NCBI RefSeq assembly: GCF_947498095.1
Contig: NZ_CANMJE010000002.1
Location: 124,001-188,000 of the forward strand
Reading direction: 5' to 3'
Length of the DNA stretch: 64,000 bases
Source: an uncultured Shimia sp.
GTDB lineage: Bacteria; Pseudomonadota; Alphaproteobacteria; Rhodobacterales; Rhodobacteraceae
In this document: in pieces, positions 1-64,000 of the stretch
Layout of the letters: every line of letters starts with the position of its first letter
Numbering within the stretch: the stretch's first letter is position 1
Made by a program: the position numbers and the translations under genes
The notes under the pieces: generated by a model
Told to the model about the DNA's origin: nothing
Database searches by the model: none
What the model saw: the letters and a program-made list of their open reading frames with translations, nothing else

Positions 1-1063
1 GCAATTCTGGGCGCATACCAGATTCGTGATATCGCGCGCGGGTGATTTGCCAGCTTTGGAAAAGGTGGGCCGCCACAAGGTTGGCAATGTGCTGATCCGG
101 GCGACGGTTCAATATGTCCTTCACCCCATCCAGGAAATACTCGACCTCCAAAGTATCAAACCCTTCCGGGTCCACCAGAAGCGCGTCAAACCAGACCCAG
201 GCATAGGCTCCGGCACCCCATTCCTGATAGGTGCGGGCTGCTGTGCGCCGAGCTTCCAGATCCAGGGCCTGATAGGTGCCATACCACCGCGGCAAAAGGT
301 AGTTGCCGAGCGCACGCATGTGACGCGGGTTTTGCGGATCAAGATCAACCAGCGCTTCAAATTCGCGGATCAGGTGCGCGCCGGGATCAACTTTGCCGGG
401 CAACAAGGCGCAGCGGGCCGCCGAAAGGGCGGCAGATTGATAGGTTGTTGGCGAAAACTCGGCAAGGATGTCGCGGGCACGATCAAAATGTGCCTCAAAG
501 GCTTCACGATTAATGTCGCCGATTGAATCGTCCGAGCGAGCCCCACGCCAAGCCCAGCCAATATCAATGTGCATGTGGGCCACAATCAGCGCGAGGGCAT
601 AGCAATCGGGGGTGTCCATCAGCACGGCTTCTAGGGCTTCAACGCCTGCAAAGAAGTCGGAGTCTTCTGCCGGACGACCATGCAGCAGAGAATGCTCGGC
701 GGCACGCACGACGTCGGAGCGCGCGCCAAAGGCCATCAGATCGGCGAGCGGAATGCCCGAAGGTGTGGTCAAGCGGGATTTGTCATGTTGCTTTATCTGT
801 TCTGCCAGTTCTTCCCAGCGGTCCTGTCGCGCCATGCGCAATCCGAACTCACGGGCTTTGTCGCCCTCGATCTGGTCGGGCGTGTTGACATGCACCGGAA
901 TTTGCAACCGTGCCGTCAGATCACGATAAGTCTTATTTGGTTGGTCACTATCGGGAAGCTCGGTGTCTTCCTTGCGCGGCAGATTCAACTTCCGCGCAAG
1001 ACCCTTGGAGCCAGGTTTCATCAACCCGGCCAACTGGGCCTTTTTGTCCGAGAAAAAAGTCAT
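1..1063 (-). CDS. Conserved hypothetical protein, truncated by the window edge
   Basis: An uninterrupted reading frame runs on the minus strand from an ATG at 1063 to the window edge (about 354 codons, no stop). The ORF track omits it because it has no stop inside the window; its listed ORFs here are shadows. The protein begins MTFFSDKKAQLAGLMKPG and is soluble, helical and rich in Trp, Tyr and Ala, with motifs such as HMHIDIGWAWRG and LDPQNPRHMRALGNYL that resemble TPR-like helical-repeat proteins. There is no signal peptide. A 10-bp palindrome (GTACATGTAC, 1066-1075) sits two bases upstream of the start codon. I do not recognise the family, and function is unknown. Confidence 0.75.
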   Translation of the reverse strand, partial: MTFFSDKKAQLAGLMKPGSKGLARKLNLPRKEDTELPDSDQPNKTYRDLTARLQIPVHVNTPDQIEGDKAREFGLRMARQDRWEELAEQIKQHDKSRLTTPSGIPLADLMAFGARSDVVRAAEHSLLHGRPAEDSDFFAGVEALEAVLMDTPDCYALALIVAHMHIDIGWAWRGARSDDSIGDINREAFEAHFDRARDILAEFSPTTYQSAALSAARCALLPGKVDPGAHLIREFEALVDLDPQNPRHMRALGNYLLPRWYGTYQALDLEARRTAARTYQEWGAGAYAWVWFDALLVDPEGFDTLEVEYFLDGVKDILNRRPDQHIANLVAAHLFQSWQITRARYHESGMRPEL

Positions 1064-1187
1064 TTGTACATGTACTCCGCTAAACTAAGCGTAGATTGAC
1101 GGGTCTTTCAGGCTGAAAAATGGCGGGGCTTGGGTATCATGCGGACATGTTTGGTTGGAATTGACAACAAGCCGCCACAATGGCCTT

Positions 1188-1619
1188 TCAAATGACGCGG
1201 AAATGGTGCCGTTCTGTCTTAATTCCACGGTCCTTGAAGCCCTTCTCAAGCGCTTCATGAGGGGGCGCGACATCTTGCGGAATGCGCAGTTTGGACTGAT
1301 CTATCAAGATCAAGGTCACGCGCACCGAGAAATCCCATCGTGTGTCGAACCGGGCGTGTTGAATGCGGCTGAGGGGCAGGTCCGCTTCTTGGCCGCCGTT
1401 TTTCCAGTGTACCTGCGTATCCGTCAGCTCAAAATCGGTGATCGGGTTGCGTAAGAGGTCAATCGCAGCCGGCACCGCGAACAGGGCTAGCCCAAGGATG
1501 ATCCATTCCAACGTTCCAACGGAATAAAGAAAAGCCAGAAGGCCAAGATAGACAGCCAACCCAACCAATGTCTTGGGATTGCGACCTCGGTTCTTGTGTG
1601 TCAGCGCGTCGGGCATCAT
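1188..1619 (-). CDS. Small membrane protein with two N-terminal transmembrane segments
   Basis: The 143-aa protein has a basic N-terminus, two closely spaced hydrophobic segments (about residues 18-55: LVGLAVYLGLLAFLY and WIILGLALFAVPAAIDLL) and a C-terminal soluble domain of about 85 residues with beta-rich character. That resembles the PH-like domain seen in many small bacterial membrane proteins. Its ATG overlaps the SDR stop codon by 4 bp (ATGA), so it is translationally coupled to the upstream SDR gene and probably belongs to the pepN operon. Specific function is unknown. Confidence 0.75.
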   Translation of the reverse strand: MMPDALTHKNRGRNPKTLVGLAVYLGLLAFLYSVGTLEWIILGLALFAVPAAIDLLRNPITDFELTDTQVHWKNGGQEADLPLSRIQHARFDTRWDFSVRVTLILIDQSKLRIPQDVAPPHEALEKGFKDRGIKTERHHFRVI

Positions 1620-2356
1620 CTGCCTCCGGTCACATCAAGCGTTGTACCGGTAACGTAGGAAGCGGCGTCTGACAGAAGATAAAGAACGGCGCGCGCCACT
1701 TCTGTGGCGGACCCAGTGCGCTGCATGGGAACCATGGGCGCCAGCCGTTGCGCGCGCCCCGGCTCGCCGCCTTTGGCGTGAATGTCGGTTTCTATCAGCC
1801 CCGGCCGCACTGCGTTGACGCGGATATTGTCCAGCGCGACCTCATCCGCCAGCCCCTTGGTAAAGATGTCGATGGCGGCCTTTGAGGCAGCATAGTCCAC
1901 ATATTGGTTGGCTGACCCGAGGCGTGCGGCCGCTGATGAGATATTGACGAGACTGCCGCCGGTGCCCTGCCTCTGCATCCTGATCACGGCCTCTTTGGCG
2001 ACCAGCATGGCGCCAATGACGTTGACGTCGAACATACGGCGCAGGCGATCATGGGTCAGCGCGGTGACTTTGACCGCCTGATCGACGATCCCGGCATTGT
2101 TGACCAACGCATCAAGCCGCCCGAACCGGTCGTCAATCGCCTCGTATAGCGCCTCAATGTCCGAGGGCTGCGCCACGTCAGCCTGACAGACCAGAACCTG
2201 CGCGCCTGCGGCTTCACAGGCCTCTGCGACTTTCGCCATTGCCGCCGCTTCACTTCGATAGGTCAGGGCAAGGTCATAGCCTTCGACCGCGGCAAGGCGG
2301 GCCGTCGCGGCGCCGATCCCGGTGCTGGCGCCGGTAATGAGGCAGATTTTTCGCAT
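1616..2356 (-). CDS. Short-chain dehydrogenase/reductase
   Basis: This is a 246-aa classical SDR. The N-terminal cofactor motif TGASTGIG, the NNAG motif, a catalytic Ser in NISSAAA and the YAASK active-site tetrad residues are all present, and the C-terminal VTGTTLDVTGGR is typical of FabG-like enzymes. It should reduce or oxidise a carbonyl/alcohol substrate with NAD(P)(H); the substrate cannot be read from sequence. The start lies 3 bp after the pepN stop codon and the end overlaps the next gene by 4 bp, which supports a pepN-SDR-membrane protein operon. Confidence 0.92.
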   Translation of the reverse strand: MRKICLITGASTGIGAATARLAAVEGYDLALTYRSEAAAMAKVAEACEAAGAQVLVCQADVAQPSDIEALYEAIDDRFGRLDALVNNAGIVDQAVKVTALTHDRLRRMFDVNVIGAMLVAKEAVIRMQRQGTGGSLVNISSAAARLGSANQYVDYAASKAAIDIFTKGLADEVALDNIRVNAVRPGLIETDIHAKGGEPGRAQRLAPMVPMQRTGSATEVARAVLYLLSDAASYVTGTTLDVTGGR

Positions 2357-2359
2357 CGC

Positions 2360-4945
2360 TCAGGCTCCCCGGATCCGCGTGACCATTTCAGATGTATCAC
2401 GGCTCAGGTCAGGATGTGCGGCAATCCGGTCCAGTTGCGTCTGGATCAGGGCCTGCCGGTCGCTGTCATAGCGCTTCCATGTCTGGAAGGCAGAGCACAT
2501 GCGCGCCGAGACCTGAGGGTTCAAGGGGTCGAGTTTCAGCAGCCAATCTGTCAGCAGCGTGTAGGCCGCGCCGCTTTTGTGATGGAACCCGGCATGGTGC
2601 GCGCCAAGGACGCCCAGGGCCGCACGGAAGCGATTTGGGTTTTTCATATCAAAATCAGGGCGTTGCGTGAGCTTATTGACGGTTTCAACCACATCTTGCG
2701 GCTTGGCCGACATGACCTGCAACGAGAACCATTTGTCCATCACCAAACGATCCTGCGCCCATTGCTTTTCAAAAGCGGCCAATTGAGCATCTCCGGTCCC
2801 GGCGTCCAGCAGGCACGACAAGGCCGCGAGTTGCTGGGTCATGTTGTCTGCCTTGCTGTACTGATCGGTGGCCTGTTTGCCTGCATCTTGCCGGCTGATC
2901 AGAGCCAGCACGGCATTGGCCAGCGCCCGGCTGCCTGCAGGCCCGGCCTCTGGCGAGAAGGGGCCGTCGACCTGATTGTCAGCATAAAGCCCCGGCAACA
3001 AATCCCCCAATGCCTCGGCCTTGGCGTCTCGCAACGCCTCGGAAGCGGCGTAAATTGCCTCGGGATCGGGGACATGCCCGGCATCATGCAGAATGCCGGC
3101 CAACTCAGATTGGGTTGGTTGGCCGAGCATCAGGGCGCGATACGCGGGGTCGAGGCTCTCGTTTCTTAGCACGGCCCTGAGACCGTCCAGATAATCAGGG
3201 TTGGGTGCGCTGCCCGTGGTTACGGCAGAGACCAGCGAGTCGCGCGCCAGCATGCGCCCGGCTTCCCAGCGGTTGAACGGATCGGTGTCATGGGCCAGCA
3301 GAAATGCGCGCCGGTCACTGTCGATGTCATGATCCAGGATCACCGGGGCCGAGAACCCGCGCAAGATCGACGGAACCGGCCGTGTGGCATGCCCTGAAAA
3401 GCTGAAACTCTGGCTCGCTTCGGTCAGTTCCAGCGTCTGGGTTTCCAAAACTTCGTCGCCGTTGGGGTTCAAAAGCCCCAGGTTCACCGGGATGACCTGT
3501 GGCTCTTTGCTCTCTTGTCCGGGCGTGGGGGCGGTGGTTTGCGTCAGATGCAGCGTGAAGGTATCGCCATCAAATTCTTCCCGAACTTCGACTCGCGGTG
3601 TGCCGGATTGCGAATACCAGCGTTTAAATTGCGTCAGGTCGCGTCCGGTGCTGTCTTCAAACACCTTGATCCAGTCTTCGATGGTGGCCGCATCCCCATC
3701 ATGTCGCTCAAAGTAGAGGTCTAGCGCCTTGGAGTAAGCCTCGGGCCCGACCAATGTGCGCAGCATGCCGATGACCTCGGCGCCTTTTTCGTAGACGGTT
3801 GCCGTATAGAAGTTGTTGATTTCCTGAAAGCTTTCCGGGCGCACGGGGTGGGAGAGTGGGCCTTGGTCTTCCGGGAATTGACGCCCTCGCAACGACAGAA
3901 CATCGGAAATGCGTGCCACCGGGGCGGATCGCATATCGGCAGTGAACTGTTGGTCGCGATAGACGGTGAGCCCCTCTTTCAGACAGAGCTGAAACCAATC
4001 GCGGCAGGTAATGCGGTTGCCAGTCCAGTTGTGGAAATACTCATGCGCGATGATCGCCTCGATGCGTTCGAAGTTGCCGTCGGTCGAGGTTTCAGGGCTG
4101 GCGAGCACGCAGGACGAGTTAAAGACGTTCAACCCCTTGTTCTCCATTGCGCCCATGTTGAAGTCGTCCACGGCCACGATGTTGAACTCGTCCAGATCGT
4201 ATTCACGGCCATAGACGTCTTCGTCCCATTTCATCGAATTTTTCAACGCTTCCATGCCAAAAGCGCATTTGTCCTCGTCTCCGGGGCGCACCCAGATGGC
4301 AAGGCTCACCTCTTTGCCGGACATGGTGGTGAACTTGTCTTCATGCGCAATCAGATCACCCGCCACCAATGCAAAGAGATAAGCCGGTTTGGGCCAGGGG
4401 TCCTGATAGATTGTGACTGTTGGCACGTCGTCCTGTGTCAGGTCAGTCGAAGAATAAAGCCCGTTACCATTCGACAGCATGACAGGCGTGTGTGCTTGCG
4501 TACTTTCGATGCGCACGGTGAATTGCGCCATCACATCCGGGCGGTCGGGGTACCACGTGATCTTGCGAAAGCCCTCGGCCTCACACTGCGTGCAATACAT
4601 GCCGTTTGACATATAGAGACCCTCAAGCGCGGTGTTGTCTTGTGGGTTGATCTCAACCTCGGCTTCCCAATTAAAGGGCGCTTCGGGGACATCCACCTCG
4701 ATGCCGCCTTCAACATGGTTGGGCGTGACCTCGTGGCCATCGACCTTGATCGAGATGTGTTTCAGATCTTCTCCGTGCAGGAAAAAAGGGCGGTGATGCA
4801 CGTCGTAATCCGGGCGAAACCGGATCCGCGAAATCACACGTGTCGCCGTTGGGTGCAGGCGAAAGGTCAGGTGAACATCGTCGATGATCCAGCCAAAGGG
4901 TTTGTAGTCGTCCAGATAGATCGTCTTGGGGCTGTCATCGCGCAT
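2360..4945 (-). CDS. pepN: Aminopeptidase N (M1 family)
   Basis: This is an 861-aa cytosolic zinc aminopeptidase that removes N-terminal residues from peptides. It carries the exopeptidase motif GAMEN, the zinc motif HEYFHNW with the downstream Glu in LKEGLTVYRDQ, and the DUF3458/ARM-like C-terminal domains of Proteobacterial PepN; the length is normal. The ORF track start at 5026 adds 27 residues. I prefer the ATG at 4945 (MRDDSPKT) because GGAGA precedes it at good spacing. It is divergent from glcB and first in a three-gene minus-strand operon. Confidence 0.96.
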   Translation of the reverse strand: MRDDSPKTIYLDDYKPFGWIIDDVHLTFRLHPTATRVISRIRFRPDYDVHHRPFFLHGEDLKHISIKVDGHEVTPNHVEGGIEVDVPEAPFNWEAEVEINPQDNTALEGLYMSNGMYCTQCEAEGFRKITWYPDRPDVMAQFTVRIESTQAHTPVMLSNGNGLYSSTDLTQDDVPTVTIYQDPWPKPAYLFALVAGDLIAHEDKFTTMSGKEVSLAIWVRPGDEDKCAFGMEALKNSMKWDEDVYGREYDLDEFNIVAVDDFNMGAMENKGLNVFNSSCVLASPETSTDGNFERIEAIIAHEYFHNWTGNRITCRDWFQLCLKEGLTVYRDQQFTADMRSAPVARISDVLSLRGRQFPEDQGPLSHPVRPESFQEINNFYTATVYEKGAEVIGMLRTLVGPEAYSKALDLYFERHDGDAATIEDWIKVFEDSTGRDLTQFKRWYSQSGTPRVEVREEFDGDTFTLHLTQTTAPTPGQESKEPQVIPVNLGLLNPNGDEVLETQTLELTEASQSFSFSGHATRPVPSILRGFSAPVILDHDIDSDRRAFLLAHDTDPFNRWEAGRMLARDSLVSAVTTGSAPNPDYLDGLRAVLRNESLDPAYRALMLGQPTQSELAGILHDAGHVPDPEAIYAASEALRDAKAEALGDLLPGLYADNQVDGPFSPEAGPAGSRALANAVLALISRQDAGKQATDQYSKADNMTQQLAALSCLLDAGTGDAQLAAFEKQWAQDRLVMDKWFSLQVMSAKPQDVVETVNKLTQRPDFDMKNPNRFRAALGVLGAHHAGFHHKSGAAYTLLTDWLLKLDPLNPQVSARMCSAFQTWKRYDSDRQALIQTQLDRIAAHPDLSRDTSEMVTRIRGA

Positions 4946-5151
4946 TGCCGTCTCCTGAGATGGTCCGTGGTCAAAGATGTAGCCAATCGAGGGGCGGCTG
5001 CAAGCGGCGATGCCAAGGATCGACATCAGTTTGTTGCAAATTTTGAAAGATTATCAGGCAGAGCCAAAAGATGCGTTTGTTGCCTATAGGAAACTTCTGC
5101 TCTAGATCGATCACAGTATACCATCGTGCACCCAAAGATTCCGGAGCGGAT

Positions 5152-7299
5152 ATGAGCGACAGACTGAACCGAGACGGCCTGCAGGTTGACCCTGTGTTGG
5201 CGACTTTCATCGAAGAGGCGGCGCTGCCGGGTACCGGCGTTGACGCGGGTGCGTTTTGGGCTGGACTGTCGGGCATCTTGCACGAACTAGGGCCTGAAAA
5301 TCAGGCGTTGTTAGACAAGCGCGAGGCCTTGCAGGGTCAGATCGATGCTTGGCATCTCGCCAATCGCGACGCGCCGCACGATCACGAAAGCTACAAGGCG
5401 TTTTTGGAAGAGATTGGGTATTTGCTGCCCGAAGAGGACGCGTTTCAGGTTGAGACGGCCAATGTCGACCCTGAAATTGCCAGCGTTCCGGGGCCACAAT
5501 TGGTGGTGCCGATCACCAACGCGCGCTACGCGCTGAACGCGGCAAATGCCCGGTGGGGCAGCCTTTATGATGGGCTATACGGCACCGACGCAATGGGCGT
5601 ACCGGCACCCAAAGGCGGCTATAACAAAGGTCATGGCGCCCGTGTTGTTGCGCGTGCGCGTGTATTTCTGGATGAGAGCTTTCCGGTTGAGGGGCTGAGC
5701 CATGCAGATGCCCGGCGGTACCATGTGCGCGATGGTGCGCTGTTGGTCGACGATCTGCCCCTGATGCAGCCAGAAAAGTTCGCCGGTTTCAGTGGCAACC
5801 CCAAGGCGCCAGACGCGATCCTATTGGTCAATCATGGTTTGCATGTCGAACTGGTGTTTGACCGTGCCCATCCTATTGGCAGTCACGATCAGGCCGGGCT
5901 GGCGGATGTGCGGCTGGAAAGTGCGATTTCGGCGATCATGGACTGCGAAGACTCGGTGGCCTGCGTTGATGCCGAAGACAAAGTGCAGGCCTATGGCAAC
6001 TGGCTGGGCCTGATGCGCGGCGACCTGACAGAAGAGGTTGAAAAGGGTGGCAAGTCCTTTAACCGCGCGCTGAACTCTGACCTGACCTTTTCAGCCGCCG
6101 ATGGCAGTGACCTGACTCTGAAAGGACGCGCGCTGATGCTGGTGCGCAATGTCGGTCATCTGATGACCAACCCTGCGATTTTGGATCGGAACGGTAATGA
6201 GGCCTTTGAGGGTCTGATGGACGCCATGATCACGACCCTGATCGCGATGCACGACTTGCAGCGCGAGAGCGGCAATTCAGTGCATGGATCTGTCTATGTG
6301 GTGAAACCCAAGATGCACGGACCGGAAGAGGTGGCCTTTGCCGTCAAAACCTTTGACCGGGTCGAAGACATCCTCGGCCTGCCGCGCAATACGGTCAAAA
6401 TCGGCATCATGGACGAAGAGCGCCGCACCTCGGTCAACCTCAAGCAATGCATCCGTGCCGCGAAAAGTCGTGTGGCCTTTATCAACACCGGATTCCTTGA
6501 TCGCACTGGCGACGAAATTCACACCTCGATGGAGGCCGGCCCCTTTAGCCGCAAGGATTTCATCAAGCGCAAGGGCTGGATCGGCGCCTATGAGAACCGC
6601 AACGTCGATATCGGCCTGGAATGTGGCCTGCAGGGCAGGGCGCAGATTGGCAAAGGCATGTGGGCCATGCCCGATCTGATGAGCGCGATGATTGAACAAA
6701 AGATCGAACACCCGAAGTCCGGCGCCAACTGCGCCTGGGTGCCCAGCCCTACGGCGGCCACCTTGCACGCGCTGCACTATCACAAGGTTGATGTCTTTGC
6801 CGTTCAGGATAAGCTCAAAGCTGGCGGGCGGCGTGCACATGTTGATGGAATTCTGGAAATCCCGCTGGCGACCTATCGCAAGTGGTCCAAAGATCAGATC
6901 CTGCGCGAAGTAGAGAACAACGCCCAAGGGATTCTTGGCTATGTGGTGCGCTGGATCGATCATGGCGTGGGATGTTCCAAGGTGCCGGACATCAACGATG
7001 TCGGCCTGATGGAAGATCGCGCGACCTGCCGGATCAGCTCGCAGGCCTTGGCCAACTGGCTGCACCACGAGGTGGTGAGTGAGGCCGAAGTGATGGCCGC
7101 CATGCAAAAGATGGCCGCCGTGGTCGACCGTCAGAACGCGGATGATGCAACCTATCGCCCAATGGCGCCTGGCTTTGAAGGGATCGCCTTTCAGGCAGCC
7201 TGTGACCTGGTGTTCCGCGGCCGGATTCAGCCTTCGGGCTATACAGAGCCCGTACTGCATGCGCGTCGACTGGAGTTAAAGGCTGCACAGACGGCCTAG
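5152..7299 (+). CDS. glcB: Malate synthase G
   Basis: This 715-aa enzyme condenses glyoxylate with acetyl-CoA to malate (glyoxylate shunt and glycolate/allantoin-derived glyoxylate). Length and motifs fit isoform G: a full-length TIM-barrel protein with [49 protein letters not shown] and the C-terminal acyl-CoA-binding region. The ORF track start (5071) is extended; the ATG at 5152 follows GGAGCGG. No isocitrate lyase is in the window. A single imperfect GTTGCAAA (5033-5040) lies in the shared upstream region with pepN. Confidence 0.97.
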
Positions 7300-7364
7300 A
7301 CCATGATTGGGACTGCGTTTAGAGCAATAAGAGTAATCTCTGTTGCCTCATTTTCTTTCTTGAC

Positions 7365-8183
7365 TTGCGGGCCCGAACGTCAGCAAGGCGGAACTTTTTC
7401 AACCTTCACCTGAATACGTCGATAGCCGCTTCCCGCCCAAAGTACCAAATGCTCCGCTTGAACCTGACGACAAGATTGGGCTCATATCTCGAACCGAACC
7501 TTGAAGAGATCTGGAACATCGAACCCGGCGACATGATCGACTCCATGTTGCCATGGTGGGAGGCGGGTTTTCGCATTCATATTCATTCCAACGGGGATGC
7601 CGCGCAGGATGCCGTTCTAAACGCCCTCGCACATATGCCAAACGTGCGCCCGAGGTTTGATCACAGGTTCGTCTTCGAACACATCGGACTTTCATCTGTT
7701 GTTCAAATCCGGCGTATGAAGGCGCTTGGCGCCACGGCCAGCGTGAACCCCAGCTTCGTCTACCTCAGAGGTGACCTGAATGCCGTTTATATCGGTCGCA
7801 ATCGCACGGCGCAGGCTGCGCGGCTTGGGAAACTGCTGCGATACGATTTACCCACAACAATACACTCAGATTTACCGGTCGCACCGGCGGACCCGCTGTT
7901 GTTGATGTGGATTGCTGTGAACAGGTTCGGGCAAGCTGGGGAGGTGCTGGCACCCGAGGAACGCGTCAGCAGTGAGCAAGCGCTGCGCATGGTTACAATT
8001 GACGCCGCACATGTTTTGGGCATGGACGACCGCATTGGAAGCATTGAGCCGGGAAAGTTTGCTGATTTTACAGTGTTGGAAGAAAACCCCCTCACCGTTT
8101 CACCGGAGCGTATACGTGACATCGGGATTTGGGGCACAGTGCACGCGGGCGAAGCGTTCCCGGCACCGCCCAAAACGCAGTAA
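7365..8183 (+). pseudogene. Remnant of a YtcJ-like amidohydrolase (C-terminal half)
   Basis: About 230 residues match the C-terminal part of the amidohydrolase-3/YtcJ family: FRIHIHSNGDAAQD (metal-binding HxH-N-G-D region), FEHIGL, TTIHSDLPVAP, then the closing beta-sandwich segment GMDDRIGSIEPGKFADFTVLEENP. The family is normally near 550 aa, so the N-terminal half and the first metal ligands are missing. The first ~50 residues of the listed ORF look random, while another frame (7364-7501) reads a protein-like stretch (SPEYVDSRFPPKVPNAPLEP) that stops where the good frame begins, suggesting a frameshift near 7500. No RBS or sensible start is visible. I call it a decayed gene. Confidence 0.7.
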
Positions 8184-8341
8184 GTCTGACAAACGATAAG
8201 GAAGGTGTTCGTAAACAATCGCTCTGCAATCAAACCGGATATTGCCTCCGGTCCTTACTCTCGCTTCAATGGTTTTGGTCAAATGCGCGAACAACTCGGA
8301 TCCACTACCGGCAACGCGCTCGCCTCAACAGGGGCTTGCCC

Positions 8342-8371
8342 AAAAGCCCAGCATCGCTGCAGGGCTTTTTT
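8342..8371. terminator. Bidirectional stem-loop terminator
   Basis: AAAAGCCC (8342-8349) pairs with GGGCTTTT (8362-8369) around a 12-nt loop, with a T run on the plus strand and an A run (T on the minus transcript) on the other side. It lies between the amidohydrolase remnant and the end of prpE and could terminate both. Confidence 0.75.
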
Positions 8372-8388
8372 TGCCTTGCGGCCGGGGC

Positions 8389-10281
8389 TCACCCCTTGGC
8401 ATAGCCTAGCGTTTGCAGTGCCTCGGTGATCTCGTCGAGGATCACCGGATCGTCGATGGTCGCGGGCATCTTCCACTCGGTGCCGTCCGCAATCGAGACC
8501 ATGGTGCCACGCAGGATCTTGCCCGAGCGTGTCTTAGGCAACCGGTCCACCACCACGGCCAGCTTAAACGCCGCCACGGGGCCGATTTTTTCGCGCACCA
8601 GTTTCACCACTTCTTTGACCACGTCTGCGTTGTCACGATCTGCGCCAGCATTCAGACACAAGAAGCCAACGGGCATCTGACCCTTGAGGCTGTCTGACAC
8701 GCCGATCACGGCGCATTCGGCGACATCCGGGTGGCTGGCCAGAACCTCTTCCATGCCGCCGGTCGACAGGCGGTGGCCTGCGACGTTGATGACGTCATCG
8801 GTGCGCGCCATGATGTAGACATAGCCGTCCTCATCCATCATGCCCGCATCACCCGTCTCATAGTAACCGGGGAAAGTGTTGAGATAGCTTTTCTTGAAGC
8901 GATCTTCGGCGTTCCACAGCGTCGGCAAGGTGCCCGGAGGCAGCGGCAGCTTGATTGCAATCGCCCCAAGGGTTCCGGCCTCAACCGGATGGCCCGCATC
9001 GTCCAGAATGGTCACATCGTAGCCCGGCATCGGCACGGTGGGTGATCCCAGCTTGATGGGCAGCTCCTCGATCCCTACCGGGTTCGCGGCAATCGCCCAG
9101 CCGGTTTCGGTCTGCCACCAGTGGTCAATCACCGGCACCTGCAGTTGATCCTGTGCCCAGACAATGGTGTCGGGATCGGCGCGTTCCCCGGCCAGGAACA
9201 CCTGCTCCAGACATCTGAGGTCATACTTTTTGACGAACTCACCAGCTGGGTCTTCGCGTTTTACGGCGCGGAAGGCGGTTGGCGCCGTAAAGAACGACTT
9301 GACGTTATGCTCCGAAATCACCCGCCAGAAGGTGCCCGCATCCGGCGTACCCACAGGCTTGCCCTCAAAGACGATGGTGGTGTTGCCGTGGATCAGCGGC
9401 GCATAGCAGATATAGCTGTGGCCCACGACCCAACCTACGTCTGAAGCGGCCCAGAACACATCACCGGGATCGACATTGTAGAGGTTCTTCATCGTCCAGT
9501 TCAGCGCCACCAGCTGACCGGCAGTGTGGCGGATCACGCCCTTGGGCTGGCCCGTCGTGCCCGAGGTATAAAGGATATAGGCCGGGTGGTTGCCTTCAAC
9601 CGGCACGCACTCTGCTGGCTCAACCCCATACTGAAACCCATGCCAGTTATAATCGCGGCCCTCTTTCAGATGGGCCACTTCCTGCTCGCGCTGGAAGATC
9701 ACGGTAAAGTCCGGTTTGTGCTCGGAGAGGTCAATCGCGCCGTCCAACAGCGGTTTGTAGTGCACAACGCGGCCCGGCTCGAGGCCACAACTCGCGGCAA
9801 TGATGGCCTTGGGCTTGGCGTCGTCGATCCGCACTGCCAGCTCGTTTGCGGCAAAGCCACCAAACACCACCGAATGCACTGCGCCCAGACGCGCGCATGC
9901 CAGCATCGCCTCGACCGCTTCGGGGATCATCGGCATGTAGATGATGACGCGATCGCCTTTCTCGATACCCTTGGCACGCAGCGCCCCGGCGAGGCTGGCG
10001 ACGCGGTTGCGCAGCTCAATATAAGAAATCGCACGCTTGGTGTGGGTGATCGGGCTGTCATAGATAATCGCGGTCTGCTCACCGCGTCCGTTTTCGACGT
10101 GGCGGTCAACCGCGTTCCAGCAGGTGTTCACCTTGGCATCGGCAAACCACTCAAACAGACCATCGCCTTTGTCGAACAACGCCTTCGAAGGGGCCTCGTC
10201 CCAGTCAATCGCCTTGGCAGCCTCCATCCAGAACCCCTCGGGGTCTTTCTTCCAGCCTTGGTAAACCTCTTTATAGGACAT
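8389..10281 (-). CDS. prpE: Propionate-CoA ligase (AMP-forming)
   Basis: This is a 630-aa ANL-superfamily ligase that activates propionate (possibly acetate) to propionyl-CoA. It has the adenylation core YTSGTTGQPKG, the WWQTETGW motif, and the C-terminal lysine motif LPKTRSGKILRGTM, whose Lys is the usual acetylation site. Overall similarity (MSYKEVYQGWKKDPEGFW start) fits PrpE rather than Acs. The start at 10281 has a strong GGAGGAGA site; the ORF track adds 21 residues. The upstream region carries a dense cluster of TTTGCAAA-like motifs also found at pccB and its regulator, so it is probably controlled by propionyl-CoA status. Confidence 0.93.
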   Translation of the reverse strand: MSYKEVYQGWKKDPEGFWMEAAKAIDWDEAPSKALFDKGDGLFEWFADAKVNTCWNAVDRHVENGRGEQTAIIYDSPITHTKRAISYIELRNRVASLAGALRAKGIEKGDRVIIYMPMIPEAVEAMLACARLGAVHSVVFGGFAANELAVRIDDAKPKAIIAASCGLEPGRVVHYKPLLDGAIDLSEHKPDFTVIFQREQEVAHLKEGRDYNWHGFQYGVEPAECVPVEGNHPAYILYTSGTTGQPKGVIRHTAGQLVALNWTMKNLYNVDPGDVFWAASDVGWVVGHSYICYAPLIHGNTTIVFEGKPVGTPDAGTFWRVISEHNVKSFFTAPTAFRAVKREDPAGEFVKKYDLRCLEQVFLAGERADPDTIVWAQDQLQVPVIDHWWQTETGWAIAANPVGIEELPIKLGSPTVPMPGYDVTILDDAGHPVEAGTLGAIAIKLPLPPGTLPTLWNAEDRFKKSYLNTFPGYYETGDAGMMDEDGYVYIMARTDDVINVAGHRLSTGGMEEVLASHPDVAECAVIGVSDSLKGQMPVGFLCLNAGADRDNADVVKEVVKLVREKIGPVAAFKLAVVVDRLPKTRSGKILRGTMVSIADGTEWKMPATIDDPVILDEITEALQTLGYAKG

Positions 10282-10330
10282 CACAGTCTCCTCCGAAATG
10301 TGTTGGGAAACTGTTACGCAAGGCAACAGC

Positions 10331-10489
10331 TTTGCAGCAAGCATCTTTCGCGACGCCGCGTCAGATTATCGCAAAATATTTGCAGTACTGGCGCAAATTT
10401 GCCTGCAAAGTTTTGCAAAGCGCCCGATATTGTCGGAAAGACTTTGAAGTTTATGCATTTTTGCAAATCTGCAAATATTTCACTGCAAA
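10331..10489. promoter_or_regulatory. Cluster of TTTGCAAA-like operator sites upstream of prpE
   Basis: Within about 160 bp there are two exact TTTGCAAA octamers (10412-10419, 10460-10467), a GCAAATTTGC palindrome (10393-10402) and near matches TTTGCAGC (10331), ATCGCAAA (10368), TTTGCAGT (10379), CCTGCAAA (10402), TCTGCAAA (10468) and ACTGCAAA (10482). The same octamer occurs in the promoters of the ScfR regulator and pccB in this window. ScfR-family regulators (RamB, MccR, PccR) are known to bind TTTGCAAA-type sites. Binding here is inference. Confidence 0.65.
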
Positions 10490-10514
10490 ACTTAAGGGGG
10501 CCAGATTCGCCCCT

Positions 10515-10559
10515 CTTCATTTTGGTCAAAGTACTCCGGGGTGCGGGGCAGCGCCCCGC
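10515..10559 (-). repeat. Dispersed intergenic repeat, copy a
   Basis: Read on the minus strand just after the maeB stop codon: a hairpin (GCGGGGC, 3-nt loop, GCCCCGC; 10543-10559), then CCCCGGAGTAC followed by TTTGACCAAAATGAAG. It is one of seven related copies in the window and may act as the maeB 3' end. Confidence 0.7.
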
Positions 10560-10562
10560 GAC

Positions 10563-12842
10563 TTACCCGTAGTGCGCAACCGGCGTTCCGGCAATGGCCG
10601 CCATGTTCAGCAGACCGCGCGCGGTGGTCGACGGCGTCACGATATGCGCCCGGTTGCCCATTCCCATCAAAATGGGCCCAACCGGCAGGGCATCGGATTT
10701 GGTCTTGAGAATGTTGCGCACGGCAGAGGCCGCATCCGCGTGTCCAAAGATCAGCACATTGGCAGGACCGGACAGTCGGTTTTCCGGCAACAGGCTGATG
10801 CGGATGCTCTCATCCAATGCGGCGTCCACATTCATTTCGCCCTCGTATTCGAAATCTGTTTCTACCGCGTCCAGCATGGCAATCGCCTCGCGCAGACGCT
10901 TGCCCGAGCCTTCGGCCTGATTGCCGAACTGCGATTGCGAACAGAAGGCGATGCGGGGCTCCACCCCAAAGCGGCGCGCATGGCGGGCGGCCCCTTGTGC
11001 GATGATTGCCAATTGCTCAGGCGAGGGCAGGGACCAGACATGGGTATCGGCCAGGAACAGCGGGCCATCTTCCAGGATCATCAGCGACAGCGCACCGTGC
11101 GGGGTGTGCTCGTGGTCCCCCAGAACCTGATTGACGTAGTTCAGATGCCAGCGGTATTCGCCAAAGGTGCCGCAGATCAGGCTGTCAGCCTCGCCGCGAT
11201 GCACCATGACGGCGCCAATGGCCGTGGTGTTGGTGCGCATGATGGCTTTGGCCAGATCCGGCGTCACGCCACGGCGTTGCATGATCTCATGATAGGTGCC
11301 CCAATAGTCGCGATAACGAGGGTCGTTTTCGGGATTCACCACTTCGAAATCCGTATCGGGTCGGATTTTTAGACCAAAGCGTGCGCAGCGTTTCGCCATC
11401 ACGTCCGGGCGGCCAATCAAAATCGGGGTCTCGGTGGTTTCTTCCAGAATGGCCTGAGCGGCGCGCAGCACCTGCTCGTTCTCGCCCTCGGCAAAGACAA
11501 TCCGACGCTTGGCCGCCAATGCCGCCTCAAAGACCGGTTTCATCAGCAGGGCGGATTTGAACACCGACTGGTTCAGTTTCTGAACATAGGCTTTCAGGTC
11601 GTGGATTGGCCGCGTGGCGACACCGCTGTCCATTGCCGCCTTGGCGACCGAGGCCGACACCACGCCGACAAGGCGCGGGTCAAAGGGTTTGGGGATCAGG
11701 TATTCCGGGCCAAAGGTCAGTTGCTCGCCCTTATAGGCGGCGGCGGCCTCAGCGCTGGTGGTGGCGCGGGCCAGTTCGGCAATACCGTCGATGCAGGCGA
11801 GCTGCATCTCGTCATTGATCTCGGTTGCGCCTACGTCCAGCGCGCCCCGAAAGATAAAGGGAAAACACAGGACGTTGTTGACCTGGTTGGGGAAATCGCT
11901 GCGTCCAGTGGCCATGATCGCATCTGGGGCCACCTCACGTACAGCGTCGGGCATGATCTCGGGCGTTGGGTTGGCCAGCGCAAAGATAATCGGCTGCTTG
12001 GTCATCTTTGCGACCATCTCGGGCTTGAGAACACCCGGACCCGAAAGGCCCAGGAACATGTCTGCGCCATCAATCACATCATCCAACGTGCGGGGCACGG
12101 TGCCTTGTGCGTATTCCGCCTTTTGTGGCGTCATGTCCTTGGTGCGGCCCTCATAGACCAGCCCTTCGATGTCGCAGAGCCAGACGTTTTCCCGTCTGAC
12201 GCCCAGTTTCAGCAGCATATTGAGACAGGCAATGCCCGCCGCGCCGCCACCGGTGCTGACAATCTTGATATCTTCGAATTTTTTACCCGCCACGCGCAGC
12301 GCGTTGGTGGCCGCGGCGCCGACAACAATCGCGGTGCCGTGCTGATCGTCGTGAAACACCGGAATATTCATCCGTTCACGGCACAGTTTCTCGACGATAA
12401 AGCAATCCGGCGCCTTGATGTCTTCAAGGTTGATCGCGCCAAAGGTTGGCCCGAGGGAGCAAACGATATCGGCCAGTTTTTCTGGATCTTTTTCGTCCAC
12501 TTCAAGATCAAAACAGTCGATATTGGCGAATTTCTTGAACAGAACAGCCTTGCCTTCCATCACCGGTTTTGAGGCGAGGGCACCAATATTTCCAAGGCCC
12601 AAAACCGCCGTACCGTTTGAGACCACGGCCACAAGATTGCCGCGCGCGGTGTAGCGCGATGCACTGGACGCGTCCTCTTTGATTTCCAGACAGGCCTCGG
12701 CCACGCCCGGGCTATACGCGCGGCTCAGGTCGCGACCATTGGCCAGCGGCTTAGTTGCGCGGATCTCAAGTTTGCCGGGTTTTGGAAATTCATGATAATC
12801 CAGCGCGGCGTGACGGACGGTTTTTTTGGGGGTATCGGACAT
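10563..12842 (-). CDS. maeB: NADP-dependent malic enzyme with phosphotransacetylase domain
   Basis: The 759-aa protein combines an N-terminal malic enzyme domain (about residues 1-430; [31 protein letters not shown]) with a C-terminal phosphate acetyl/butyryltransferase-like domain (about 440-759) that usually acts as a regulatory acetyl-CoA sensor. It decarboxylates malate to pyruvate with NAD(P)H production. Length is typical of MaeB. It lies upstream of prpE on the same strand but is separated by 281 bp of regulatory sequence, so co-transcription is unlikely. An 18-bp inverted repeat lies 35 bp upstream of the start. Confidence 0.95.
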
Positions 12843-12876
12843 GGGATTTGCTCGGATTCTGCTCTCGGTATCAGGT

Positions 12877-12894
12877 TAGTTTAGTGTTAAACTA
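12877..12894. promoter_or_regulatory. Inverted repeat upstream of maeB
   Basis: TAGTTTA-GTGT-TAAACTA is a perfect 7-bp inverted repeat in the AT-rich part of the 246-bp maeB/cdd intergenic region. Size and symmetry suit a dimeric repressor operator. The rest of this gap shows no other clear signal. Confidence 0.45.
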
Positions 12895-13088
12895 CTTATC
12901 TCGGAATGAAAATGGGGCGAATTGACTTTAGGTCAGGACCTCTTGCAACCCTTCGTTCAGAACCACAATCTCGGCGGGTGTCGATGTCCCAAAGACAGGG
13001 ACTTGCCCATGCGGTCTATCCGGGCAACGATACAGCATGACAGGGTCGCAAGCGAGTCCGCCCACCAACCCCGAACCCGGAGGTCTCT

Positions 13089-13481
13089 ATGAGCCTGCAA
13101 AAAGCCGCGCTGGCCGTTCGCGAAAACGCCTATGCCCCTTATTCCAACTTTAAGGTGGGGGCGGCCATCCTTGCCGCCGACGGAACCGTCTTTGCCGGGT
13201 GTAACGTGGAAAACATCGCTTACCCCGAAGGGACCTGCGCTGAAGCCGGGGCGATTGCAGCCATGATTGCGGCTGGTGAGACCCGCCTGACCGAAGTCTA
13301 TGTCGTCGCCGACAGCCCACATCCCGTCACGCCGTGCGGGGGATGTCGTCAGAAACTGTCCGAGTTCGGGACAGGCGACGTCACGGTGACCCTCGCCAAC
13401 CTTGAGGGTGTCGAAGAAAAGATGACTTTGGCAGACCTTTTGCCCGGCGCCTTTGGCGAGCACCACATGGAGAATACCTGA
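13089..13481 (+). CDS. cdd: Cytidine deaminase
   Basis: This is a 130-aa homotetrameric-type cytidine deaminase that converts cytidine/deoxycytidine to uridine/deoxyuridine. Zinc site and catalytic Glu are visible as CAEAGA and PCGGCRQ; NFKVGAA is the substrate-binding motif. A GGAGG site precedes the ATG. It is the first gene of a five-gene pyrimidine/purine nucleoside salvage operon; the deoA start lies 4 bp after its stop. Confidence 0.96.
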   Translation: MSLQKAALAVRENAYAPYSNFKVGAAILAADGTVFAGCNVENIAYPEGTCAEAGAIAAMIAAGETRLTEVYVVADSPHPVTPCGGCRQKLSEFGTGDVTVTLANLEGVEEKMTLADLLPGAFGEHHMENT

Positions 13482-13485
13482 CCTC

Positions 13486-14790
13486 ATGGACGCACGCGCT
13501 ATTATTGCCAAATTGCGCTTGGGAGAGGTGCCCAGTGCCGACGAATTAGCTTGGTTTGCCAACGGGCTGGCCGATGGGGTTGTGTCCGACGCTCAGGCCG
13601 GCGCCTTTGCAATGGCGGTCTGTCTGCGCGGATTAGGCGAAGAAGGCCGCGTTGCCCTGACCCTGGCCATGCGCGACAGCGGAGATCGCCTGACATGGGA
13701 CTTGCCGGGGCCTGCGCTCGACAAGCATTCCACAGGTGGCGTGGGCGATTGCGTCTCGCTTGTTCTGGCGCCTGCATTGGCGGCGGCAGGGGCTTATGTT
13801 CCGATGATTTCGGGGCGAGGTCTGGGGCATACAGGCGGCACGCTGGACAAGATGGAGGCCATCCCCGGCCTGCGCACCACGCTGTCCGAAGATCAGTTTC
13901 GCCAAATTGTCGACATTGCTGGGTGTGCGATCGTATCGGCCAGCGCAGAAATTGCGCCTGCAGACAAGCGCCTCTATGCGGTGCGCGATGTTACAGGCAC
14001 GGTCGAAAGCCTTGATCTGATCACCGCGTCGATCCTGTCAAAGAAATTGGCCGCGGGGCTGCATGGGCTGGTGCTGGATGTCAAACTGGGCTCGGGCGCG
14101 TTCATGAAAACACCGGAGGACGCGCGGGCGCTGGCAGATTCTCTGGTCACAACTGCAAACCTTGCGGGATGTCCGACCAGCGCGGTGATTTCTGATATGA
14201 ATCAACCTCTTGCGCCTGCTTTGGGCAATGCCTTGGAAGTATCGGAGTGCATGGAAGTCCTGACAGGGCGCAAGGGTGGCGCGCTGGCGGACCTGTCGAT
14301 TGCCTTGGGCGGTGTGTGCCTGGCGAACGCAGGACTGGCCTCGGATATTGAGGCCGGTACGACCAAGATGGTTGAGGTCCTGCAAAGCGGTGCCGCGGCC
14401 GAGCATTTTGGCCGAATGGTCGCCACGATGGGCGGGCCGGTGCAATTTGTTGAGAACTGGCAACGGTTTTTGCCCGAAGCCACGGTGATCCGTGAAGTGA
14501 CCGCCCCCGAAGCCGGCTACGTCACGGCAATGGACGGTGAAGCGCTGGGTCTGGCCGTGGTCGCATTGGGCGGCGGGCGTCAGGTCGAAAGCGATGTGAT
14601 TGATCCCTCGGTCGGCTTTTCTGACGTCGTGTCGCTGGGCGATAAGGTGCAAAAGGGCCAGCCTCTGCTGCGAGTACATGCAGCGCGTGAAGAACATGCC
14701 ACTGCCGCCGCCAGAACAGCGCTTGGTGCGATCCGTATCGGGGGCTCCGCTCCCGAAGTGCCACCGCTAATCCATGAAAGGATACGTTGA
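13486..14790 (+). CDS. deoA: Thymidine phosphorylase
   Basis: This 434-aa enzyme phosphorolyses thymidine/deoxyuridine to base plus 2-deoxyribose-1-phosphate. It has the phosphate-binding KHSTGGVGD motif and the family signature SGRGLGHTGGTLDKMEAI. The ATG at 13486 (MDARAIIAK) is chosen over the ORF track start because the extra 11 residues overlap cdd. It ends 1 bp inside deoB (TGATG). Confidence 0.96.
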   Translation: MDARAIIAKLRLGEVPSADELAWFANGLADGVVSDAQAGAFAMAVCLRGLGEEGRVALTLAMRDSGDRLTWDLPGPALDKHSTGGVGDCVSLVLAPALAAAGAYVPMISGRGLGHTGGTLDKMEAIPGLRTTLSEDQFRQIVDIAGCAIVSASAEIAPADKRLYAVRDVTGTVESLDLITASILSKKLAAGLHGLVLDVKLGSGAFMKTPEDARALADSLVTTANLAGCPTSAVISDMNQPLAPALGNALEVSECMEVLTGRKGGALADLSIALGGVCLANAGLASDIEAGTTKMVEVLQSGAAAEHFGRMVATMGGPVQFVENWQRFLPEATVIREVTAPEAGYVTAMDGEALGLAVVALGGGRQVESDVIDPSVGFSDVVSLGDKVQKGQPLLRVHAAREEHATAAARTALGAIRIGGSAPEVPPLIHERIR

Positions 14791-16001
14791 TGCCCCGCGC
14801 GTTCCTTGTCGTTATGGATTCCGTAGGCATTGGTGGCGCGCCGGACGCGGATCAGTTCTTTAACGGAGCCCGACCTGATACTGGCGCCAATACACTGGCC
14901 CATATCGCCCAAGGATGTGCCTCCGGCTTGGCCGAAGAGGGGCGCACCGGCCCTCTCAAATTGCCACATCTCGACGCGCTTGGCCTTGGGGTTGCGACGC
15001 GCCTTGCCAGTGGCGACAGGGTTCCGGGACTCGAGGCTGAACCGGTGAGGTTTTGGGCTGCCGCGACTGAACGCAGTGCGGGCAAGGACACCCCATCCGG
15101 GCATTGGGAACTCGCGGGTCTGCGGGTTCCATGGGATTGGACCTATTTTCCCGATGCTACACCGTCTTTCCCTGTGAGCCTGACAGACAAGGTTTGCGAA
15201 ATTGCTGGAACCACTGGTGTGTTGGGCAACTGTCATGCCTCGGGAACGCAGATTATTTCAGAGCTGGGCGCAGAACACGTCAAAACCGGTTTTCCCATCT
15301 GCTATACAAGTGCAGACAGTGTCTTTCAGATCGCCGCTCACGAAGATCATTTCGGCCTCGAGAGGCTCTTGTATTTGTGCAAATCTCTGGCGCCAACCTT
15401 GCATGACATGAAAGTCGGTCGCGTGATTGCGCGTCCCTTTGTGGGGGATGCGGAAAATGGCTTTAGCCGCACCACCAACCGCAAAGATTTTGCGATTGCG
15501 CCACCGGAACCGATCCTCACCAATTGGGTGCAAGGCGCAGGCCGCGCAGTGCATGGTGTGGGCAAGATCGGAGACATCTTTTCCATGACAGGGATCGATG
15601 ATTGCACAAAAGGTGCAGATGCCGACCTCATGATCTATCTGCATCGCCTCGTGGAAGACGCAGAAGACGGCAGCCTGACTTTCGCCAATTTCGTTGAGTT
15701 CGACAGTCTTTATGGCCATCGCCGGGATGTCTCTGGCTATGCCAGACATCTTGAATGGTTCGATGCCGAGATTGGTCAGGTTCTGTCGAAACTCAGGCCA
15801 GACGACCTGTTGCTCATCACCGCTGATCATGGCAATGACCCCTCCTGGAGTGGAACCGACCACACGCGCGAACGTGTGCCTGTGCTTTGCGCGGGCGCGG
15901 GATTTGGCAGTGCCGGTTTGATCGAAATGGTGGATGTCGCGGCCAGTGTGGCGGCGCATCTGGGCGTCCCATCACAGGGACTGGGAAAGAGTTTTTTGTG
16001 A
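14790..16001 (+). CDS. deoB: Phosphopentomutase
   Basis: This is a 403-aa alkaline-phosphatase-fold metalloenzyme that converts (deoxy)ribose-1-phosphate to the 5-phosphate. It has the metal ligand region VVMDSVGIGGAPDAD, the phosphorylated-Thr motif GKDTPSGHWE, and ITADHGNDPSWSGTDHTRE near the C-terminus. The start overlaps the deoA stop (TGATG) and the end overlaps add by 4 bp, so translation is coupled. Confidence 0.96.
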   Translation: MPRAFLVVMDSVGIGGAPDADQFFNGARPDTGANTLAHIAQGCASGLAEEGRTGPLKLPHLDALGLGVATRLASGDRVPGLEAEPVRFWAAATERSAGKDTPSGHWELAGLRVPWDWTYFPDATPSFPVSLTDKVCEIAGTTGVLGNCHASGTQIISELGAEHVKTGFPICYTSADSVFQIAAHEDHFGLERLLYLCKSLAPTLHDMKVGRVIARPFVGDAENGFSRTTNRKDFAIAPPEPILTNWVQGAGRAVHGVGKIGDIFSMTGIDDCTKGADADLMIYLHRLVEDAEDGSLTFANFVEFDSLYGHRRDVSGYARHLEWFDAEIGQVLSKLRPDDLLLITADHGNDPSWSGTDHTRERVPVLCAGAGFGSAGLIEMVDVAASVAAHLGVPSQGLGKSFL

Positions 16002-16984
16002 GCGTTGCAACCCTACCGAAAATCGAACTGCACCTGCACCACGAAGGCGCAGCCCCACCTGAATTCATTCGTCAGCTGGCTTTTGAAAAGAAAGCGGACC
16101 TTAGTCGCATCTTTAACGATGACGGCTCGTATGCATTTGAAAACTTTGTGCATTTTCTGCAAGTCTACGAGGCCGCGACCTCGGTTCTGCAAACACCGGA
16201 TGATTTCGCCCGCCTGACCCGCGCGATCCTTCAGGAAAGCGCGTCGCACGGCGTGGTCTATACCGAAAGCTTCCTCAGTCCTGATTTCTGCGGCGGCGGC
16301 GATGTGGCTGCGTGGAAAGAGTACCTGCACGCCATTCAGGAAGCCGCCGACAAGGCGGAACAGGATTTCGGCATCGTCCTGCGCGGCATCGTCACGCCGG
16401 TGCGCCATTTCGGCCCCGAGAAAGCCAAACGCGCAGCCCTTTGCGCCGCAGAGACGGCTGGCGACTGGATCGTCGGTCTGGGCATGGGCGGCGACGAGGG
16501 GCAGGGGCATCAGGGTGATTTCGCCTATGCCTTTGACATGGGCCGCGAGGTCGGGCTGCGGCTGACCACCCACGCGGGCGAATTTGGCGGTCCCGAAAGC
16601 GTTTGGGAAGCCATCCGCGACCTCAATGTCGAACGCATCGGCCACGGTGTGCGGGCCATCGAAGACCCCTCGTTGGTAAAAGAGTTGGCAGCGCGTCAGA
16701 TCACGCTGGAATGTTGCCCCGGATCGAACGTTTTCCTTGGCCTTTATCCGGATCTGCCCAGCCATCCGATCCAGCGTCTGCGCGACGCTGGAGTTATGGT
16801 GACGGTATCTACAGACGACCCGCCATTTTTTCATAACACCATGTCCCGCGAATATGACATGCTGGCCGAGGCCTTTGGCTGGAACGAAACCGATTTCCGC
16901 GCGCTGAATGCGACTGCGCTTGACGCGGCCTTCTGCGACGCTGACACAAAGACGCGCATAAAAGAGAAACTGGAGTCTGCCTGA
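15998..16984 (+). CDS. add: Adenosine deaminase
   Basis: This 328-aa protein deaminates adenosine/deoxyadenosine to inosine. The metal ligands and catalytic residues are visible: [10 protein letters not shown] near the N-terminus (usual form HLHLEG), TTHAGE, RIGHGV and STDDPPFF. I choose the GTG at 15998, which overlaps the deoB stop (GTGA); the ORF track start lies 37 codons upstream inside deoB. It is the fourth gene of the salvage operon. Confidence 0.93.
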
Positions 16985-17613
16985 TGGATCACCTGACCGT
17001 TGTCGATCACCCGCTGGTGCAACACAAACTGACGCTGATGCGCCGTACCGAAACCTCGACCGCCGAATTTCGCCGGCTGCTGCGCGAGATCAGCCAGTTG
17101 CTGGCCTATGAGGTGACACGCGAACTGCCAATGACCACCAAGCGTATTCAGACCCCTATGCAGGAAATGGACGCGCCCGTTCTGGATGGTCGCAAATTGG
17201 CCCTGGTCTCGATTCTGCGGGCCGGCAATGGATTGTTGGACGGCATGTTGGAATTGGTGCCTTCTGCGCGCGTCGGCTTTGTTGGCCTCTATCGAGACGA
17301 AGAAACGCTGGAACCTGTGCAGTATTACTTCAAGGCGCCCTCCGAGTTGGACGAGCGTCTCGTCATTGCAGTCGACCCGATGCTCGCGACCGGGAATTCT
17401 TCGGCCGCTGCGATTGATTTGCTGAAAGAAGCCGGTGCCAAAGACATCCGTTTCTTGTGTCTGCTGGCCGCCCCCGAAGGCGTTCAGCGCATGCAGGAAG
17501 CCCACCCAGATGTGCCGATTGTTACGGCCTCTTTGGACGAAAAACTAAACGAAAAGGGCTATATCATGCCGGGTCTTGGCGATGCCGGAGACCGGATGTT
17601 TGGCACCAAATAG
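16984..17613 (+). CDS. upp: Uracil phosphoribosyltransferase
   Basis: This 209-aa enzyme converts uracil plus PRPP to UMP, recovering the base released by the phosphorylase encoded upstream. It has the typical [14 protein letters not shown] segment and the PRPP-binding [14 protein letters not shown] loop; the length is normal. The start overlaps the add stop (TGATG). It is the last gene of the operon, followed by a stem-loop. Confidence 0.96.
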
Positions 17614-17642
17614 CCGGTTTTACAGGTAATTTTCGCGTTCGG

Positions 17643-17665
17643 ACCGCCGTGGTTTTCACGGCGGT
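17643..17665 (+). terminator. Stem-loop after the nucleoside salvage operon
   Basis: ACCGCCGTG (17643-17651) pairs perfectly with CACGGCGGT (17657-17665) around a GTTTT loop, 30 bp after the upp stop codon. The T tract after it is weak (TTGG). Confidence 0.7.
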
Positions 17666-17759
17666 TTGGTCGCAAATTAGATGCAGATCTGCGTCTATGG
17701 ACTGTTTACTCATATAGGGTTTTGCGTCTAGACTGACCCCTACATCTTGTGGGGGCAAA

Positions 17760-19202
17760 ATGAAACTGACCAGAGTCATCGCGATCACCGTGGTCGCGGC
17801 ATCCTTGGGACTCGCGGCAAATGTGCATGCGCAATCCCTGAAAAATGTAGATACGCCGAACGAATTTCCGCCGACGTCCTACAAAGGCAAGCAATATGTG
17901 GACAGCAAAGGCTGTGTCTACATTCGCGCGGGAGTGGATGGCGCCACGACATGGGTGCCGCGTATGACGCGCGACCGCAAAGTAATTTGCGGTTACAAGC
18001 CGACCAACCCCAATGCCGCCCCCACGACGGCTTCGGCACAAAAACTGGACAAGAACGTCGTGTTTATCGAGCCGGCGGCAGCGCCAACGACGTCGGCTGT
18101 CGACAAGGTTTTTAAGCCTGCGGCAACCACACCATCGACCAGTACAACAACGGCCAAGCCCAAGGCCACGACGTCTACTCAGACGGCAACGACAACGACC
18201 GCAAAACGCAAGACGACAACCACTTCTTCGGCGGCCACCGCGTCTTCCACTCCGGTGCAAACAACCAAAACAACCAAACCAAAGAGTTCGACACCTTGGT
18301 GGAAGAAGCCTCCGAGCACCACAGCTGAGACAACACCGACAACGTCGACAACGGCCGCAAAACCCAAAACCACAACGGTTGCACCTGCGCCAACTGCACC
18401 AGCCCCTGCAACCACCACGGCCACGACAACAAGCAGCAGTCAGAAGCGGACTCTGGGCCAGACACCCCGGCAATCCGGCTACAATGCGCCGTGCCGTGGA
18501 GGCGTCGAAAGCAGCCAGACCGTGCGTTGTGGCCCGCAAAGCCAACTGCCGTACACACCGGGCACTGGTAACCCAACCACCGAACCACCGCGGATCATCT
18601 ACAAGCGCCAAGGCGCAAGCCTGGTCAGCTCTTACACGCCTGCGCCGGGAACGGTTGTGCGGGAAGGAGAGGTTGCCTCGAACGTGCGTGTCATCCCGCG
18701 CCACCTATATGAAAACCGTCAGTATGCCATGCGCGAAACACAGGTTCCTGCCGGTTACGTGCGGGTTTTTGACGATGGACGCCTAAACCCGCACCGCGCA
18801 GAGATGACCTTTGCGGGCAAAGCCGCGACCGATGCGATCTGGTCCCAAACCGTGCCACGCGAGACCTTGAGAAATCCGACCTCGGCAGCGGTGATTTCGA
18901 CGTCTGGGTCCACCTCAAACACGGCAACCCTGTCCACAAAAAACGCCCCGGCGGAAAAGTCCATTCGGCTTTCCGGTCAACGCTATGTTCAGGTGGCGAC
19001 TTACGCAGATAAGGCCGCTGCCCAAAGTGCGGCACGTCAGGTCCGTGCCTTGGGCATGCCGACAAAAATAGGCAAGTATGACATAGCTGGGCAGACTTAT
19101 CGTATTGTTTTGGCAGGACCTTTTTCAAACTCTGACAAGGCTGGCCGCGCCGCGACCAAAGCCCAGAACGCTGGGTATTCCGGTGCCTTTGTGCGCAACT
19201 AA
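17760..19202 (+). CDS. Secreted SPOR-domain protein with Thr/Pro/Lys-rich linker
   Basis: The 480-aa protein has a clear signal peptide (MKLTRVIAITVVAASLGLAANVHAQ), a short conserved N-domain (residues 26-80, PTSYKGKQYVDSKGCVY), a very long low-complexity linker (about 90-240) of Thr, Ala, Lys and Pro, a second conserved segment, and a C-terminal SPOR domain (about 405-480, RYVQVATYADKAAAQSAARQ). SPOR domains bind denuded peptidoglycan glycans at division septa, so this is probably a periplasmic septal or cell-wall protein. No partner gene is adjacent. Confidence 0.85.
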   Translation: MKLTRVIAITVVAASLGLAANVHAQSLKNVDTPNEFPPTSYKGKQYVDSKGCVYIRAGVDGATTWVPRMTRDRKVICGYKPTNPNAAPTTASAQKLDKNVVFIEPAAAPTTSAVDKVFKPAATTPSTSTTTAKPKATTSTQTATTTTAKRKTTTTSSAATASSTPVQTTKTTKPKSSTPWWKKPPSTTAETTPTTSTTAAKPKTTTVAPAPTAPAPATTTATTTSSSQKRTLGQTPRQSGYNAPCRGGVESSQTVRCGPQSQLPYTPGTGNPTTEPPRIIYKRQGASLVSSYTPAPGTVVREGEVASNVRVIPRHLYENRQYAMRETQVPAGYVRVFDDGRLNPHRAEMTFAGKAATDAIWSQTVPRETLRNPTSAAVISTSGSTSNTATLSTKNAPAEKSIRLSGQRYVQVATYADKAAAQSAARQVRALGMPTKIGKYDIAGQTYRIVLAGPFSNSDKAGRAATKAQNAGYSGAFVRN

Positions 19203-19210
19203 GCACGATT

Positions 19211-20221
19211 TTAACCGCGGCAGATACCCTGCAGCGCGACCCAATCACCATCACTGAGAACCGGACGGGGCGAGGTCAGAAACGGATCTGCTTCGATCAA
19301 CTGCAATGTCGTCTCGCCAGATGCATCCAGCGCGTAAGCGTAAGGTGATGACTTAACGTCCTTGTCTGAAAACGCGGTCAACAGGGTGTCCGGATCTTGC
19401 GGCACATGCGGCAACAACACCATTTCTTCGGCCCAGGTCCGGAGCAGATCATCGCTTAGCTCACCCGTGGTCAACAATCGAAAACTGGCACGCAAGCCAA
19501 GCCGTTCCAGCATTTGGCGTAACGGATCGACCTCGACGCGTTCAACCTGTTGCGCAATCACGTAGCCCGCCGCCACATCCGGCTCTTCATAGTCTTCGAT
19601 CACGGCGCGGTTCAGCAGGATGCTCCCACCGGGCAAGGCCAGCGTATCGCGCACGCCCCCTCGTACGACGATCAAAGCGCGTGCTTCAAGACGTTCAGTT
19701 AACCGCCCCAACGCCGGGCTCGCCAAAATGTCGGTACAGGGCTTTCCTGTCAGCCGTTCCAATTGTCCCAACAACGCCAGCCCGATCTCTTGGCGTTTGA
19801 CGTCTGGCACGACGGTCACGGTGTGCGTCAGCAAGGCTCCGGGCAACCAGAAGATCGCCAGTGCGGCAACACACAGGCTTGAGGTTACCAAGGTTACAAG
19901 CCGGAGACGGCCGGGGCGCGGGCGCCTGCGCCGGATCGCGGTGCGAAGTTGCTCGATGGCGTCGATCATTTGCGCTTCATCGCTGGAAATCTCAAGGATT
20001 TCGTCGGGATCACCATCGGGAAAGAAGATTGCTGGGCGTTCGCCTGGGTTTTCCCGCTCAAGGGCAGCCAAGGACCAATGCGCAAGGGGGCGATCCTGAA
20101 GATCGCTGATTGTCAGCGATGCGTCCCCGATTGAGACGATCACTTCGCGACGCTGCGCGTCAGCGCCCGCGCGCCACAACGCACTGGCTTCGATCCGATC
20201 ATATTTGTCTAGGGCGGTCAT
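19211..20221 (-). CDS. Membrane protein resembling an M48 peptidase that lacks HExxH
   Basis: The 336-aa protein has a cytoplasmic N-domain (about 1-105), a basic RRRRPRPGRLR stretch, one transmembrane helix (about 112-135) and an extracytoplasmic C-domain. The segment LALPGGSILLNRAVIEDYEE followed by AAGYVIAQQVERVEVDPL parallels the M48 pattern (ALPGG..V.RGLL...ELAAVLAHEIAHV), but the expected zinc-binding HExxH is replaced (AQQVE). I infer an inactive peptidase-like fold; alternatively it is an unrelated lineage-specific protein. Start 20221 (MTALDKYDR) replaces the extended ORF start. It converges with the SPOR gene, 8 bp apart. Confidence 0.7.
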   Translation of the reverse strand: MTALDKYDRIEASALWRAGADAQRREVIVSIGDASLTISDLQDRPLAHWSLAALERENPGERPAIFFPDGDPDEILEISSDEAQMIDAIEQLRTAIRRRRPRPGRLRLVTLVTSSLCVAALAIFWLPGALLTHTVTVVPDVKRQEIGLALLGQLERLTGKPCTDILASPALGRLTERLEARALIVVRGGVRDTLALPGGSILLNRAVIEDYEEPDVAAGYVIAQQVERVEVDPLRQMLERLGLRASFRLLTTGELSDDLLRTWAEEMVLLPHVPQDPDTLLTAFSDKDVKSSPYAYALDASGETTLQLIEADPFLTSPRPVLSDGDWVALQGICRG

Positions 20222-20299
20222 GGGTGATGCCGGGCTGCTCTGCCTCTGTTTGACCAAACCGTAACATGGGACGCCCCCATGGGGCAATGAGTGGAAGAA

Positions 20300-20371
20300 G
20301 GGGGCCAGCCCCCCTCGCCGTCTTTTGGCAAAGACGCCGTTTCCCCCGGGATATTTGGGGCCAAAAGAAGA
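20300..20371 (+). repeat. Dispersed intergenic repeat, copy b
   Basis: Two hairpins (GGGGGC-CA-GCCCCC at 20300-20313; CGTCTTT-TGGC-AAAGACG at 20319-20336), then CCCCCGGGATATTT followed by GGGGCCAAAAGAAG. It is the left arm of composite element 1. Confidence 0.7.
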
Positions 20372-20515
20372 CCTGAGTACTCCCCAACCTGACGGTCAGG
20401 GAGCTTCTTCAGGCGCGGCCATCGGCGTCCCCGCCTGTACCGCGCCAACAGGGTAGATCGTTAAGGTTAACAACCCCTTGCTTCTTTTGGCCTTAAGTAT
20501 CCCGGGGGAGGTCCG
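20341..20515. repeat. Composite intergenic element 1 (inverted arms plus conserved core)
   Basis: Two copies of the dispersed repeat face each other (b on plus, c on minus) around a core at 20401-20471 containing GCGGCCATCGGC, GCCTGTACCGCGCC and TTAAGGTTAAC. The reverse complement of element 2 (28246-28460) has the same arms, the same two identical core blocks at the same spacing and the same TTAA-rich end. It fills the 328-bp gap between the M48-like gene and the acyl-CoA synthetase; no gene is seen in this gap. Confidence 0.7.
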
Positions 20516-20543
20516 AGCGTGCTCGGGGCGGGGACAGAGCCCC
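20481..20543 (-). repeat. Dispersed intergenic repeat, copy c
   Basis: Read on the minus strand after the acyl-CoA synthetase stop: GGGGC...GCCCC hairpin (20525-20543), then CCCCCGGGATACTT followed by AAGGCCAAAAGAAG. It is the right arm of composite element 1. Confidence 0.7.
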
Positions 20544-20549
20544 AATCCT

Positions 20550-22178
20550 TCAGAGTTTTGCCGCAACTTTGCGCAGTTCGAATTTCTGAATCTTGCCTGT
20601 GGACGTTTTGGGGAGTTCTTGGAACACAACGCGTTTCGGCGCCTTGAAGCCGGCAAGAGTTTCGCGGGAAAAGGCGATGATCTCGGCCTCGGTTGCGGAT
20701 TGCCCTTCAAGCAGTTCAACAAAGGCACAGGGCACTTCGCCCCATTTGTCGTCCGGCTTGGCCACCACTGCTGCCATTGACACGGCCGGGTGTGCCATCA
20801 GCGTGCCTTCGACCTCGACGGACGAGATGTTCTCGCCACCCGAGATGATGATGTCCTTGGCGCGATCGGCGATCTGCACATAGGTGTCGGGATGTTGCAG
20901 TGCGATGTCACCGGAATGAAAATAGCCGCCCTTGAACGCTTCCGCCGTGGCTTCGGGGTTCTTGAGATACCCCTTCATCACCGAATTGCCGCGAATGACA
21001 ATCTCACCTTGGGTTTTTCCGTCCATCGGAATTTGCGCCATGTTTTCGTCCATGACGGTGATGTGTTCCATCATCGGAAAGGCGATGCCCTGACGTGCTT
21101 TGATGGTTGCGACCTCAGGCTTGTCGAGGGCTCCCCACTCGTCGTCTTTCCAAAGGCATTCGGTGACATGACCATAGGTTTCCGTCAGCCCATAGACCTG
21201 CGTGACGTTGAATCCAAGGTCTTCGATTTTGGCAAGGGTCGCTGGGGCAGGGGGGGCGCCTGCGGTAAAGACCTCAACCGTGTGGTCAAAAGTGCGTCGT
21301 TCCTCATCCAATGCATTGACGATCATATTCAGAACGATGGGCGCGCCACCGAAATGCGTGACCCCTTCGTAGTGGATGGCGTTATAGATCGCCTGCGCGG
21401 TGATATCGCGGCAGCACACCAGCGTGCCGCCAATCATTGGCATCATCCACGTGTGGTTCCAGCCGTTACAGTGGAACAGGGGCACAATCGCCATAAAGAC
21501 CGGGTGCAGCACCATGCGCCAGCTGACCACTGTGCCCATGGTCATGAGGTATGCCCCACGATGGTGACAGACCACGCCCTTGGGCCGCCCGGTGGTGCCC
21601 GAGGTATAGTTCAGCGACAGGCTTTCCCATTCGTCTTCTGGCATGATCCAGTCGAACGCTGGATCGCCGGTTTCCAGCAGAGCCTCATAGTCGGTGTAGG
21701 ACCCGCTGGCGTGATAGCCCGCCTGATCGTCGGCGACCTCGATGATGATCGGCTTGGGGCCTTCCATCGCGTCAACCGCAGCTTTGACCGTGTCCATGAA
21801 CTGCGGGTCGACCAGCACAACTTTGGCCTCGCCGTGGTCAAAGATGTAGGCCACGGTGTCGACGTCCAGCCGGGTGTTGATCGTGTTCAAAACAGCGCCA
21901 CATGCCGGGACGCCGAAATGCGCTTCGGCCTGTGCCGGCAGGTTCGGGATCAGTGTGGCAACGACGTCTCCGGGGCGAACCCCCAATCCGATCAGCGCCG
22001 AGGCAAGACGAGTGCAACGTTCGTAATACTCGGCATAGGTCTTGCGGTGCTTTCCATAGCTGACCGCGAGGGTATCGGGGAAAACATCACGCGCCCGACG
22101 CAAGTGCGACAGCGGTGTCAAAGGCACGAAATTTGCCGCGCATTTGTCCAGCCCAGTTTCATCAACCATCCAGCCCAT
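20550..22178 (-). CDS. AMP-forming acyl-CoA synthetase
   Basis: This is a 542-aa ANL-family ligase of the plant AAE/bacterial medium-chain acyl-CoA synthetase type. It shows LNTINTRLD, LNYTSGTTGRPKGV, VYGLTETYG, the hinge SGGENISSVEVE and the C-terminal catalytic Lys motif LPKTSTGKIQKFELR. It probably activates a medium-chain or branched carboxylate for beta-oxidation; the substrate cannot be read from sequence. It differs from DmdB at the N-terminus. The ATG at 22178 follows GGGAGGG. It is divergent from an EamA transporter, with palindromes between. Confidence 0.88.
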   Translation of the reverse strand: MGWMVDETGLDKCAANFVPLTPLSHLRRARDVFPDTLAVSYGKHRKTYAEYYERCTRLASALIGLGVRPGDVVATLIPNLPAQAEAHFGVPACGAVLNTINTRLDVDTVAYIFDHGEAKVVLVDPQFMDTVKAAVDAMEGPKPIIIEVADDQAGYHASGSYTDYEALLETGDPAFDWIMPEDEWESLSLNYTSGTTGRPKGVVCHHRGAYLMTMGTVVSWRMVLHPVFMAIVPLFHCNGWNHTWMMPMIGGTLVCCRDITAQAIYNAIHYEGVTHFGGAPIVLNMIVNALDEERRTFDHTVEVFTAGAPPAPATLAKIEDLGFNVTQVYGLTETYGHVTECLWKDDEWGALDKPEVATIKARQGIAFPMMEHITVMDENMAQIPMDGKTQGEIVIRGNSVMKGYLKNPEATAEAFKGGYFHSGDIALQHPDTYVQIADRAKDIIISGGENISSVEVEGTLMAHPAVSMAAVVAKPDDKWGEVPCAFVELLEGQSATEAEIIAFSRETLAGFKAPKRVVFQELPKTSTGKIQKFELRKVAAKL

Positions 22179-22206
22179 CAAATCCCTCCCTTGATTCTGC
22201 GGCTCA

Positions 22207-22280
22207 TGTCGCTTTACGACAGACTATTCATGTCAGTTACCCCTCGTGTAGTGCGGAACCGACAATTGTCAGACAATTAG
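22207..22280. promoter_or_regulatory. Palindromes between divergent genes
   Basis: TGTCG-CTTTA-CGACA (22207-22221) and the perfect palindrome GACAATTGTC (22261-22270), followed by a second GACAATT 11 bp on, lie in the 110-bp gap between the acyl-CoA synthetase and the EamA gene. These are candidate operators; the regulator is unknown. Confidence 0.35.
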
Positions 22281-22288
22281 AGGCAGAA

Positions 22289-23185
22289 ATGACCGCAAGC
22301 GTCAATAACCGTCCTGTCGCTGCCGCGCTTTCGATGCTGTCGGCAATGGCCACGATTGGGTTCATTGACAATTTTGTTGGTGAAATCTCGGCGCACGTCA
22401 GTGTCTGGCAGTTCATCTGGATGCGCTCAACGGTGATGTTTCCTTTGCTGATCCTGATGTCCCTAGTTGGCCTTGGAACGCTTTGGGCGGTTCGTTGGCG
22501 TCCGGTTCTGGCGCGCGCCACAATCATCACCTGCGCCATGGTGCTTTACTTTGGCTCTCTCGGCCTGATGCCGATCACGCAGGCGCTTGCCGGGTTGTTC
22601 ACTTCGCCAATCTGGGTGTTGCTCATCAACCTTGTTTTTATGCGGCGACGCATTGGCCCCTGGCGCATCGCTGCTGTGTTCATCGGGTTTGCAGGCATCT
22701 TGTTGGTGCTGCAACCGGGGACCGACGGCTTTGGGCTTTCGATGCTGATGCCTGTGGCTGCGGGACTGTTCTATGCCGTCTCGTCCATTGCCACCCGTAG
22801 CTGGTGTGCTGGTGAAAGCGCTTTAGCCCTTTTGGGGACCAATATGGCCGTCATGTGGGTGGTTGGCGGGCTGGCGACACTGCTGCTTGGCATTACACCT
22901 TTAGAGCAACAGGATTTCCTGACCCGGTCGCCATCCTGGGAGATTTGGCCCATCGTGCCTTACATCCTTTTGCAAGCCGTGGGGTCCTTGACGGGGGTTT
23001 TTCTGATTATCCGGGCTTATCAGATGGATGAGCCGACAAACGTCGCCGTCTTTGAGTACTCGGTGATGCTGTTCGGGCCGGTCTTTGCCTTTCTGTTGTT
23101 TGGACAGGGGGTGAATGGATTGCAAGCCATCGGGATTGCCATGATCGCCGCTTCGGGCGTGATTATCGCAATTCGCTCAAAGTAA
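22289..23185 (+). CDS. EamA/DMT-superfamily transporter
   Basis: The 298-aa protein has about ten hydrophobic helices in two EamA repeats (GILLVLQPGTDGFG at the end of the first; IIAIRSK at the C-terminus). It is an inner-membrane drug/metabolite transporter of unknown substrate. The ATG at 22289 after GAGG is preferred; the ORF track start is 58 codons too long and crosses the acyl-CoA synthetase promoter. It is divergent from that synthetase. Confidence 0.88.
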   Translation: MTASVNNRPVAAALSMLSAMATIGFIDNFVGEISAHVSVWQFIWMRSTVMFPLLILMSLVGLGTLWAVRWRPVLARATIITCAMVLYFGSLGLMPITQALAGLFTSPIWVLLINLVFMRRRIGPWRIAAVFIGFAGILLVLQPGTDGFGLSMLMPVAAGLFYAVSSIATRSWCAGESALALLGTNMAVMWVVGGLATLLLGITPLEQQDFLTRSPSWEIWPIVPYILLQAVGSLTGVFLIIRAYQMDEPTNVAVFEYSVMLFGPVFAFLLFGQGVNGLQAIGIAMIAASGVIIAIRSK

Positions 23186-23379
23186 GCCTGACGATTCGAG
23201 CCGCTTAATTGCGGCGGTATTTCCGTCTGATCTGAGGCCAATTCCCCTATGGAAATGCCATTGTGCGAACATTGGAAACACTGCCCCAAAAAGACCTCAT
23301 TTCAGGCCAAAGGTATCCTTACAAATTTAAACAAATGAACTTGCTGCTAAATCCACCGCCAGACGCTCAGGGGAAAGAA

Positions 23380-24033
23380 ATGTTTGGATGGACACCTACA
23401 ACTGAAACACGCACCAGACCGGTGGCACCCACGCAAGCTCTGCGCGACCCAGTGTTATTGGGAGCGGGCTGCGGGATTGTCGAGGGGACACAAGTCGCCA
23501 CGCAAGCTGGCTGGCAACCCGCCGAGACCCTGCGCGCCGGAGATGAGGTTCTGACATTTGATGGTGGAATGCAGCGGGTCACCGCGGTTCTGCGTGATGA
23601 GGTCTGGAGTGGTCTGGATCAATGTCCCGAAGCCCTGTGGCCGCTCTTGGTCGAAGCCGAGACCATCGGCAACCAAAACGATCTTTTGGTCATGCCGCAT
23701 CAGGGCGTTTTGATCGAAAGTGACGATATCAGTGACCGCTGGGGTGATCCCTATGCGGTGATCCCCGCCGCAGCGCTTGAAGTGCTGGAAGGGGTTGAGC
23801 GCCACGAACCCTATGGAACTGTCGAAGTTGTGCTGCCGGTCTTTGAAGAGGACCAGATGGTTTTTGCAGACCACGGCGCACTGATGTTCTGTCAGTCCCA
23901 CTGGGGACTGAGCGCGGGCATCTTGCCGAAATTCGGCGCCGCAGGAAATTACAACATGCTGCCCATGGCGGCCGCGATCCGGTTATTGGAAATGACCTAT
24001 ATCCCGGATTATGCAGACTACGCGACCGCTTGA
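23380..24033 (+). CDS. Stand-alone Hint-domain protein
   Basis: The 217-aa protein has a Hint (Hedgehog/intein) fold domain: CGIVEGTQVATQAGWQPAE gives the N-terminal Cys and first strands, AGDEVLTFDGGMQRV the second block, and VMPHQGVLI the conserved His-containing block. Such solo Hint proteins are common in Roseobacter genomes and often tailor or process secreted proteins; the role here is unknown. The ATG at 23380 with a GGGAAAGA site is preferred to upstream starts at 23335 or 23263. The 194 bp before it hold no visible gene. Confidence 0.75.
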   Translation: MFGWTPTTETRTRPVAPTQALRDPVLLGAGCGIVEGTQVATQAGWQPAETLRAGDEVLTFDGGMQRVTAVLRDEVWSGLDQCPEALWPLLVEAETIGNQNDLLVMPHQGVLIESDDISDRWGDPYAVIPAAALEVLEGVERHEPYGTVEVVLPVFEEDQMVFADHGALMFCQSHWGLSAGILPKFGAAGNYNMLPMAAAIRLLEMTYIPDYADYATA

Positions 24034-24067
24034 ATCCCCCCCCCCCACCGGACAGGCGCTGCATGTT

Positions 24068-24103
24068 AAAAAACCGCCCGGAAGTTTTCTTCCGGGCGGT
24101 TTT
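24068..24103. terminator. Strong bidirectional rho-independent terminator
   Basis: AAAACCGCCCGGAAG pairs with CTTCCGGGCGGTTTT around TTTT, with T-rich flanks on both strands. It sits between the convergent Hint gene and fadJ. An 11-C homopolymer (24036-24046) lies just before it, after the Hint stop. Confidence 0.93.
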
Positions 24104-24126
24104 AATTTTAGAGCGCTGCAAAGCTA

Positions 24127-26319
24127 TCAGGCTGCGGCGGCCTGCTGACCAAAGCGGCCATAGAAGCTTTGGTTCTTCTCGGCCATCTCACGCAAGAGCG
24201 GCGGGCAAGCAAAGCGTTCACCGTATTTCGCGGTCAGCTCATCGCACTTCTCGGCAGCCCAGGCAGCCCCAACGATGTCCAACCACGAGAACGGACCACC
24301 CGACCAAGGCATAAAGCCCCAGCCCAGGATCGCGCCCACGTCGCCTTCGCGGATGTCTTCCAGCACGTCTGCTTCCAACGCGCGGACCGCTTCCAGAACC
24401 TGAGAGAAGATCAGGCGGTGCTGAACTTCAGTCACGTCTGGTTGTTCTTCCAACTGCGGGAACTTGTCGGCAAAGCCTTTCCAATAGCCCAGACGCTTGC
24501 CTTTTTCGTCATAGTCAAAGAACCCGGCCTTGGCTTTACGACCAAAGCGGCCCTCGTCAACCATCCAGAAGGTCACGTCATCGGCAATCGACTTTGGATA
24601 GGCATTGCCCATCGCCGCCATCGTGGCCTTGGCGATCTTGGCGCCAAGATCAAGCGAAGTCTCATCGACCAGCTGGATCGGTCCGACAGGGAAGCCCAAG
24701 AGTTGAGCCGCGTGGTCCAGAAGCTGCGGCGCAACGCCTTCGCCAGCCATCATCACACCTTCGTTGATGTAGGGAATGATACAGCGGTTGGCATAGAAGA
24801 AGCGCTCGTCATTCACAACGATTGGCGTCTTCTTGATCTGACGCACATAGTCCAGCGCCTTGGCGACCGCACGAGGGCCGGTTTCGCGGCCCTTGATGAT
24901 CTCGACCAGTGCCATCTTCTCGACAGGCGAGAAGAAGTGGATGCCGATGAACTGTTCCTTGCGCACAGACGCTTCGGCCAGACCGGTGATCGGCAGCGTC
25001 GAGGTGTTCGAGGCAAAGATCGCGTCCTCAGGGATGATCGCTTCGACCTTTTTGGTCATCTCGGCTTTGACGGCAGGGTCTTCAAACACGGCCTCAATGA
25101 TCAGGTCCACGTCCGACAATGCGTTCAGATCGGTGGTGGCGTTGATCTTCGCCAGCATCGCGGTCTTTTGCTCTTCGGTGGCCTTCTTGCGCTTAATGCC
25201 CTTGTCCATGAAGCTCTCGGAATAGGCCTTGCCGCGATCCGCTGCCTCTTGGTTGGTGTCGATCAGCACAACATCCATACCCGCCTTGGCCGAAACCAAA
25301 GCAATACCAGCGCCCATCATGCCCGCGCCCAGCACGCCAACCTTTTTGACGCGTTGATCGGGTACATCGGGGCGGTTCGCGCCCTTTTCCAGTGCCTCCT
25401 TGTTGATGAACAAGGACCGGATCATGGCTGAGGACGAGGGGTTCATCAGCACATTGGTGAACCAACGCGCTTCGATCTTGATCGCCGTGTCAAACGGCAC
25501 CATCGCGCCCTCATAGACTGCGCTCAGCAGCGCCTTGGCCGCTGGATAGACGCCCCATGTGTTGCCATGCACCATCGCGTTGGCACCGACAAAGGTCATG
25601 AACCCTGCAGGGTGATAGGGTTCCCCACCAGGCATCTTATAGCCCTTTTCGTCCCAAGGTTTGACAATCTTCGGCTCGGACAGAACCCAGGCCTTGGCAT
25701 CCGCCATCGGGTCTGCGCTGACCTCGTCGATGATACCCGCCATTTTGGCTTTCTTGGGGTCAACCATCTTGCCTTGCAGCAGGAAGGGCGAGGCCGCCAT
25801 AGCGCCCATCTTGCGCACCATGCGGGTTGTTCCGCCACCGCCCGGGAAAATGCCGACCATGATCTCAGGCAGGCCGATCTTGGCCTTGGGATTGTCTGCC
25901 GCGAAAATGCGGTGTGTCGCCAAAGGCAGTTCCAGACCAATGCCCAGCGCGGTGCCGGGCAGGACGCAGGCAATCGGCTTGCCGCCCTTGTTGGTCTTTG
26001 GGTCCATACCTGCGCGTTCGATCTTGCGCAGAACGCTGTGCATCGACATCACGCCTTCGAACATGCCTGCGGCTGGGTTGTCGCCACCGCGTTTGCCCAT
26101 TTCCGCCAGCACATTGAGGTCCATGCCGCCCGCGAACGAGCCTTCTTTGCCAGACGTGATGACCGCGCCTTTGATGGCGTCGTCTGACAGCACCGTGTCT
26201 ATGATGGCGTTCAAGTCCTGAAACGCCTGCTCCGTCATCACGTTCATCGACTTGCCAGCCGTGTTCCAAGTGATGATCCCGACGCCGTCTGCGTCTACGG
26301 AGAGATTGAAATCGCTCAT
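24127..26319 (-). CDS. fadJ: Fatty acid oxidation multifunctional enzyme (enoyl-CoA hydratase/3-hydroxyacyl-CoA dehydrogenase)
   Basis: This 730-aa fusion has an N-terminal crotonase domain (about 1-200, [16 protein letters not shown]) and a C-terminal NAD-dependent hydroxyacyl-CoA dehydrogenase (about 330-720, [13 protein letters not shown]; catalytic His in [11 protein letters not shown]). It performs the hydration and oxidation steps of beta-oxidation. It pairs with the thiolase gene 12 bp upstream as the alpha/beta complex. FadJ versus FadB naming cannot be decided from sequence alone. Confidence 0.94.
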
Positions 26320-26331
26320 GTCCTTAACTCC

Positions 26332-27543
26332 TTACACGCGTTCGATGATCGTTGCTGCACCCATGCCGGATGCAATGCACAAGGTTGCCAGACCGACCTC
26401 TTTGTCCGAGCGCTCCAGCTCGTCCAGCAATGTGCCGATGATGATAGCACCAGTTGCGCCCAGCGGGTGACCCATGGCGATCGAGCCGCCGTTAACGTTG
26501 ACCAGTTCCGGGTCGACATCAAAGGCCTGCTGGAAGCGCATCACAACGCTGGCAAAGGCCTCATTGACCTCAAACAGGTCGATGTCACCAATGTTCATGC
26601 CACTGTCAGCAAGGATCTTTTGCGTCGCAGGCACAGGCCCGGTCAGCATGATCGTCGGATCGGTGCCGATCTTACAGGTCTGGCGGATGCGCGCGCGCGG
26701 TTTAAGCCCGTATTTCTTACCGAACTCTTCGTTGCCGATCAGCACCCCGGCCGAGCCATCTACGATGCCCGACGAGTTGCCCGCGTGGTGGATGTGATTT
26801 ATCTCTTCCAGATGCGGGTACTTCATCAGCGCGATCTTGTCGAAACCGGGCATGACCTGACCCATTTCGGCAAAAGATGCTTTCAAAGCGCCGAGGCTCT
26901 GCATGTCGGTTTGCGGACGCATGTATTCGTCATGATCGAGGATCGGCAGACCGCTCACGTCATTCACAGCAATGATCGACTTGTCGAAACGGTTATCGTC
27001 CCACGCCGCCTTGGCGCGGCGCTGCGATTCAACGGCCAATGCATCAGCCTGATCACGACTAAAGCCGTACTCGGTGGCGATGATATCCGCCGAGATGCCT
27101 TGCGGTACAAAGTATTGATCCATTGCCACTGTTGGGTCGACAGCAATCGCCGCTCCGTCCGAGCCCATGGCCACACGGCCCATCATTTCCACGCCACCAG
27201 CGATATAGGCATCACCCGCGCCACCTTTGACCTGGTTGGCCGCAAGGTTCACGGCTTCCATGCCGGACGCACAGAAGCGGTTAATCGCCAGACCGGGGAT
27301 CGACTCGTCGAGATCCGAGGCCAGTACCGCGGTCCGGGCCAGGCAGCCGCCCTGTTCTTTCACTTGAGTGACATTGCCCCAGACCACGTCTTCAACAGCA
27401 TGGCCGTCCAGACCGTTGCGGTCTTTCAAGGCGTTCAGCACGGTTGCCGACAGGCGCACCGATGTGACTTCGTGCAGGGCGCCGTCCTTGCGGCCCTTGC
27501 CGCGCGGCGTGCGCACCGCGTCATAGATATAGGCTTCGGTCAT
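26332..27543 (-). CDS. fadA: Acetyl-CoA C-acyltransferase (3-ketoacyl-CoA thiolase)
   Basis: This 403-aa thiolase catalyses the cleavage step of beta-oxidation. It has the nucleophile Cys in [11 protein letters not shown], the GHPLGATGA His motif and the C-terminal Cys in [10 protein letters not shown]. The gene is 12 bp upstream of fadJ and 13 bp downstream of the GST gene, indicating one transcript. FadI is an alternative name. Confidence 0.94.
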
Positions 27544-27556
27544 AGTCTTCTCCTAT

Positions 27557-28195
27557 TCAGGCGCGGTCAGCGGGGCTGCCGGGCATCAGGTCATAAGGGT
27601 GTTTCCAGCCCGCGAGGGCTTGAATATTGGAAAGCCAGCGGTCGATGTTCGGCCAGTCGGCACGGTTGAACCCAAAGGGTTCGTCGTAAAACAGGTATCC
27701 ACAGCAGGAAATGTCAGCATTGGTGAGGCCATCTCCGACAATCCAGTCGCGCCCCTCAAGATGTTTGTCGAGGATCGCATAGGTCCCCTTGAGACGGCCC
27801 TGATTAAAGGCGATCACCTCTTTGGGCTGTTTGTCTTCGGGCAGGAAATTCATCAGGAACCGTGTCGGACCTGCCACTGCGCTGAGCTTGGAATTGTCCA
27901 AGAGTACCCAGCGAAAAATCTCGTAGTTCTCAGCATGGTCCTTGCCGCCGAACTTGCCGGATTTTTCTGTGACGTAGGCCAAAATCGCGCCGGATTGGCT
28001 GGTCTTGAAGTCGCCATCAACCAAAACCGGGGCCTCGCCCATTGCATTAACGGCCTCGCGGTATTCAGGGCTGCGGGTCTCGCCTGCGAAAAAGTCGACA
28101 TAGACAGGTTCCCAGTCCAATCCGCTCAACTCCAGAGCAAGGGCTGCCTTATAGGAATGTCCGGATTCGCCGAAGCAGTAGAGTTTGATGGTCAT
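27557..28195 (-). CDS. Glutathione S-transferase family protein
   Basis: The 212-aa protein has an N-terminal thioredoxin-like domain (residues 1-80, KLYCFGESGHSYKAALAL; cis-Pro region GEAPVLVDGDF and the QSGAIL glutathione-contact motif) and a helical C-domain. It is likely a cytosolic GST of beta/nu-like type. It is co-directional with fadA-fadJ (13-bp gap), so it may protect against or process an electrophilic acyl-CoA intermediate; this role is inferred from context. Confidence 0.88.
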   Translation of the reverse strand: MTIKLYCFGESGHSYKAALALELSGLDWEPVYVDFFAGETRSPEYREAVNAMGEAPVLVDGDFKTSQSGAILAYVTEKSGKFGGKDHAENYEIFRWVLLDNSKLSAVAGPTRFLMNFLPEDKQPKEVIAFNQGRLKGTYAILDKHLEGRDWIVGDGLTNADISCCGYLFYDEPFGFNRADWPNIDRWLSNIQALAGWKHPYDLMPGSPADRA

Positions 28196-28223
28196 GTGTC
28201 TCTCCCAATTGTCGCTGTCGCAG

Positions 28224-28274
28224 CGGGGGTTTCACACCCCCGTACCCCCGTGGAGTATTTTCGCCAAAATGAAG
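28224..28274 (+). repeat. Dispersed intergenic repeat, copy d
   Basis: Hairpin CGGGGGT-TTCAC-ACCCCCG (28224-28242), then CCCCCGTGGAGTATTTT followed by CGCCAAAATGAAG. It is the left arm of composite element 2. Confidence 0.7.
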
Positions 28275-28460
28275 TCCGGGGTTTAGACCTCTTTAAGGTT
28301 AACGGCCTAGGCTCGTGGGCGCGGTACAGGCTGGAGAGCCGATGGCCGCCCAAGGTGAAGCTCTGCTGCCCCGTTCGGGTGCGTCCTAGACAGACCGAAC
28401 CCGGGTGGCAGAGTGGGCCATACGCTTCATTTTGGCCCAAATACTCCCGCCGGAGGCATC
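28246..28460. repeat. Composite intergenic element 2 (inverted arms plus conserved core)
   Basis: The element fills most of the 305-bp gap between the GST and acyl-CoA dehydrogenase genes. Arms d (plus) and e (minus) face each other around a core at 28293-28363 that is the reverse complement of the element 1 core. The blocks GCGGCCATCGGC and GCCTGTACCGCGCC are identical, and TTAAGGTTAAC is retained. There is an extra ~60 bp of unrelated sequence before arm e. I see no ORF in the gap. Confidence 0.7.
28425..28460 (-). repeat. Dispersed intergenic repeat, copy e
   Basis: Read on the minus strand: GCCTCCGGCGGGAGTATTT followed by GGGCCAAAATGAAG. This copy and copy g share the GCCTCCGGCGGG form instead of a long hairpin. 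Confidence 0.7.
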
Positions 28461-28500
28461 CCGAACTCTCGACCCTGTGCAGCATCGCGGTTCTTTCTCC

Positions 28501-29640
28501 TTACAAGCTGCGTGAGATCAGCTCTTTCATGATCTCATTGGTGCCGCCATAAATCCGTTGTACGCGGGCATCGACCCACATTTCCCCGATGGGATATTCT
28601 TGCATGTAACCATAGCCGCCAAAGAGTTGCAGGCACTCGTCGAGCACTTCTCCTTGCGTGTCGGTGATCCAGTACTTGGCCATTGCAGCCTTTTCGGCGG
28701 TCAGCTTGCCCGCGATCAGTTCTGAAATGCACTCGTCCAGAAAGGCGCGTGCGACCTTGGTTTTGGTCAGGCATTCCGCCAGTTTGAACCGGGTGTTCTG
28801 GAACTGTATGATCGGCCCACCAAAGGCCTCGCGTTCCTTGCAATAGGCGATGGTGCGCTCAACTGCACCTTCCATCGAGCCTTGGGCGATGCAGGCAATG
28901 ACCAAACGTTCCTGGCCCAGTTGCTTCATCATCTGATAAAAGCCCTGGCCTTCCTCGCCGCCAAGGATGTTTTCCGGCGGGATTTCGACGTTGTCAAAGA
29001 ACAGCTCAGACGTATCCGCCGCGTGGCAGCCAATTTTCTCAAGGTTGCGGCCGCGTGAAAAGCCTTCTGCATTGGCCGTTTCCACCACCACCAGCGAGGT
29101 GCCCTTGGCGCCGGCTTTGGGGTCGGTCTTGGCCGCTACAATCACCAGGTCGGCATGTTGGCCGTTGGTGATAAAGGTCTTGGATCCTGACAGCCGATAG
29201 GCGTTGCCATCTTTCACAGCGCGGGTTTTGATGCCTTGGACGTCGGAGCCACCCGAGGGTTCGGTCATCGCCAGCGCGCCCACCATTTCGCCCGTGGCCA
29301 TTTTGGGCAGCCAGCGTTGTTTCTGCTCTTCCGAGCCGTATTCCAGAATGTAATGCGCGACGATGCCCGAATGGATGCCGTGGCCCCAGCTGGCCAGATT
29401 GGCGCGGTTGGACTCCATCAGGATCACGGCCTCGTGGCCGAAATCGCCACCAACGCCGCCGTATTCTTCGGGGATAGAGGGGCACAAAAGACCCAGCTCA
29501 CCGGCTTCATTCCAGGTGCTGCGATCCATCTCGCCCTGTTTGCGCCATGTGTCGAAGCGGGGGGCCCATTCGTCGTTGATGAACTTGGCCGTCATTTCGG
29601 CCAGCATCTGGTGTTCGTCGGTCATCCAAGCAGATGTCAT
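28501..29640 (-). CDS. Acyl-CoA dehydrogenase
   Basis: This is a 379-aa FAD-dependent acyl-CoA dehydrogenase, first step of beta-oxidation or branched-chain acyl-CoA catabolism. The FAD/substrate motif [16 protein letters not shown] and the C-terminal [11 protein letters not shown] (catalytic Glu position) are visible; the length is normal for the four-chain type. I choose the ATG at 29640 with CAGGAGAG before it. The preceding 70-aa gene lies 21 bp upstream. Confidence 0.94.
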
Positions 29641-29661
29641 GGGTCTCTCCTGTTCCAAGGA

Positions 29662-29874
29662 TCAGCGCTTGCGCGCTTCAAGCTCGGAATTGAATTGTCT
29701 CAGTTTCACGGCCAGCATTTCGTCGTCGGTGACGGCGTTGAAATTTTCGAACAGAAAGGACAGCGCCTCGCCTTCGTCCAGACCCGCCTCGCGCGCGAAA
29801 TTTCGCAGGGAACGATAGCCATCTTCGGTCATCGCTGCATTGAAACGGCGGGTCAGTCTAAAACGTTTTGGCAT
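29662..29874 (-). CDS. Small conserved hypothetical protein, 70 aa
   Basis: The protein starts MPKRFRLTRRFNAAMTEDGYRSLRNFARE and is basic at the N-terminus and acidic/helical after that, without membrane segments. It lies between two acyl-CoA dehydrogenase genes on the same strand with gaps of 38 and 21 bp, so it is very probably expressed with them. The amphipathic pattern could be a small DNA-binding or protein-binding module, but I do not recognise a family. Confidence 0.65.
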   Translation of the reverse strand: MPKRFRLTRRFNAAMTEDGYRSLRNFAREAGLDEGEALSFLFENFNAVTDDEMLAVKLRQFNSELEARKR

Positions 29875-29912
29875 CTGTCCTCTCTTTTGTTTTCAGTGTG
29901 TTAGCCTTCGTC

Positions 29913-31688
29913 TCAGAACGCTTCCGCGTCCAAAGCCATCACTGTGTCAGCACCCGACTGAATGCGCGCCAGATGCATGGCCGTGGCGGGCAAGCGTCGC
30001 GCCATGTAGTAGCGGCCTGTTGCCAGCTTCGTCTCATAGAACGCAGCGTCAGAGGTGCCGGAAGCCAGTTGTGACGTCGCGGCTTTTGCCATTTTGGCCC
30101 ACATCAAACCAAGGCATACGTGACCAAAGAGATGCATGAAGTCGTTTGATCCTGCCAGCGCGTGGTTGGGGTTCTTCATGCCGTTCTGCATGAAGTACAT
30201 GCCAGCCGCCTGCAGGTCTTTGGATGCGGCTTTCAGCGGCTCAACGAAATCTTTCAAGACTTCGTCGTCGCCGTTGTCTTTGCAGAAAGATTTGACCAAC
30301 TCAAAGAACGCCATCACGTGTTTGCCGCCATCTGTTCCCAGCTTACGGCCTACCAGATCCAACGCCTGAACGCCGTTGGCGCCTTCGTAGATCATCGCAA
30401 TGCGAGCATCGCGGGTGAACTGGCTCATGCCATGCTCTTCGATATAGCCGTGGCCGCCATAAATCTGCTGCGCCTTGACGGTCATGTCGTAACCTTCGTC
30501 GGTCAGGAAGCCCTTGATGACCGGGGTCAGCAGGCTGACCAGCCCGTCGGCATCCTTGTCGCCTTTGCGATGCGCTGCGTCGATCATGGTTGCGCCCCAC
30601 AGGATGAACGCGCGCGCGCCTTCGGCAAACGACTTCTGGTCCATCAGTGAACGGCGGATATCAGGGTGCACGATCAGCGGATCGGCCGGGCCATCGGGGT
30701 TCTCGGCACCAGTTACGGCGCGGCCCTGCAGGCGGTCCTTGGCATAGTCCACGGCGTTCTGATAGGCGACTTCAGCGGCTGAAAGCCCCTGCATGCCAAC
30801 ACCCAGACGCGCTTCGTTCATCATGGTGAACATGGCACGCATGCCTTTGTTTTCTTCACCCAGCAGATACCCGGTGGCTTCGTCATAGTTCAGCACACAG
30901 GTCGAGTTGCCGTGGATACCCATCTTTTTCTCGATATTGCCGACTGAGACGCCATTGCGCGCGCCAGGGGTGCCATCTTCGTTAACGATGAACTTGGGCA
31001 CGATGAACAGCGACACACCCTTGATGCCCTCGGGGCCGCCGGGGATTTTCGCCAGAACAAGGTGGATGATGTTGTCGGCCATGTCGTGATCACCGGACGA
31101 GATAAAGATCTTCTGACCGGAGATTTTGTAGCTGCCGTCACCGGCGGGCTCTGCCTTGGTCCGCATCAGACCCAGATCGGTGCCGCAATGCGGCTCGGTC
31201 AGGTTCATGGTGCCGGTCCACTCGCACGAAACCATGTTGGGCAGATAGGTGTTCTTCTGTTCGTCGGTCCCATGCGCCAGGATTGCGGCAGCCGCGCCGT
31301 GTGTCAGGCCCTGATACATGGTGAACGCCTGGTTCGAAGACGAGAACATCTCGCCCACAGCGGTGCCCAGCACATAAGGCATGTTCTGGCCGCCATATTC
31401 TTCGGGCATGTCCAGACCGGTCCAGCCGCCTTCTTTCACCTGCTCAAAGGCGTCTTTGAAGCCGGTTGGCGTATAAACCACACCGTTTTCCAGACGGCAG
31501 CCTTCGTGGTCGCCGACCACGTTCAGAGGGGCCAGCACATCGCCGGTCAGCTTGCCGGCTTCTTCTAGCACAGCATTGGTGAAATCGGCTTCCAGCTCAT
31601 CATAGCCGGGGGTGTCGGATTGCGAGACATTCAGCACATCATGCAAAACGAACTGGAGGTCTTTTACGGGGGCGGTATAGGTCGGCAT
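29913..31688 (-). CDS. Acyl-CoA dehydrogenase with C-terminal extension (DmdC-like family)
   Basis: This 591-aa protein is of the long acyl-CoA dehydrogenase type that includes 3-methylmercaptopropionyl-CoA dehydrogenase (DmdC). It has FAD-binding [25 protein letters not shown], and [20 protein letters not shown] with the catalytic Glu. An acetyl-CoA-dehydrogenase-like C-domain follows. The genomic setting next to fadA/fadJ and a MerR regulator suggests a general fatty-acid role rather than DMSP demethylation; the family alone cannot separate these. It starts 15 bp after the MerR stop. Confidence 0.9.
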
Positions 31689-31703
31689 CAGTCTCTTCCC
31701 TGA

Positions 31704-32138
31704 TTATTCTGCTGCTTTTTTCGTGGTGTTGAATGAGCCGAGAATTTTCTCGCCCCATTTCAGCTGTTCTTTCAGATCGTCGATGGCTTCGTTCAGCTCA
31801 TCGCGCTGTTCTTCCATGTCTTTCAGACGGGCCTGCGCCACCTCATAGGTGCGCTGCAACTGGGTCGCTTGCTGGTCGCCCATGTCGTAGAGGTCCAGCA
31901 ATTGGCGAATCTCTTCCAGTGAAAAACCAAAGCGCTTGCCGCGCAGGATCAGCTTGAGCCGTCCACGGTCGCGTTTGGTAAACAGGCGTTTCTGGCCTTC
32001 GCGGATCGGGAACAGAAGCTCTTTGGCCTCATAGAACCGCAAGGTCCGGGGCGTTACATCAAACGCGTCACACATCTCGCGGATGGTCATTGTGTCGTGG
32101 GTCATCTCATCAACCTCGTCAGTGCTGTCCACAGACAT
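31704..32138 (-). CDS. MerR-family regulator, LiuR-like
   Basis: The protein has 144 aa, or 133 aa if the ATG at 32105 is used (GAGG precedes that ATG; no site precedes 32138). It has a winged-helix MerR domain (TIREMCDAFDVTPRTLRFYEAKELL), a long coiled coil (about 85-130) and no metal-binding Cys set, like LiuR-type regulators of branched-chain amino acid and fatty acid catabolism. It heads the acyl-CoA dehydrogenase cluster, and a TTACGT-N2-ACGTAA operator lies upstream. Confidence 0.85.
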   Translation of the reverse strand: MSVDSTDEVDEMTHDTMTIREMCDAFDVTPRTLRFYEAKELLFPIREGQKRLFTKRDRGRLKLILRGKRFGFSLEEIRQLLDLYDMGDQQATQLQRTYEVAQARLKDMEEQRDELNEAIDDLKEQLKWGEKILGSFNTTKKAAE

Positions 32139-32170
32139 TTGGAAACTGATCTGTGGATTACAACATAGCT

Positions 32171-32184
32171 TTACGTTGACGTAA
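32171..32184. promoter_or_regulatory. LiuR-like operator upstream of the MerR gene
   Basis: TTACGT-TG-ACGTAA is a perfect 6-bp inverted repeat, close to the known LiuR consensus (TTTACGTTAACGTAAA type). It lies 33 bp upstream of the longest MerR start, so autoregulation and control of the downstream acyl-CoA genes is likely. Confidence 0.65.
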
Positions 32185-32195
32185 GTGAAACGCTA

Positions 32196-32239
32196 CGTCA
32201 CTTTATGGTTTACGTGATGTTCGTGAAGGTAAAGTGACG
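32196..32239. promoter_or_regulatory. Widely spaced 10-bp inverted repeat in the MerR promoter region
   Basis: CGTCACTTTA (32196-32205) and TAAAGTGACG (32230-32239) are perfect reverse complements 24 bp apart, in the non-coding gap upstream of the LiuR-like operator. This could be a cruciform or a two-site operator. Confidence 0.45.
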
Positions 32240-32308
32240 GCTTTTTGATGGTTTGCCCAATCAAAGGTAAATCTGCACAGATCTAATGCGCTTGATCGCG
32301 GGCAGGGA

Positions 32309-32401
32309 TCAGGTGTCCGGCCGAAGCCAAAGCCAGACAAGAAAGCCGATATAGGCAAACACTGTGACGTTCAAAAACGTGTCAATCAACTCACTGTTCA
32401 T
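32309..32401 (-). CDS. 30-aa single-pass membrane peptide coupled to the BCCT transporter
   Basis: This gene is too short for the ORF track. The ATG (32399-32401) overlaps the BCCT stop codon (CCATGA, 4-bp overlap) and the frame runs 30 codons to TGA at 32309. The peptide begins MNSELIDTFLN, has one hydrophobic helix (VTVFAYIGFLVWLWL) and ends RPDT. The ATGA coupling and the transmembrane character suggest a real accessory peptide, analogous to the small subunits known for some sodium-coupled transporters (for example MetS with MetP). No homologue is claimed. Confidence 0.7.
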   Translation of the reverse strand: MNSELIDTFLNVTVFAYIGFLVWLWLRPDT

Positions 32402-33891
32402 GGTGCAGCCTCCTTACGCAGGGACCGCAACAGGCACATCACCAGCACCGGCACGATAAACACAAAAGCGATGGCCGATAGCGCAATGATTGAACGCACC
32501 AACGACATGTTGCCAACCAGAACCATCGCAAAACCCAGTGCGCCAAGGATCCCCCCCCAGATTGTGCGGATACGTGGTGACGGGTTTTCATCGCCACCTG
32601 TGCCGATCATCGCAAGCGTAAAGCCGGCGCTGACGACACTGGTTACAACGAACAAAAACGCAGCGATGACCGTGACTGTCCGGGTCAGCGCGTCGAGAGG
32701 AAACTTCTCAAGAAGCGCAAAGGTCGTCGCATCTAAGTTCACGCTGTTGACTGCCGAAAGGGCTCCGTCGTTTTGCAGCGCGTCAAAGAACCCTAGACCG
32801 CCAAACACCCCGAACCACAGGATCGAAAACAGGGTAGGGGCGACAATCACGCCCAGCAGAAACTCGCGGATTGTCCGTCCTCGCGAAATTCGCGCGATGA
32901 AAATCCCCACAAACGGTGACCAGGCCAACCACCAGATCATGTAGTTCAATGTCCAATCCTGAAACCAGTCAACCACGGCGCCGTCAAAGAATTCGGCGGT
33001 TGAGAACCCTGCTGGCAAGGCACCAAAAACATAACGCCCAAATCCCGACACGATGCCGTTCATGAGATACGAGGTCGGCCCAAGGATCAGCAGATAGGAC
33101 ATCAAACCGATGGCAATGATCATGGCGGCATTGGAGAGCCGGGCCATGCCGTCCCCCAGGTCCCGGCGCAGCGGAACAACAAAGGCGACACACATTGCGA
33201 TGAACACAGGAATTGTAAGCAGGCCGGGGTCGTCAACTCCGATCAGCCCGGCTAACCCGGTCTGAATCTGAAACACGCCCATCGCCAGCGAACCGGCAAG
33301 GCCAACGGCAATGGCGACGATCGACAGCAGATCAAAGAGCCAACCCATCGCCTTTACCCAACCAGCTTGGCCCAAGGCGTCAGTCAGGGGGGCACTCAGC
33401 AGCAGCGTGCGACCGCGGCGAAAGGCAAAATAGGCCACGATCAGACCGACCATCCCGTAGATCGCCCATGCGTGAAATCCCCAATTCAGATAGGTCACAA
33501 ACAGGGCATACCCAGCGGCCAGAGGATCAGCGGTGTATTGTCGGAGCTGCTCAAAATGCGTCAAGGGCTCGGCAGCGCCATAAAACAGCAACCCAACGCC
33601 CATGCCCGCGGCAAACAGCATCGCGATCCAGGCAAATGTAGAGAACTCGGGTTTTGCATCGTCCGGCCCAAGCCGAATGTTGCCAAACCGTGAAAACGCG
33701 AGAAACAGGGCGACAACCAGCAAAGCGCTGGTTTCCAGCATGATGAACCAACCGCGACTGTCAAATTGTGTGGCAACCGCCGCGGCCGCGAGGTCTCCCA
33801 ACCCTTGGGGATCCAAAATGCCCCAAGCGGCGATGGCCGCACTGATAGACAGGGCTACGATCAGCAGTGGGCTTGGTGACTTTCCGTCCAT
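32398..33891 (-). CDS. BCCT-family betaine/choline/carnitine-type transporter
   Basis: This is a 497-aa inner-membrane secondary transporter with about 12 helices for a quaternary amine or sulfonium compound (glycine betaine, choline or DMSP-like). The Gly-Met-Gly motif in AAGMGVGLLFYGAAEPL and the family signature WWLAWSPFVGIFIARISRGR are intact, and the GMGVG form fits sodium coupling. I take the ATG at 33891 after GGAGATGAG rather than the TTG at 33915. It overlaps the 30-aa peptide by 4 bp; a MerR regulator lies 40 bp upstream. Confidence 0.92.
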   Translation of the reverse strand: MDGKSPSPLLIVALSISAAIAAWGILDPQGLGDLAAAAVATQFDSRGWFIMLETSALLVVALFLAFSRFGNIRLGPDDAKPEFSTFAWIAMLFAAGMGVGLLFYGAAEPLTHFEQLRQYTADPLAAGYALFVTYLNWGFHAWAIYGMVGLIVAYFAFRRGRTLLLSAPLTDALGQAGWVKAMGWLFDLLSIVAIAVGLAGSLAMGVFQIQTGLAGLIGVDDPGLLTIPVFIAMCVAFVVPLRRDLGDGMARLSNAAMIIAIGLMSYLLILGPTSYLMNGIVSGFGRYVFGALPAGFSTAEFFDGAVVDWFQDWTLNYMIWWLAWSPFVGIFIARISRGRTIREFLLGVIVAPTLFSILWFGVFGGLGFFDALQNDGALSAVNSVNLDATTFALLEKFPLDALTRTVTVIAAFLFVVTSVVSAGFTLAMIGTGGDENPSPRIRTIWGGILGALGFAMVLVGNMSLVRSIIALSAIAFVFIVPVLVMCLLRSLRKEAAP

Positions 33892-33931
33892 GCGCTCATC
33901 TCCAAGGCCAAGCAAAAAACTGGGTGGGCAA

Positions 33932-34315
33932 TTACCCCGCTTCGGTTGCCTTCAAGGCCTCGGCGGTCTCATCACGAAGCGTTTTCAGCTCGTTCATGCC
34001 CTCTTCCAACTGGCGTTTTTGCTCTTCCAGTTCGGTATATTGACGGTCTGCCATCTCAATAAAGGCCTGCATCTGTGCTTCGGTGCCTTCGTGTTCATAG
34101 ATCAAGAGCCACTGGCGGATGTCTTCGAGTTTGATGCCGAATTTACGCCCGCGCATGATCAGCGTCATACGCGCCACTTCACGCGATCCAAAAAACCGAG
34201 AGCGACCCTCGCGGTCGGGTTGCAGCAGTTCGATATACTCATAGTAACGCAACGTTCTGGGCGTCACGTCGAACTTGGCACACATTTCCTTAAAGGTCAG
34301 ACGCGTATCGGACAT
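33932..34315 (-). CDS. MerR-family regulator (second LiuR-like copy)
   Basis: The 127-aa protein has an N-terminal MerR helix-turn-helix (LTFKEMCAKFDVTPRTLRYYE) and a C-terminal coiled coil (about 75-120). It closely resembles the regulator at 31704 (shared EMC.FDVTPRTLR.YE, IMRGRKFG), so the two are paralogues. The true start is the ATG at 34315 after GGGAGA; the ORF track is extended across the divergent promoter. It lies just upstream of the BCCT gene on the same strand and divergent from two thioesterase genes, so it may control either. Confidence 0.88.
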   Translation of the reverse strand: MSDTRLTFKEMCAKFDVTPRTLRYYEYIELLQPDREGRSRFFGSREVARMTLIMRGRKFGIKLEDIRQWLLIYEHEGTEAQMQAFIEMADRQYTELEEQKRQLEEGMNELKTLRDETAEALKATEAG

Positions 34316-34350
34316 TTGGCATTCTCCCTTGGGCACAAATCTATGCCGCC

Positions 34351-34366
34351 TTGCAGCGTGGTGCAA
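34351..34366. promoter_or_regulatory. Inverted repeat between the MerR and thioesterase genes
   Basis: TTGCA-GCGTGG-TGCAA is a perfect 5-bp inverted repeat centred in the 114-bp divergent gap. It is a candidate operator for the adjacent MerR regulator. Confidence 0.4.
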
Positions 34367-34429
34367 CCGCCCCCTTGCGGTCGCGACAAAATGCGGATCA
34401 TAAAGACTGCAAGAACAACGGAGCGGGTC

Positions 34430-34855
34430 ATGAACTCCAAAAAAGCCGAAATGGCAGAACAATTCATCAGTGCGATTCCTCATTGCAAAGCGCTGGGCAT
34501 GAAGTTGACCGGTATCGGTGATGGTTTTGCCGAAATGGAGCTGCCCTATGATTTGCGCATCGTAGGCGATCCAGAGACGGGCGTGCTGCATGGCGGCGCA
34601 GTTTCGGCCCTGATGGACACCTGTTGTGGCGCCGCTGCAATGAGCCACCCCGCGTCCCCGGCGACCACCGCCACCATCGATCTGCGCATCGACTATATGC
34701 GCGCCGCGACACCCGGGCAGACCATTCGCACCCGCGCCGAATGCTATCATATCACCCGGTCTGTGGCCTTTGTGCGGGCGACGGCGCTGGATGATGACCC
34801 GGATCGTCCCGTTGCTACAGCTGCCGGTGCCTTTACGGTGGGAGGCCTGAAATGA
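34430..34855 (+). CDS. PaaI-type hotdog thioesterase
   Basis: The 141-aa protein has the hotdog-fold acyl-CoA thioesterase core VLHGGAVSALMDTCCGAAA and DLRIDYMRAATPG. It should hydrolyse an acyl- or aryl-CoA. The ORF track start (33602) is 276 codons too long; the ATG at 34430 after GGAGCGG gives the family length. It overlaps the next thioesterase by 4 bp. Confidence 0.9.
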   Translation: MNSKKAEMAEQFISAIPHCKALGMKLTGIGDGFAEMELPYDLRIVGDPETGVLHGGAVSALMDTCCGAAAMSHPASPATTATIDLRIDYMRAATPGQTIRTRAECYHITRSVAFVRATALDDDPDRPVATAAGAFTVGGLK

Positions 34856-35364
34856 GTTTCAAGCGTCCGGAACCTGTGCAGGTTGTGAAGCAGCGTCGCG
34901 ATGGCGCCCTGAACGCCTTGGTGCACGGGGTGCCATATGTGCAGTTCCTCGGGATCGAGTTTGACCGGCGGGGCGATGAGTTGACCGCATTGATGCCGTT
35001 TGACGAAAAGCTGATCGGCAATCCCATGCTGCCCGCGCTTCATGGCGGGGCCATTGCAGGGTTTCTTGAGACCACGGCCGTGATCGGACTGGCGTGGTCG
35101 GTGCTGTGGGAAGACATCGAATCCGGCAATATCGACACGGAAGAGCTGGCCATCGGGCACCTGCCACGACTGCCAAAGACCATCGACTTTAACGTTGATT
35201 ACCTACGCTCGGGTCTGCCGCGCGACGCTTATGCCCGCGCCAAGGTGAATCGGTCCGGACGCCGCTATGCTTCGGTCCATGTCGAGGCCTGGCAGGACCA
35301 ACGCGGCAAGTTGTTTGCACAGGCCACAGGCCATTTCCTGATGCCGGTCGGCGAGGATGACTGA
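34852..35364 (+). CDS. PaaI-type hotdog thioesterase (second copy)
   Basis: The 170-aa hotdog protein has an extra N-terminal segment compared with its neighbour. The conserved ALHGGAIAGFLETTAVIG and DFNVDYLRSGLP correspond to the same helix and strand of the upstream paralogue. It is translationally coupled (ATGA) to the first thioesterase and overlaps the MATE gene by 8 bp. The pair may form a heteromer. Confidence 0.9.
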   Translation: MSFKRPEPVQVVKQRRDGALNALVHGVPYVQFLGIEFDRRGDELTALMPFDEKLIGNPMLPALHGGAIAGFLETTAVIGLAWSVLWEDIESGNIDTEELAIGHLPRLPKTIDFNVDYLRSGLPRDAYARAKVNRSGRRYASVHVEAWQDQRGKLFAQATGHFLMPVGEDD

Positions 35365-36676
35365 CCCCAAGGCGGTCACACACGCGCGCGTTCTGAAAGT
35401 TGCCATCCCGATTGTGATCTCGAACGCCACCGTGCCCATTCTTGGTGCCGTGGACACTGGCGTTGTCGGACAGCTGGGCGAAGCCGCCCCGATCGGCGCC
35501 GTTGGCATCGGCGCGATCATCCTGACCGGCCTCTACTGGATGTTCGGGTTTCTGCGCATGGGTACCACGGGCCTCACGTCACAGGCCCATGGGGCAGGGC
35601 GCCACGGTGAAGTTTCGGCCATGTTGACCCGCGCCTTGATGCTGGGGTTTGCCGGCGCGGCGCTGATCATCGTGTTGCAATACCCGCTATTTATGCTGGC
35701 ATTCCAGCTTTCGCCTGCCAGCACCGAGGTCGAGAGCCTTGCACAGGATTACCTGCAGATCCGGGTCTTCTCGGCGCCTGCGATGATCGGGCTTTACGGG
35801 ATCACCGGCTGGCTCATTGCATTGGAACGCACCCGCGCGGTTCTGGTGCTACAGGTCTGTATGAACGGCCTCAACATCGTGCTCGACCTTTGGTTTGTGC
35901 TGGGCCTTGGCTGGGGCGTGTCCGGCGTCGCATTTGCTACGTTTCTTGCGGAATGGACAGGTCTGGCGCTAGGGCTCTGGCTGTGTCGTGATGCCTTCCT
36001 GCAACCCGCCTGGCGCGACTGGACCCGCGTGTTTGACCGCGCCCGCCTGCGCGAAGTGATGTCGGTCAACGGTGACATCATGTTGCGCAGCCTGATGTTG
36101 CAGGCGATCTTTATGTCCTTCCTTTTCCTCGGTGCCCGGTTCGGAGACGTAGCCCTTGCCGCCAATCAGGTGTTGATGCAGTTCCTGCACATCACGGCCT
36201 ATGCGCTGGACGGGTTTGCTTTTGCGGCTGAGGCGCTGGTCGGGCAGGCGCTGGGCGCTCGGGCCCGCGCCAACCTGCGTCGCGCAGCATGGCTCAGCGG
36301 TCTTTGGGGCGGGATCATGGTTGTGCTTCTTGCGCTGATTTTCGCGGTTGGCGGCGGCGCGATCATCGACATCCTCACCAAGTCAATCGAGGTCCAGTTC
36401 GAAGCGCGTGTCTACCTGCCCTACATGGTGGCCGCGCCGCTTTTAGGGGTCGCCAGTTGGATGCTCGACGGTATCTTTATTGGTGCCACTCGCACCCGCG
36501 ATATGCGCAACATGATGGCCGTGTCTTTGGTGATCTACGTGGCCGCTGTGGTGGTCCTGATACCGCCCTTCGGCAATCACGGTCTCTGGCTCGCACTGCT
36601 GATCTCATTTGTCGCGCGCGGGGTCACGTTGATGTTTCGTTACCCGGCGCTGGAACGGGCCGCTGACACCCCCTGA
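35357..36676 (+). CDS. MATE-family multidrug/toxin efflux protein (DinF-like)
   Basis: The 439-aa protein has about 12 transmembrane helices in two MatE repeats (VAIPIVISNATVPILGAVDT near the N-terminus; VNGDIMLRSLMLQAIFMS opening the second half). It is a cation-antiport exporter in the inner membrane; the substrate is unknown. It overlaps the second thioesterase gene by 8 bp and is the last gene of this operon. Confidence 0.92.
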   Translation: MTDPKAVTHARVLKVAIPIVISNATVPILGAVDTGVVGQLGEAAPIGAVGIGAIILTGLYWMFGFLRMGTTGLTSQAHGAGRHGEVSAMLTRALMLGFAGAALIIVLQYPLFMLAFQLSPASTEVESLAQDYLQIRVFSAPAMIGLYGITGWLIALERTRAVLVLQVCMNGLNIVLDLWFVLGLGWGVSGVAFATFLAEWTGLALGLWLCRDAFLQPAWRDWTRVFDRARLREVMSVNGDIMLRSLMLQAIFMSFLFLGARFGDVALAANQVLMQFLHITAYALDGFAFAAEALVGQALGARARANLRRAAWLSGLWGGIMVVLLALIFAVGGGAIIDILTKSIEVQFEARVYLPYMVAAPLLGVASWMLDGIFIGATRTRDMRNMMAVSLVIYVAAVVVLIPPFGNHGLWLALLISFVARGVTLMFRYPALERAADTP

Positions 36677-36727
36677 AACAAGTCCGATAGGCGAACAATT
36701 TCGCGCAATACGCACGTTTAGCTCGGT

Positions 36728-37066
36728 TCAGAGGATATCCAGCACTGCTTCGGGTGGGCGGCCCAAGGCGGCTTTGCCATTTGCCAAGACAATTGGGCGC
36801 TCGATGAGTTTTGGGCATTTTGCCATCGCCGCGATCAAGGTGTCATCGTCTGAATCCCGGCTCAATCCCAGCTCTTTGAACTCGGGCTCTTTGGGGCGCA
36901 TCATGTCGATAGCGCGCAGCCCGAGCATGTCCCGTGTGGCGCGAATTTCACCTTCCGAGGGGGTGTCTTCCAGATATTTTCGTATCGCGACGACGCCTTT
37001 TTCTTCAACAATCGCCAGAGTTTGGCGCGACTTCGAGCATCGCGGATTGTGCCAGATCGTGATCAT
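36728..37066 (-). CDS. arsC: ArsC/Spx-type arsenate reductase
   Basis: The 112-aa thioredoxin-fold protein has the catalytic Cys in [11 protein letters not shown] and the downstream Arg/Pro-rich active-site segment ([21 protein letters not shown]). It reduces arsenate using glutathione/glutaredoxin, or acts as a related reductase (YffB/ArsC-like). No arsenic operon is adjacent; it overlaps the pyrD stop by 4 bp. Confidence 0.9.
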
Positions 37067-38121
37067 AGCCAGGCCTCTCGTTTGCTACCAACAGCCTCGG
37101 CGACACTGGCAAATCCATCCCGTTCCAACAAGGCATCCAGCCCGCGAATGACCTCTTCGGTCAGCGATAAGCCGCCAAACACCAGTGCCGTGTAAAGCTG
37201 GACCACCGACGCGCCAGCGCAGATCTTGTCATAGGCGTCGTCGGCATTGCTGATCCCGCCCACGCCGACCAATGGAATCTTGCCATCCACCAGTTTCGAC
37301 ATCTTCGCCAAAACCCGTGTCGACTTGGTGAAAAGCGGTGCGCCTGAAAGGCCGCCTGCTTCATTTCTATGTTGTGAAGACAATGCTTTACGGTCCAACG
37401 TGGTGTTGGTTGTAATGACCGCGTCCAGGCCAGAGTCCCGCGCCACCTCAGCGATTTCTTCCAGCTCTGCGTCGCTCAGATCAGGTGCGATTTTCAGGAA
37501 GACAGGCACTTTGCGTTCAAGCGCATCGCGCGTTTCCATGACACCTGCCAATAGGGCCGACAACGCTGCTTTGCCTTGCAGGTCGCGCAGTTTTTCAGTG
37601 TTTGGGGACGACACGTTCACCGTCGCAAAATCAAGGTATTTTCCACAACATTCTAAGACCTTAGCGAAATCGCCCGCGCGATCCTCGCTGTCCTTATTGG
37701 CGCCAAGGTTCAACCCGATCACCGCGTCTTTGGGCCGTTTCGCCAACCGGGCGGCAATTGGCTCCATGCCCTCGTTATTGAACCCAAACCGATTGATCGC
37801 CGCGTGATCTTCAGTCAGCCGAAATAGGCGAGGCTTGGGGTTGCCCGGTTGCGGCCGGGGTGTTGCAGCCCCCACCTCGAAGAACCCAAAACCAGCCTTA
37901 GACAGGCCATCTAAAGCGTTGGCATTCTTATCAAACCCAGCGGCAAGCCCCACGGGGTTGACCAGCGTCATTCCGGCAAATGTTGTCTTTAGGCGCGGTG
38001 ATGTGATCTGGCCCGGTGCTGGTGCGAAGCCCATTTGCAAGGCCCGGATAGCCCAGCCATGCGCGGCTTCGGGATCAATCGAGCGCAGGGCCTTCATGCC
38101 AAGAGTTTCTAAAATGCTCAT
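37063..38121 (-). CDS. pyrD: Dihydroorotate dehydrogenase, quinone-dependent (class 2)
   Basis: This 352-aa FMN enzyme oxidises dihydroorotate to orotate in pyrimidine synthesis. It has the class 2 N-terminal membrane-association helix (residues 1-40), [23 protein letters not shown], the active-site segment [12 protein letters not shown] (catalytic Ser) and the FMN-binding [14 protein letters not shown]. It overlaps both neighbours by 4 bp (DUF952-pyrD-arsC). Confidence 0.96.
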
Positions 38122-38459
38122 ATGCCCAGCCCTGCCGGAAACTCATGCGCTCCGTCGACCAAGGGCAGAGGTTGCGCCCATGCCACATCCTCCAGGCGTA
38201 ACACTCTGTAAAGATGCGGAAAAAGGGCCCCTCCACGCGACGGTTCCCAGACAAGTTTTTCGCCCAGATCGTCCGCTTCCAGCCCCAGAAGGAACAATCC
38301 CTCTTCAGCAGTAAAATGCTTGGCAGCAGTCTCGGCCACCTGTTCAGCCGTCGAAAAGTGGACGTAGCCATCGGTGACATCAATCGGCGCGCCTGCGGTT
38401 TCCCTGTTTGCGCGCAATTCGGCCCATTCATCGGCCCGGAATATCTTAAAAATCAGCAT
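38118..38459 (-). CDS. DUF952 family protein
   Basis: The 113-aa protein matches the small DUF952 family ([14 protein letters not shown] start; [45 protein letters not shown]). Members often sit beside pyrD or RNA-related genes; the biochemical role is unknown. I trim the ORF track by 21 residues to the ATG at 38459, which matches the family N-terminus; the RBS is weak. Confidence 0.85.
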
Positions 38460-38570
38460 GATCCCGGTGTGCCTCGCCGCGTCCGCAACGTCAAGCGACA
38501 GAAGTTTTGACTCGTGCATCAAAACAGAGTCACCATACCCTCAGACACCGACAAGAACAGGGGAGTACCA

Positions 38571-40145
38571 ATGTTTTACCGTTTTATGACGGGTGCCGCA
38601 GCCGTGGCCCTAAGCACAAGCGCAGCGATGGCAGATTATTCGCTGACCGTTCTGCACACCAACGATTTCCACGCTCGATTTGAACCCATCAGCAAATATG
38701 ACTCGGGCTGCTCGGAAGACAGCAACGCCGAAGGCAAATGCTTTGGTGGCTCGGCGCGCCTTATCACCGCCGTGGCCGATGCGCGTGCGCGTTCAAACAA
38801 TTCGATCCTCGTTGATGGCGGGGACCAGTTCCAAGGCACACTGTTTTATACCTATTACAAAGGTCAGGCTGCCGCCGAGATGATGAACAAACTGGGCTAT
38901 GACGGCATGACCGTCGGCAACCACGAGTTCGATGATGGCCCCGAAGTGCTGCGCGGGTTTATGGACGCGGTTGATTTCCCAGTTCTGATGTCAAACGCTG
39001 ACGTCAGCGGTGAAGAGCTTCTGGCGGGCAAGCTGGCAAAATCCACGGTCATTGAGCGTGGCGGAGAAAAGATTGGCCTCATTGGCCTGACCCCGGAAGA
39101 CACCGATGAGCTGGCCAGCCCCGGTCCGAATGTCACCTTTTCCGATCCGGTTGCCGCCGTTCAGGGCGAAGTCGACAAGCTGACCGAAATGGGCGTGAAC
39201 AAGATCATCGTGCTCAGCCACTCAGGCTATGGCGTTGACCAGCATGTTGCCGCCAACACAACTGGTGTGGACGTGATCGTCGGTGGCCACGACAACACAT
39301 ACCTTTCCAACACTTCGGATCGCGCCAAGGGTCCATATCCGACCATGGTCGGTAACACGGCCATCGTACAGGCCTATGCTTATGGCAAGTTCCTTGGCGA
39401 GTTGAACGTGACCTTTAATGATGCCGGAGAAATCATCGAAGCCACCGGTGAGCCGATCATCATGGATGCCTCGGTCGAAGAAGATGCGGGCACCAAGGCG
39501 CGGATTGCGGAACTTGCGGGTCCTCTGGAAGAAATTCGCCAGCGTGTCGTGGCCTCGGCAGCTGATGCGATTGAGGGCGACCGCTCGGTCTGTCGCGTTC
39601 AGGAATGCGCGATGGGCAATCTGGTGGCCGACGCCATGCTGGACCGCGTGGCCGATCAGGGCGTGACCATCGCTATTGCCAATTCGGGTGGCTTGCGCGC
39701 GTCGATTGATGCAGGCGAAGTGACAATGGGCGAAGTGCTGACCGTTCTACCGTTTCAGAACACCCTCTCGACGTTTGAGGTCTCAGGACAGACAGTCATT
39801 GACGCCTTGGAAAACGGCGTGAGCCAGGTGGAAGAAGTCAAAGGCCGGTTCCCGCAAGTTGCGGGACTGAAGTTCACCTGGGACAGTTCAAAACCTGCAA
39901 ACGAAGGCCGTGTTGCTGAAGTCATGGTAATGAAAGACGGCGCTTGGGCTCCGATTGACCCAGCTGCGACCTATATCCTGGTCTCGAACAACTATGTGCG
40001 TGGCGGAGGCGACGGCTACAAGATGTTCCGCAGCGCGGCCAATGCTTATGACTATGGTCCCGATTTGGCGGATGTCACGGCAGAGTATATGGCCAAGAAC
40101 GCACCCTATACGCCTTACACGGACGGGCGTATCTCGATGAAGTAA
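38571..40145 (+). CDS. Periplasmic 5'-nucleotidase/UshA-like phosphoesterase
   Basis: This 524-aa secreted metallophosphoesterase has a signal peptide (about residues 1-22, ending TSAAMA). The N-terminal calcineurin-like domain carries LHTNDFHAR, VDGGDQFQG, GNHEFDDG and VGGHDNT as metal ligands. The C-terminal 5'-nucleotidase domain (about 330-520) has NSGGLRASIDAG and RGGGDGYKMF. It probably releases phosphate and nucleosides from nucleotides outside the cytoplasm. The start follows GGGAG, and a strong terminator follows the stop codon. Confidence 0.93.
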   Translation: MFYRFMTGAAAVALSTSAAMADYSLTVLHTNDFHARFEPISKYDSGCSEDSNAEGKCFGGSARLITAVADARARSNNSILVDGGDQFQGTLFYTYYKGQAAAEMMNKLGYDGMTVGNHEFDDGPEVLRGFMDAVDFPVLMSNADVSGEELLAGKLAKSTVIERGGEKIGLIGLTPEDTDELASPGPNVTFSDPVAAVQGEVDKLTEMGVNKIIVLSHSGYGVDQHVAANTTGVDVIVGGHDNTYLSNTSDRAKGPYPTMVGNTAIVQAYAYGKFLGELNVTFNDAGEIIEATGEPIIMDASVEEDAGTKARIAELAGPLEEIRQRVVASAADAIEGDRSVCRVQECAMGNLVADAMLDRVADQGVTIAIANSGGLRASIDAGEVTMGEVLTVLPFQNTLSTFEVSGQTVIDALENGVSQVEEVKGRFPQVAGLKFTWDSSKPANEGRVAEVMVMKDGAWAPIDPAATYILVSNNYVRGGGDGYKMFRSAANAYDYGPDLADVTAEYMAKNAPYTPYTDGRISMK

Positions 40146-40165
40146 CACGTCGCTTGACCTTGCAC

Positions 40166-40197
40166 GCCCTCGCCGGGAAACTGGCGGGGGCTTTTTT
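40166..40197 (+). terminator. Rho-independent terminator after the 5'-nucleotidase
   Basis: GCCCTCGCC (40166-40174) pairs with GGCGGGGGC (40183-40191) (one T-G pair) followed by six T residues. Confidence 0.9.
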
Positions 40198-40208
40198 ACG
40201 GGGCAGGT

Positions 40209-40514
40209 ATGGATCACCCGCTGTTCGATCTTATTAATCAGAAAATTCTTCAGGCTGAAGAAGACGGCCTTTTTGACAATCTGGAAGGTGCGGGCAAACC
40301 ATTGCCTAAGGTGGATGACCCCGAAAACGCGCTTATCAACCGTCTGGTGCGCGAAAGCGGCGGTGCGCCCGAGTTCGTCTCGCTTAGCCGGGAACTGGCG
40401 GCTTTGCGCGCAGAGTTGCGTGAAACCACAGATCGCACCCGACGTCAGGACATCCTAAAAGACATGTCCATGATGGAGGCGCGGATTGAACTGGCGCGGA
40501 AATCCTATCGCTAA
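40209..40514 (+). CDS. DUF1992 (DnaJ-homologue-like) protein
   Basis: The 101-aa helical protein matches the DUF1992/DnaJ homologue subfamily C member 28-like family: DLINQKILQAEEDGLFDNLEG with the conserved GxGKPL (GAGKPLPKVDD). It has no J-domain HPD. Function is unknown, possibly chaperone-related. It converges with the downstream sulfotransferase. Confidence 0.85.
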   Translation: MDHPLFDLINQKILQAEEDGLFDNLEGAGKPLPKVDDPENALINRLVRESGGAPEFVSLSRELAALRAELRETTDRTRRQDILKDMSMMEARIELARKSYR

Positions 40515-40520
40515 GACCGA

Positions 40521-42272
40521 TTAGAGATCGAGTTCAGGCCAAAGAGATTTGTCGAGGTTGCGAATGAAGGGCTGCAACTGTTCTTCCATAACCCGCCAGC
40601 CACCAACCGATTTCTTGTGCACACCCTGACGTACCTGTGTGACGGATGCAGTTCGCACCTGTGCACGGTTTTTTTGCGGCGCCATCATCTCGGGCACCCA
40701 GTCAAGATCGCAAAACGCGGCCATGTCTTTCGAATATTTTTCAACATCCGACACCAGGTCTTGATAGTGGATGGTCAGGAACTGCCCTTCAAACTCTGAC
40801 GCCCAATGGTTCATATAGCGCCGATACAGGTTCGCCTGGAGCGCGATATGGCGCAGATCGTTGGTGAAGCGCATCCATTCGCTTTTAAAATGCTGGCGCC
40901 ACATGGACAGTGCTACTTCTCGCGGATCGCGTTCTATATGGATGATCTTAGCGCCCGGTATCCCGTGCAGCATCGCGCCGATATAGCGATAGTTCGCGGG
41001 CATCTTGTCGACGATCGCGCTGGCATTGGCGGCATGGGCAGGCAGGCTTTTGTAAAACGTCTCTGCAAAGAGAGCCGGGTCAAACGCACCGCCTTGATCT
41101 TGGATTTTGCGATAGGCCCGTGGCACTGCGGAAAGCTCGCCACAACTGGTAACATCCGGGTGCGCTGACAGGATCATTTCGGTCAGCGTAGTGCCGGAAC
41201 GAGGCTGACCGACGACGAACAGGGGCCTGGGGCGACCTGCTAGTGCGGATGTCAGAACGGCCGGTCCGGCAGGTGTTACCTGCAGAGTATCTTCAAATGC
41301 GCGTGCCTCATTTTCAGGGTGGTGCACAAACAGATAAGCCAGCCCGGCCTTGGCCTTCGCCAAATACTTTCCGGCAGCCTTGTGATCTTTTTCGGCAAAA
41401 TAGAGATTGCCCAACGCCATGCAGAGACGGCACCAGCTGTCGGTGCCTTTGGCATGCATTGTCAACATTTTCTCAGCATCCAAAATCAGAGAGGGGCGTT
41501 CATCGGGTGTCGCAATCCCAGCTAATTTGGTTAACGGGGCAATGGTGTCTGGCGCAAGCTGGTGCGAGCGGGTCAAGGTGATCTTTGCCTCGTCAACCTG
41601 CCCCAAGGCCAAATACACATCTGCTTGCGCGATCAAGAGGTGGGTATCGTCGGGGTTGGCTTTGAGCGGAGCTGCAAGCGTTTGGCGTGCCAAGTCTGAT
41701 CGGAACGTGTCCAAATAGAGCTGCGTTAGTTTTTCGGTCGCGATCGGATGGTTTGGGACTTCGTTCAGGAGGGTTTGGTAGTCTGCCTCGGCTAGATCGT
41801 GGTTCTCCTGGATGGCGTAAGCATCGCCTCGCATGACCAAAAGATTGGCGCGATATTCGCGGGCTGTGTCCAGCCCTCTGGTGGCTGCTGCAATGACCTT
41901 GTCGGGTTGCGCCGTCAGTTCGGCACTAAAGGCCAGAAGGTGGCACAGTTTGGAGGGATCTTTGCGCCGCGCCAGCAGTTGGTTTGCCAGCGCTTCAGCT
42001 TTGTCATGACGCCCTACGACGATATAGGCGTGCACAAGATTGTTTTGATATTCCTCGTGGTTTGGCTCAAGCTTCACCGCTTTTAAGAAGTATTGAAACG
42101 CCTCACGCCCCTGATCCGCGCTGGCCAGTGCTGTCCCAGCAATGGTCGCAAAGTGCGCCTCTCTGGGGAACTTCTTTACGGCGCGTTTGGCCAGTTTTGC
42201 TGCGGCAGAGAACTGACCTGCCTGCAATTGTGCGGTCAGTTTTTCCGAGATTTGCTGCAGTGTTTGGGTCAT
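40521..42272 (-). CDS. TPR-containing sulfotransferase (tandem copy 2)
   Basis: The 583-aa protein has N-terminal tetratricopeptide-like repeats (about residues 10-320) and a C-terminal PAPS-dependent sulfotransferase domain (about 325-560). The 5'-phosphosulfate loop FVVGQPRSGTTLTEMILSAHP and the IHIERDPREVALSMWRQHF 3'-phosphate motif are visible. It transfers a sulfuryl group to an unknown acceptor (protein, lipid or glycan). A tail ending KSLWPELDL is shared with its neighbour. I trim the ORF start to 42272. It lies 46 bp downstream of its paralogue. Confidence 0.9.
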   Translation of the reverse strand: MTQTLQQISEKLTAQLQAGQFSAAAKLAKRAVKKFPREAHFATIAGTALASADQGREAFQYFLKAVKLEPNHEEYQNNLVHAYIVVGRHDKAEALANQLLARRKDPSKLCHLLAFSAELTAQPDKVIAAATRGLDTAREYRANLLVMRGDAYAIQENHDLAEADYQTLLNEVPNHPIATEKLTQLYLDTFRSDLARQTLAAPLKANPDDTHLLIAQADVYLALGQVDEAKITLTRSHQLAPDTIAPLTKLAGIATPDERPSLILDAEKMLTMHAKGTDSWCRLCMALGNLYFAEKDHKAAGKYLAKAKAGLAYLFVHHPENEARAFEDTLQVTPAGPAVLTSALAGRPRPLFVVGQPRSGTTLTEMILSAHPDVTSCGELSAVPRAYRKIQDQGGAFDPALFAETFYKSLPAHAANASAIVDKMPANYRYIGAMLHGIPGAKIIHIERDPREVALSMWRQHFKSEWMRFTNDLRHIALQANLYRRYMNHWASEFEGQFLTIHYQDLVSDVEKYSKDMAAFCDLDWVPEMMAPQKNRAQVRTASVTQVRQGVHKKSVGGWRVMEEQLQPFIRNLDKSLWPELDL

Positions 42273-42318
42273 GATGGGCTTTCCATTTTGGCGTGTTGGC
42301 GCGGTCGTGCAGTCGGGG

Positions 42319-44067
42319 TCAATGGTCCAATTCAGGCCAGAGTTCGGGATCAAGTCCGTCGACAAAGGGTTTCAGAGCGTCTTTGACCACATGCCATCCA
42401 CCAAGGGATTTTTGGTGAACACCTTGGCGCACTTGAGACGCCGAAGCCGTGCGGACCCGCGCCTTGTTTTTTTCCGGGGCCGCCATTTGAGGTGCCCATT
42501 CCAGACCACAATGTTCGGCCATCCGCTTTGAGCTGCCCTCGACGTCGGATACAACCTCGCGGTAGTCCAGCGTCAGAATACGGTCGCCGTAGACCTCTTC
42601 CCAATGCTGGATGTAGCGTTTGTAAAGATTGGCCGTGTGCGCCATTGCGCCAAGATCGAACGTGTAGTTCATGCTGGGTGAGCTGAACGTGCGTCGCCAC
42701 ATTGACAGAGCGACGTCACGTGGGTCACGGCCAATGTGAATGACGCGCGCATTGGGCAGCGCGCTCAGCAGAAAGCCGACATAGGCATAGTTTGGTGGCA
42801 ACTTGTCGACAAAAGCTCGCGCGCCGTCATTCAGAGCAGGAACGCACGAGTAATAGTCCTCGGCAAACCGCTCAGGCTCTAGGGGCGCATCTTGATCCAG
42901 CAGGGCACGGCTATACGTCATCCCACCAGGTAACTCTCCGCAGGATTGTACATCTGGATGGGCAGACAAGATCATCTCAGTTAGTGTTGTGCCAGAACGC
43001 GGCTGGCCAATGACAAATATGGGTGTCAGCCCGTCATTTGGTGCAGGTATCTGATCAGCACTACCGATCGGAAACCGTTTGCAGATTTCGGCATACTCTG
43101 CATCCGCAGCAGCCCGGTCATAAGGTCTGGATTGCGCTGCCGCCGCGTTGGATTGAGCAAGAAAGTTTGCGGCCTCTGTGTACTCTCCTTTTTGAAACAA
43201 AAGGTTGCCCATAGCGAGTTTCAGATCAACCTGAACCGGTGATCTGCGGGGTGCGTTTGCCAACGCTTTGCGCAACCGTGGCTCAAGCGCCAGATTGTCC
43301 TCTTTCGACTGTAGGTGGACAAGTTGAATAAAGGCATCCCCGTGCAGTGGGTCGATTTCGAGAACCTTGTAGTGGTTTTCGATGGCCTCTTCCAAATGTC
43401 CGGAATCCGTTAGCGACGTCGCATACCGGTAACGGGCCAACAGGTGTTTCGGATCAATCTCCAACGCTGTTTTTATGGCGTCCAGAGCTTCGTCATGCTG
43501 TTCGAGACTGGACAGTGCAAATCCGAGATTGGACAAGAAGGACGGGTCCTTTGGGCTCAGCTCGCGTGCCTTTTGCAAATCTGCGACAGCGTTTTCGAAC
43601 TCTTCGATCTCGCAATAAGTGATGCCGCGCAGATTGTAGGCCTGTGCATGTATAGGGTCTGCGGCGATGGCCTGGTTGCAAACTTCGATCACCTCTTGTG
43701 GCATCTTGCGGCCCGTCATCGAGCCGGCCTTGTAGTGATAGAGCTCAGCCGGGTTCTCGCGACGGTTGATCAGCTTGTCGATCAACGCTTCGGCTTTGGC
43801 GTGTTCGCCTGCCATGATCATGGCCCGGATCAGGTTGTTCTGGAACCCTTCGTTGCTTGGTGTCAGCTTGAGTGCCTTGTTAAAGCTGGAAACAGCTTCG
43901 CGGGCCTTGCCCATCTGCGCATAGGCCGTGCCAGCAATGTTGAACAGTTCAGCGTCCTTGGGAAACTTCTTGCCCGCGGCACTGGCTGTTTTCGCAGCCT
44001 GGGCAAACTTGCCGTTGTTCAGCAATCCGACGGCTTTTTCCCAATGTTGACGAGCTGTGACGGCCAT
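42319..44067 (-). CDS. TPR-containing sulfotransferase (tandem copy 1)
   Basis: This 582-aa protein has the same architecture as the neighbour: TPR-like repeats (about 1-320), then a sulfotransferase domain with FVIGQPRSGTTLTEMILSAH and IHIGRDPRDVALSMWRRTF. Nearly every motif in copy 2 recurs here, including the C-terminal VRQGVH.KS.GGW and PELD ending, so the pair arose by tandem duplication and then diverged. It is expressed upstream of copy 2. The acceptor is unknown. Confidence 0.9.
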   Translation of the reverse strand: MAVTARQHWEKAVGLLNNGKFAQAAKTASAAGKKFPKDAELFNIAGTAYAQMGKAREAVSSFNKALKLTPSNEGFQNNLIRAMIMAGEHAKAEALIDKLINRRENPAELYHYKAGSMTGRKMPQEVIEVCNQAIAADPIHAQAYNLRGITYCEIEEFENAVADLQKARELSPKDPSFLSNLGFALSSLEQHDEALDAIKTALEIDPKHLLARYRYATSLTDSGHLEEAIENHYKVLEIDPLHGDAFIQLVHLQSKEDNLALEPRLRKALANAPRRSPVQVDLKLAMGNLLFQKGEYTEAANFLAQSNAAAAQSRPYDRAAADAEYAEICKRFPIGSADQIPAPNDGLTPIFVIGQPRSGTTLTEMILSAHPDVQSCGELPGGMTYSRALLDQDAPLEPERFAEDYYSCVPALNDGARAFVDKLPPNYAYVGFLLSALPNARVIHIGRDPRDVALSMWRRTFSSPSMNYTFDLGAMAHTANLYKRYIQHWEEVYGDRILTLDYREVVSDVEGSSKRMAEHCGLEWAPQMAAPEKNKARVRTASASQVRQGVHQKSLGGWHVVKDALKPFVDGLDPELWPELDH

Positions 44068-44149
44068 TGCAGAATTCCTTGTCGACGGGGTCTGAGCACA
44101 TATGCATTTTATCGGTGAGCAACCGGTTGCTCAATGCTAGGGTTTAACC

Positions 44150-44824
44150 ATGTGCGGAAGATTTGCAATCACATTGCCCCCTGATGCGATGGCGCAGCTG
44201 TTTGCGGCGTCGCCTGCAAATGATTTGCCTAATGTGCCGAATTACAACGTCTGTCCGACCACACAAATTCATGTGGTGCGCCACGCAGAAACCGGGCGAC
44301 AGCTGGTATCGATGCGTTGGGGGTTTTTGCCGCATTGGTACAAAGCTACGGACGGTGGGCCTTTGTTGATCAACGCGCGGGCTGAAACCATCGCAGAAAA
44401 GCCGGCCTTTCGCGCGGCATGTCGCGCGCGCCGGTGTTTGATCCCGGTGACAGGATTTTATGAATGGACCAAGGACGAGGCCGGAACTCGCTGGCCTTGG
44501 TACATCCATACGGACGGTCCGCTGGCACTGGCCGGGGTCTGGCAGACGTGGCAAAGCGAAGACGGTCAGATGGACACCTGCGCGATTGTCACAACGGGTG
44601 CCAATGCGCCGATGTCGGCTATTCACCACCGAATGCCGGTGATCCTTGATCCTTCGGACTGGGGGTTGTGGCTGGGCGAGCAGGGGCATGGTGCGGCGAC
44701 GCTCATGCAATCTGCGCCTGATGACCTCTTGTCGTGGCATCAGGTGGACCGTGCCGTAAACTCCAACCGTGCCAGCGGTCCGGAACTCATCGAACCGTTA
44801 AACCAGCCTGAAAATCCAACCTGA
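44150..44824 (+). CDS. yedK: SOS response-associated peptidase / abasic-site DNA-protein crosslinker (SRAP)
   Basis: This is a 224-aa YedK/HMCES protein. Cys2 (MCGRFA) forms the thiazolidine crosslink to abasic sites in single-stranded DNA after Met removal. The other active-site residues are in NARAET, CLIPVTGFYEW and IHHRMPV. It shields abasic DNA during replication. It is divergent from the sulfotransferase pair with 82 bp between. Confidence 0.94.
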   Translation: MCGRFAITLPPDAMAQLFAASPANDLPNVPNYNVCPTTQIHVVRHAETGRQLVSMRWGFLPHWYKATDGGPLLINARAETIAEKPAFRAACRARRCLIPVTGFYEWTKDEAGTRWPWYIHTDGPLALAGVWQTWQSEDGQMDTCAIVTTGANAPMSAIHHRMPVILDPSDWGLWLGEQGHGAATLMQSAPDDLLSWHQVDRAVNSNRASGPELIEPLNQPENPT

Positions 44825-44933
44825 TTTTCAAGATTTTCAAACTAATCCTTCATGAGAACGCGGGCGCCTTGGGGTTGGACCTGTCGGAGTGGGGCAGCCA
44901 TGATAGGGCAACGCCATTTGACGAGACCCGATT

Positions 44934-45755
44934 ATGAGCACCTCTGAGTATTATGCCCCACAGGGCGGCCTGCCACCCCAGACGCAGATCCTCACGGATC
45001 GCGCCGTGTTTACTGAAGCCTATGCGGTCATCCCAAAGGGGACGCTGACGGACATTGTAACGTCATTCCTGCCGTTCTGGTCCGACGCCCGGTTTTGGGT
45101 CATTGCCCGCCCAATGTCAGGCTTTGCGGAAACATTCTCTCACTATATTGCCGAGGTGGCTCCGGGAGGCGGCAGCACGCGCCCCGAGTTGGACGCCGAG
45201 GCTCAGGCAGTCCTGTTTGTAGTTTCCGGTGCAATCACGGTCACCATCGAGGGACAGGGTCACGAGATGGGCGAGGGTGGCTATGCCTATCTGCCCAGCG
45301 GGTGCCAATGGACGATAACAAACACAAGCGATGCTCCAGCCACATTCCACTGGATTCGCAAACGTTATGAGACGGTTGAGGGCCTGGATAAGCCCGAGGC
45401 GTTTGTCACCAACGAACGTGATGTCGATCCTGCTTGGATGCCAGACACGAATGAGACCTGGGGCACGACGCGGTTTGTCGATCAGGCCGACCTGCGTCAC
45501 GACATGCATGTCACCATCGTGACTTTCAAACCGGGTGGCGTGATCCCCTTTGCGGAAACCCATGTTATGGAACACGGGCTTTATGTGCTTGAGGGTAAAG
45601 CGGTTTACCGTCTCAATCAGGACTGGGTCGAGGTCGAAGCGGGCGATTACATGTGGCTGCGCGCCTTTTGTCCGCAAGCCTGTTATGCGGGCGGCCCCGG
45701 CAACTTCCGCTATCTGCTCTACAAAGACGTGAACCGGCATATGAGCCTCGGCTAG
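44934..45755 (+). CDS. allE: (S)-ureidoglycine aminohydrolase
   Basis: The 273-aa bicupin matches AllE/UGHY: two cupin barrels (about 50-140 and 175-265) with metal ligands in the second (PFAETHVMEHGLYVLEGKAVYRL) and the characteristic opening YYAPQGGLPPQTQ. It releases ammonia from ureidoglycine, forming ureidoglycolate in allantoin degradation. No other allantoin gene is in this window. A dispersed repeat and a GC-rich inverted repeat follow its stop. Confidence 0.9.
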   Translation: MSTSEYYAPQGGLPPQTQILTDRAVFTEAYAVIPKGTLTDIVTSFLPFWSDARFWVIARPMSGFAETFSHYIAEVAPGGGSTRPELDAEAQAVLFVVSGAITVTIEGQGHEMGEGGYAYLPSGCQWTITNTSDAPATFHWIRKRYETVEGLDKPEAFVTNERDVDPAWMPDTNETWGTTRFVDQADLRHDMHVTIVTFKPGGVIPFAETHVMEHGLYVLEGKAVYRLNQDWVEVEAGDYMWLRAFCPQACYAGGPGNFRYLLYKDVNRHMSLG

Positions 45756-45840
45756 GGCTTTGCCCCGGCACCAATGCTTCGTATTGCCGAAAGTACTCTG
45801 GGGTGAATTGGTCCTTTGGGACCAAGAGGGGCAAAGCCCC
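45755..45840 (-). repeat. Dispersed intergenic repeat, copy f, plus long-range inverted repeat
   Basis: Read on the minus strand: hairpin GGGGC-TTT-GCCCC (45828-45840), hairpin TTGGTCC...GGACCAA (45808-45825), then CCCCAGAGTACTTT followed by CGGCAATACGAAG ending at 45777. In addition, GGGCTTTGCCCC (45755-45766) directly after the allE stop codon pairs with GGGGCAAAGCCC (45828-45839). Confidence 0.65.
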
Positions 45841-45919
45841 TTGATGCCCCGCATCACAAAATTGCGCTGGCCTTTGTGTCCTTTTCCCGCAGATAACAGG
45901 GCAGACCACGGAGGGTATC

Positions 45920-46921
45920 ATGGCAGACCGCAAAACTCGCATCTTTCTGAACGGGTTCGGCCGCATTGGGCGCACGCTTTTGCGCATTCTCATGCAAGGG
46001 CGTTACCCGGATATTGAGATCGTTGGTATCAACGATATCGAGCCGCTGGAGACCTGCGCCTACCTCTTTGAATACGACAGTGTCTTTGGCACCATTTCTG
46101 GTCCCGTTGAGACTGGCGAGGCGGCACTGATTGTGAAGGGGCAAAGCATCCCGTTTCACGACGTGCGCGATTTTCGGAACCTTGATCTTTCGGATGTCGA
46201 TGTGGTGTTGGAATGCACCGGCATGGCCGGAACGCGGGCCGTGGCCGAACGCGGGCTTGAGGCGGGGGCGGCATCGGTCCTGATTTCCGGACCATCAGAC
46301 GAGGCCGATATTACGCTGGTCATGGGCGCAAATGAGGATCAATTGGGCGCCCATCGCATCGTGTCGAACGCCTCTTGCACCACCAACGCGCTGGCCCCAC
46401 TGCTCAAGCTGTTGGATGCGGAATATGGGCTGATCAGCGGTCACATGACCACGGTGCATTGTTACACCGGCAGCCAGCCAACTGTTGACAAACCACGTGG
46501 AGATTTGGCCCGCTCGCGCGCGGCAGCGCTGTCGATGGTGCCCACGACAACCAGTGCCGGGCGATTGATCGACACGGTTCTGCCCGATCTCGCAGGGCGG
46601 GTTCTGGCGCGGGCCATCCGGGTGCCGACCGCCAGTGTGTCAGCTATTGACCTGACCATCCAGACCGACCAGCCCACCACGACGGACAGTGTGAACAAGC
46701 TTCTGCGGGCCGAGACGGACAAGGCCCACCTTCTTGGCTGGACACAAAAGCCACTGGTTTCAACGGACCTGCGGATGAGGCCCGAGTCTCTGATCCTGTC
46801 AGAACGTGAAACTTCGGTCTCGGTTGGTGGCTTGCTGCGTGTCTTTGGCTGGTATGACAACGAATGGGGCTTTTCCTGCCGCATGCTGGATATGGCTCGC
46901 TTGATGGCGGCGCGCAGCTAG
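45920..46921 (+). CDS. gap: Glyceraldehyde-3-phosphate dehydrogenase paralogue (type I)
   Basis: The 333-aa protein has the NAD-binding GFGRIGR, the GINDIEPLETCAYLFEYDS segment after the first Rossmann half, the catalytic NASCTTNALAP with Cys, and the C-terminal GWYDNEWGFSCR. It oxidises glyceraldehyde-3-phosphate. The lone position away from pgk/fba suggests a second isozyme or an alternative aldehyde dehydrogenase. It converges with the SLC13 gene (2-bp gap). Confidence 0.9.
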   Translation: MADRKTRIFLNGFGRIGRTLLRILMQGRYPDIEIVGINDIEPLETCAYLFEYDSVFGTISGPVETGEAALIVKGQSIPFHDVRDFRNLDLSDVDVVLECTGMAGTRAVAERGLEAGAASVLISGPSDEADITLVMGANEDQLGAHRIVSNASCTTNALAPLLKLLDAEYGLISGHMTTVHCYTGSQPTVDKPRGDLARSRAAALSMVPTTTSAGRLIDTVLPDLAGRVLARAIRVPTASVSAIDLTIQTDQPTTTDSVNKLLRAETDKAHLLGWTQKPLVSTDLRMRPESLILSERETSVSVGGLLRVFGWYDNEWGFSCRMLDMARLMAARS

Positions 46922-46923
46922 TC

Positions 46924-48696
46924 TCACAAGGGCCAGAACACCAGAATTGCCGGGACTGAGACCGCGACCACAATGATCTCAAGCGGCAGTCCAATACGCC
47001 AGTAGTCCCCAAAACGATAGCCGCCGGGTCCCAGGATCAGCGTATTGTTCTTATGCCCGATCGGCGTCAGGAAGGCCGACGAGGCCGCGACGGCCACGGC
47101 CATCAAGAAGGGATCAGGCGAGACGTTCAGACTGTTTGCCATCTGGATGCCGACGGGGGCGGCGACAATTGTGGTGGCGGTGTTGTTCAGCACGTCCGAC
47201 AGGCTCATCGTGACGATCATCAAAACGGTCAGCACCGCCCAGGCGGGCATGCCGGCTGTCAAACCAATCAGCGAGTCTGCGATCAGCTTGGTGCCGCCAG
47301 CGTCCTCAAGCGCGGCCCCAAGCGGGATCATTGAGCCCAGCAACACAACCACCGGCCATTCAATGTGATCGTAAAGCTCTGAGATCGGCATGATCTTGGT
47401 GAGCACATAGGCCACGACCACAATCCCGAGGGCCACAGGTAGGTAGATCACCCCCAATGACGCCGCCAGAACTGCCGCGCCAAACAGGCCAATGGCCAGC
47501 CAGACTTTCTTGTTGTCGGTGACCACATAGCCCTTGTCTGCAAGCGGCAGGCATCCCAGCCAATCGGTCACGTCATTGCCGCGGTTCTTGGGCACCAAGA
47601 GCAACAGGATGTCTCCGGGTTTTATCTCGGTGCGGCGGATTTGGCTGGTGATGCGGCGTCCATTGCGCGAGATCCCCATCAGGACCGATCCCTGCCGCCA
47701 AGCCAATCCCAACGATTGTGCTGACTTGCCAACAATACGTCCGGTTTCCGGCACCACGATCTCAATCATGTCGAGACCTTCCCCCGCGGCCTTGAGGTGT
47801 TCCTCGCGTTTTTCATCGGAAAAGTTGAGGTTCAGCGCCGTGCGAAATTCATCAAGCGCATCTGGTGTCGCTTCGATAATCAAGGTGTCCGACGCCTTGA
47901 GCCGTGTGTTGCGCGCCGCGCCATAACGACGCTTGCCATCACGGATCAGTCCAATCAGGGCCACATCGGCCTCGTCGGCCTCTTCTTGCAACTCTCCCAA
48001 ACGCAGATCAATCAGCTTGCTCTCAGCGGGGACAGTCAGTTCCGCGATATAGCTGTCGAGGTCCGAGACCTTTTTCCCCGCATCGTCCCGCGCCGGGATC
48101 AGTCGCCAGCCGATCAGCGCGACAAAAATCAACCCGGCAATCGCGGTGATCCCGCCCACTGGGGCGAAATCGAACATCTTGTAGGGTTCCCCAACCGCTT
48201 CGCCCCGGATTGCGGCGATGATGATATTTGGCGGCGTGCCGATCAACGTGGCCATGCCGCCAAGGATCGTGGCGAATGACAAGGGCATCAAGGATAGGGC
48301 GGGGGATCGCCCGGCTTTGCGCGCGGTCTGTATGTCGACCGGCATCAACAGAGCCAGCGCCGCCACGTTGTTCATAAACGCCGACAAAACAGCTCCGATG
48401 CCTCCCATGAGCGCAATATGGCTGCCCAAGCCACGTGCGCTGTCCACCAACGTGCGGGTGATGAGAAAAACGGCGCCCGACCGCATCAGCCCAGCTGAGA
48501 CTACCAAGACCAACGCCACAACGATTGTGGCCGGGTGGCCGAAGCCGCTAAAGGCATTTTTGGTGTCCACAACTCCCAAAACGACGCCCAGCATCAAGGC
48601 GGTAAATGCGACGAGGTCATAGCGAAATCGTCCCCACAGCAGGAGAACAAAGACACCACCAAAAAGCGAAAACAGGATGATCTGATCAGTCGTCAT
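46924..48696 (-). CDS. SLC13/DASS-family permease with RCK_C domains
   Basis: This 590-aa inner-membrane transporter has hydrophobic helices on both sides of two cytoplasmic TrkA-C/RCK_C domains (about 210-275 and 300-370; AARNTRLKASDTLIIEATP and IKPGDILLLLVP). The central repeats NNVAALALLMPV and LNNTATTIVAAPVG are the sodium-site loops. Such proteins carry sulfate, citrate or dicarboxylates; the substrate is not determined. The helix count (about 12) and length are usual. Confidence 0.9.
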   Translation of the reverse strand: MTTDQIILFSLFGGVFVLLLWGRFRYDLVAFTALMLGVVLGVVDTKNAFSGFGHPATIVVALVLVVSAGLMRSGAVFLITRTLVDSARGLGSHIALMGGIGAVLSAFMNNVAALALLMPVDIQTARKAGRSPALSLMPLSFATILGGMATLIGTPPNIIIAAIRGEAVGEPYKMFDFAPVGGITAIAGLIFVALIGWRLIPARDDAGKKVSDLDSYIAELTVPAESKLIDLRLGELQEEADEADVALIGLIRDGKRRYGAARNTRLKASDTLIIEATPDALDEFRTALNLNFSDEKREEHLKAAGEGLDMIEIVVPETGRIVGKSAQSLGLAWRQGSVLMGISRNGRRITSQIRRTEIKPGDILLLLVPKNRGNDVTDWLGCLPLADKGYVVTDNKKVWLAIGLFGAAVLAASLGVIYLPVALGIVVVAYVLTKIMPISELYDHIEWPVVVLLGSMIPLGAALEDAGGTKLIADSLIGLTAGMPAWAVLTVLMIVTMSLSDVLNNTATTIVAAPVGIQMANSLNVSPDPFLMAVAVAASSAFLTPIGHKNNTLILGPGGYRFGDYWRIGLPLEIIVVAVSVPAILVFWPL

Positions 48697-48740
48697 GGGC
48701 GCAGCCTAACGGCAGAGACGTATCCTGCAAGGGGGAATGG

Positions 48741-49691
48741 TTACGGGGCCAACGTCAGTTTGCGCTCGGTGGGCCCCTCCCAGTGGACCATAGGCCCGGC
48801 GGGGACAATTCCCAAGGGGTTTCGCAACTCGGATGGGGAGAAATAGCCCTGTTTGTAGATCTCGGGCTTTACCGTGGCGGCAACACCCGGCAACGCATAG
48901 AGCGCACGGGCATAGTCCCAAAGGTGCGGGTACTCTGAGAGCTTTCGGATGTTGCATTTAAAGGCGTAGTGATAGGCGACATCAAAACGGGCCAGCGTCG
49001 GGAAAAGGCGCAGGTCGGCCTCGGTCACGTGATCTCCGACCAGACATGCACTGTCCGCCAGATGGGCCTCGATGCGGTCCAGAGCTTCAAAGAGGGCGAT
49101 GACCGCCTCATCATAGGCACTTTGCGTGCGGGCAAACCCGGCGCGATACACACCGTTGTTGATCTCTGGATAGATCGAGGCGTTCCACCGGTCGATGTCC
49201 TCGGCCTTGCCTGCCGGATAAAGTCGGCTGGCCGCATCGAACCCTTGCCCCAGCATGCGCAGGATGTCTGCGCTTTCATTGGAGACGATTTGTTGCGTGT
49301 CCCGGTCCCAGGGCACGGGCACCGTGATGCGCCCGGTATAGGACGGGGATTGGCGTGCATAGACCTCGTGTAGTGACAAAACCCCAAGTTCGCCGTCGGC
49401 AAAAGCGCCCTCGGCGTCAAAGACCCATCCTTGCGGTGTGCGACGGGGCAGGGCGTATGACACGCTGATCTGGTTCTCAAGCCCCATCACTGCCCGTCCC
49501 AGCAATGCGCGATGCGCCCAGGGACAATTCCAGGCGGCATAGAGATGATAGCGACCGGGTTCTGGGTAAAACGGACCCTCGGGCGTGATCCAATGACGGA
49601 TCGTGCTGGCGGCACGGCGAAACTGGCCGTCTGCGTCGGTCTGTGGCGCCGGGTCTTCGACCTGATACACCCCGTCAATCATCACACCCAT
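48741..49691 (-). CDS. yqjG: Glutathionyl-hydroquinone reductase (Xi-class GST)
   Basis: The 316-aa protein has the Xi-class catalytic [11 protein letters not shown] with Cys, an N-terminal extension of about 50 residues ([14 protein letters not shown]) and the conserved [20 protein letters not shown] segment. It reduces glutathionyl-hydroquinones. Start 49691 follows AAGGAGAAG; the ORF track start is extended by 57 codons. Confidence 0.94.
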
Positions 49692-49860
49692 TTGCTTCTC
49701 CTTTGCACCAAACCTAGCGTGCCTTTGGCCAAACAACAGCCCAGGCAACGCAGGGACCCTGTGCAATGACGCGCAATTGCCCTGTGACCCTTGCCCTTGC
49801 CCCGGTCTCTGCCCTATAGACTTGCCGAAATCCGAAAAGATCAGGACGAACGGAGACGAC

Positions 49861-50601
49861 ATGGCCGGCCACAGTAAATGGGCAAATATTCAACACCGCA
49901 AAGGGCGTCAGGATGCTGTGCGCTCAAAGCTGTTTTCGAAGCTTTCCAAAGAGATCACCGTCGCGGCCAAGATGGGTGACCCAGATCCCGACAAAAACCC
50001 ACGTTTGCGGATGGCGGTAAAAGAGGCCAAGTCGCAATCTGTGCCTAAGGATGTGATCGACCGCGCCATCAAGAAATCGACCGCAGGCGAAGGCGACGAT
50101 TACGAAGAAATCCGCTATGAGGGCTATGGCCCTAACGGCGTCGCAGTGATTGTCGAAGCCATGACAGATAACCGTAACCGGACCGCTTCAACCGTGCGCT
50201 CGACCTTTACCAAGAACGGCGGCAACCTGGGTGAGACAGGTTCGGTTGGCTTTATGTTCGAACGTAAGGGGGAGGTCAGCTATCCCGCAGATGCTGGTGA
50301 TGCGGACACGATTTTTGAAGCCGCCATCGAAGCAGGCGCCGAAGACGTGGAAAGCTCGGAAGACGGACACATTATCTGGTGCGAAGACAGCGATTTGAAC
50401 GAAGTCTCAAACGCTTTGGAAGCGGCGCTGGGCGAGTCAGAATCCACTAAGCTGGTCTGGAAGCCGACCACCACCACCGAAATGGACCTTGAGGGCATGC
50501 AGAAGCTGATGAAGCTGATTGATGCACTGGAAGACGATGACGACATTCAACGCGTCACGGCCAATTTCGATGCCTCGGACGAGGTGATGGAACAGCTCTA
50601 A
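49861..50601 (+). CDS. yebC: YebC/PmpR-family translation/transcription factor
   Basis: The 246-aa protein opens with [19 protein letters not shown], the signature of this family, and has the acidic middle domain. YebC-family proteins bind DNA and/or act on ribosomes stalled at proline motifs; which activity applies here is unknown. The start at 49861 is preferred to the ORF track start. The downstream stem-loop is shared with the convergent argP gene. Confidence 0.96.
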
Positions 50602-50628
50602 GTCGAAAACGACAAAGTAGTACAACAA

Positions 50629-50652
50629 AGGGCGCCGATTTCGGCGCTCTTA
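50629..50652. terminator. Stem-loop between yebC and argP
   Basis: GCGCCGA (50632-50638) pairs with TCGGCGC (50641-50647), extended by weaker A/T and G-T pairs; it could end both convergent transcripts. The argP stop codon lies at its right edge. Confidence 0.6.
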
Positions 50653-51534
50653 GTCTTTTGGCAATGTGTTGAGCGCTGTGTAACGAATTGCGCGGGTCAA
50701 TGGCGCCAAAGCCTCCCCCAAGAGTCTTGAGCATTGCCAATAAAGCGGTGTGTCAAAGGTTGCGTTGGGCAACAAGGGAACAAGGTTTCCTGCGGAAATG
50801 TGATCGCTGACCAAGAGTTCCGGGTTCATACCCCAGCCCAATCCCAAGAGACTCGCATCAACAAACCCCTGCGAGGTTGGCAGGCGATGGCTCGGGGGGC
50901 TGACTTTGCTGCTCAGATAGGTCTCAATCCACCGGCTTTGCAGATAGTCCTTGCGATCAAACCGCAGCATTGGTGCCTGGGCCAGCGCATCTTTGGTGAC
51001 GCCAAGCGGGAAGTACCGGGCCATGAACCCTGGGCTGGCGGTCGCGATGTAGCGTAGGTTTCCAAGCGCATGACAATCGCAGCCGGAAACGGCGCGGTCA
51101 TGGCTGGTGATTGCGGCAGAAACCTCACCACGACGCAACCATTCGGCGGAATATTCCTGATCGTCGACCACCAGATCGAACAACAGACCCTCGACCCGCG
51201 CCAATGCTGGCAAAAACCAGGTGGCGATACTGTCAGCATTCACGGCAATGCGGATCGGTGTATCCCGACCCGGCAAAAGCGCGTCCAGATCCTTGGACAG
51301 GCCTTGTTCCAATAGCCCGATGTTGTTGGCGTGGGCAGCAAGTCGGCGCCCTGCGTCGGTGCCTGAACAAGGCTGGCCGCGGTGCACCAAGAGCGTTCCG
51401 ACCCGGTCCTCGAGCGTTTTCAATCGCTGCGAGATGGCTGACTGCGTCACTCCAAGTTCAGACGCCGCCGCCTCAAAACTGCCCGTATGCAAAATGGCGG
51501 CAAGGGCCCTGAGATGTGCATAGTCGAGGTGCAT
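50650..51534 (-). CDS. argP: LysR-family regulator ArgP/LysG
   Basis: The 294-aa regulator has an N-terminal helix-turn-helix (LAAILHTGSFEAAASELGVTQSAISQRLKTLE) and a LysR substrate-binding domain. The conserved GTLLVHRGQPCSGTDAGRRL segment is an ArgP-type feature. It probably senses lysine/arginine. It is divergent from a LysE exporter, the classical LysG-LysE arrangement. The ATG at 51534 replaces the 45-codon longer ORF start. An ATTAG-N5-CTAAT palindrome overlaps the start codon. Confidence 0.92.
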   Translation of the reverse strand: MHLDYAHLRALAAILHTGSFEAAASELGVTQSAISQRLKTLEDRVGTLLVHRGQPCSGTDAGRRLAAHANNIGLLEQGLSKDLDALLPGRDTPIRIAVNADSIATWFLPALARVEGLLFDLVVDDQEYSAEWLRRGEVSAAITSHDRAVSGCDCHALGNLRYIATASPGFMARYFPLGVTKDALAQAPMLRFDRKDYLQSRWIETYLSSKVSPPSHRLPTSQGFVDASLLGLGWGMNPELLVSDHISAGNLVPLLPNATFDTPLYWQCSRLLGEALAPLTRAIRYTALNTLPKD

Positions 51535-51571
51535 TAGGATAGCTAATCCAAAGTAAGATGTTTTAATTGGA
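51533..51571. promoter_or_regulatory. LysR-type operator between argP and lysE
   Basis: ATTAG-GATAG-CTAAT (51533-51547) is a 15-bp T-N11-A-like palindrome, and TCCAA...TTGGA (51547-51571) forms a second, wider inverted repeat in this AT-rich gap. It fits autoregulation by ArgP and activation of lysE. Confidence 0.5.
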
Positions 51572-51619
51572 ATAATGTCCCGAAGTCCCATAGGCAAGTC
51601 GCATCGACAGGAGAGACAC

Positions 51620-52225
51620 ATGATACAGGCAGCAGTGGCGGGGTTCGCATTGGGGTTTTCGCTGATCATGGCGATCGGGGCACAAAATGCTTTTGTCCTG
51701 CGGCAAGGGCTGCGCGGTGAGTTTGTATTGCCTCTGGTAATGACCTGCGCGATCTCAGATGCGATCCTGATTGCCGCTGGGGTGGCAGGCTTTGGTGTGC
51801 TGGTCGAGGCCTATCCCGGTGCGGTGGATATTGCGCGTTGGGGTGGGGCAGCTTTTTTACTGGTCTACGGCGCTATGAGTTTTCGTGCGGCGTTTCGCGG
51901 TGGTGAGGCGTTGCAGGACGAGGGTCGCAAAGCCAAGTCCCTGTCGGGCGCGGTGGCGACCTGTCTTGTGCTGACCTGGGCCAATCCACATGTTTATCTG
52001 GATACAGTGGTGCTCTTGGGAGGCATCTCTGCGCAGTACGACAACAACTGGGCTTTCGGGGCCGGGGCCATCGTCTCGAGTTTTGTGTTTTTCTTTTTGC
52101 TCGGTTTTGGTGCACGTCTGTTGCGGCCCATGTTCACCAGTGCGAGGGCCTGGCAGGTGCTGGATGTGCTGGTCGGTCTGACCATGTGGGCCATAGCAGC
52201 AAAGCTGCTGTTTTGGATGGCGTAA
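51620..52225 (+). CDS. argO: LysE/ArgO-family amino acid exporter
   Basis: The 201-aa inner-membrane protein has about six helices and the family opening GFSLIMAIGAQNAFVLRQGL. It probably exports arginine or lysine, controlled by the divergent ArgP. The start at 51620 after AGGAGAGAC is preferred to the ORF track start. Confidence 0.92.
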   Translation: MIQAAVAGFALGFSLIMAIGAQNAFVLRQGLRGEFVLPLVMTCAISDAILIAAGVAGFGVLVEAYPGAVDIARWGGAAFLLVYGAMSFRAAFRGGEALQDEGRKAKSLSGAVATCLVLTWANPHVYLDTVVLLGGISAQYDNNWAFGAGAIVSSFVFFFLLGFGARLLRPMFTSARAWQVLDVLVGLTMWAIAAKLLFWMA

Positions 52226-52313
52226 CCCAAGCGAGCAAGGCGGGTGCCGTCGGCCAACATTGTTAACTTGTTTCCTGTCTCGACATTCCCTTCTGGACCG
52301 TTTTAATGCGCCT

Positions 52314-53219
52314 ATGAGCGTGACGGATACATATCGCCCTGTTGTTGGGGTGTTCTGGATGCTGGTGACAGGGGCTTGCTTTGTGGCGGTCAATGCACTG
52401 GTTAAATCGCTTGGTGGACGGGTGCCAGCGGCTGAAGCGGCCTTTTTGCGCTACATCCTTGGTATCGTCTTTCTCTTACCGATGATCCGCCCGATCCTGA
52501 ACGCGCGTCTGACGCGTCGGCAACTGGGTCTGTTTTCTCTGCGGGGCGTCGTGCACACTTTGGGCGTGGTTTGCTGGTTCTACGGTATGAGCCTGTTGCC
52601 CATCGCCGAGGTTACCGCGATGGGATATCTGACCCCCGTCTATGTCACTATCGGGGCCGCGTTGTTTCTGGGAGAGACCCTTGCGTTGCGGCGCATTATG
52701 GCCGTCGTGGCGGCGGTGATTGGAGTGCTAATCATTTTGCGACCGGGGTTTCGTGAGCTCAGTCCCGGTCACCTAGCCATGCTGTGTACCGCGCTGTTTT
52801 TCTCAGTGGGATATCTGACGGCCAAGAAAATGAGTGACGAGGTTAGCCCGGTCGTGGTGGTGGGCATGCTGTCGGTGACCGTGACCATCGGGCTCGCGCC
52901 GCTTGCTTTCGCGGTCTGGGTGCCGCCGAGTTTCTGGGATCTGGTCATTCTGTTTTGCGTTGCCTGCTTTGCCACAGCCGGGCACTACACCATGACGCTG
53001 GCCTTTGCTGCGGCCCCGGTTACCGTGACCCAGCCGGTTACATTTCTTCAACTGGTTTGGGCGGTTTTGCTAGGGTGGCTGATGTTCGGCGAAAGCATCG
53101 ATATCTGGGTGATTACCGGTGGCGCAGTGATCATCGCCGCGATCAGTTTCATCACCTGGCGCGAGGCGGTGTTGAACCGGCGTCAGGTCACGCCCAACGT
53201 GCACGCCACCAAGGGCTAG
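52314..53219 (+). CDS. EamA/DMT-superfamily transporter
   Basis: The 301-aa protein has ten helices in two EamA repeats (VFWMLVTGACFVAVNALVK and AMLCTALFFSVGYLTAKKM). Substrate is unknown. Start 52314 (MSVTDTYRPV) is chosen to match the family N-terminus; the ORF track adds 18 codons. It follows lysE by 88 bp and converges with betI, 6 bp apart. Confidence 0.88.
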   Translation: MSVTDTYRPVVGVFWMLVTGACFVAVNALVKSLGGRVPAAEAAFLRYILGIVFLLPMIRPILNARLTRRQLGLFSLRGVVHTLGVVCWFYGMSLLPIAEVTAMGYLTPVYVTIGAALFLGETLALRRIMAVVAAVIGVLIILRPGFRELSPGHLAMLCTALFFSVGYLTAKKMSDEVSPVVVVGMLSVTVTIGLAPLAFAVWVPPSFWDLVILFCVACFATAGHYTMTLAFAAAPVTVTQPVTFLQLVWAVLLGWLMFGESIDIWVITGGAVIIAAISFITWREAVLNRRQVTPNVHATKG

Positions 53220-53225
53220 GATGGC

Positions 53226-53810
53226 CTAGACTTCACTATCCAACAAGAGCTGTGCTACACGGCGCGCTTCGTCGCGAGCGGCAGCAGCATCCAGCGGTTG
53301 TGAACTGTGCGTGGCTTCCAGCCAGACGCCGTCCATATAGCTTTGCAACGCCTCGCGTACCGTTTCGCGACGATCTTCGGGCAAGAGGGCGCGCAGTTCA
53401 GCGCGAAAGTTTGAGGTGACCCGTTGACGGTTGATATTGTGCAGCCGTGCAAGCGATTTCACATAGGGCGCGCTGCCCCAGAATTGCACCCAGAGAGAGC
53501 ATTGCTCGGTGGTATAGACGGAATCATCGAAATTCGCCTCTAGCAACGCCATGAGCCGTTCATGTGGCGTCGCGGCCATGGCAACACGCCGCAAGACGGC
53601 GGCGCGCAACAAGGACAAGAGATGTTGCATCGTTGCGCCCAGCAGGCGTTCTTTGCTGCCGAAGTAATAGTTGATGCTGGCGGCCGTTGCCCCGGCTTCG
53701 CGTGCAATTTCGGTCATGGTTACAGCAGCATAGCCATGTTTGTGCACCGCCTTAATCGTGGCGTCGATCAGCTCGTCATGCCGGATATCGCGAATGCGCT
53801 GTCTGCTCAT
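53226..53810 (-). CDS. betI: TetR-family choline-responsive repressor BetI
   Basis: The 194-aa TetR protein matches BetI along its length: helix-turn-helix (RHDELIDATIKAVHKHGYAAVTM), LLGATMQHLLSLLRAAVLRR, WVQFWGSAPY, NRQRVTSNFRAELRALLP and SYMDGVWLEATHSSQPLD. It should repress the bet genes in the absence of choline. It is divergent from the BCCT-like gene and betA. Confidence 0.9.
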   Translation of the reverse strand: MSRQRIRDIRHDELIDATIKAVHKHGYAAVTMTEIAREAGATAASINYYFGSKERLLGATMQHLLSLLRAAVLRRVAMAATPHERLMALLEANFDDSVYTTEQCSLWVQFWGSAPYVKSLARLHNINRQRVTSNFRAELRALLPEDRRETVREALQSYMDGVWLEATHSSQPLDAAAARDEARRVAQLLLDSEV

Positions 53811-53867
53811 GATAGTACTCTGGCAAGTCTTTCGACGGGTCGCAAGCGGCTTTCCTGCAGGTTTCTT

Positions 53868-53892
53868 AAATGGTCATTCAACAAATGGTTAT
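53868..53892. promoter_or_regulatory. Direct repeats in the betI divergent promoter
   Basis: AAATGGTCAT (53868-53877) and AAATGGTTAT (53883-53892) repeat at 15-bp spacing, and GGAAT-N8-ATTCC follows, in the 162-bp betI/transporter gap. They are candidate BetI-binding or promoter elements; the match to known BetI boxes is not strong. Confidence 0.35.
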
Positions 53893-53972
53893 GTGATTTA
53901 GGAATTTCGTGATATTCCCTGCGCCCACCGTCATGAGAGCCAGAAACGCTCGATAAAAATAGGGAGGTAGTC

Positions 53973-55181
53973 ATGACAGCCATTATCTCATTCGGAATTC
54001 TGATGGCCCTTGGGCTGGCATTATTCTGCGTCATTAAATGGGGGAACGTCCGCAACGTTGGCGTGACACCCGTTCATCTTTTCACCTTTATTGCGATCCT
54101 GTTCACATCCGGTCTGGATGTTGGGCTGATCATGTTCCCACTGGCGTGGGACTTCCCGCTTTATGCCGACACGGCAGCGGAGCCCGCCTATGCATTCACC
54201 AACCCTCTGGCGTTGGAGTTTGGCTTCTGGGGATTCCTGATCTGGGCGTTCTACTTCCTGACGACCTTCTATTTCTGCGTGATCGAACCACGCGTGAAGT
54301 TCTTTGAAATTCCGATCGTCAAGCTGATCAACAACATCGTCATCATCGGCACCTGCGCCTTTACCGGCGCATTGTTCCTGATCTACCTGCCATACTATGC
54401 GACCTTTATGGGCGACGGTGAGACGATTATCCCGGCGTTCTACGTGATTACTTTCCTGGTGATCCTGTTCGCAGCGTTCTCGTCTACCGACATCAAGTAC
54501 GTGCGGGTTCTGTCGATCGCATCCACCGGCTTGTTCGCAGCGCTCATCATTTTTATGTGGGCATTTGCAGGCATGGGTCTGGGCGGACTGGCCAGCAGCG
54601 CCAGCAATATCGGCGGCTACTTTACGAACATTCATAAGTTCATCCTGCCGATGACCGACTATCACGAGTTCTACCTGTTCTGGTGGTTCGCGTGGTCGAT
54701 CATGATCGGTCAGTTCACCTCGCGCTTTGTTGGTGGCCTGAAAACCTGGCACGTTCTGGCGGCACTTCTGGTGATCCCGTCCATTCCGCTCGGTCTGTGG
54801 TTCTCGGTGCTTTACTACTACCATCTGAACAGCGTTGAGCTGACACTGATGATCAATGTGTCGATGATGGTTGTTGGGATCATCTTTGTGATCAACTCGT
54901 TTGACTCACTGATCCGTCTTTATACCGACAACCTGAACCTGACAGTCGCGCGCTTTGGCACAGTGCCTTATGTGCTGGGCAACGCACTTGTCCTGTTCGG
55001 CCTGACGCTGGCGTTCCAAAGCCAGTGGCTGCAGATCCAGTGGATCGGCACCGTGGTGATTGGTCTCTATGTGGCATGTATTGCCTATATCGTGACCACC
55101 AAACGGGCCGAAGTCATGGCGATCGACTCTTCTCCTGAAGATCGTCAACTCGACTTCCACAAGATCGACAACGTTCACTAA
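53973..55181 (+). CDS. BCCT-like multi-pass membrane protein in the choline locus
   Basis: The 402-aa protein has about ten hydrophobic helices. FYLFWWFAWSIMIGQFTSRF aligns in character with the BCCT signature (WW..AWSPFVG.F.AR.S.G), but the Pro-Phe and the Arg-Gly part differ, and the protein is roughly 100 residues shorter than usual with about two helices fewer. Its place between betI and betA suggests choline uptake. I treat it as a divergent BCCT-superfamily member; alternative families are possible. GGGAGGTAG precedes the ATG. Confidence 0.7.
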   Translation: MTAIISFGILMALGLALFCVIKWGNVRNVGVTPVHLFTFIAILFTSGLDVGLIMFPLAWDFPLYADTAAEPAYAFTNPLALEFGFWGFLIWAFYFLTTFYFCVIEPRVKFFEIPIVKLINNIVIIGTCAFTGALFLIYLPYYATFMGDGETIIPAFYVITFLVILFAAFSSTDIKYVRVLSIASTGLFAALIIFMWAFAGMGLGGLASSASNIGGYFTNIHKFILPMTDYHEFYLFWWFAWSIMIGQFTSRFVGGLKTWHVLAALLVIPSIPLGLWFSVLYYYHLNSVELTLMINVSMMVVGIIFVINSFDSLIRLYTDNLNLTVARFGTVPYVLGNALVLFGLTLAFQSQWLQIQWIGTVVIGLYVACIAYIVTTKRAEVMAIDSSPEDRQLDFHKIDNVH

Positions 55182-55188
55182 AAAAACA

Positions 55189-55216
55189 GCCCGGCGCGTC
55201 TTGATATGCGCCGGGC
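55189..55216 (+). terminator. Stem-loop between the BCCT-like gene and betA
   Basis: GCCCGGCGC (55189-55197) and GCGCCGGGC (55208-55216) form a perfect 9-bp stem with a GTCTTGATAT loop directly after the transporter stop. With little T tract after it, it may be an attenuator or mRNA-stability hairpin. Confidence 0.7.
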
Positions 55217-55241
55217 ATATTCTTGAATTCTCGAGGGCGAC

Positions 55242-56900
55242 ATGAACGCAGACTATGTGATTGTTGGGGCTGGAAGCGCAGGTTGCGCGATGGCGTACCG
55301 ACTGTCCGAAGCCGGAAAATCGGTTCTGGTGATTGAACATGGCGGCACGGATGCCGGGCCGTTCATTCAGATGCCTGCAGCCCTCAGCTATCCGATGAAC
55401 ATGTCACTATACGACTGGGGGTACAAAACCCAACCCGAACCACATCTGGGTGGGCGTACGCTGGTCTGTCCACGCGGCAAAGTCATTGGCGGCTCGTCGT
55501 CTATCAATGGGATGGTCTATGTGCGCGGCCACGCGGGCGACTACGACCATTGGGAAGACAGCGGTGCTGCAGGATGGGGCTATGCCGACGTGTTGCCCTA
55601 CTTCAAACGGCAAGAGCACTGGCACGAAAGCGGGCAGGGCGGCGACCCAGAATGGCGCGGCAAGGACGGTCCGCTGCATGTCAGCCGTGGCCCTCGCAAC
55701 AACCCTCTGCACGCCGCCTTTGTTGAGGCCGGACGGCAGGCAGGTTACCCGGTTACAGACGACTATAACGGTCAGCAGCAAGAGGGCTTTGGCCCGATGG
55801 ACATGACCGTCTACAAAGGCCAGCGCTGGTCCGCAGCCAACGCCTATCTGAAGCCCGCGTTGAAACGAGATAACTGCGATCTGATCCGTGCGCTCGCCCG
55901 CAAAGTGGTGATCGAAGAGGGTCGCGCAGTTGGCGTTGAGGTTGAGCGTGGCGGTAAAGTCGAGGTGATCCGTGCCAATGCCGAGGTGATCCTTGCGGCC
56001 AGTTCACTGAACTCGCCCAAACTGTTGATGCTGTCAGGTATTGGCCCTGCCGCGCACTTGGCCGAACATGGCATTGACGTTGTGGCGGACCGCCCTGGTG
56101 TCGGGCAAAACCTGCAAGACCATCTTGAAGTCTATATGCAATACGCGAGCAAGCAGCCTATAACGCTCTACAAATACTGGAACCTGATCGGCAAAGGGCT
56201 GATCGGCGCGCAGTGGCTCTTTACCAAAAAGGGGTTGGGCGCATCGAACCAGTTTGAAAGCGCAGGCTTTATTCGCTCGCGCGCCGGGATCAAGTACCCG
56301 GATATTCAGTACCACTTCTTGCCGATTGCCGTGCGCTATGACGGGCAGACTGTTGCCGAGGGGCACGGGTTTCAGGCCCATACCGGCCCGATGCGGGCAG
56401 AGTCACGCGGCGAGGTCACGCTGGCGTCGTCTGATCCCAAGGATGCGCCCAAGATCTCCTTCAACTACATGTCCGAGGAACAGGACTGGATCGATTTCCG
56501 TGCTTGCCTGCGACTGACGCGCGAGATTTTTGGTCAGGACGCGATGAAGCCCTTCGTGAAACACGAGATTCAGCCCGGCAATGCGTTGCAAACCGATGAC
56601 GAACTGGACAGCTTTATTCGTGAACACGCCGAAAGTGCCTATCATCCATGTGGAACGTGCCGAATGGGCGCTGCGAACGATCCGATGAGCGTGGTCGACC
56701 CGGATTGTCGTGTGATTGGTGTTGACGGACTGCGGGTAGCCGACAGCTCAATTTTCCCACGCATCACCAACGGCAATCTCAACGGACCTTCAATTATGAC
56801 CGGCGAAAAAGCCTCGGATCATATTCTTGGACGGGGGATGCTGGCGCCCTCCAACGATCAACCGTGGTTCAATCCAAATTGGGAAGCGTCGCAACGATAA
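55242..56900 (+). CDS. betA: Choline dehydrogenase (GMC oxidoreductase)
   Basis: This 552-aa FAD enzyme oxidises choline to betaine aldehyde in osmoprotectant synthesis. It has the FAD-binding [17 protein letters not shown], the GMC signature region [18 protein letters not shown], the second signature [15 protein letters not shown], and the active-site His segment [13 protein letters not shown]. It follows the BCCT-like gene by 60 bp. No betB aldehyde dehydrogenase is nearby. Confidence 0.93.
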
Positions 56901-56923
56901 AACATGCAAAAAATGCCACGTGT

Positions 56924-56937
56924 TTGATCCCTGTCAA
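56924..56937 (+). promoter_or_regulatory. FNR/FnrL-like box upstream of the DUF465 gene
   Basis: TTGAT-CCCT-GTCAA (14 bp) fits the Fnr/FnrL dyad (TTGAT/C-N4-A/GTCAA) and lies 62 bp upstream of the DUF465 start, downstream of betA. Confidence 0.55.
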
Positions 56938-56998
56938 TGCGGGGCGCGCAAAGCGCCAGCTACGGTCGTTTCGACTTTAGAAAAAGGAGCGCACATCT

Positions 56999-57241
56999 AT
57001 GTCCCACGTCCCGCACGAATTGGCCGAAGAATTCCCTGAATTTGTTTCCTTGATGAGCGAACTCAAGGTGTCAGATGCCCACTTTGCCAAGATGTTTGAC
57101 GAATACCACGAATTGAATCGCAAAGTGCATCTTGCCGAGACCAATGTCGCGCCACGCGAGGAACTGTCTGAGGTTGACCTGCGCAAACGGCGCGGTGCTG
57201 TCAAAGACGAGGTCTACAACTATCTTAAATCCAAGGCGTAG
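56999..57241 (+). CDS. DUF465 (YdcH-like) small protein
   Basis: The 80-aa helical protein matches the DUF465 family (FPEFVSLMSELKVSDAHFAKMFDEYHELNRKVHLAE). Family function is unclear. The ATG follows AAGGAG (10 bp upstream). Its 3' end overlaps the convergent hydrolase gene by 22 bp. An FNR-type box suggests induction at low oxygen. Confidence 0.85.
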   Translation: MSHVPHELAEEFPEFVSLMSELKVSDAHFAKMFDEYHELNRKVHLAETNVAPREELSEVDLRKRRGAVKDEVYNYLKSKA

Positions 57242-58041
57242 GCGTCGATAAACCGCCACATGCGCGCCATTGTGCCGGACCGCCACAGGTCCGTATGGCC
57301 GGCGCCTTTGACGGTGTGGAAATCTTTTTCCTTTGATGGGGCGGCAGCAAAAATCTGCCGCCCCATATCTATTGGGATCAGGTCATCACGTGTACCGTGC
57401 AGGATCAACAGCGGCATGGTCAGCGCCTCTGCTCGCTCAAAGCTTCGCCAAGTGTTTTCGATTTTTTCCGCCAGCTCGCCGGTTCCGGGATAGTGCTGCT
57501 CAGCCAAGGCCGGGATCGATGTAAATGGAGCTTCGAGGATGACGGCTTGTGGGCGCGCGTCTTCGGGCAAAGCCTCTAACAGCCCAAGCACTACTGCCGT
57601 ACCCAGGCTTTCGCCATACGCTGCAATCGGCTTGTCCTTAAGTCTCAAGGCTTGATGCACTGTCACCGCATCCGCAATCAGGGCGTCCTCCGAGGGTGTA
57701 CCGCTGCTGCCGGATGAGCCACGATAGGCCGGTGCAACCAACCCGTACCCCCGATCCAGAAAGTGCTTAAACCGGCCTTTGCGGTTGGCCAGATTGCCTG
57801 CGTTGCCGTGAAAATAGAGGATCACTGGCTTGCCGCGTTTTGGCTCGGCCACCCAGACCACCAGATCAGCCCCGTCACTCGTAATCTTGCGCGCCTCGAT
57901 GGCGTTCAACCCCACATCTGCAGGCGCCACGGCACGCGCGTCGAAGGGATAGATCACCCAGCGCTCAGCCAGATTGCCCAAGACCACCGTGCCGGTGCCA
58001 AGCACCAGCAAGATCACCACCAGCCGAACCAATATCTTCAT
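57220..58041 (-). CDS. Alpha/beta hydrolase (BEM46/ABHD13-like)
   Basis: The 273-aa protein has an N-terminal membrane anchor (about 1-25, KILVRLVVILLVLGTGTVV), then the hydrolase fold: oxyanion FHGNAGNLANR, nucleophile AYGESLGTAVVLG, acidic LHGTRDDLIP, His in KGAGHTDLW. Substrate is unknown. The ATG at 58041 is preferred; the dispersed repeat copy g abuts it directly. Confidence 0.88.
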   Translation of the reverse strand: MKILVRLVVILLVLGTGTVVLGNLAERWVIYPFDARAVAPADVGLNAIEARKITSDGADLVVWVAEPKRGKPVILYFHGNAGNLANRKGRFKHFLDRGYGLVAPAYRGSSGSSGTPSEDALIADAVTVHQALRLKDKPIAAYGESLGTAVVLGLLEALPEDARPQAVILEAPFTSIPALAEQHYPGTGELAEKIENTWRSFERAEALTMPLLILHGTRDDLIPIDMGRQIFAAAPSKEKDFHTVKGAGHTDLWRSGTMARMWRFIDAYALDLR

Positions 58042-58077
58042 CTTCTTTTGGCTCCAAATATCCCCGCCGGAGGCATG
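58042..58077 (-). repeat. Dispersed intergenic repeat, copy g
   Basis: Read on the minus strand: GCCTCCGGCGGGGATATTT followed by GGAGCCAAAAGAAG, whose final AAG touches the hydrolase ATG. It fills the whole 43-bp gap between the ScfR regulator and the hydrolase, so here it may supply the ribosome-binding region. Confidence 0.7.
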
Positions 58078-58084
58078 AAATCTC

Positions 58085-59485
58085 TTATTCGACCTCGTAA
58101 GGCAGAACGCCCCGCTGATTTTCATCAATGCTCAATCGCCGCTCAAGCGGCGGCACAGAGCGCTGGTGGCAATGGGTACGTTCGCAGATCCGGCAAGAAA
58201 TGCCGATCGGCTCAAACGCTTCCGGGGTCGAGATGTCCATGTGATCGGCATAAACCAGCGCGTCGGCGTGGCGGATTTCACACCCAAGGGCAATCGCATA
58301 GCGGCGCACAGGGGCGCCATAGTGGCCACCGGTTTTGGACACATCCCGCGCGAGACTGAAGTATCGGACCCCGTCCGGTGTCTCGGCCAGTTGCCGTAAG
58401 AAGCGACCGGGAGTTTCAAAGGCCTGATGCACATTCCATAAAGGGCAGGCGCCGCCAAATCGGGCAAATTGCAACCGCGTGGCCGAGTGGCGTTTGGTAA
58501 TGGTTCCTGCCTGATCGACGCGGACAAAAAAGAACGGAATGCCCTTGGCGCCGGGGCGTTGAAGGGTCGACAGCCGGTGCGCGACCTGTTCAATGGACGC
58601 GCCAAAACGGTTGGCCAGGACCTCCAGATCGTGACGCGTATCGCGTGCAGCCCCAAGAAATTGGCCATAGGGCATCATGGCCGCGCCGGCAAAATAGTTG
58701 GCCAGGCCAATCTTGGCGATGGCGCGCGCTGCGTCGGTTTGAAATCGCGCCAGATCGAGCGTTGCTTCGAGCAGCTTGTCGGACTGCAACAAGGCCACTT
58801 GCAGCAGCATTTGGAAGGTTTGGGTCTCGGTCGCTGCGCGATCAGATAGAGACAGTTTACGCGCCTCGGGGTCGTAGTGACGTAGCCGGTCTGCATCCAC
58901 GATCTCGACGGCCACCCCTTTGTCTTTCAATGCCCGGAACGCGGCAGCGCGAATGCCACCTTGATCCGTTGCCCGGGACGCAAAGTGTTCCGCGGCGTGG
59001 TCGACCGCATCAATGTAGTTGTCGCAATAGTGGAAAAAGTCGCGCACCTCATCCCAGGGGCTGGGCTGCATTTGCACATCTTCCCGCCCCAACGCTTCGT
59101 CGAGTGACGCCAGCCTTTCATGGGTCTGGCGATAGGCGCGGTGCAACTCCAAAAAAGCCCGGGCAAAGGCGGGTGCGTTAGAGGCGGTCAGCCTTAGATC
59201 TGCCAGAGGCGCAGGGCTTTCGGCCAGAATTGGGTCCGCCATAGCTTCGCGCATGTCGGAAACCAGCCGCTCGCTATCACCGGTGCTGAGTTCGGTGACA
59301 TCCAGCCCAAATTCTTGTGCCAGTGCCAGAACCACCGTGGTAGACACCGGGCGGTTGTTGTTTTCCATCTGGTTCAGATAGGGCAGGGACACGCCCAGTT
59401 TTTGGGCAAAGTCCTTTTGCGTCATCGAAAGGCGCGTGCGTATTTCACGCAGTTTTGCTCCGGCATAAAGTTTCTGAGTGGCCAT
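58085..59485 (-). CDS. pccR: Short-chain fatty acyl-CoA regulator (ScfR family, PccR-like)
   Basis: This 466-aa regulator has an N-terminal XRE helix-turn-helix (about 8-65, LREIRTRLSMTQKDFAQKLGVSLPYLNQMENNNRP), a central ImmA/IrrE-like domain without HExxH, and the C-terminal ScfR domain ending in ISCRICERTHCHQR. Families RamB, MccR and PccR sense acyl-CoA status; proximity to pccB favours PccR. Start 59485 (MATQKLYAG) is preferred over 59560. TTTGCAAA sites lie in its own promoter. Confidence 0.85.
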   Translation of the reverse strand: MATQKLYAGAKLREIRTRLSMTQKDFAQKLGVSLPYLNQMENNNRPVSTTVVLALAQEFGLDVTELSTGDSERLVSDMREAMADPILAESPAPLADLRLTASNAPAFARAFLELHRAYRQTHERLASLDEALGREDVQMQPSPWDEVRDFFHYCDNYIDAVDHAAEHFASRATDQGGIRAAAFRALKDKGVAVEIVDADRLRHYDPEARKLSLSDRAATETQTFQMLLQVALLQSDKLLEATLDLARFQTDAARAIAKIGLANYFAGAAMMPYGQFLGAARDTRHDLEVLANRFGASIEQVAHRLSTLQRPGAKGIPFFFVRVDQAGTITKRHSATRLQFARFGGACPLWNVHQAFETPGRFLRQLAETPDGVRYFSLARDVSKTGGHYGAPVRRYAIALGCEIRHADALVYADHMDISTPEAFEPIGISCRICERTHCHQRSVPPLERRLSIDENQRGVLPYEVE

Positions 59486-59533
59486 CGGGTCCTCGGCAGC
59501 ATCTGCAATGTGGCGTTGTTCAATGTGGTCGTG

Positions 59534-59561
59534 TTTGCACCTGCAAATGTAGCTTTGCAAA
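59534..59561. promoter_or_regulatory. TTTGCAAA-type sites upstream of the ScfR regulator
   Basis: TTTGCA-CC-TGCAAA (59534-59547) and an exact TTTGCAAA (59554-59561) lie 49-76 bp before the pccR start, suggesting autoregulation. Confidence 0.65.
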
Positions 59562-59590
59562 GCCGCGACGTCACCCGGTTTTTCGAGGCT

Positions 59591-60805
59591 TTAGCCTGCC
59601 AGTCCCTTTTCCCGCCAGATGACAAGACGAATGGTCGCAACCCCAAGCACCCCGGTTATCAGCATGATCCACAGCAACGGCATTGCCCCGCTTTCACGGG
59701 TCAAAACCGCCCCTGCCAGCATCGACAACCCGGCTCCGCCCCCAATCATGATCGCACCCGAAAGGCCCGAAGCGGTGCCCGCCAGATGTGGGCGCACCGA
59801 CAGCGCACCAGCCGTGGCATTGGGAATGGTCATGCCATTGCCAAGACCAACAAAGGTCATGAAGCCGAAAAACACCTCGGCACTGCCGTATCCAGCGACA
59901 AACAGCAGCATCGACGTACCGACGCCTGCCACATTGATCAGGCAGCCCCATTCCACCATCCGGTTGACCCCGATCCGTGCGGACAGCAGGCCCGAGAGGA
60001 AGTTGCCAAGGAAATAGCCGACCGCCGGTGCCCCAAAATAGAGACCCAGCATGGCGGGGTTCAGACCATAAAGCACGGTACCGACAAAGGGCGCCCCACC
60101 GAGATAGGCAAAGAAAGCCCCAGAACTCAGAGCTGACGCCATAGAATAACCCCAGAACCGCGGGCTGCGAATGAGCTCTGGGTATTCGCGGAACTGTTGT
60201 CCAAGGCTGAGCCCTGATGCCCTCCGGGTCTCGCCGAGATCCGCCCAGCATAGGGCAAGGATCGCAAGGCCCAAGGCAAACAGCATCCAGAAGTTTGCGT
60301 GCCAGCCAAATTGCGCCTCGAGGACTCCGCCAAGGACCGGACCCAGCATCGGCACCACGGTCATCCCCATGGTGACATAGCCGATCATTGAGGCCGCCTG
60401 ATCCGTAGGGACGACATCGCGCACGATGGCGCGGCTGAGCACCATGGCGGTTACAATGGCCGCTTGCGACATGCGAAAAATCAAAAATACCGTGGCATTG
60501 TGGGCAAACAGGCATCCCAAAGTCGCCAAGAGGAACAGGATCAGCCCCCAGATCACGACAGGTCGTCGCCCCACCTTGTCCGAGATCGGTCCGATCAGGA
60601 TCTGCAAAACCGCATTGACCCCAAGGTAGACGCCGACCGAGAGCTGCAGAATGCGATAGTCTGTCTGGAAATACGTCGCCATACCCGGCAGGCTGGGCAG
60701 AAAGATGTTCATGCTCAGCGCCGACAGACCCGCGAGCAGGATCAGAGTCGAGATATGGGGTGGTGTGCTACGATCAAGAAACCGCGCGTTATAATTCTGC
60801 GCCAT
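59591..60805 (-). CDS. Bcr/CflA-family MFS efflux transporter
   Basis: This 404-aa MFS protein has 12 helices. The loop 2-3 motif IGPISDKVGRRPVVIWG and the Bcr/CflA-type N-terminus (ISTLILLAGLSALSMNIFLPSLP) identify a drug:H+ antiporter. It lies 105 bp upstream of the regulator on the same strand and divergent from pccB. The intervening 185 bp hold the pccB promoter sites. Confidence 0.92.
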   Translation of the reverse strand: MAQNYNARFLDRSTPPHISTLILLAGLSALSMNIFLPSLPGMATYFQTDYRILQLSVGVYLGVNAVLQILIGPISDKVGRRPVVIWGLILFLLATLGCLFAHNATVFLIFRMSQAAIVTAMVLSRAIVRDVVPTDQAASMIGYVTMGMTVVPMLGPVLGGVLEAQFGWHANFWMLFALGLAILALCWADLGETRRASGLSLGQQFREYPELIRSPRFWGYSMASALSSGAFFAYLGGAPFVGTVLYGLNPAMLGLYFGAPAVGYFLGNFLSGLLSARIGVNRMVEWGCLINVAGVGTSMLLFVAGYGSAEVFFGFMTFVGLGNGMTIPNATAGALSVRPHLAGTASGLSGAIMIGGGAGLSMLAGAVLTRESGAMPLLWIMLITGVLGVATIRLVIWREKGLAG

Positions 60806-60881
60806 TCCCTAGTGCTAGGCCTCGGCGTCGGAAATGTCCATCGGCGCAGAACACGACGTCGCGACAGAGATAGTTTTCAAG

Positions 60882-60944
60882 TTTGCAATTAGCATAGCAA
60901 TGATTTTCCAAACTTTGCAAATTTGCGGGATTCTGCTTTGCAGC
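60882..60944. promoter_or_regulatory. TTTGCAAA-type sites in the pccB promoter
   Basis: TTTGCAAT-TAGC-ATAGCAAT (60882-60901) has the two-octamer, 4-bp-spacer form I recall for PccR sites in Rhodobacter sphaeroides; TTTGCAAA-TTTGCGGG (60914-60929) and TTTGCAGC (60937-60944) follow. A further GCAAATTTG lies at 60970-60978, close to the start codon. Confidence 0.7.
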
Positions 60945-60990
60945 ACGCGCCTGAGCGCATAGTGTCACGGCAAATTTGAGAGGACCTACC

Positions 60991-62523
60991 ATGAAAGATA
61001 TCCTTCAGGAACTGGAAGAGCGTCGCGCCACAGCCCGACTGGGTGGCGGACAGCGCCGTATCGACAGCCAACATGGCCGCGGCAAGCTGACGGCGCGTGA
61101 ACGTATTGAACTGCTGCTGGACGAGGACTCGTTTGAAGAGTTTGACATGTTCAAATCCCACCGCTGCACTGATTTTGGCATGGAAAAGGACAAGCCCGCA
61201 GGTGATGGCGTCATCACAGGCTGGGGTACGATCAACGGTCGTATGGTCTATGTCTTCAGTCAGGATTTCACCGTGTTTGGCGGATCGCTGTCAGAGACCC
61301 ACGCGGAAAAAATCTGCAAGATTCAGGATATGGCCGTTCAAAACGGTGCGCCGATCATTGGCCTGAACGATTCGGGCGGCGCCCGTATCCAAGAGGGCGT
61401 TGCCTCGCTTGCGGGATACGCAGAAGTTTTCCAACGCAACATCATGGCGTCGGGCGTCGTGCCGCAAATCTCGGTCATCATGGGGCCGTGTGCGGGGGGT
61501 GCTGTCTATTCGCCTGCCATGACCGACTTTATCTTCATGGTCAAAGACACTTCGTACATGTTCGTGACCGGCCCGGATGTGGTGAAGACCGTCACCAACG
61601 AAGTTGTCACCGCTGAAGAGCTGGGTGGGGCCTCAACGCACACCAAGAAGTCCTCGGTTGCGGATGGTGCGTTTGAAAACGATGTCGAAGCGCTGGCCGA
61701 AGTGCGCCGCCTTGTCGACTTCCTGCCGCTCAACAACCGTGAAAAGCCGCCCGTGCGTCCATTCTTTGACGAGCCGGGCCGCCTTGAGGCGTCGCTTGAT
61801 ACGTTGATCCCTGAAAACCCCAACACGCCTTACGATATGAAGGAACTGATCACCAAGATCGGGGACGAGGGCGATTTCTACGAAATTCAGGAAGACTATG
61901 CCAAGAACATCATCACCGGGTTCATGCGCCTTGAGGGCCAGACCGTGGGTGTTGTTGCCAATCAGCCGATGGTGCTGGCCGGCTGTTTGGACATTGACTC
62001 GTCGCGCAAAGCCGCACGGTTTGTGCGCTTTTGTGACTGCTTCGAGATCCCGATCCTGACGCTGGTCGATGTGCCGGGCTTCCTGCCGGGTACCAGCCAA
62101 GAGTATGGCGGCGTCATCAAGCACGGCGCAAAGCTGCTGTTTGCCTATGGCGAAGCCACCGTGCCAAAAGTGACCGTCATCACCCGCAAAGCTTACGGCG
62201 GTGCCTATGACGTGATGGCCTCCAAACACCTGCGCGGCGACTTTAACTATGCTTGGCCGACCGCCGAGATCGCTGTGATGGGCGCCAAAGGGGCGACCGA
62301 GATCATCCACCGTGCGGATCTGGGAGACGCCGAAAAGATCGCGGCGCACACCGCGGACTATGAAGACCGTTTCGCCAACCCCTTTGTGGCGGCAGAGCGT
62401 GGCTTTATCGATGAGGTGATCCAGCCACGCGGCACACGGAAACGCGTGGCTCGGGCCTTTGCGTCGCTTCGCAACAAAAAGCTCGAGAACCCCTGGAAGA
62501 AACACGACAACATTCCGCTCTAG
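60991..62523 (+). CDS. pccB: Propionyl-CoA carboxylase beta subunit
   Basis: The 510-aa carboxyltransferase subunit has the acyl-CoA region [12 protein letters not shown]-type sequence ([20 protein letters not shown]), the [12 protein letters not shown] motif and the carboxybiotin site [16 protein letters not shown]. It converts propionyl-CoA to methylmalonyl-CoA with the biotinylated PccA subunit, which is expected downstream beyond the window. Start 60991 follows GAGAGGA; the ORF track adds 5 codons. Confidence 0.95.
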
Positions 62524-62544
62524 GCGGTCCGTTCGTGGAAAAGC

Positions 62545-62567
62545 GTCAGGGGGGTAGCCCACCTGAC
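62545..62567 (+). terminator. Stem-loop downstream of pccB
   Basis: GTCAGG (62545-62550) pairs with CCTGAC (62562-62567), with an inner GGG-TAG-CCC stem, 22 bp after pccB. Without a T run it could be an attenuator separating pccB from the downstream genes. Confidence 0.5.
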
Positions 62568-62605
62568 CGCCACGGTGCTCTTGTAACCCGTCCTGCGGAG
62601 GAACC

Positions 62606-63007
62606 ATGACCCAACTCTGGAAAAATCAGGCCTTCTCCATCGCCCATGCCGATGATGGCAAGTTCGAGGGCGAGGGGCTGCGGGCGGTTTTTGAGTACCG
62701 GCAACTCGGGATTAAAGAGGCAACGCAGGGCAAGTTTGGCGCGCATGTGATCCGCGCGGTTCCGGGTATGGAAAGTCCCGGTGCGTGGCATAGCCACGAA
62801 CTTGATTTCCAGATGGTCTATGTCAACAAGGGCTGGGTGGTGTTCGAATACGAAGGCCAGGGCGAGCAAATGCTGCGGAGCGGGTCTTGTGTCTTACAGC
62901 CACCGGGCATCAAGCATCGTGAGGTCCGTCACTCCGATGATATGGAGCTGATCGAGATCATCTCGCCAGCAGAGTTCCCGACAAATGATGAGGACGCCCC
63001 GGTTTGA
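62606..63007 (+). CDS. Small cupin-domain protein
   Basis: The 133-aa single cupin barrel carries metal-ligand motifs in AWHSHELDFQMVYVNKGWVVFEYEG and LQPPGIKHREVRHS. Catalytic or sensory function is unknown. It lies 82 bp after pccB, with a stem-loop in the gap, and its stop overlaps or abuts the next small gene. A role in acyl-CoA metabolism is guilt by association only. Confidence 0.82.
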   Translation: MTQLWKNQAFSIAHADDGKFEGEGLRAVFEYRQLGIKEATQGKFGAHVIRAVPGMESPGAWHSHELDFQMVYVNKGWVVFEYEGQGEQMLRSGSCVLQPPGIKHREVRHSDDMELIEIISPAEFPTNDEDAPV

Positions 63008-63051
63008 CCCGCAACCATTGGCATATCCTGCGTGAGGGCAACATCCTCACC

Positions 63052-63360
63052 ATGACACGGGCCCTGCCGGTGCGCTTTGACGTGCGTGCCGAGACCACCA
63101 TGCCCGATGGCAGTCGTTTGCGGCTGGCACAGCAGGTGCGTCAGGACCTGTGGCGGCGGTTGCAGACCCTGCGGGGGTTTGCGCCGGCTGTTCAGGTTAC
63201 GCGGGTTAATGGAGCTTGCAGGATTGTGGCCGGGGGCCGGGTGGACGCTGTGCATAACAAGCGCCGCCTAGAAGACAGTATCGCCGAGATGCTGGCTGAT
63301 CCCGCCCTGCGCCACCGCTGGAGCAGCTATGCGGCGCACCGAGAGGTGGTCAATGTTTAA
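63052..63360 (+). CDS. Conserved hypothetical protein, about 102 aa
   Basis: The protein (MTRALPVRFDVRAETTMPDG...) has a beta-rich first half and a basic helical second half (LAQQVRQDLWRRLQTLRGFAPAVQVTR). I use the ATG at 63052; the ORF track uses a TTG at 63004 that would overlap the cupin stop by 4 bp (118 aa). The family is unknown to me. It overlaps the next gene by 8 bp. Confidence 0.6.
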   Translation: MTRALPVRFDVRAETTMPDGSRLRLAQQVRQDLWRRLQTLRGFAPAVQVTRVNGACRIVAGGRVDAVHNKRRLEDSIAEMLADPALRHRWSSYAAHREVVNV

Positions 63361-63760
63361 GCGTCTGACGATATTTGCCGCGTTAGGAGGGGCCCTTTGT
63401 GGCGCGGCCATGGCAGGGGACTTGGAGGAGGTCCCTGCCGTGCCCTCCGGCTTTGAGTTGAGCCTGCAAGAGGTTGTCTATGAGACCCGGCAGGACAACA
63501 GCAACGTGGCGCGGTTCCGGTACATCATGCCGATCATCGGACAAGAGGGGATCACCTTTGACGATGTTGAGCCGGATTTCCTGTTTCTATGCGAGGTTCA
63601 CGCCCGCAGATCGCTGGAAAACAGCGGCAAAACTGTGGATCAAATCATCATTTCCCTGGCCGATCGAGAAACCGAATTTGGGTCTGTGAGCCATGTTGCA
63701 ACCCAGTTTTTTGAAGCTTACAGCGTCGAAAATGGCGCCTGCATCTGGGAGGGTTTTTGA
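63353..63760 (+). CDS. Secreted hypothetical protein (DUF6497-like)
   Basis: The 135-aa protein has an N-terminal signal peptide (MFKRLTIFAALGGALCGAAMAG) and a compact acidic domain with two Cys (LFLCEVHARRS and NGACIWEGF) that could form a disulfide. It resembles the Rhodobacteraceae DUF6497 proteins. Start 63353 overlaps the preceding gene (ATGTTTAA). It is probably in the pccB downstream group. Confidence 0.65.
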   Translation: MFKRLTIFAALGGALCGAAMAGDLEEVPAVPSGFELSLQEVVYETRQDNSNVARFRYIMPIIGQEGITFDDVEPDFLFLCEVHARRSLENSGKTVDQIIISLADRETEFGSVSHVATQFFEAYSVENGACIWEGF

Positions 63761-63884
63761 TGTCACCACAATATCTTGCGCCTCGACCCCCAATGCATGT
63801 GGAAATTGCGGCTTTGCGGTCACATGACATGAGCTTGGGCCGCTATCTATATATTTTTACGCCTGAATTCAGTATTCTCCCGCT

Positions 63885-63904
63885 CGGTTACACCCAAGTA
63901 ACCG
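63885..63904. promoter_or_regulatory. Inverted repeat upstream of the edge gene
   Basis: CGGTTAC-ACCCAA-GTAACCG is a perfect 7-bp inverted repeat in the 214-bp gap before the last gene. The preceding TATATATTTTTACG stretch is AT-rich, promoter-like sequence. Confidence 0.45.
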
Positions 63905-63974
63905 CTTGTAAAAAAGTGAGGCAGGCAGGGTCAAAAGACCTTGTTGCAAGAGTAAAAAAGAACTGGAGAAAGAC

Positions 63975-64000
63975 ATGTCGAACAGTATCAAAGCACTGCT
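63975..64000 (+). CDS. Start of an unidentified gene, cut by the window edge
   Basis: An ATG at 63975 with a GGAGAAAGA site upstream opens a frame reading MSNSIKAL before the window ends. Too little is visible to identify it. The strong RBS and an upstream inverted repeat make it a likely real gene. Confidence 0.5.

What the first reader, a model, noticed from the sequence alone, without database searches (positions are those of the whole stretch)
20341..20515. Composite element 1: inverted repeat arms around a conserved ~70-bp core
Two copies of the dispersed repeat face each other around a core that carries GCGGCCATCGGC, GCCTGTACCGCGCC and TTAAGGTTAAC. The same core occurs in inverted orientation at 28293-28363, again between facing arms. 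Two independent loci with the same nested architecture indicate a discrete element (MITE-like or structured RNA) rather than chance.
Basis: seen in the sequence. Interest (0 to 1): 0.75.

Follow-up and report, generated by a model that had tools for sequence, protein, structure and literature searches.

The report
Guide-like RNA matched to genome repeats
The "element" is the gene of a previously unlisted small bacterial RNA whose single-stranded guide and hairpin loop match a species-specific set of dozens of short DNA repeats at gene ends, and guide and repeats change together from species to species, which points to an unrecognised RNA-guided recognition system in Rhodobacteraceae.

Summary
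The core and facing arms are real. They are not a MITE. The "core" is a small RNA gene, read on the minus strand at 20341-20515 and the plus strand at 28252-28447. Its anatomy is a CtrA-type box, a -10, a 29-nt hairpin, an 11-nt single-stranded linker and a second hairpin. Rfam has nothing like it.

In about 150 loci, the linker matches the arms beside it, and the hairpin-loop dinucleotide matches the arms' RRTATTT flank (114/118 left, 102/107 right). The arms are dispersed repeats near gene ends. Two predictions held:
- A third repeat family in this genome led to a third RNA gene with a nearly matching linker.
- The linker of the orthologous RNA in a sister species predicted its repeats: 35 copies there, none in 24 other genomes of the genus.

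At one orthologous intergenic site three species carry three different arms. So these RNAs behave as guides for cognate genomic repeats. Whether they act on DNA or on antisense RNA, the partner protein and the effect are unknown. DNA-level recognition at gene ends is my preferred reading.

The parts
20415..20443 (-). sRNA-1 hairpin 1 (scaffold): GCGGTACAGGC-GGGGAC-GCCGATGGCCGC; loop GGGA; inferred transcription start at about 20443
   Evidence: coordinates; fold (((((...((((....))))....))))) z -3.3 for the whole RNA; pair counts
20404..20414 (-). sRNA-1 guide (linker) GCCTGAAGAAG, fully unpaired in the predicted fold; matches both flanking arms GCCAAAAGAAG except positions 4-5
20380..20403 (-). 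sRNA-1 hairpin 2 (terminator-like, no U-tract in this copy)
20450..20455 (-). -10-like TACCCT, 7 nt before hairpin 1
20460..20481 (-). CtrA-type promoter region (GCAAGGGGTTGTTAACCTTAAC; family motif TTAA-N7-TTAA at -39/-40)
20481..20506 (-). left arm (upstream of the sRNA promoter): CCCGG-GATACTT-AAG-GCCAAAAGAAG
20345..20370 (+). right arm (inverted, downstream of sRNA-1): CCCGG-GATATTT-GGG-GCCAAAAGAAG
28321..28349 (+). sRNA-2 hairpin 1, loop GGAG
28350..28360 (+). sRNA-2 guide CCAAGGTGAAG, unpaired; arms CCAAAATGAAG
28361..28413 (+). sRNA-2 hairpin 2
28308..28313 (+). -10-like TAGGCT of sRNA-2
28252..28274 (+). left arm of sRNA-2: GG-AGTATTT-TCG-CCAAAATGAAG
28425..28447 (-). right arm of sRNA-2 (inverted): GG-AGTATTT-GGG-CCAAAATGAAG
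58042..58062 (-). dispersed site, family A (cognate to sRNA-1)
10515..10535 (-). dispersed site, family B (cognate to sRNA-2)
45777..45797 (-). dispersed site, family C (associated with sRNA-3, which lies outside the window at about G000:C2:58370-58410)

Best explanation
Each locus is a gene for a small RNA of about 65-95 nt made of a conserved hairpin scaffold, an unpaired guide of 11 nt (up to about 16 nt in other alphaproteobacteria) and a second, terminator-like hairpin. It is expressed from its own promoter, probably under CtrA control. Shown here by sequence: the guide and the hairpin-loop dinucleotide together match a site of the form 5'-RRTATTT-N2-3-guide-3', and each of the genomes examined in detail carries its own families of such sites, mostly close behind genes and including the two that flank the RNA gene. 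RNA and sites change together between species. Inferred: recognition is by base-pairing; the sites are read as DNA, probably with a protein not identified here, and binding insulates gene ends or blocks read-through; the copy just upstream of the promoter serves autoregulation. The probability that the RNA and its sites are a cognate base-pairing set is about 0.9. That the target is DNA is about 0.5, and that the effect is transcriptional insulation is about 0.3.
For: Guide-arm match: own left arm mean score 9.5 versus 6.3 when swapped between loci, right arm 9.4 versus 7.1 (152 loci). In matched arms, guide positions 1-3 and 7-9 mismatch in 0-4% of loci; position 6 is G in the guide and A in the site in 68-69% (loci were selected by guide-arm score, so these rates are favourable). 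Loop-flank match: 114/118 (10,000 shuffles: mean 57, max 73) and 102/107 (mean 47, max 63); a rare loop GGTG goes with a rare flank TGTATTT (L428). Prediction 1: repeat family GCAATACGAAG was noticed first; a search for an RNA with such a linker found a diverged RNA gene (linker GCAAAGCGAAG, 9/11 identical) between two facing copies of that repeat. Prediction 2: the orthologous RNA in G001 has linker GTGCGTTGAAG and arms GTGCATTGAAG; GTGCATTGAAR sites number 35 in G001 and 0 in the other 24 genomes of the genus. The mirror result is 26 GCAATACGAAR sites in G000, 1 in G012, 0 elsewhere. GGCCAAAAGAAR sites occur only in G002 (47) and G000 (11); both have RNAs flanked by those arms. In-place rewriting at an orthologous site. 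RNA anatomy. For DNA rather than antisense RNA: left-only and sense-orientation sites exist (L101, L132, L136, L170, L179, L422), and many sites lie between tandem genes where no predicted gene transcribes the complementary strand.
Against: No expression or binding data. No partner protein: neighbours are not conserved as far as the crude test shows, and no TnpB/Cas12f-type zinc ribbon passes the Pfam cut-off in any of 25 genomes. The N2-3 gap between TATTT and the guide match, and the loop match, do not look like a known nuclease PAM/guide layout. Some guides are decayed or match only one arm (L336, L038). In the 8-kb flanks of other genomes the nearby repeats usually did not match the local guide, as expected with several families per genome but not a clean result. 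Terminator-like structure of the sites is not consistently supported.
Confidence: 0.55

Rival explanations
1. Trans-acting antisense sRNA. Guide and loop pair with RNA transcribed through a site in the reverse direction (5'-CUUCnnnnnnn-NN-AAAUA-YYCC-3'), for example the 3' UTR or read-through of a convergent gene. The A-rich AAAUA bridges the hairpin as in a pseudoknot, and pairing recruits a nuclease or stops antisense read-through.
For: Loop and guide are collinear and antiparallel with one strand, as for ordinary two-site sRNA pairing. Many sites are convergent or sit 1-10 nt behind the stop codon of an antisense gene. G-U wobble at guide position 6 is natural for RNA-RNA duplexes.
Against: About 23-47% of sites (7/30 in G001, 13/29 for family C and 7/15 for family A in G000) lie between tandem genes in the sense orientation, where the complementary RNA is not expected. 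The site upstream of the sRNA promoter is in the sense orientation. Site families are homogeneous whatever the context.
Confidence: 0.3
2. MITE-like transposable element: terminal inverted arms around a small core that moves as a unit.
For: Inverted arms around the core at most loci; dispersed arms genome-wide.
Against: The arms are not constant. Dispersed copies lack the core. Cores per genome are few while arms number dozens. At the orthologous site compared, one arm is replaced by another with the flanking context kept. The sRNA-3 locus is syntenic in three species with different arms.
Confidence: 0.04
3. Cis-only RNA structure: the linker simply pairs with the right arm to make a longer terminator stem of the same transcript, and the left arm is an accident of inverted repeats.
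For: Linker and right arm are complementary with G-U allowed.
Against: Left-only loci still match. Loop dinucleotide and flank match on both sides. Dozens of unlinked sites follow the arm sequence genome by genome. Both window RNAs fold without the right arm.
Confidence: 0.04

Closest known systems
Bridge RNA of IS110/IS1111 elements (PMC11208160)
   Same: Non-coding RNA with two programmable segments, recognised by covariation with DNA; pairing stretches of about 8-14 nt
   Different: There the RNA lies in a transposon end next to its recombinase and pairs target and donor through internal loops. Here no recombinase is adjacent at the two window loci, the segments are a hairpin loop and a linker read on one strand of one site, and the cognate sites are dozens of dispersed gene-end repeats
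TnpB / TldR guide RNAs (PMC13418256)
   Same: Short guide, site with a fixed 5' motif, nuclease-free regulation possible; TldR repression works with guides as short as 6 nt
   Different: No TnpB-type zinc-ribbon protein above cut-off in 25 genomes. The guide here is internal, followed by a hairpin. A 2-3 nt gap separates motif and guide match. The first two letters of the motif are matched by the RNA loop
DNA uptake sequence dialects in Neisseriaceae (PMC3630211)
   Same: Species-specific dialects of a short dispersed repeat (location at gene ends and as facing terminator-like pairs is from my own knowledge)
   Different: About 35-50 copies per family here instead of (from memory) thousands, several families per genome, and a dedicated RNA gene matching each family examined
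REP/BIME elements with RAYT transposases
   Same: Dispersed intergenic palindromes in facing pairs near gene ends (from general knowledge)
   Different: No constant REP palindrome or GTAG foot; arms are replaced between species; an RNA gene matches each family
Ordinary trans-acting bacterial sRNAs
   Same: Own promoter, seed-like single-stranded segment, terminator hairpin
   Different: The cognate 'regulon' is a homogeneous family of short genomic repeats that turns over together with the seed in each species

Membership tests
Trans-encoded small RNA gene | Own promoter at the expected distance | tested here: met
   -10 A 73% / T 79% at -12/-8; CtrA-type TTAA-N7-TTAA at -39/-40, at least 6/8 matches in 85% versus 21% in shuffles
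Trans-encoded small RNA gene | Conserved RNA secondary structure with covariation and a fixed strand | tested here: met
   Closing pair GC 76/GU 41/AU 33/AC 1; loop-closing pair GC 94/UA 58; U-A 110/U-G 40; outer stem CGGU/ACCG replaced by CGCC/GGCG in sRNA-3
Trans-encoded small RNA gene | Intrinsic terminator | tested here: inconclusive
   Hairpin plus TTTT in 32 of 152 loci, textbook in outgroups; no U-tract in the window copies
Trans-encoded small RNA gene | Detected transcript | not testable with these tools
   No RNA-seq held
Known Rfam family | Score above a family's gathering threshold | tested here: not met
   0 hits in the window; best sub-threshold hits far below cut-off
MITE | Constant terminal inverted repeats and core mobilised as a unit, with filled/empty sites | tested here: not met
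   Arms differ per locus and species; dispersed copies lack the core
IS110 bridge RNA | Adjacent DEDD recombinase gene | tested here: not met
   Flanking genes in the window are fatty-acid metabolism and unrelated genes; no common neighbour found (crude). Tested directly only at the window loci
TnpB/TldR-guided system | TnpB-type protein (PF07282) in the genome | tested here: not met
   None above the Pfam cut-off in 25 genomes of the genus; control genomes positive. A strongly diverged protein would be missed
CRISPR crRNA | Repeat-spacer array | tested here: not met
   Single isolated RNA genes at separate chromosomal places
RNA-guided recognition of dispersed sites (functional class) | Guide and sites co-vary between genomes beyond shared descent | tested here: met
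   Orthologous RNA gene with different guide, and mirror-image site counts in 25 congeneric genomes
RNA-guided recognition of dispersed sites (functional class) | Effector protein and physical binding | not testable with these tools
   No effector identified

The most novel reading that the evidence does not exclude
A new class of RNA-guided DNA recognition: a CtrA-regulated RNA with a two-part guide (hairpin loop plus linker) marks gene ends genome-wide, and a molecular drive linked to this recognition (for example guide-dependent gene conversion or biased acquisition of DNA) rewrites the sites in place, so that every species has its own guide-site dialect.
Probability: 0.2. Interest if true: 0.96.

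Novelty: categorically new. Interest (0 to 1): 0.86.

Why it matters
Bacterial RNA guides are known with CRISPR, TnpB/IscB, IS110 and Argonaute proteins, or as mRNA-pairing sRNAs. Here an RNA family present in most Rhodobacteraceae tested shows a two-segment match to lineage-specific repeats that are dispersed through the intergenic regions of these genomes and for which I found no explanation. It gives a concrete hypothesis for those repeats, an immediately testable guide code (loop dinucleotide plus 11 nt), and a case where a guide and dozens of sites turn over together. It may also lead to a new effector protein.

Tried and rejected
Rfam search of the window and both loci (nothing). Reading the element as a leader RNA of the downstream gene: rejected, the two copies have opposite orientation to their neighbours. 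Small ORF after the conserved GGGGA-N5-ATG: rejected, length and sequence are not conserved (by eye). MITE: rejected. TnpB/TldR partner: PF07282 not found above cut-off. Neighbour-protein clustering gave only frames from syntenic copies and shadow frames; no candidate partner. Testing the guide against repeats within 8-kb flanks of other species was uninformative, because genomes have several families; whole-genome counts resolved this. Terminator hairpin ending exactly at RR was not consistent. Literature searches found no description of these repeats or RNAs, but subscription papers and preprints were not searchable. The study of Ruegeria pomeroyi sRNAs (PMC4809877) was searched by keyword only; its sRNA sequences could not be compared.

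Full report
Setting. The window lies in a draft genome of 4.08 Mb (G000, contig C2) that I take to be a Rhodobacteraceae species because the matching records are. Locus 1 lies downstream of an AMP-binding (acyl-CoA synthetase-like) gene; locus 2 lies between an acyl-CoA dehydrogenase and a glutathione S-transferase gene.

Repeat detection finds the facing arms and the inverted core match without prompting, and alignment gives 76% identity over the core. The arms match some 30 further places in the genome, the core only these two by BLAST. In a class-wide sample the RNA is frequent in the home family and sporadic elsewhere in Alphaproteobacteria.

It is an RNA gene. Aligned on the right strand (minus at locus 1, plus at locus 2) the conserved part is a 29-nt hairpin. 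Its strand is fixed by wobble pairs: the closing pair is G-C, G-U or A-U in 150 of 152 loci, almost never A-C; another is U-A or U-G in 150 of 152; the loop-closing pair switches between G-C and U-A. A diverged third copy has the outer stem CGGU/ACCG replaced by CGCC/GGCG. Seven nucleotides upstream is a -10 (A 73%, T 79%), and at -39/-40 a TTAA-N7-TTAA box, the known CtrA consensus (general knowledge), with at least 6 of 8 matches in 85% of loci against 21% in shuffles. Downstream follows a second hairpin, more stable than shuffles and with a T-tract in 32 of 152 loci; in alphaproteobacteria outside the family it is often a textbook terminator. Both window RNAs fold alike: hairpin, exactly 11 unpaired nucleotides, hairpin. 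Transcription itself is not shown.

The unpaired linker is a guide-like segment. In most loci the linker resembles the arm upstream of the promoter and is complementary to the inverted arm downstream. Against linkers swapped between loci the difference is large (82% versus 14% above threshold on the left, 79% versus 23% on the right). In the matched arms, positions 1-3 and 7-9 mismatch in at most 4% of loci; at position 6, and often 5, the RNA has G where the site has A, i.e. a wobble against the complementary strand (these rates come from loci chosen for a good match). In outgroups the match extends to 16 nt with only position 6 changed (L426: AAAATGTTTAGAGAGG versus AAAATATTTAGAGAGG). Some loci have only the upstream arm, some only the downstream one, and one has a perfect 13-nt site in the sense orientation downstream (L422), so a simple stem within the transcript does not explain it.

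The hairpin loop is a second guide part. Arms are preceded by RRTATTT and two to three free letters. The two variable letters equal the loop dinucleotide in 114 of 118 left arms and 102 of 107 right arms; 10,000 shuffles never exceeded 73 and 63. Shuffles ignore relatedness, but the dinucleotide changes repeatedly between RNAs of one genome, and a one-off loop TG goes with a one-off flank TGTATTT (L428).

The arms are species-specific genome-wide families. In sampled stretches of this genome I saw a third family, AGTATTT-NN-GGCAATACGAAG, with no known RNA. Searching for an RNA with such a linker found one with 9 of 11 letters identical (GCAAAGCGAAG), lying between two facing copies of that very repeat. 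The family has 26 exact copies here, one in the relative G012 and none in 23 other genomes of the genus. At the same genomic position G001 has an RNA with linker GTGCGTTGAAG and arms GTGCATTGAAG. The prediction that such sites fill G001 alone was right: 35 there, 0 in 24 others. The third family tested, GGCCAAAAGAAR, occurs only in G002 (47) and G000 (11), and both have an RNA flanked by those arms. Exact-match patterns were used, so counts are lower bounds.

Sites sit near gene ends and are rewritten in place. Of 74 sites surveyed with a simple gene caller, 51 have the upstream gene on the same strand, mostly ending 20-100 nt before RRTATTT; tandem (27), convergent (24), antisense (15) and a few divergent (8) settings occur. 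Convergent genes often carry two facing sites about 10 nt apart. At one orthologous intergenic site three species carry three different arms and two different flank dinucleotides, while the neighbouring GGGGTGAATTG-like sequence is kept in two of them; other sites were gained or lost. This is not how a transposon with fixed ends behaves. The terminal GAAG of the arm is shared, so the rewritten part is about seven letters.

How it may work. Shown by sequence: RNA gene, two-part match, co-divergence. Inferred: base-pairing, target molecule and effect. One strand of the site pairs with loop and guide in the right order, with AAATA of that strand crossing the hairpin. If this strand is DNA, the RNA (with a protein) could occupy DNA behind genes and in front of its own promoter; if it is RNA, the target would be antisense transcripts. 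Sites between tandem genes, sense-only sites and homogeneity of families in all settings favour DNA, but not decisively. The consistent wobble in the middle of the guide could prevent cleavage or tune affinity; this is speculation. A TnpB/TldR partner is not supported. The CtrA box suggests expression together with motility, gene-transfer-agent and DNA-import genes, which in these bacteria are CtrA-controlled (general knowledge); a link to DNA exchange would also offer a drive for repeat spread, as for uptake-sequence dialects (PMC3630211), but the small number of sites speaks against it.

Limits. No expression data, no effector, no mechanism for site turnover. Phylogenetic dependence inflates the locus-level statistics; the congeneric matrix and the orthologous locus are the stronger evidence. 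The literature library lacks subscription papers and preprints, so an existing description may have been missed.

Noticed in passing
window 20460-20481 (-) and about 150 homologous loci: CtrA-type box TTAA-N7-TTAA at a fixed -39/-40 of the sRNA promoter, suggesting co-regulation with CtrA-controlled motility, GTA and DNA-import genes.
   Followed up: partly
L056-L061 (plasmids NZ_CP010607, NZ_CP035423, CP031755, NZ_CP025411, NZ_CP085163, NZ_CP081057): The sRNA gene also sits on mobilisable or conjugative Rhodobacterales plasmids, some near replication or transfer genes; several copies keep an upstream site resembling the guide.
   Followed up: partly
G027, loci L277 and L280: Repeats GATATTT-NNN-GAACAAAGATGG without a cognate sRNA found so far; by the rule a fourth RNA with guide like GAACGGAGATG (as on the Phaeobacter plasmid) is predicted.
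   Followed up: no
most guides; L426, L420: Guide position 6 is G where the site has A, also in distant lineages: a conserved central wobble without explanation.
   Followed up: partly
window 20550-31688: The two window sRNA genes lie at or within a cluster of fatty-acid beta-oxidation genes (acyl-CoA synthetase-like, 3-hydroxyacyl-CoA dehydrogenase, thiolase, acyl-CoA dehydrogenases); in G012 two copies are also about 9 kb apart.
   Followed up: no
G000 and G001 sites: Upstream of RRTATTT the repeats share a few constant modules across families and species (GCCTCCGGCGGG or GGGGCnnnGCCCC...CACCCCGG), i.e. the arm is exchanged while the left module stays.
   Followed up: partly

Follow-up and report, generated by a model that had tools for sequence, protein, structure and literature searches.

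The PccR regulator of Rhodobacter (Cereibacter) sphaeroides reportedly recognises the motif TTTGCAAA-X4-TTTGCAAA, as set out by Carter and Alber in 2015; to our knowledge, prpE is not a target known from that work. In this species PccR is described as an activator, and deletion of pccR in R. capsulatus impairs growth on propionate (PMC10370305). Deletion of a putative PccR in Paracoccus denitrificans left growth and the two reporters tested (ccr, icl) unaffected (PMC10370305). A relative of solved structure is PrpR of Mycobacterium tuberculosis, which reads TTTGCAAA-N1-TTTGCgAA and controls the methylcitrate cycle (PMC3420887). The roles of the PrpR cysteines that ligate a [4Fe-4S] cluster have been described, as has the selectivity residue Phe155, which is replaced in the acyl-CoA pocket of R. 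sphaeroides PccR by a tryptophan (PMC6765138). A further ScfR regulator, the class 2 RamB of P. denitrificans, also has an operator of two near-identical boxes; these are 18 bp apart and serve a glyoxylate-cycle target (PMC10370305).

A related locus is present in an uncultured Shimia sp., within a window (the whole stretch of DNA that was analysed) of 64,000 nucleotides. The best explanation of the locus as a whole, with a probability of roughly 0.85 judged from sequence comparison, is a PccR orthologue that would activate pccB, repress its own gene and control prpE. The PccR regulon itself is already known; what is newer is an operator layout that is better defined than the published one and differs from it, together with prpE as an additional predicted target. 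The genes at the pccR end of the window are as follows.

58085..59485, minus strand: pccR, ScfR-family regulator of 466 aa (ATG at 59485; assigned from Pfam domains and PrpR similarity)
59591..60805, minus strand: MFS transporter of the Bcr/CflA subfamily, between pccR and pccB (TIGR00710, 246 bits)
60991..62523, plus strand: pccB, propionyl-CoA carboxylase carboxyltransferase subunit (PF01039, 660 bits; ATG at 60991)
65244-67292, downstream of pccB and past the window end: pccA (PCC_BT domain)
67918-70044, downstream of pccB and past the window end: methylmalonyl-CoA mutase, mcm (NF006944, 1270.6 bits)

The order is therefore pccR, the MFS gene and then pccB in the opposite direction, with pccB, pccA and mcm in a row. 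As in R. sphaeroides, an ScfR regulator is associated with pccB, pccA and mcm belong to the pathway, and TTTGCAAA operators lie upstream of pccB. The MFS gene separates pccR from pccB in 152 of the 162 related loci with pccB in reach, and the two genes are directly divergent in 8 of the 162. In a PccR tree rooted at its midpoint only, the MFS arrangement occupies 151 of 153 rows on one side and is missing from the 8 rows of the other. The MFS gene reads with pccR and has the pccB operator on its 5' side. It may share that operator, and a role tied to propionate or short-chain acids is conceivable.

By its sequence, the 466-aa protein is a true member of the ScfR family. It combines HTH_3 (PF01381), IrrE-like (PF06114) and C-terminal ScfRs (PF09856, 237.5 bits) domains, all above cut-off, and its best solved relatives are the PrpR structures (290 bits against 6cyy of M. 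tuberculosis). The ScfRs domain contains a C-X2-C-X4-C motif, and in the alignment all four PrpR [4Fe-4S] ligands (Cys363, Cys447, Cys450 and Cys455) are kept, with GGACPLW and CRICERTHC opposite GGSCPLW and CKICNRTSC of PrpR. At the position of PrpR Phe155 the Shimia protein has a tryptophan (QPSPWDEV against RPMPFEEV, with a chain offset of 57 confirmed with Cys447), the residue found in R. sphaeroides PccR (PMC6765138). The ScfRs domain, the PrpR similarity, the four cysteines and the tryptophan together bear out the preliminary description of an ScfR/PccR-like regulator, and the protein is predicted to be a PccR orthologue, that is, an acyl-CoA-sensing, [4Fe-4S]-containing ScfR regulator. 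Its start is conserved, with residues 1-466 matched in relatives, the nearest being from Shimia gijangensis (92%). Against the NCBIfam RamB model (NF038139) it scores 440.4 bits, below the curated cut-off of 700, which together with box spacing and target sets it apart from RamB.

It is also the one full-length ScfR in its genome. A second ScfR-like protein, of 432 aa, is encoded on contig C8 (L002, 580-1878) and has an HTH, a weak ScfRs domain and weak similarity to a histidine-kinase region; it recalls Pden_1785 of P. denitrificans, which adjoins a two-component system (PMC10370305). At 37.6 bits it is divergent and was rejected as a PccR candidate.

The window has TTTGCAAA at 59554-59561 and TTTGCACCTGCAAA at 59534-59547 upstream of pccR, and TTTGCAAT at 60882-60889, ATAGCAAT at 60894-60901 and TTTGCAAATTTGC at 60914-60926 upstream of pccB. 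All of the operator strings named in the preliminary description are thus present. Their number says little: five exact octamers occur in the window against 1.94 expected, at least five were seen in 4 of 100 shuffles, and the 118 exact octamers of the 4.08-Mb source genome are near chance, being about as many as the expected rate predicts. An octamer excess across the genome was accordingly rejected as evidence, and since the counts are close to chance, the evidence must come from placement and conservation. Placement and conservation are not chance. Among 70 related loci, the 150 bp upstream of pccB and pccR hold 6.95 and 7.05 octamers per kb, respectively, versus 0.029 elsewhere in the same loci, an enrichment of about 240-fold; the octamer is found upstream of pccB in 68 of the 70 and upstream of pccR in 66.

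At pccB the sites keep a fixed register, and the following elements are distinguished.

60874..60893: distal operator module, TTTTCAAGTTTGCAATTAGC in the window, consensus TTtGCagaTTTGCAaTTtgC (TTTGC at -40, -32 and -25)
60914..60926: proximal operator core, TTTGCAAATTTGC (TTTGC at 0 and +8)
60937..60942, plus strand: putative -35, TTTGCA, consensus CTTtgg (anchored logo)
60960..60965, plus strand: putative -10, TAGTGT, consensus TAtggt, 17-bp spacer (anchored logo)

When 158 unique pccB promoters are aligned on the core without gaps, where the TTTGC background is 2.6 per offset, TTTGC stands at offset 0 in 146 and at +8 in 114, and further upstream at -32 in 98, at -40 in 80 and at -25 in 32. 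From these fixed offsets it follows that pccB has two TTTGC-N3-TTTGC modules 40 bp apart. The proximal one (TTTGCAAATTTGC) lies about 10 bp upstream of the putative -35 and the distal copy 40 bp further up; in three genomes (G087, G056 and G142) two perfect 13-mers are exactly 40 bp apart. Conserved in the distal stretch are TTTGCAAT at -32 and TTnGC at both -25 and -40. The 25, 32 and 40 bp distances do not all fit strict helical phasing, which was set aside. The pairing of TTTGCAAT with ATAGCAAT across four bases was likewise rejected, as an octamer at the N4 offset occurs in 0 of 153 pccB promoters of relatives and the arrangement is private to the source genome.

The promoter of pccR is built differently.

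59534..59547: downstream operator boxes that overlap the putative -10/start region (minus-strand reading TTTGCAGGTGCAAA)
59546..59551, minus strand: putative -10, TACATT (anchored logo)
59554..59561: operator TTTGCAAA inside the putative -35/-10 spacer (the octamer used as anchor in relatives)
59569..59574, minus strand: putative -35, GTGACG, with a 17-bp spacer to the -10 (CTTG/TTG conserved here in relatives)

The octamer could serve as an anchor in 181 of 199 unique pccR promoters. Thirteen bp upstream of it is a TTG in 102 of the 181 (CTTG in 86), and counted from the octamer there is a TA at +10 in about 55% and a T at +15 in about 57%; these positions point to a putative promoter with 17-bp spacing and TTTGCAAA inside the spacer. 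For pccR as for pccB the promoter elements were read off logos, and both -35 hexamers are poor in the window. GCAAA boxes follow at +25 in 45 and at +33 in 80 of the 181, with other layouts in some lineages, and Shimia relatives also have TTTGCA 14 bp after the octamer. With two or three layouts, the geometry is less uniform than that of pccB.

A third predicted target, prpE, lies near the other end of the window, and its site cluster at 10402-10475 was absent from the preliminary description.

8389..10281, minus strand: prpE, propionate--CoA ligase, predicted target (NF007815, 714.6 bits; TIGR02316, 682.1 bits)
10402..10419, read on the minus strand: proximal operator pair TTTGCAAA-N2-TTTGCAGG (an N2 pair in orthologues)
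10460..10475: distal operator pair TTTGCAAA-TCTGCAAA with no spacer (N0), 48 bp from the proximal octamer

NF007815 and TIGR02316 are the best NCBIfam matches of the prpE product, although both scores are below the curated cut-offs. Of the 30 closest prpE orthologues, 23 have the arrangement TTTGCAAA-N2-TTTGCA, and of 23 prpE promoters that were aligned, 21 have a distal TTTGC at -48/-49. Within 260 bp upstream of prpE there are 7.05 octamers per kb versus 0.036 elsewhere, about 195-fold, and 28 of the loci of the 30 closest orthologues carry them. Among nine more distant genomes with pccR that were checked, only four have octamers at prpE, which suggests that this target is a lineage-restricted trait. 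None of 11 genomes in which pccR was not detected has an exact octamer at prpE. Downstream of the operator, at 10316-10390, two further features recur among the prpE promoters: a CTGCAAATTT...TTGCGATAATCTGACGC block, which is strongly conserved, and the element CTTGCC.

A pattern search, the only method used for the regulon within the source genome, finds the 13-mer TTTGCAAATTTGC exactly once, at pccB. The prpE site accounts for two of the copies with one mismatch, one on each strand, the distal pair at prpE being itself such a match. Another at window position 43572 falls inside a coding gene, and three more (L117-L119) are in or near genes without an evident link to propionate; all four were dismissed as targets. 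Across 199 genomes there are 126 exact 13-mers, of which 81 lie within 6 kb of pccR. An exact copy in genome G131 (L291 1501-1513; G131:C1:116586) precedes, by about 110 bp, a gene resembling methylmalonate-semialdehyde dehydrogenase, an enzyme that makes propionyl-CoA, and this gene adjoins one of LysR type. It is possible, from the sequence, that the 13-mer marks an extra PccR target there.

The sites at pccB also depend on the presence of the regulator. Overall, 152 of 162 loci with pccR carry the exact octamer at pccB; its absence from pccB orthologues had been named in the preliminary description as grounds for refutation, and the search for such absence did not refute the proposal. Of 199 genomes of the family, 28 were taken as being without full-length PccR, and 21 of these had a readable region upstream of pccB. 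In a matched comparison limited to pccR identities under 76%, 57 of 64 loci with pccR have the octamer versus 2 of the 21 in which pccR was not found, absence being judged from assemblies (Fisher p 2.6e-11). One of the two exceptions, G161, has the pccB sites in a 460-contig assembly with no pccR detected; a contig ends 613 bp from its pccB, so the assembly may just have missed pccR. The association survives a count of independent pairs on supported branches of the PccB tree, with 6.1 of 8 pairs in the same direction, 0 opposite and 1.9 without a difference (median p 0.03).

Taken together, family membership, operon context, promoter conservation and loss of sites without pccR strongly support the autoregulated PccR predicted earlier to control propionyl-CoA carboxylase. 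PccR would read TTTGC half-sites as palindromic TTTGCAAA octamers, the TTTGC-N3-TTTGC direct repeat at pccB amounting to two abutting octamers. There it would bind two modules that precede the -35, the proximal one at 60914-60926 (centred at about -52) and the distal one 40 bp farther up, and activate pccB when propionyl-CoA rises, as suggested by activation in R. sphaeroides. At pccR the octamer lies between the putative -35 and -10, where a repressor would act, with further boxes over the -10/start region, and PccR therefore most likely represses its own gene. Sites upstream of the -35 at pccB and inside the spacer at pccR make pccB activation with negative autoregulation the simplest model. 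PccR may also control prpE, probably as an activator, so that the regulon would span propionate activation by prpE and propionyl-CoA carboxylation by pccB, perhaps on to pccA-mcm.

The main competing account makes PccR solely a repressor, which propionyl-CoA would release from all three promoters, with the upstream sites at pccB forming a loop or blocking another activator. The overlap of the pccR sites with the core promoter would suit it, and the RamB of P. denitrificans, another ScfR, has been suggested to both activate and repress (PMC10370305). However, in the aligned promoters both pccB modules occupy a place typical of an activator, upstream of the putative -35, and activation is the role described for R. 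sphaeroides PccR (PMC10370305), so a pure repressor seems improbable. Still less credible is that a different protein recognises the octamers, namely a second ScfR (RamB or MccR, for example). Sites of the TTTGCAAA type are common to several ScfR regulators (PMC6765138, PMC3420887), but the source genome has a single full-length one, and the pccB octamers are mostly absent where pccR was not detected, even where a weak ScfR-like paralogue remains. AT-rich promoter composition by itself could be entertained given that the window count is barely above chance; it is refuted by the fixed register over 158 pccB promoters, the 240-fold enrichment and the near absence of octamers at pccB in genomes without a detected pccR.

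With PccR as activator of pccB and repressor of its own gene, one tentative extension, put at somewhat under even odds, is a two-module operator in which the distance between modules and the spacing within them are set for each promoter. A single PccR tetramer would bridge the modules, activating some promoters and repressing its own. The layouts that go with this bridging are N0 modules 40 bp apart at pccB, a spacer octamer with boxes 25/33 or 20-30 bp downstream at pccR, and an N2 pair with an octamer 48 bp up at prpE; the X4 operator would then be a derived exception.

The preliminary description had noted spacers of 0, 2 or 4 bp. Of these, N0 prevails at pccB and N2 at prpE, a target that had not been seen then, whereas N4 is not conserved (0 of 153). 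This differs from R. sphaeroides, for which X4 is reported, in that the pccB operator here has N0 (TTTGCAAATTTGC) and a distal module at -40/-32. The Shimia system shares with PrpR the protein family, the octamer and the [4Fe-4S] ligands, but PrpR has N1 spacing and serves the methylcitrate cycle in place of the methylmalonyl-CoA pathway with N0 and N2. Among the loci fetched up to the time of the search, an exact TTTGCAAA-X4-TTTGCAAA pair occurs at one only (L263, position 3088), upstream of pccB in G051, a genome of 4.6 Mb in 7 contigs; 12-bp pairs of any kind occur at five loci. The X4 spacing belongs to the operator of one species and does not define the protein family.

For regulators that sense acyl-CoA and carry an Fe-S cluster, a family with poorly defined DNA recognition, the locus offers a precise operator and indicates that the spacing published for a single species is not a family rule. 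In Shimia, prpE would join the predicted PccR regulon, in what is otherwise ordinary metabolic regulation. PrpE also serves acrylate and DMSP breakdown in marine bacteria through the PrpE-AcuI pathway (PMC5651017).
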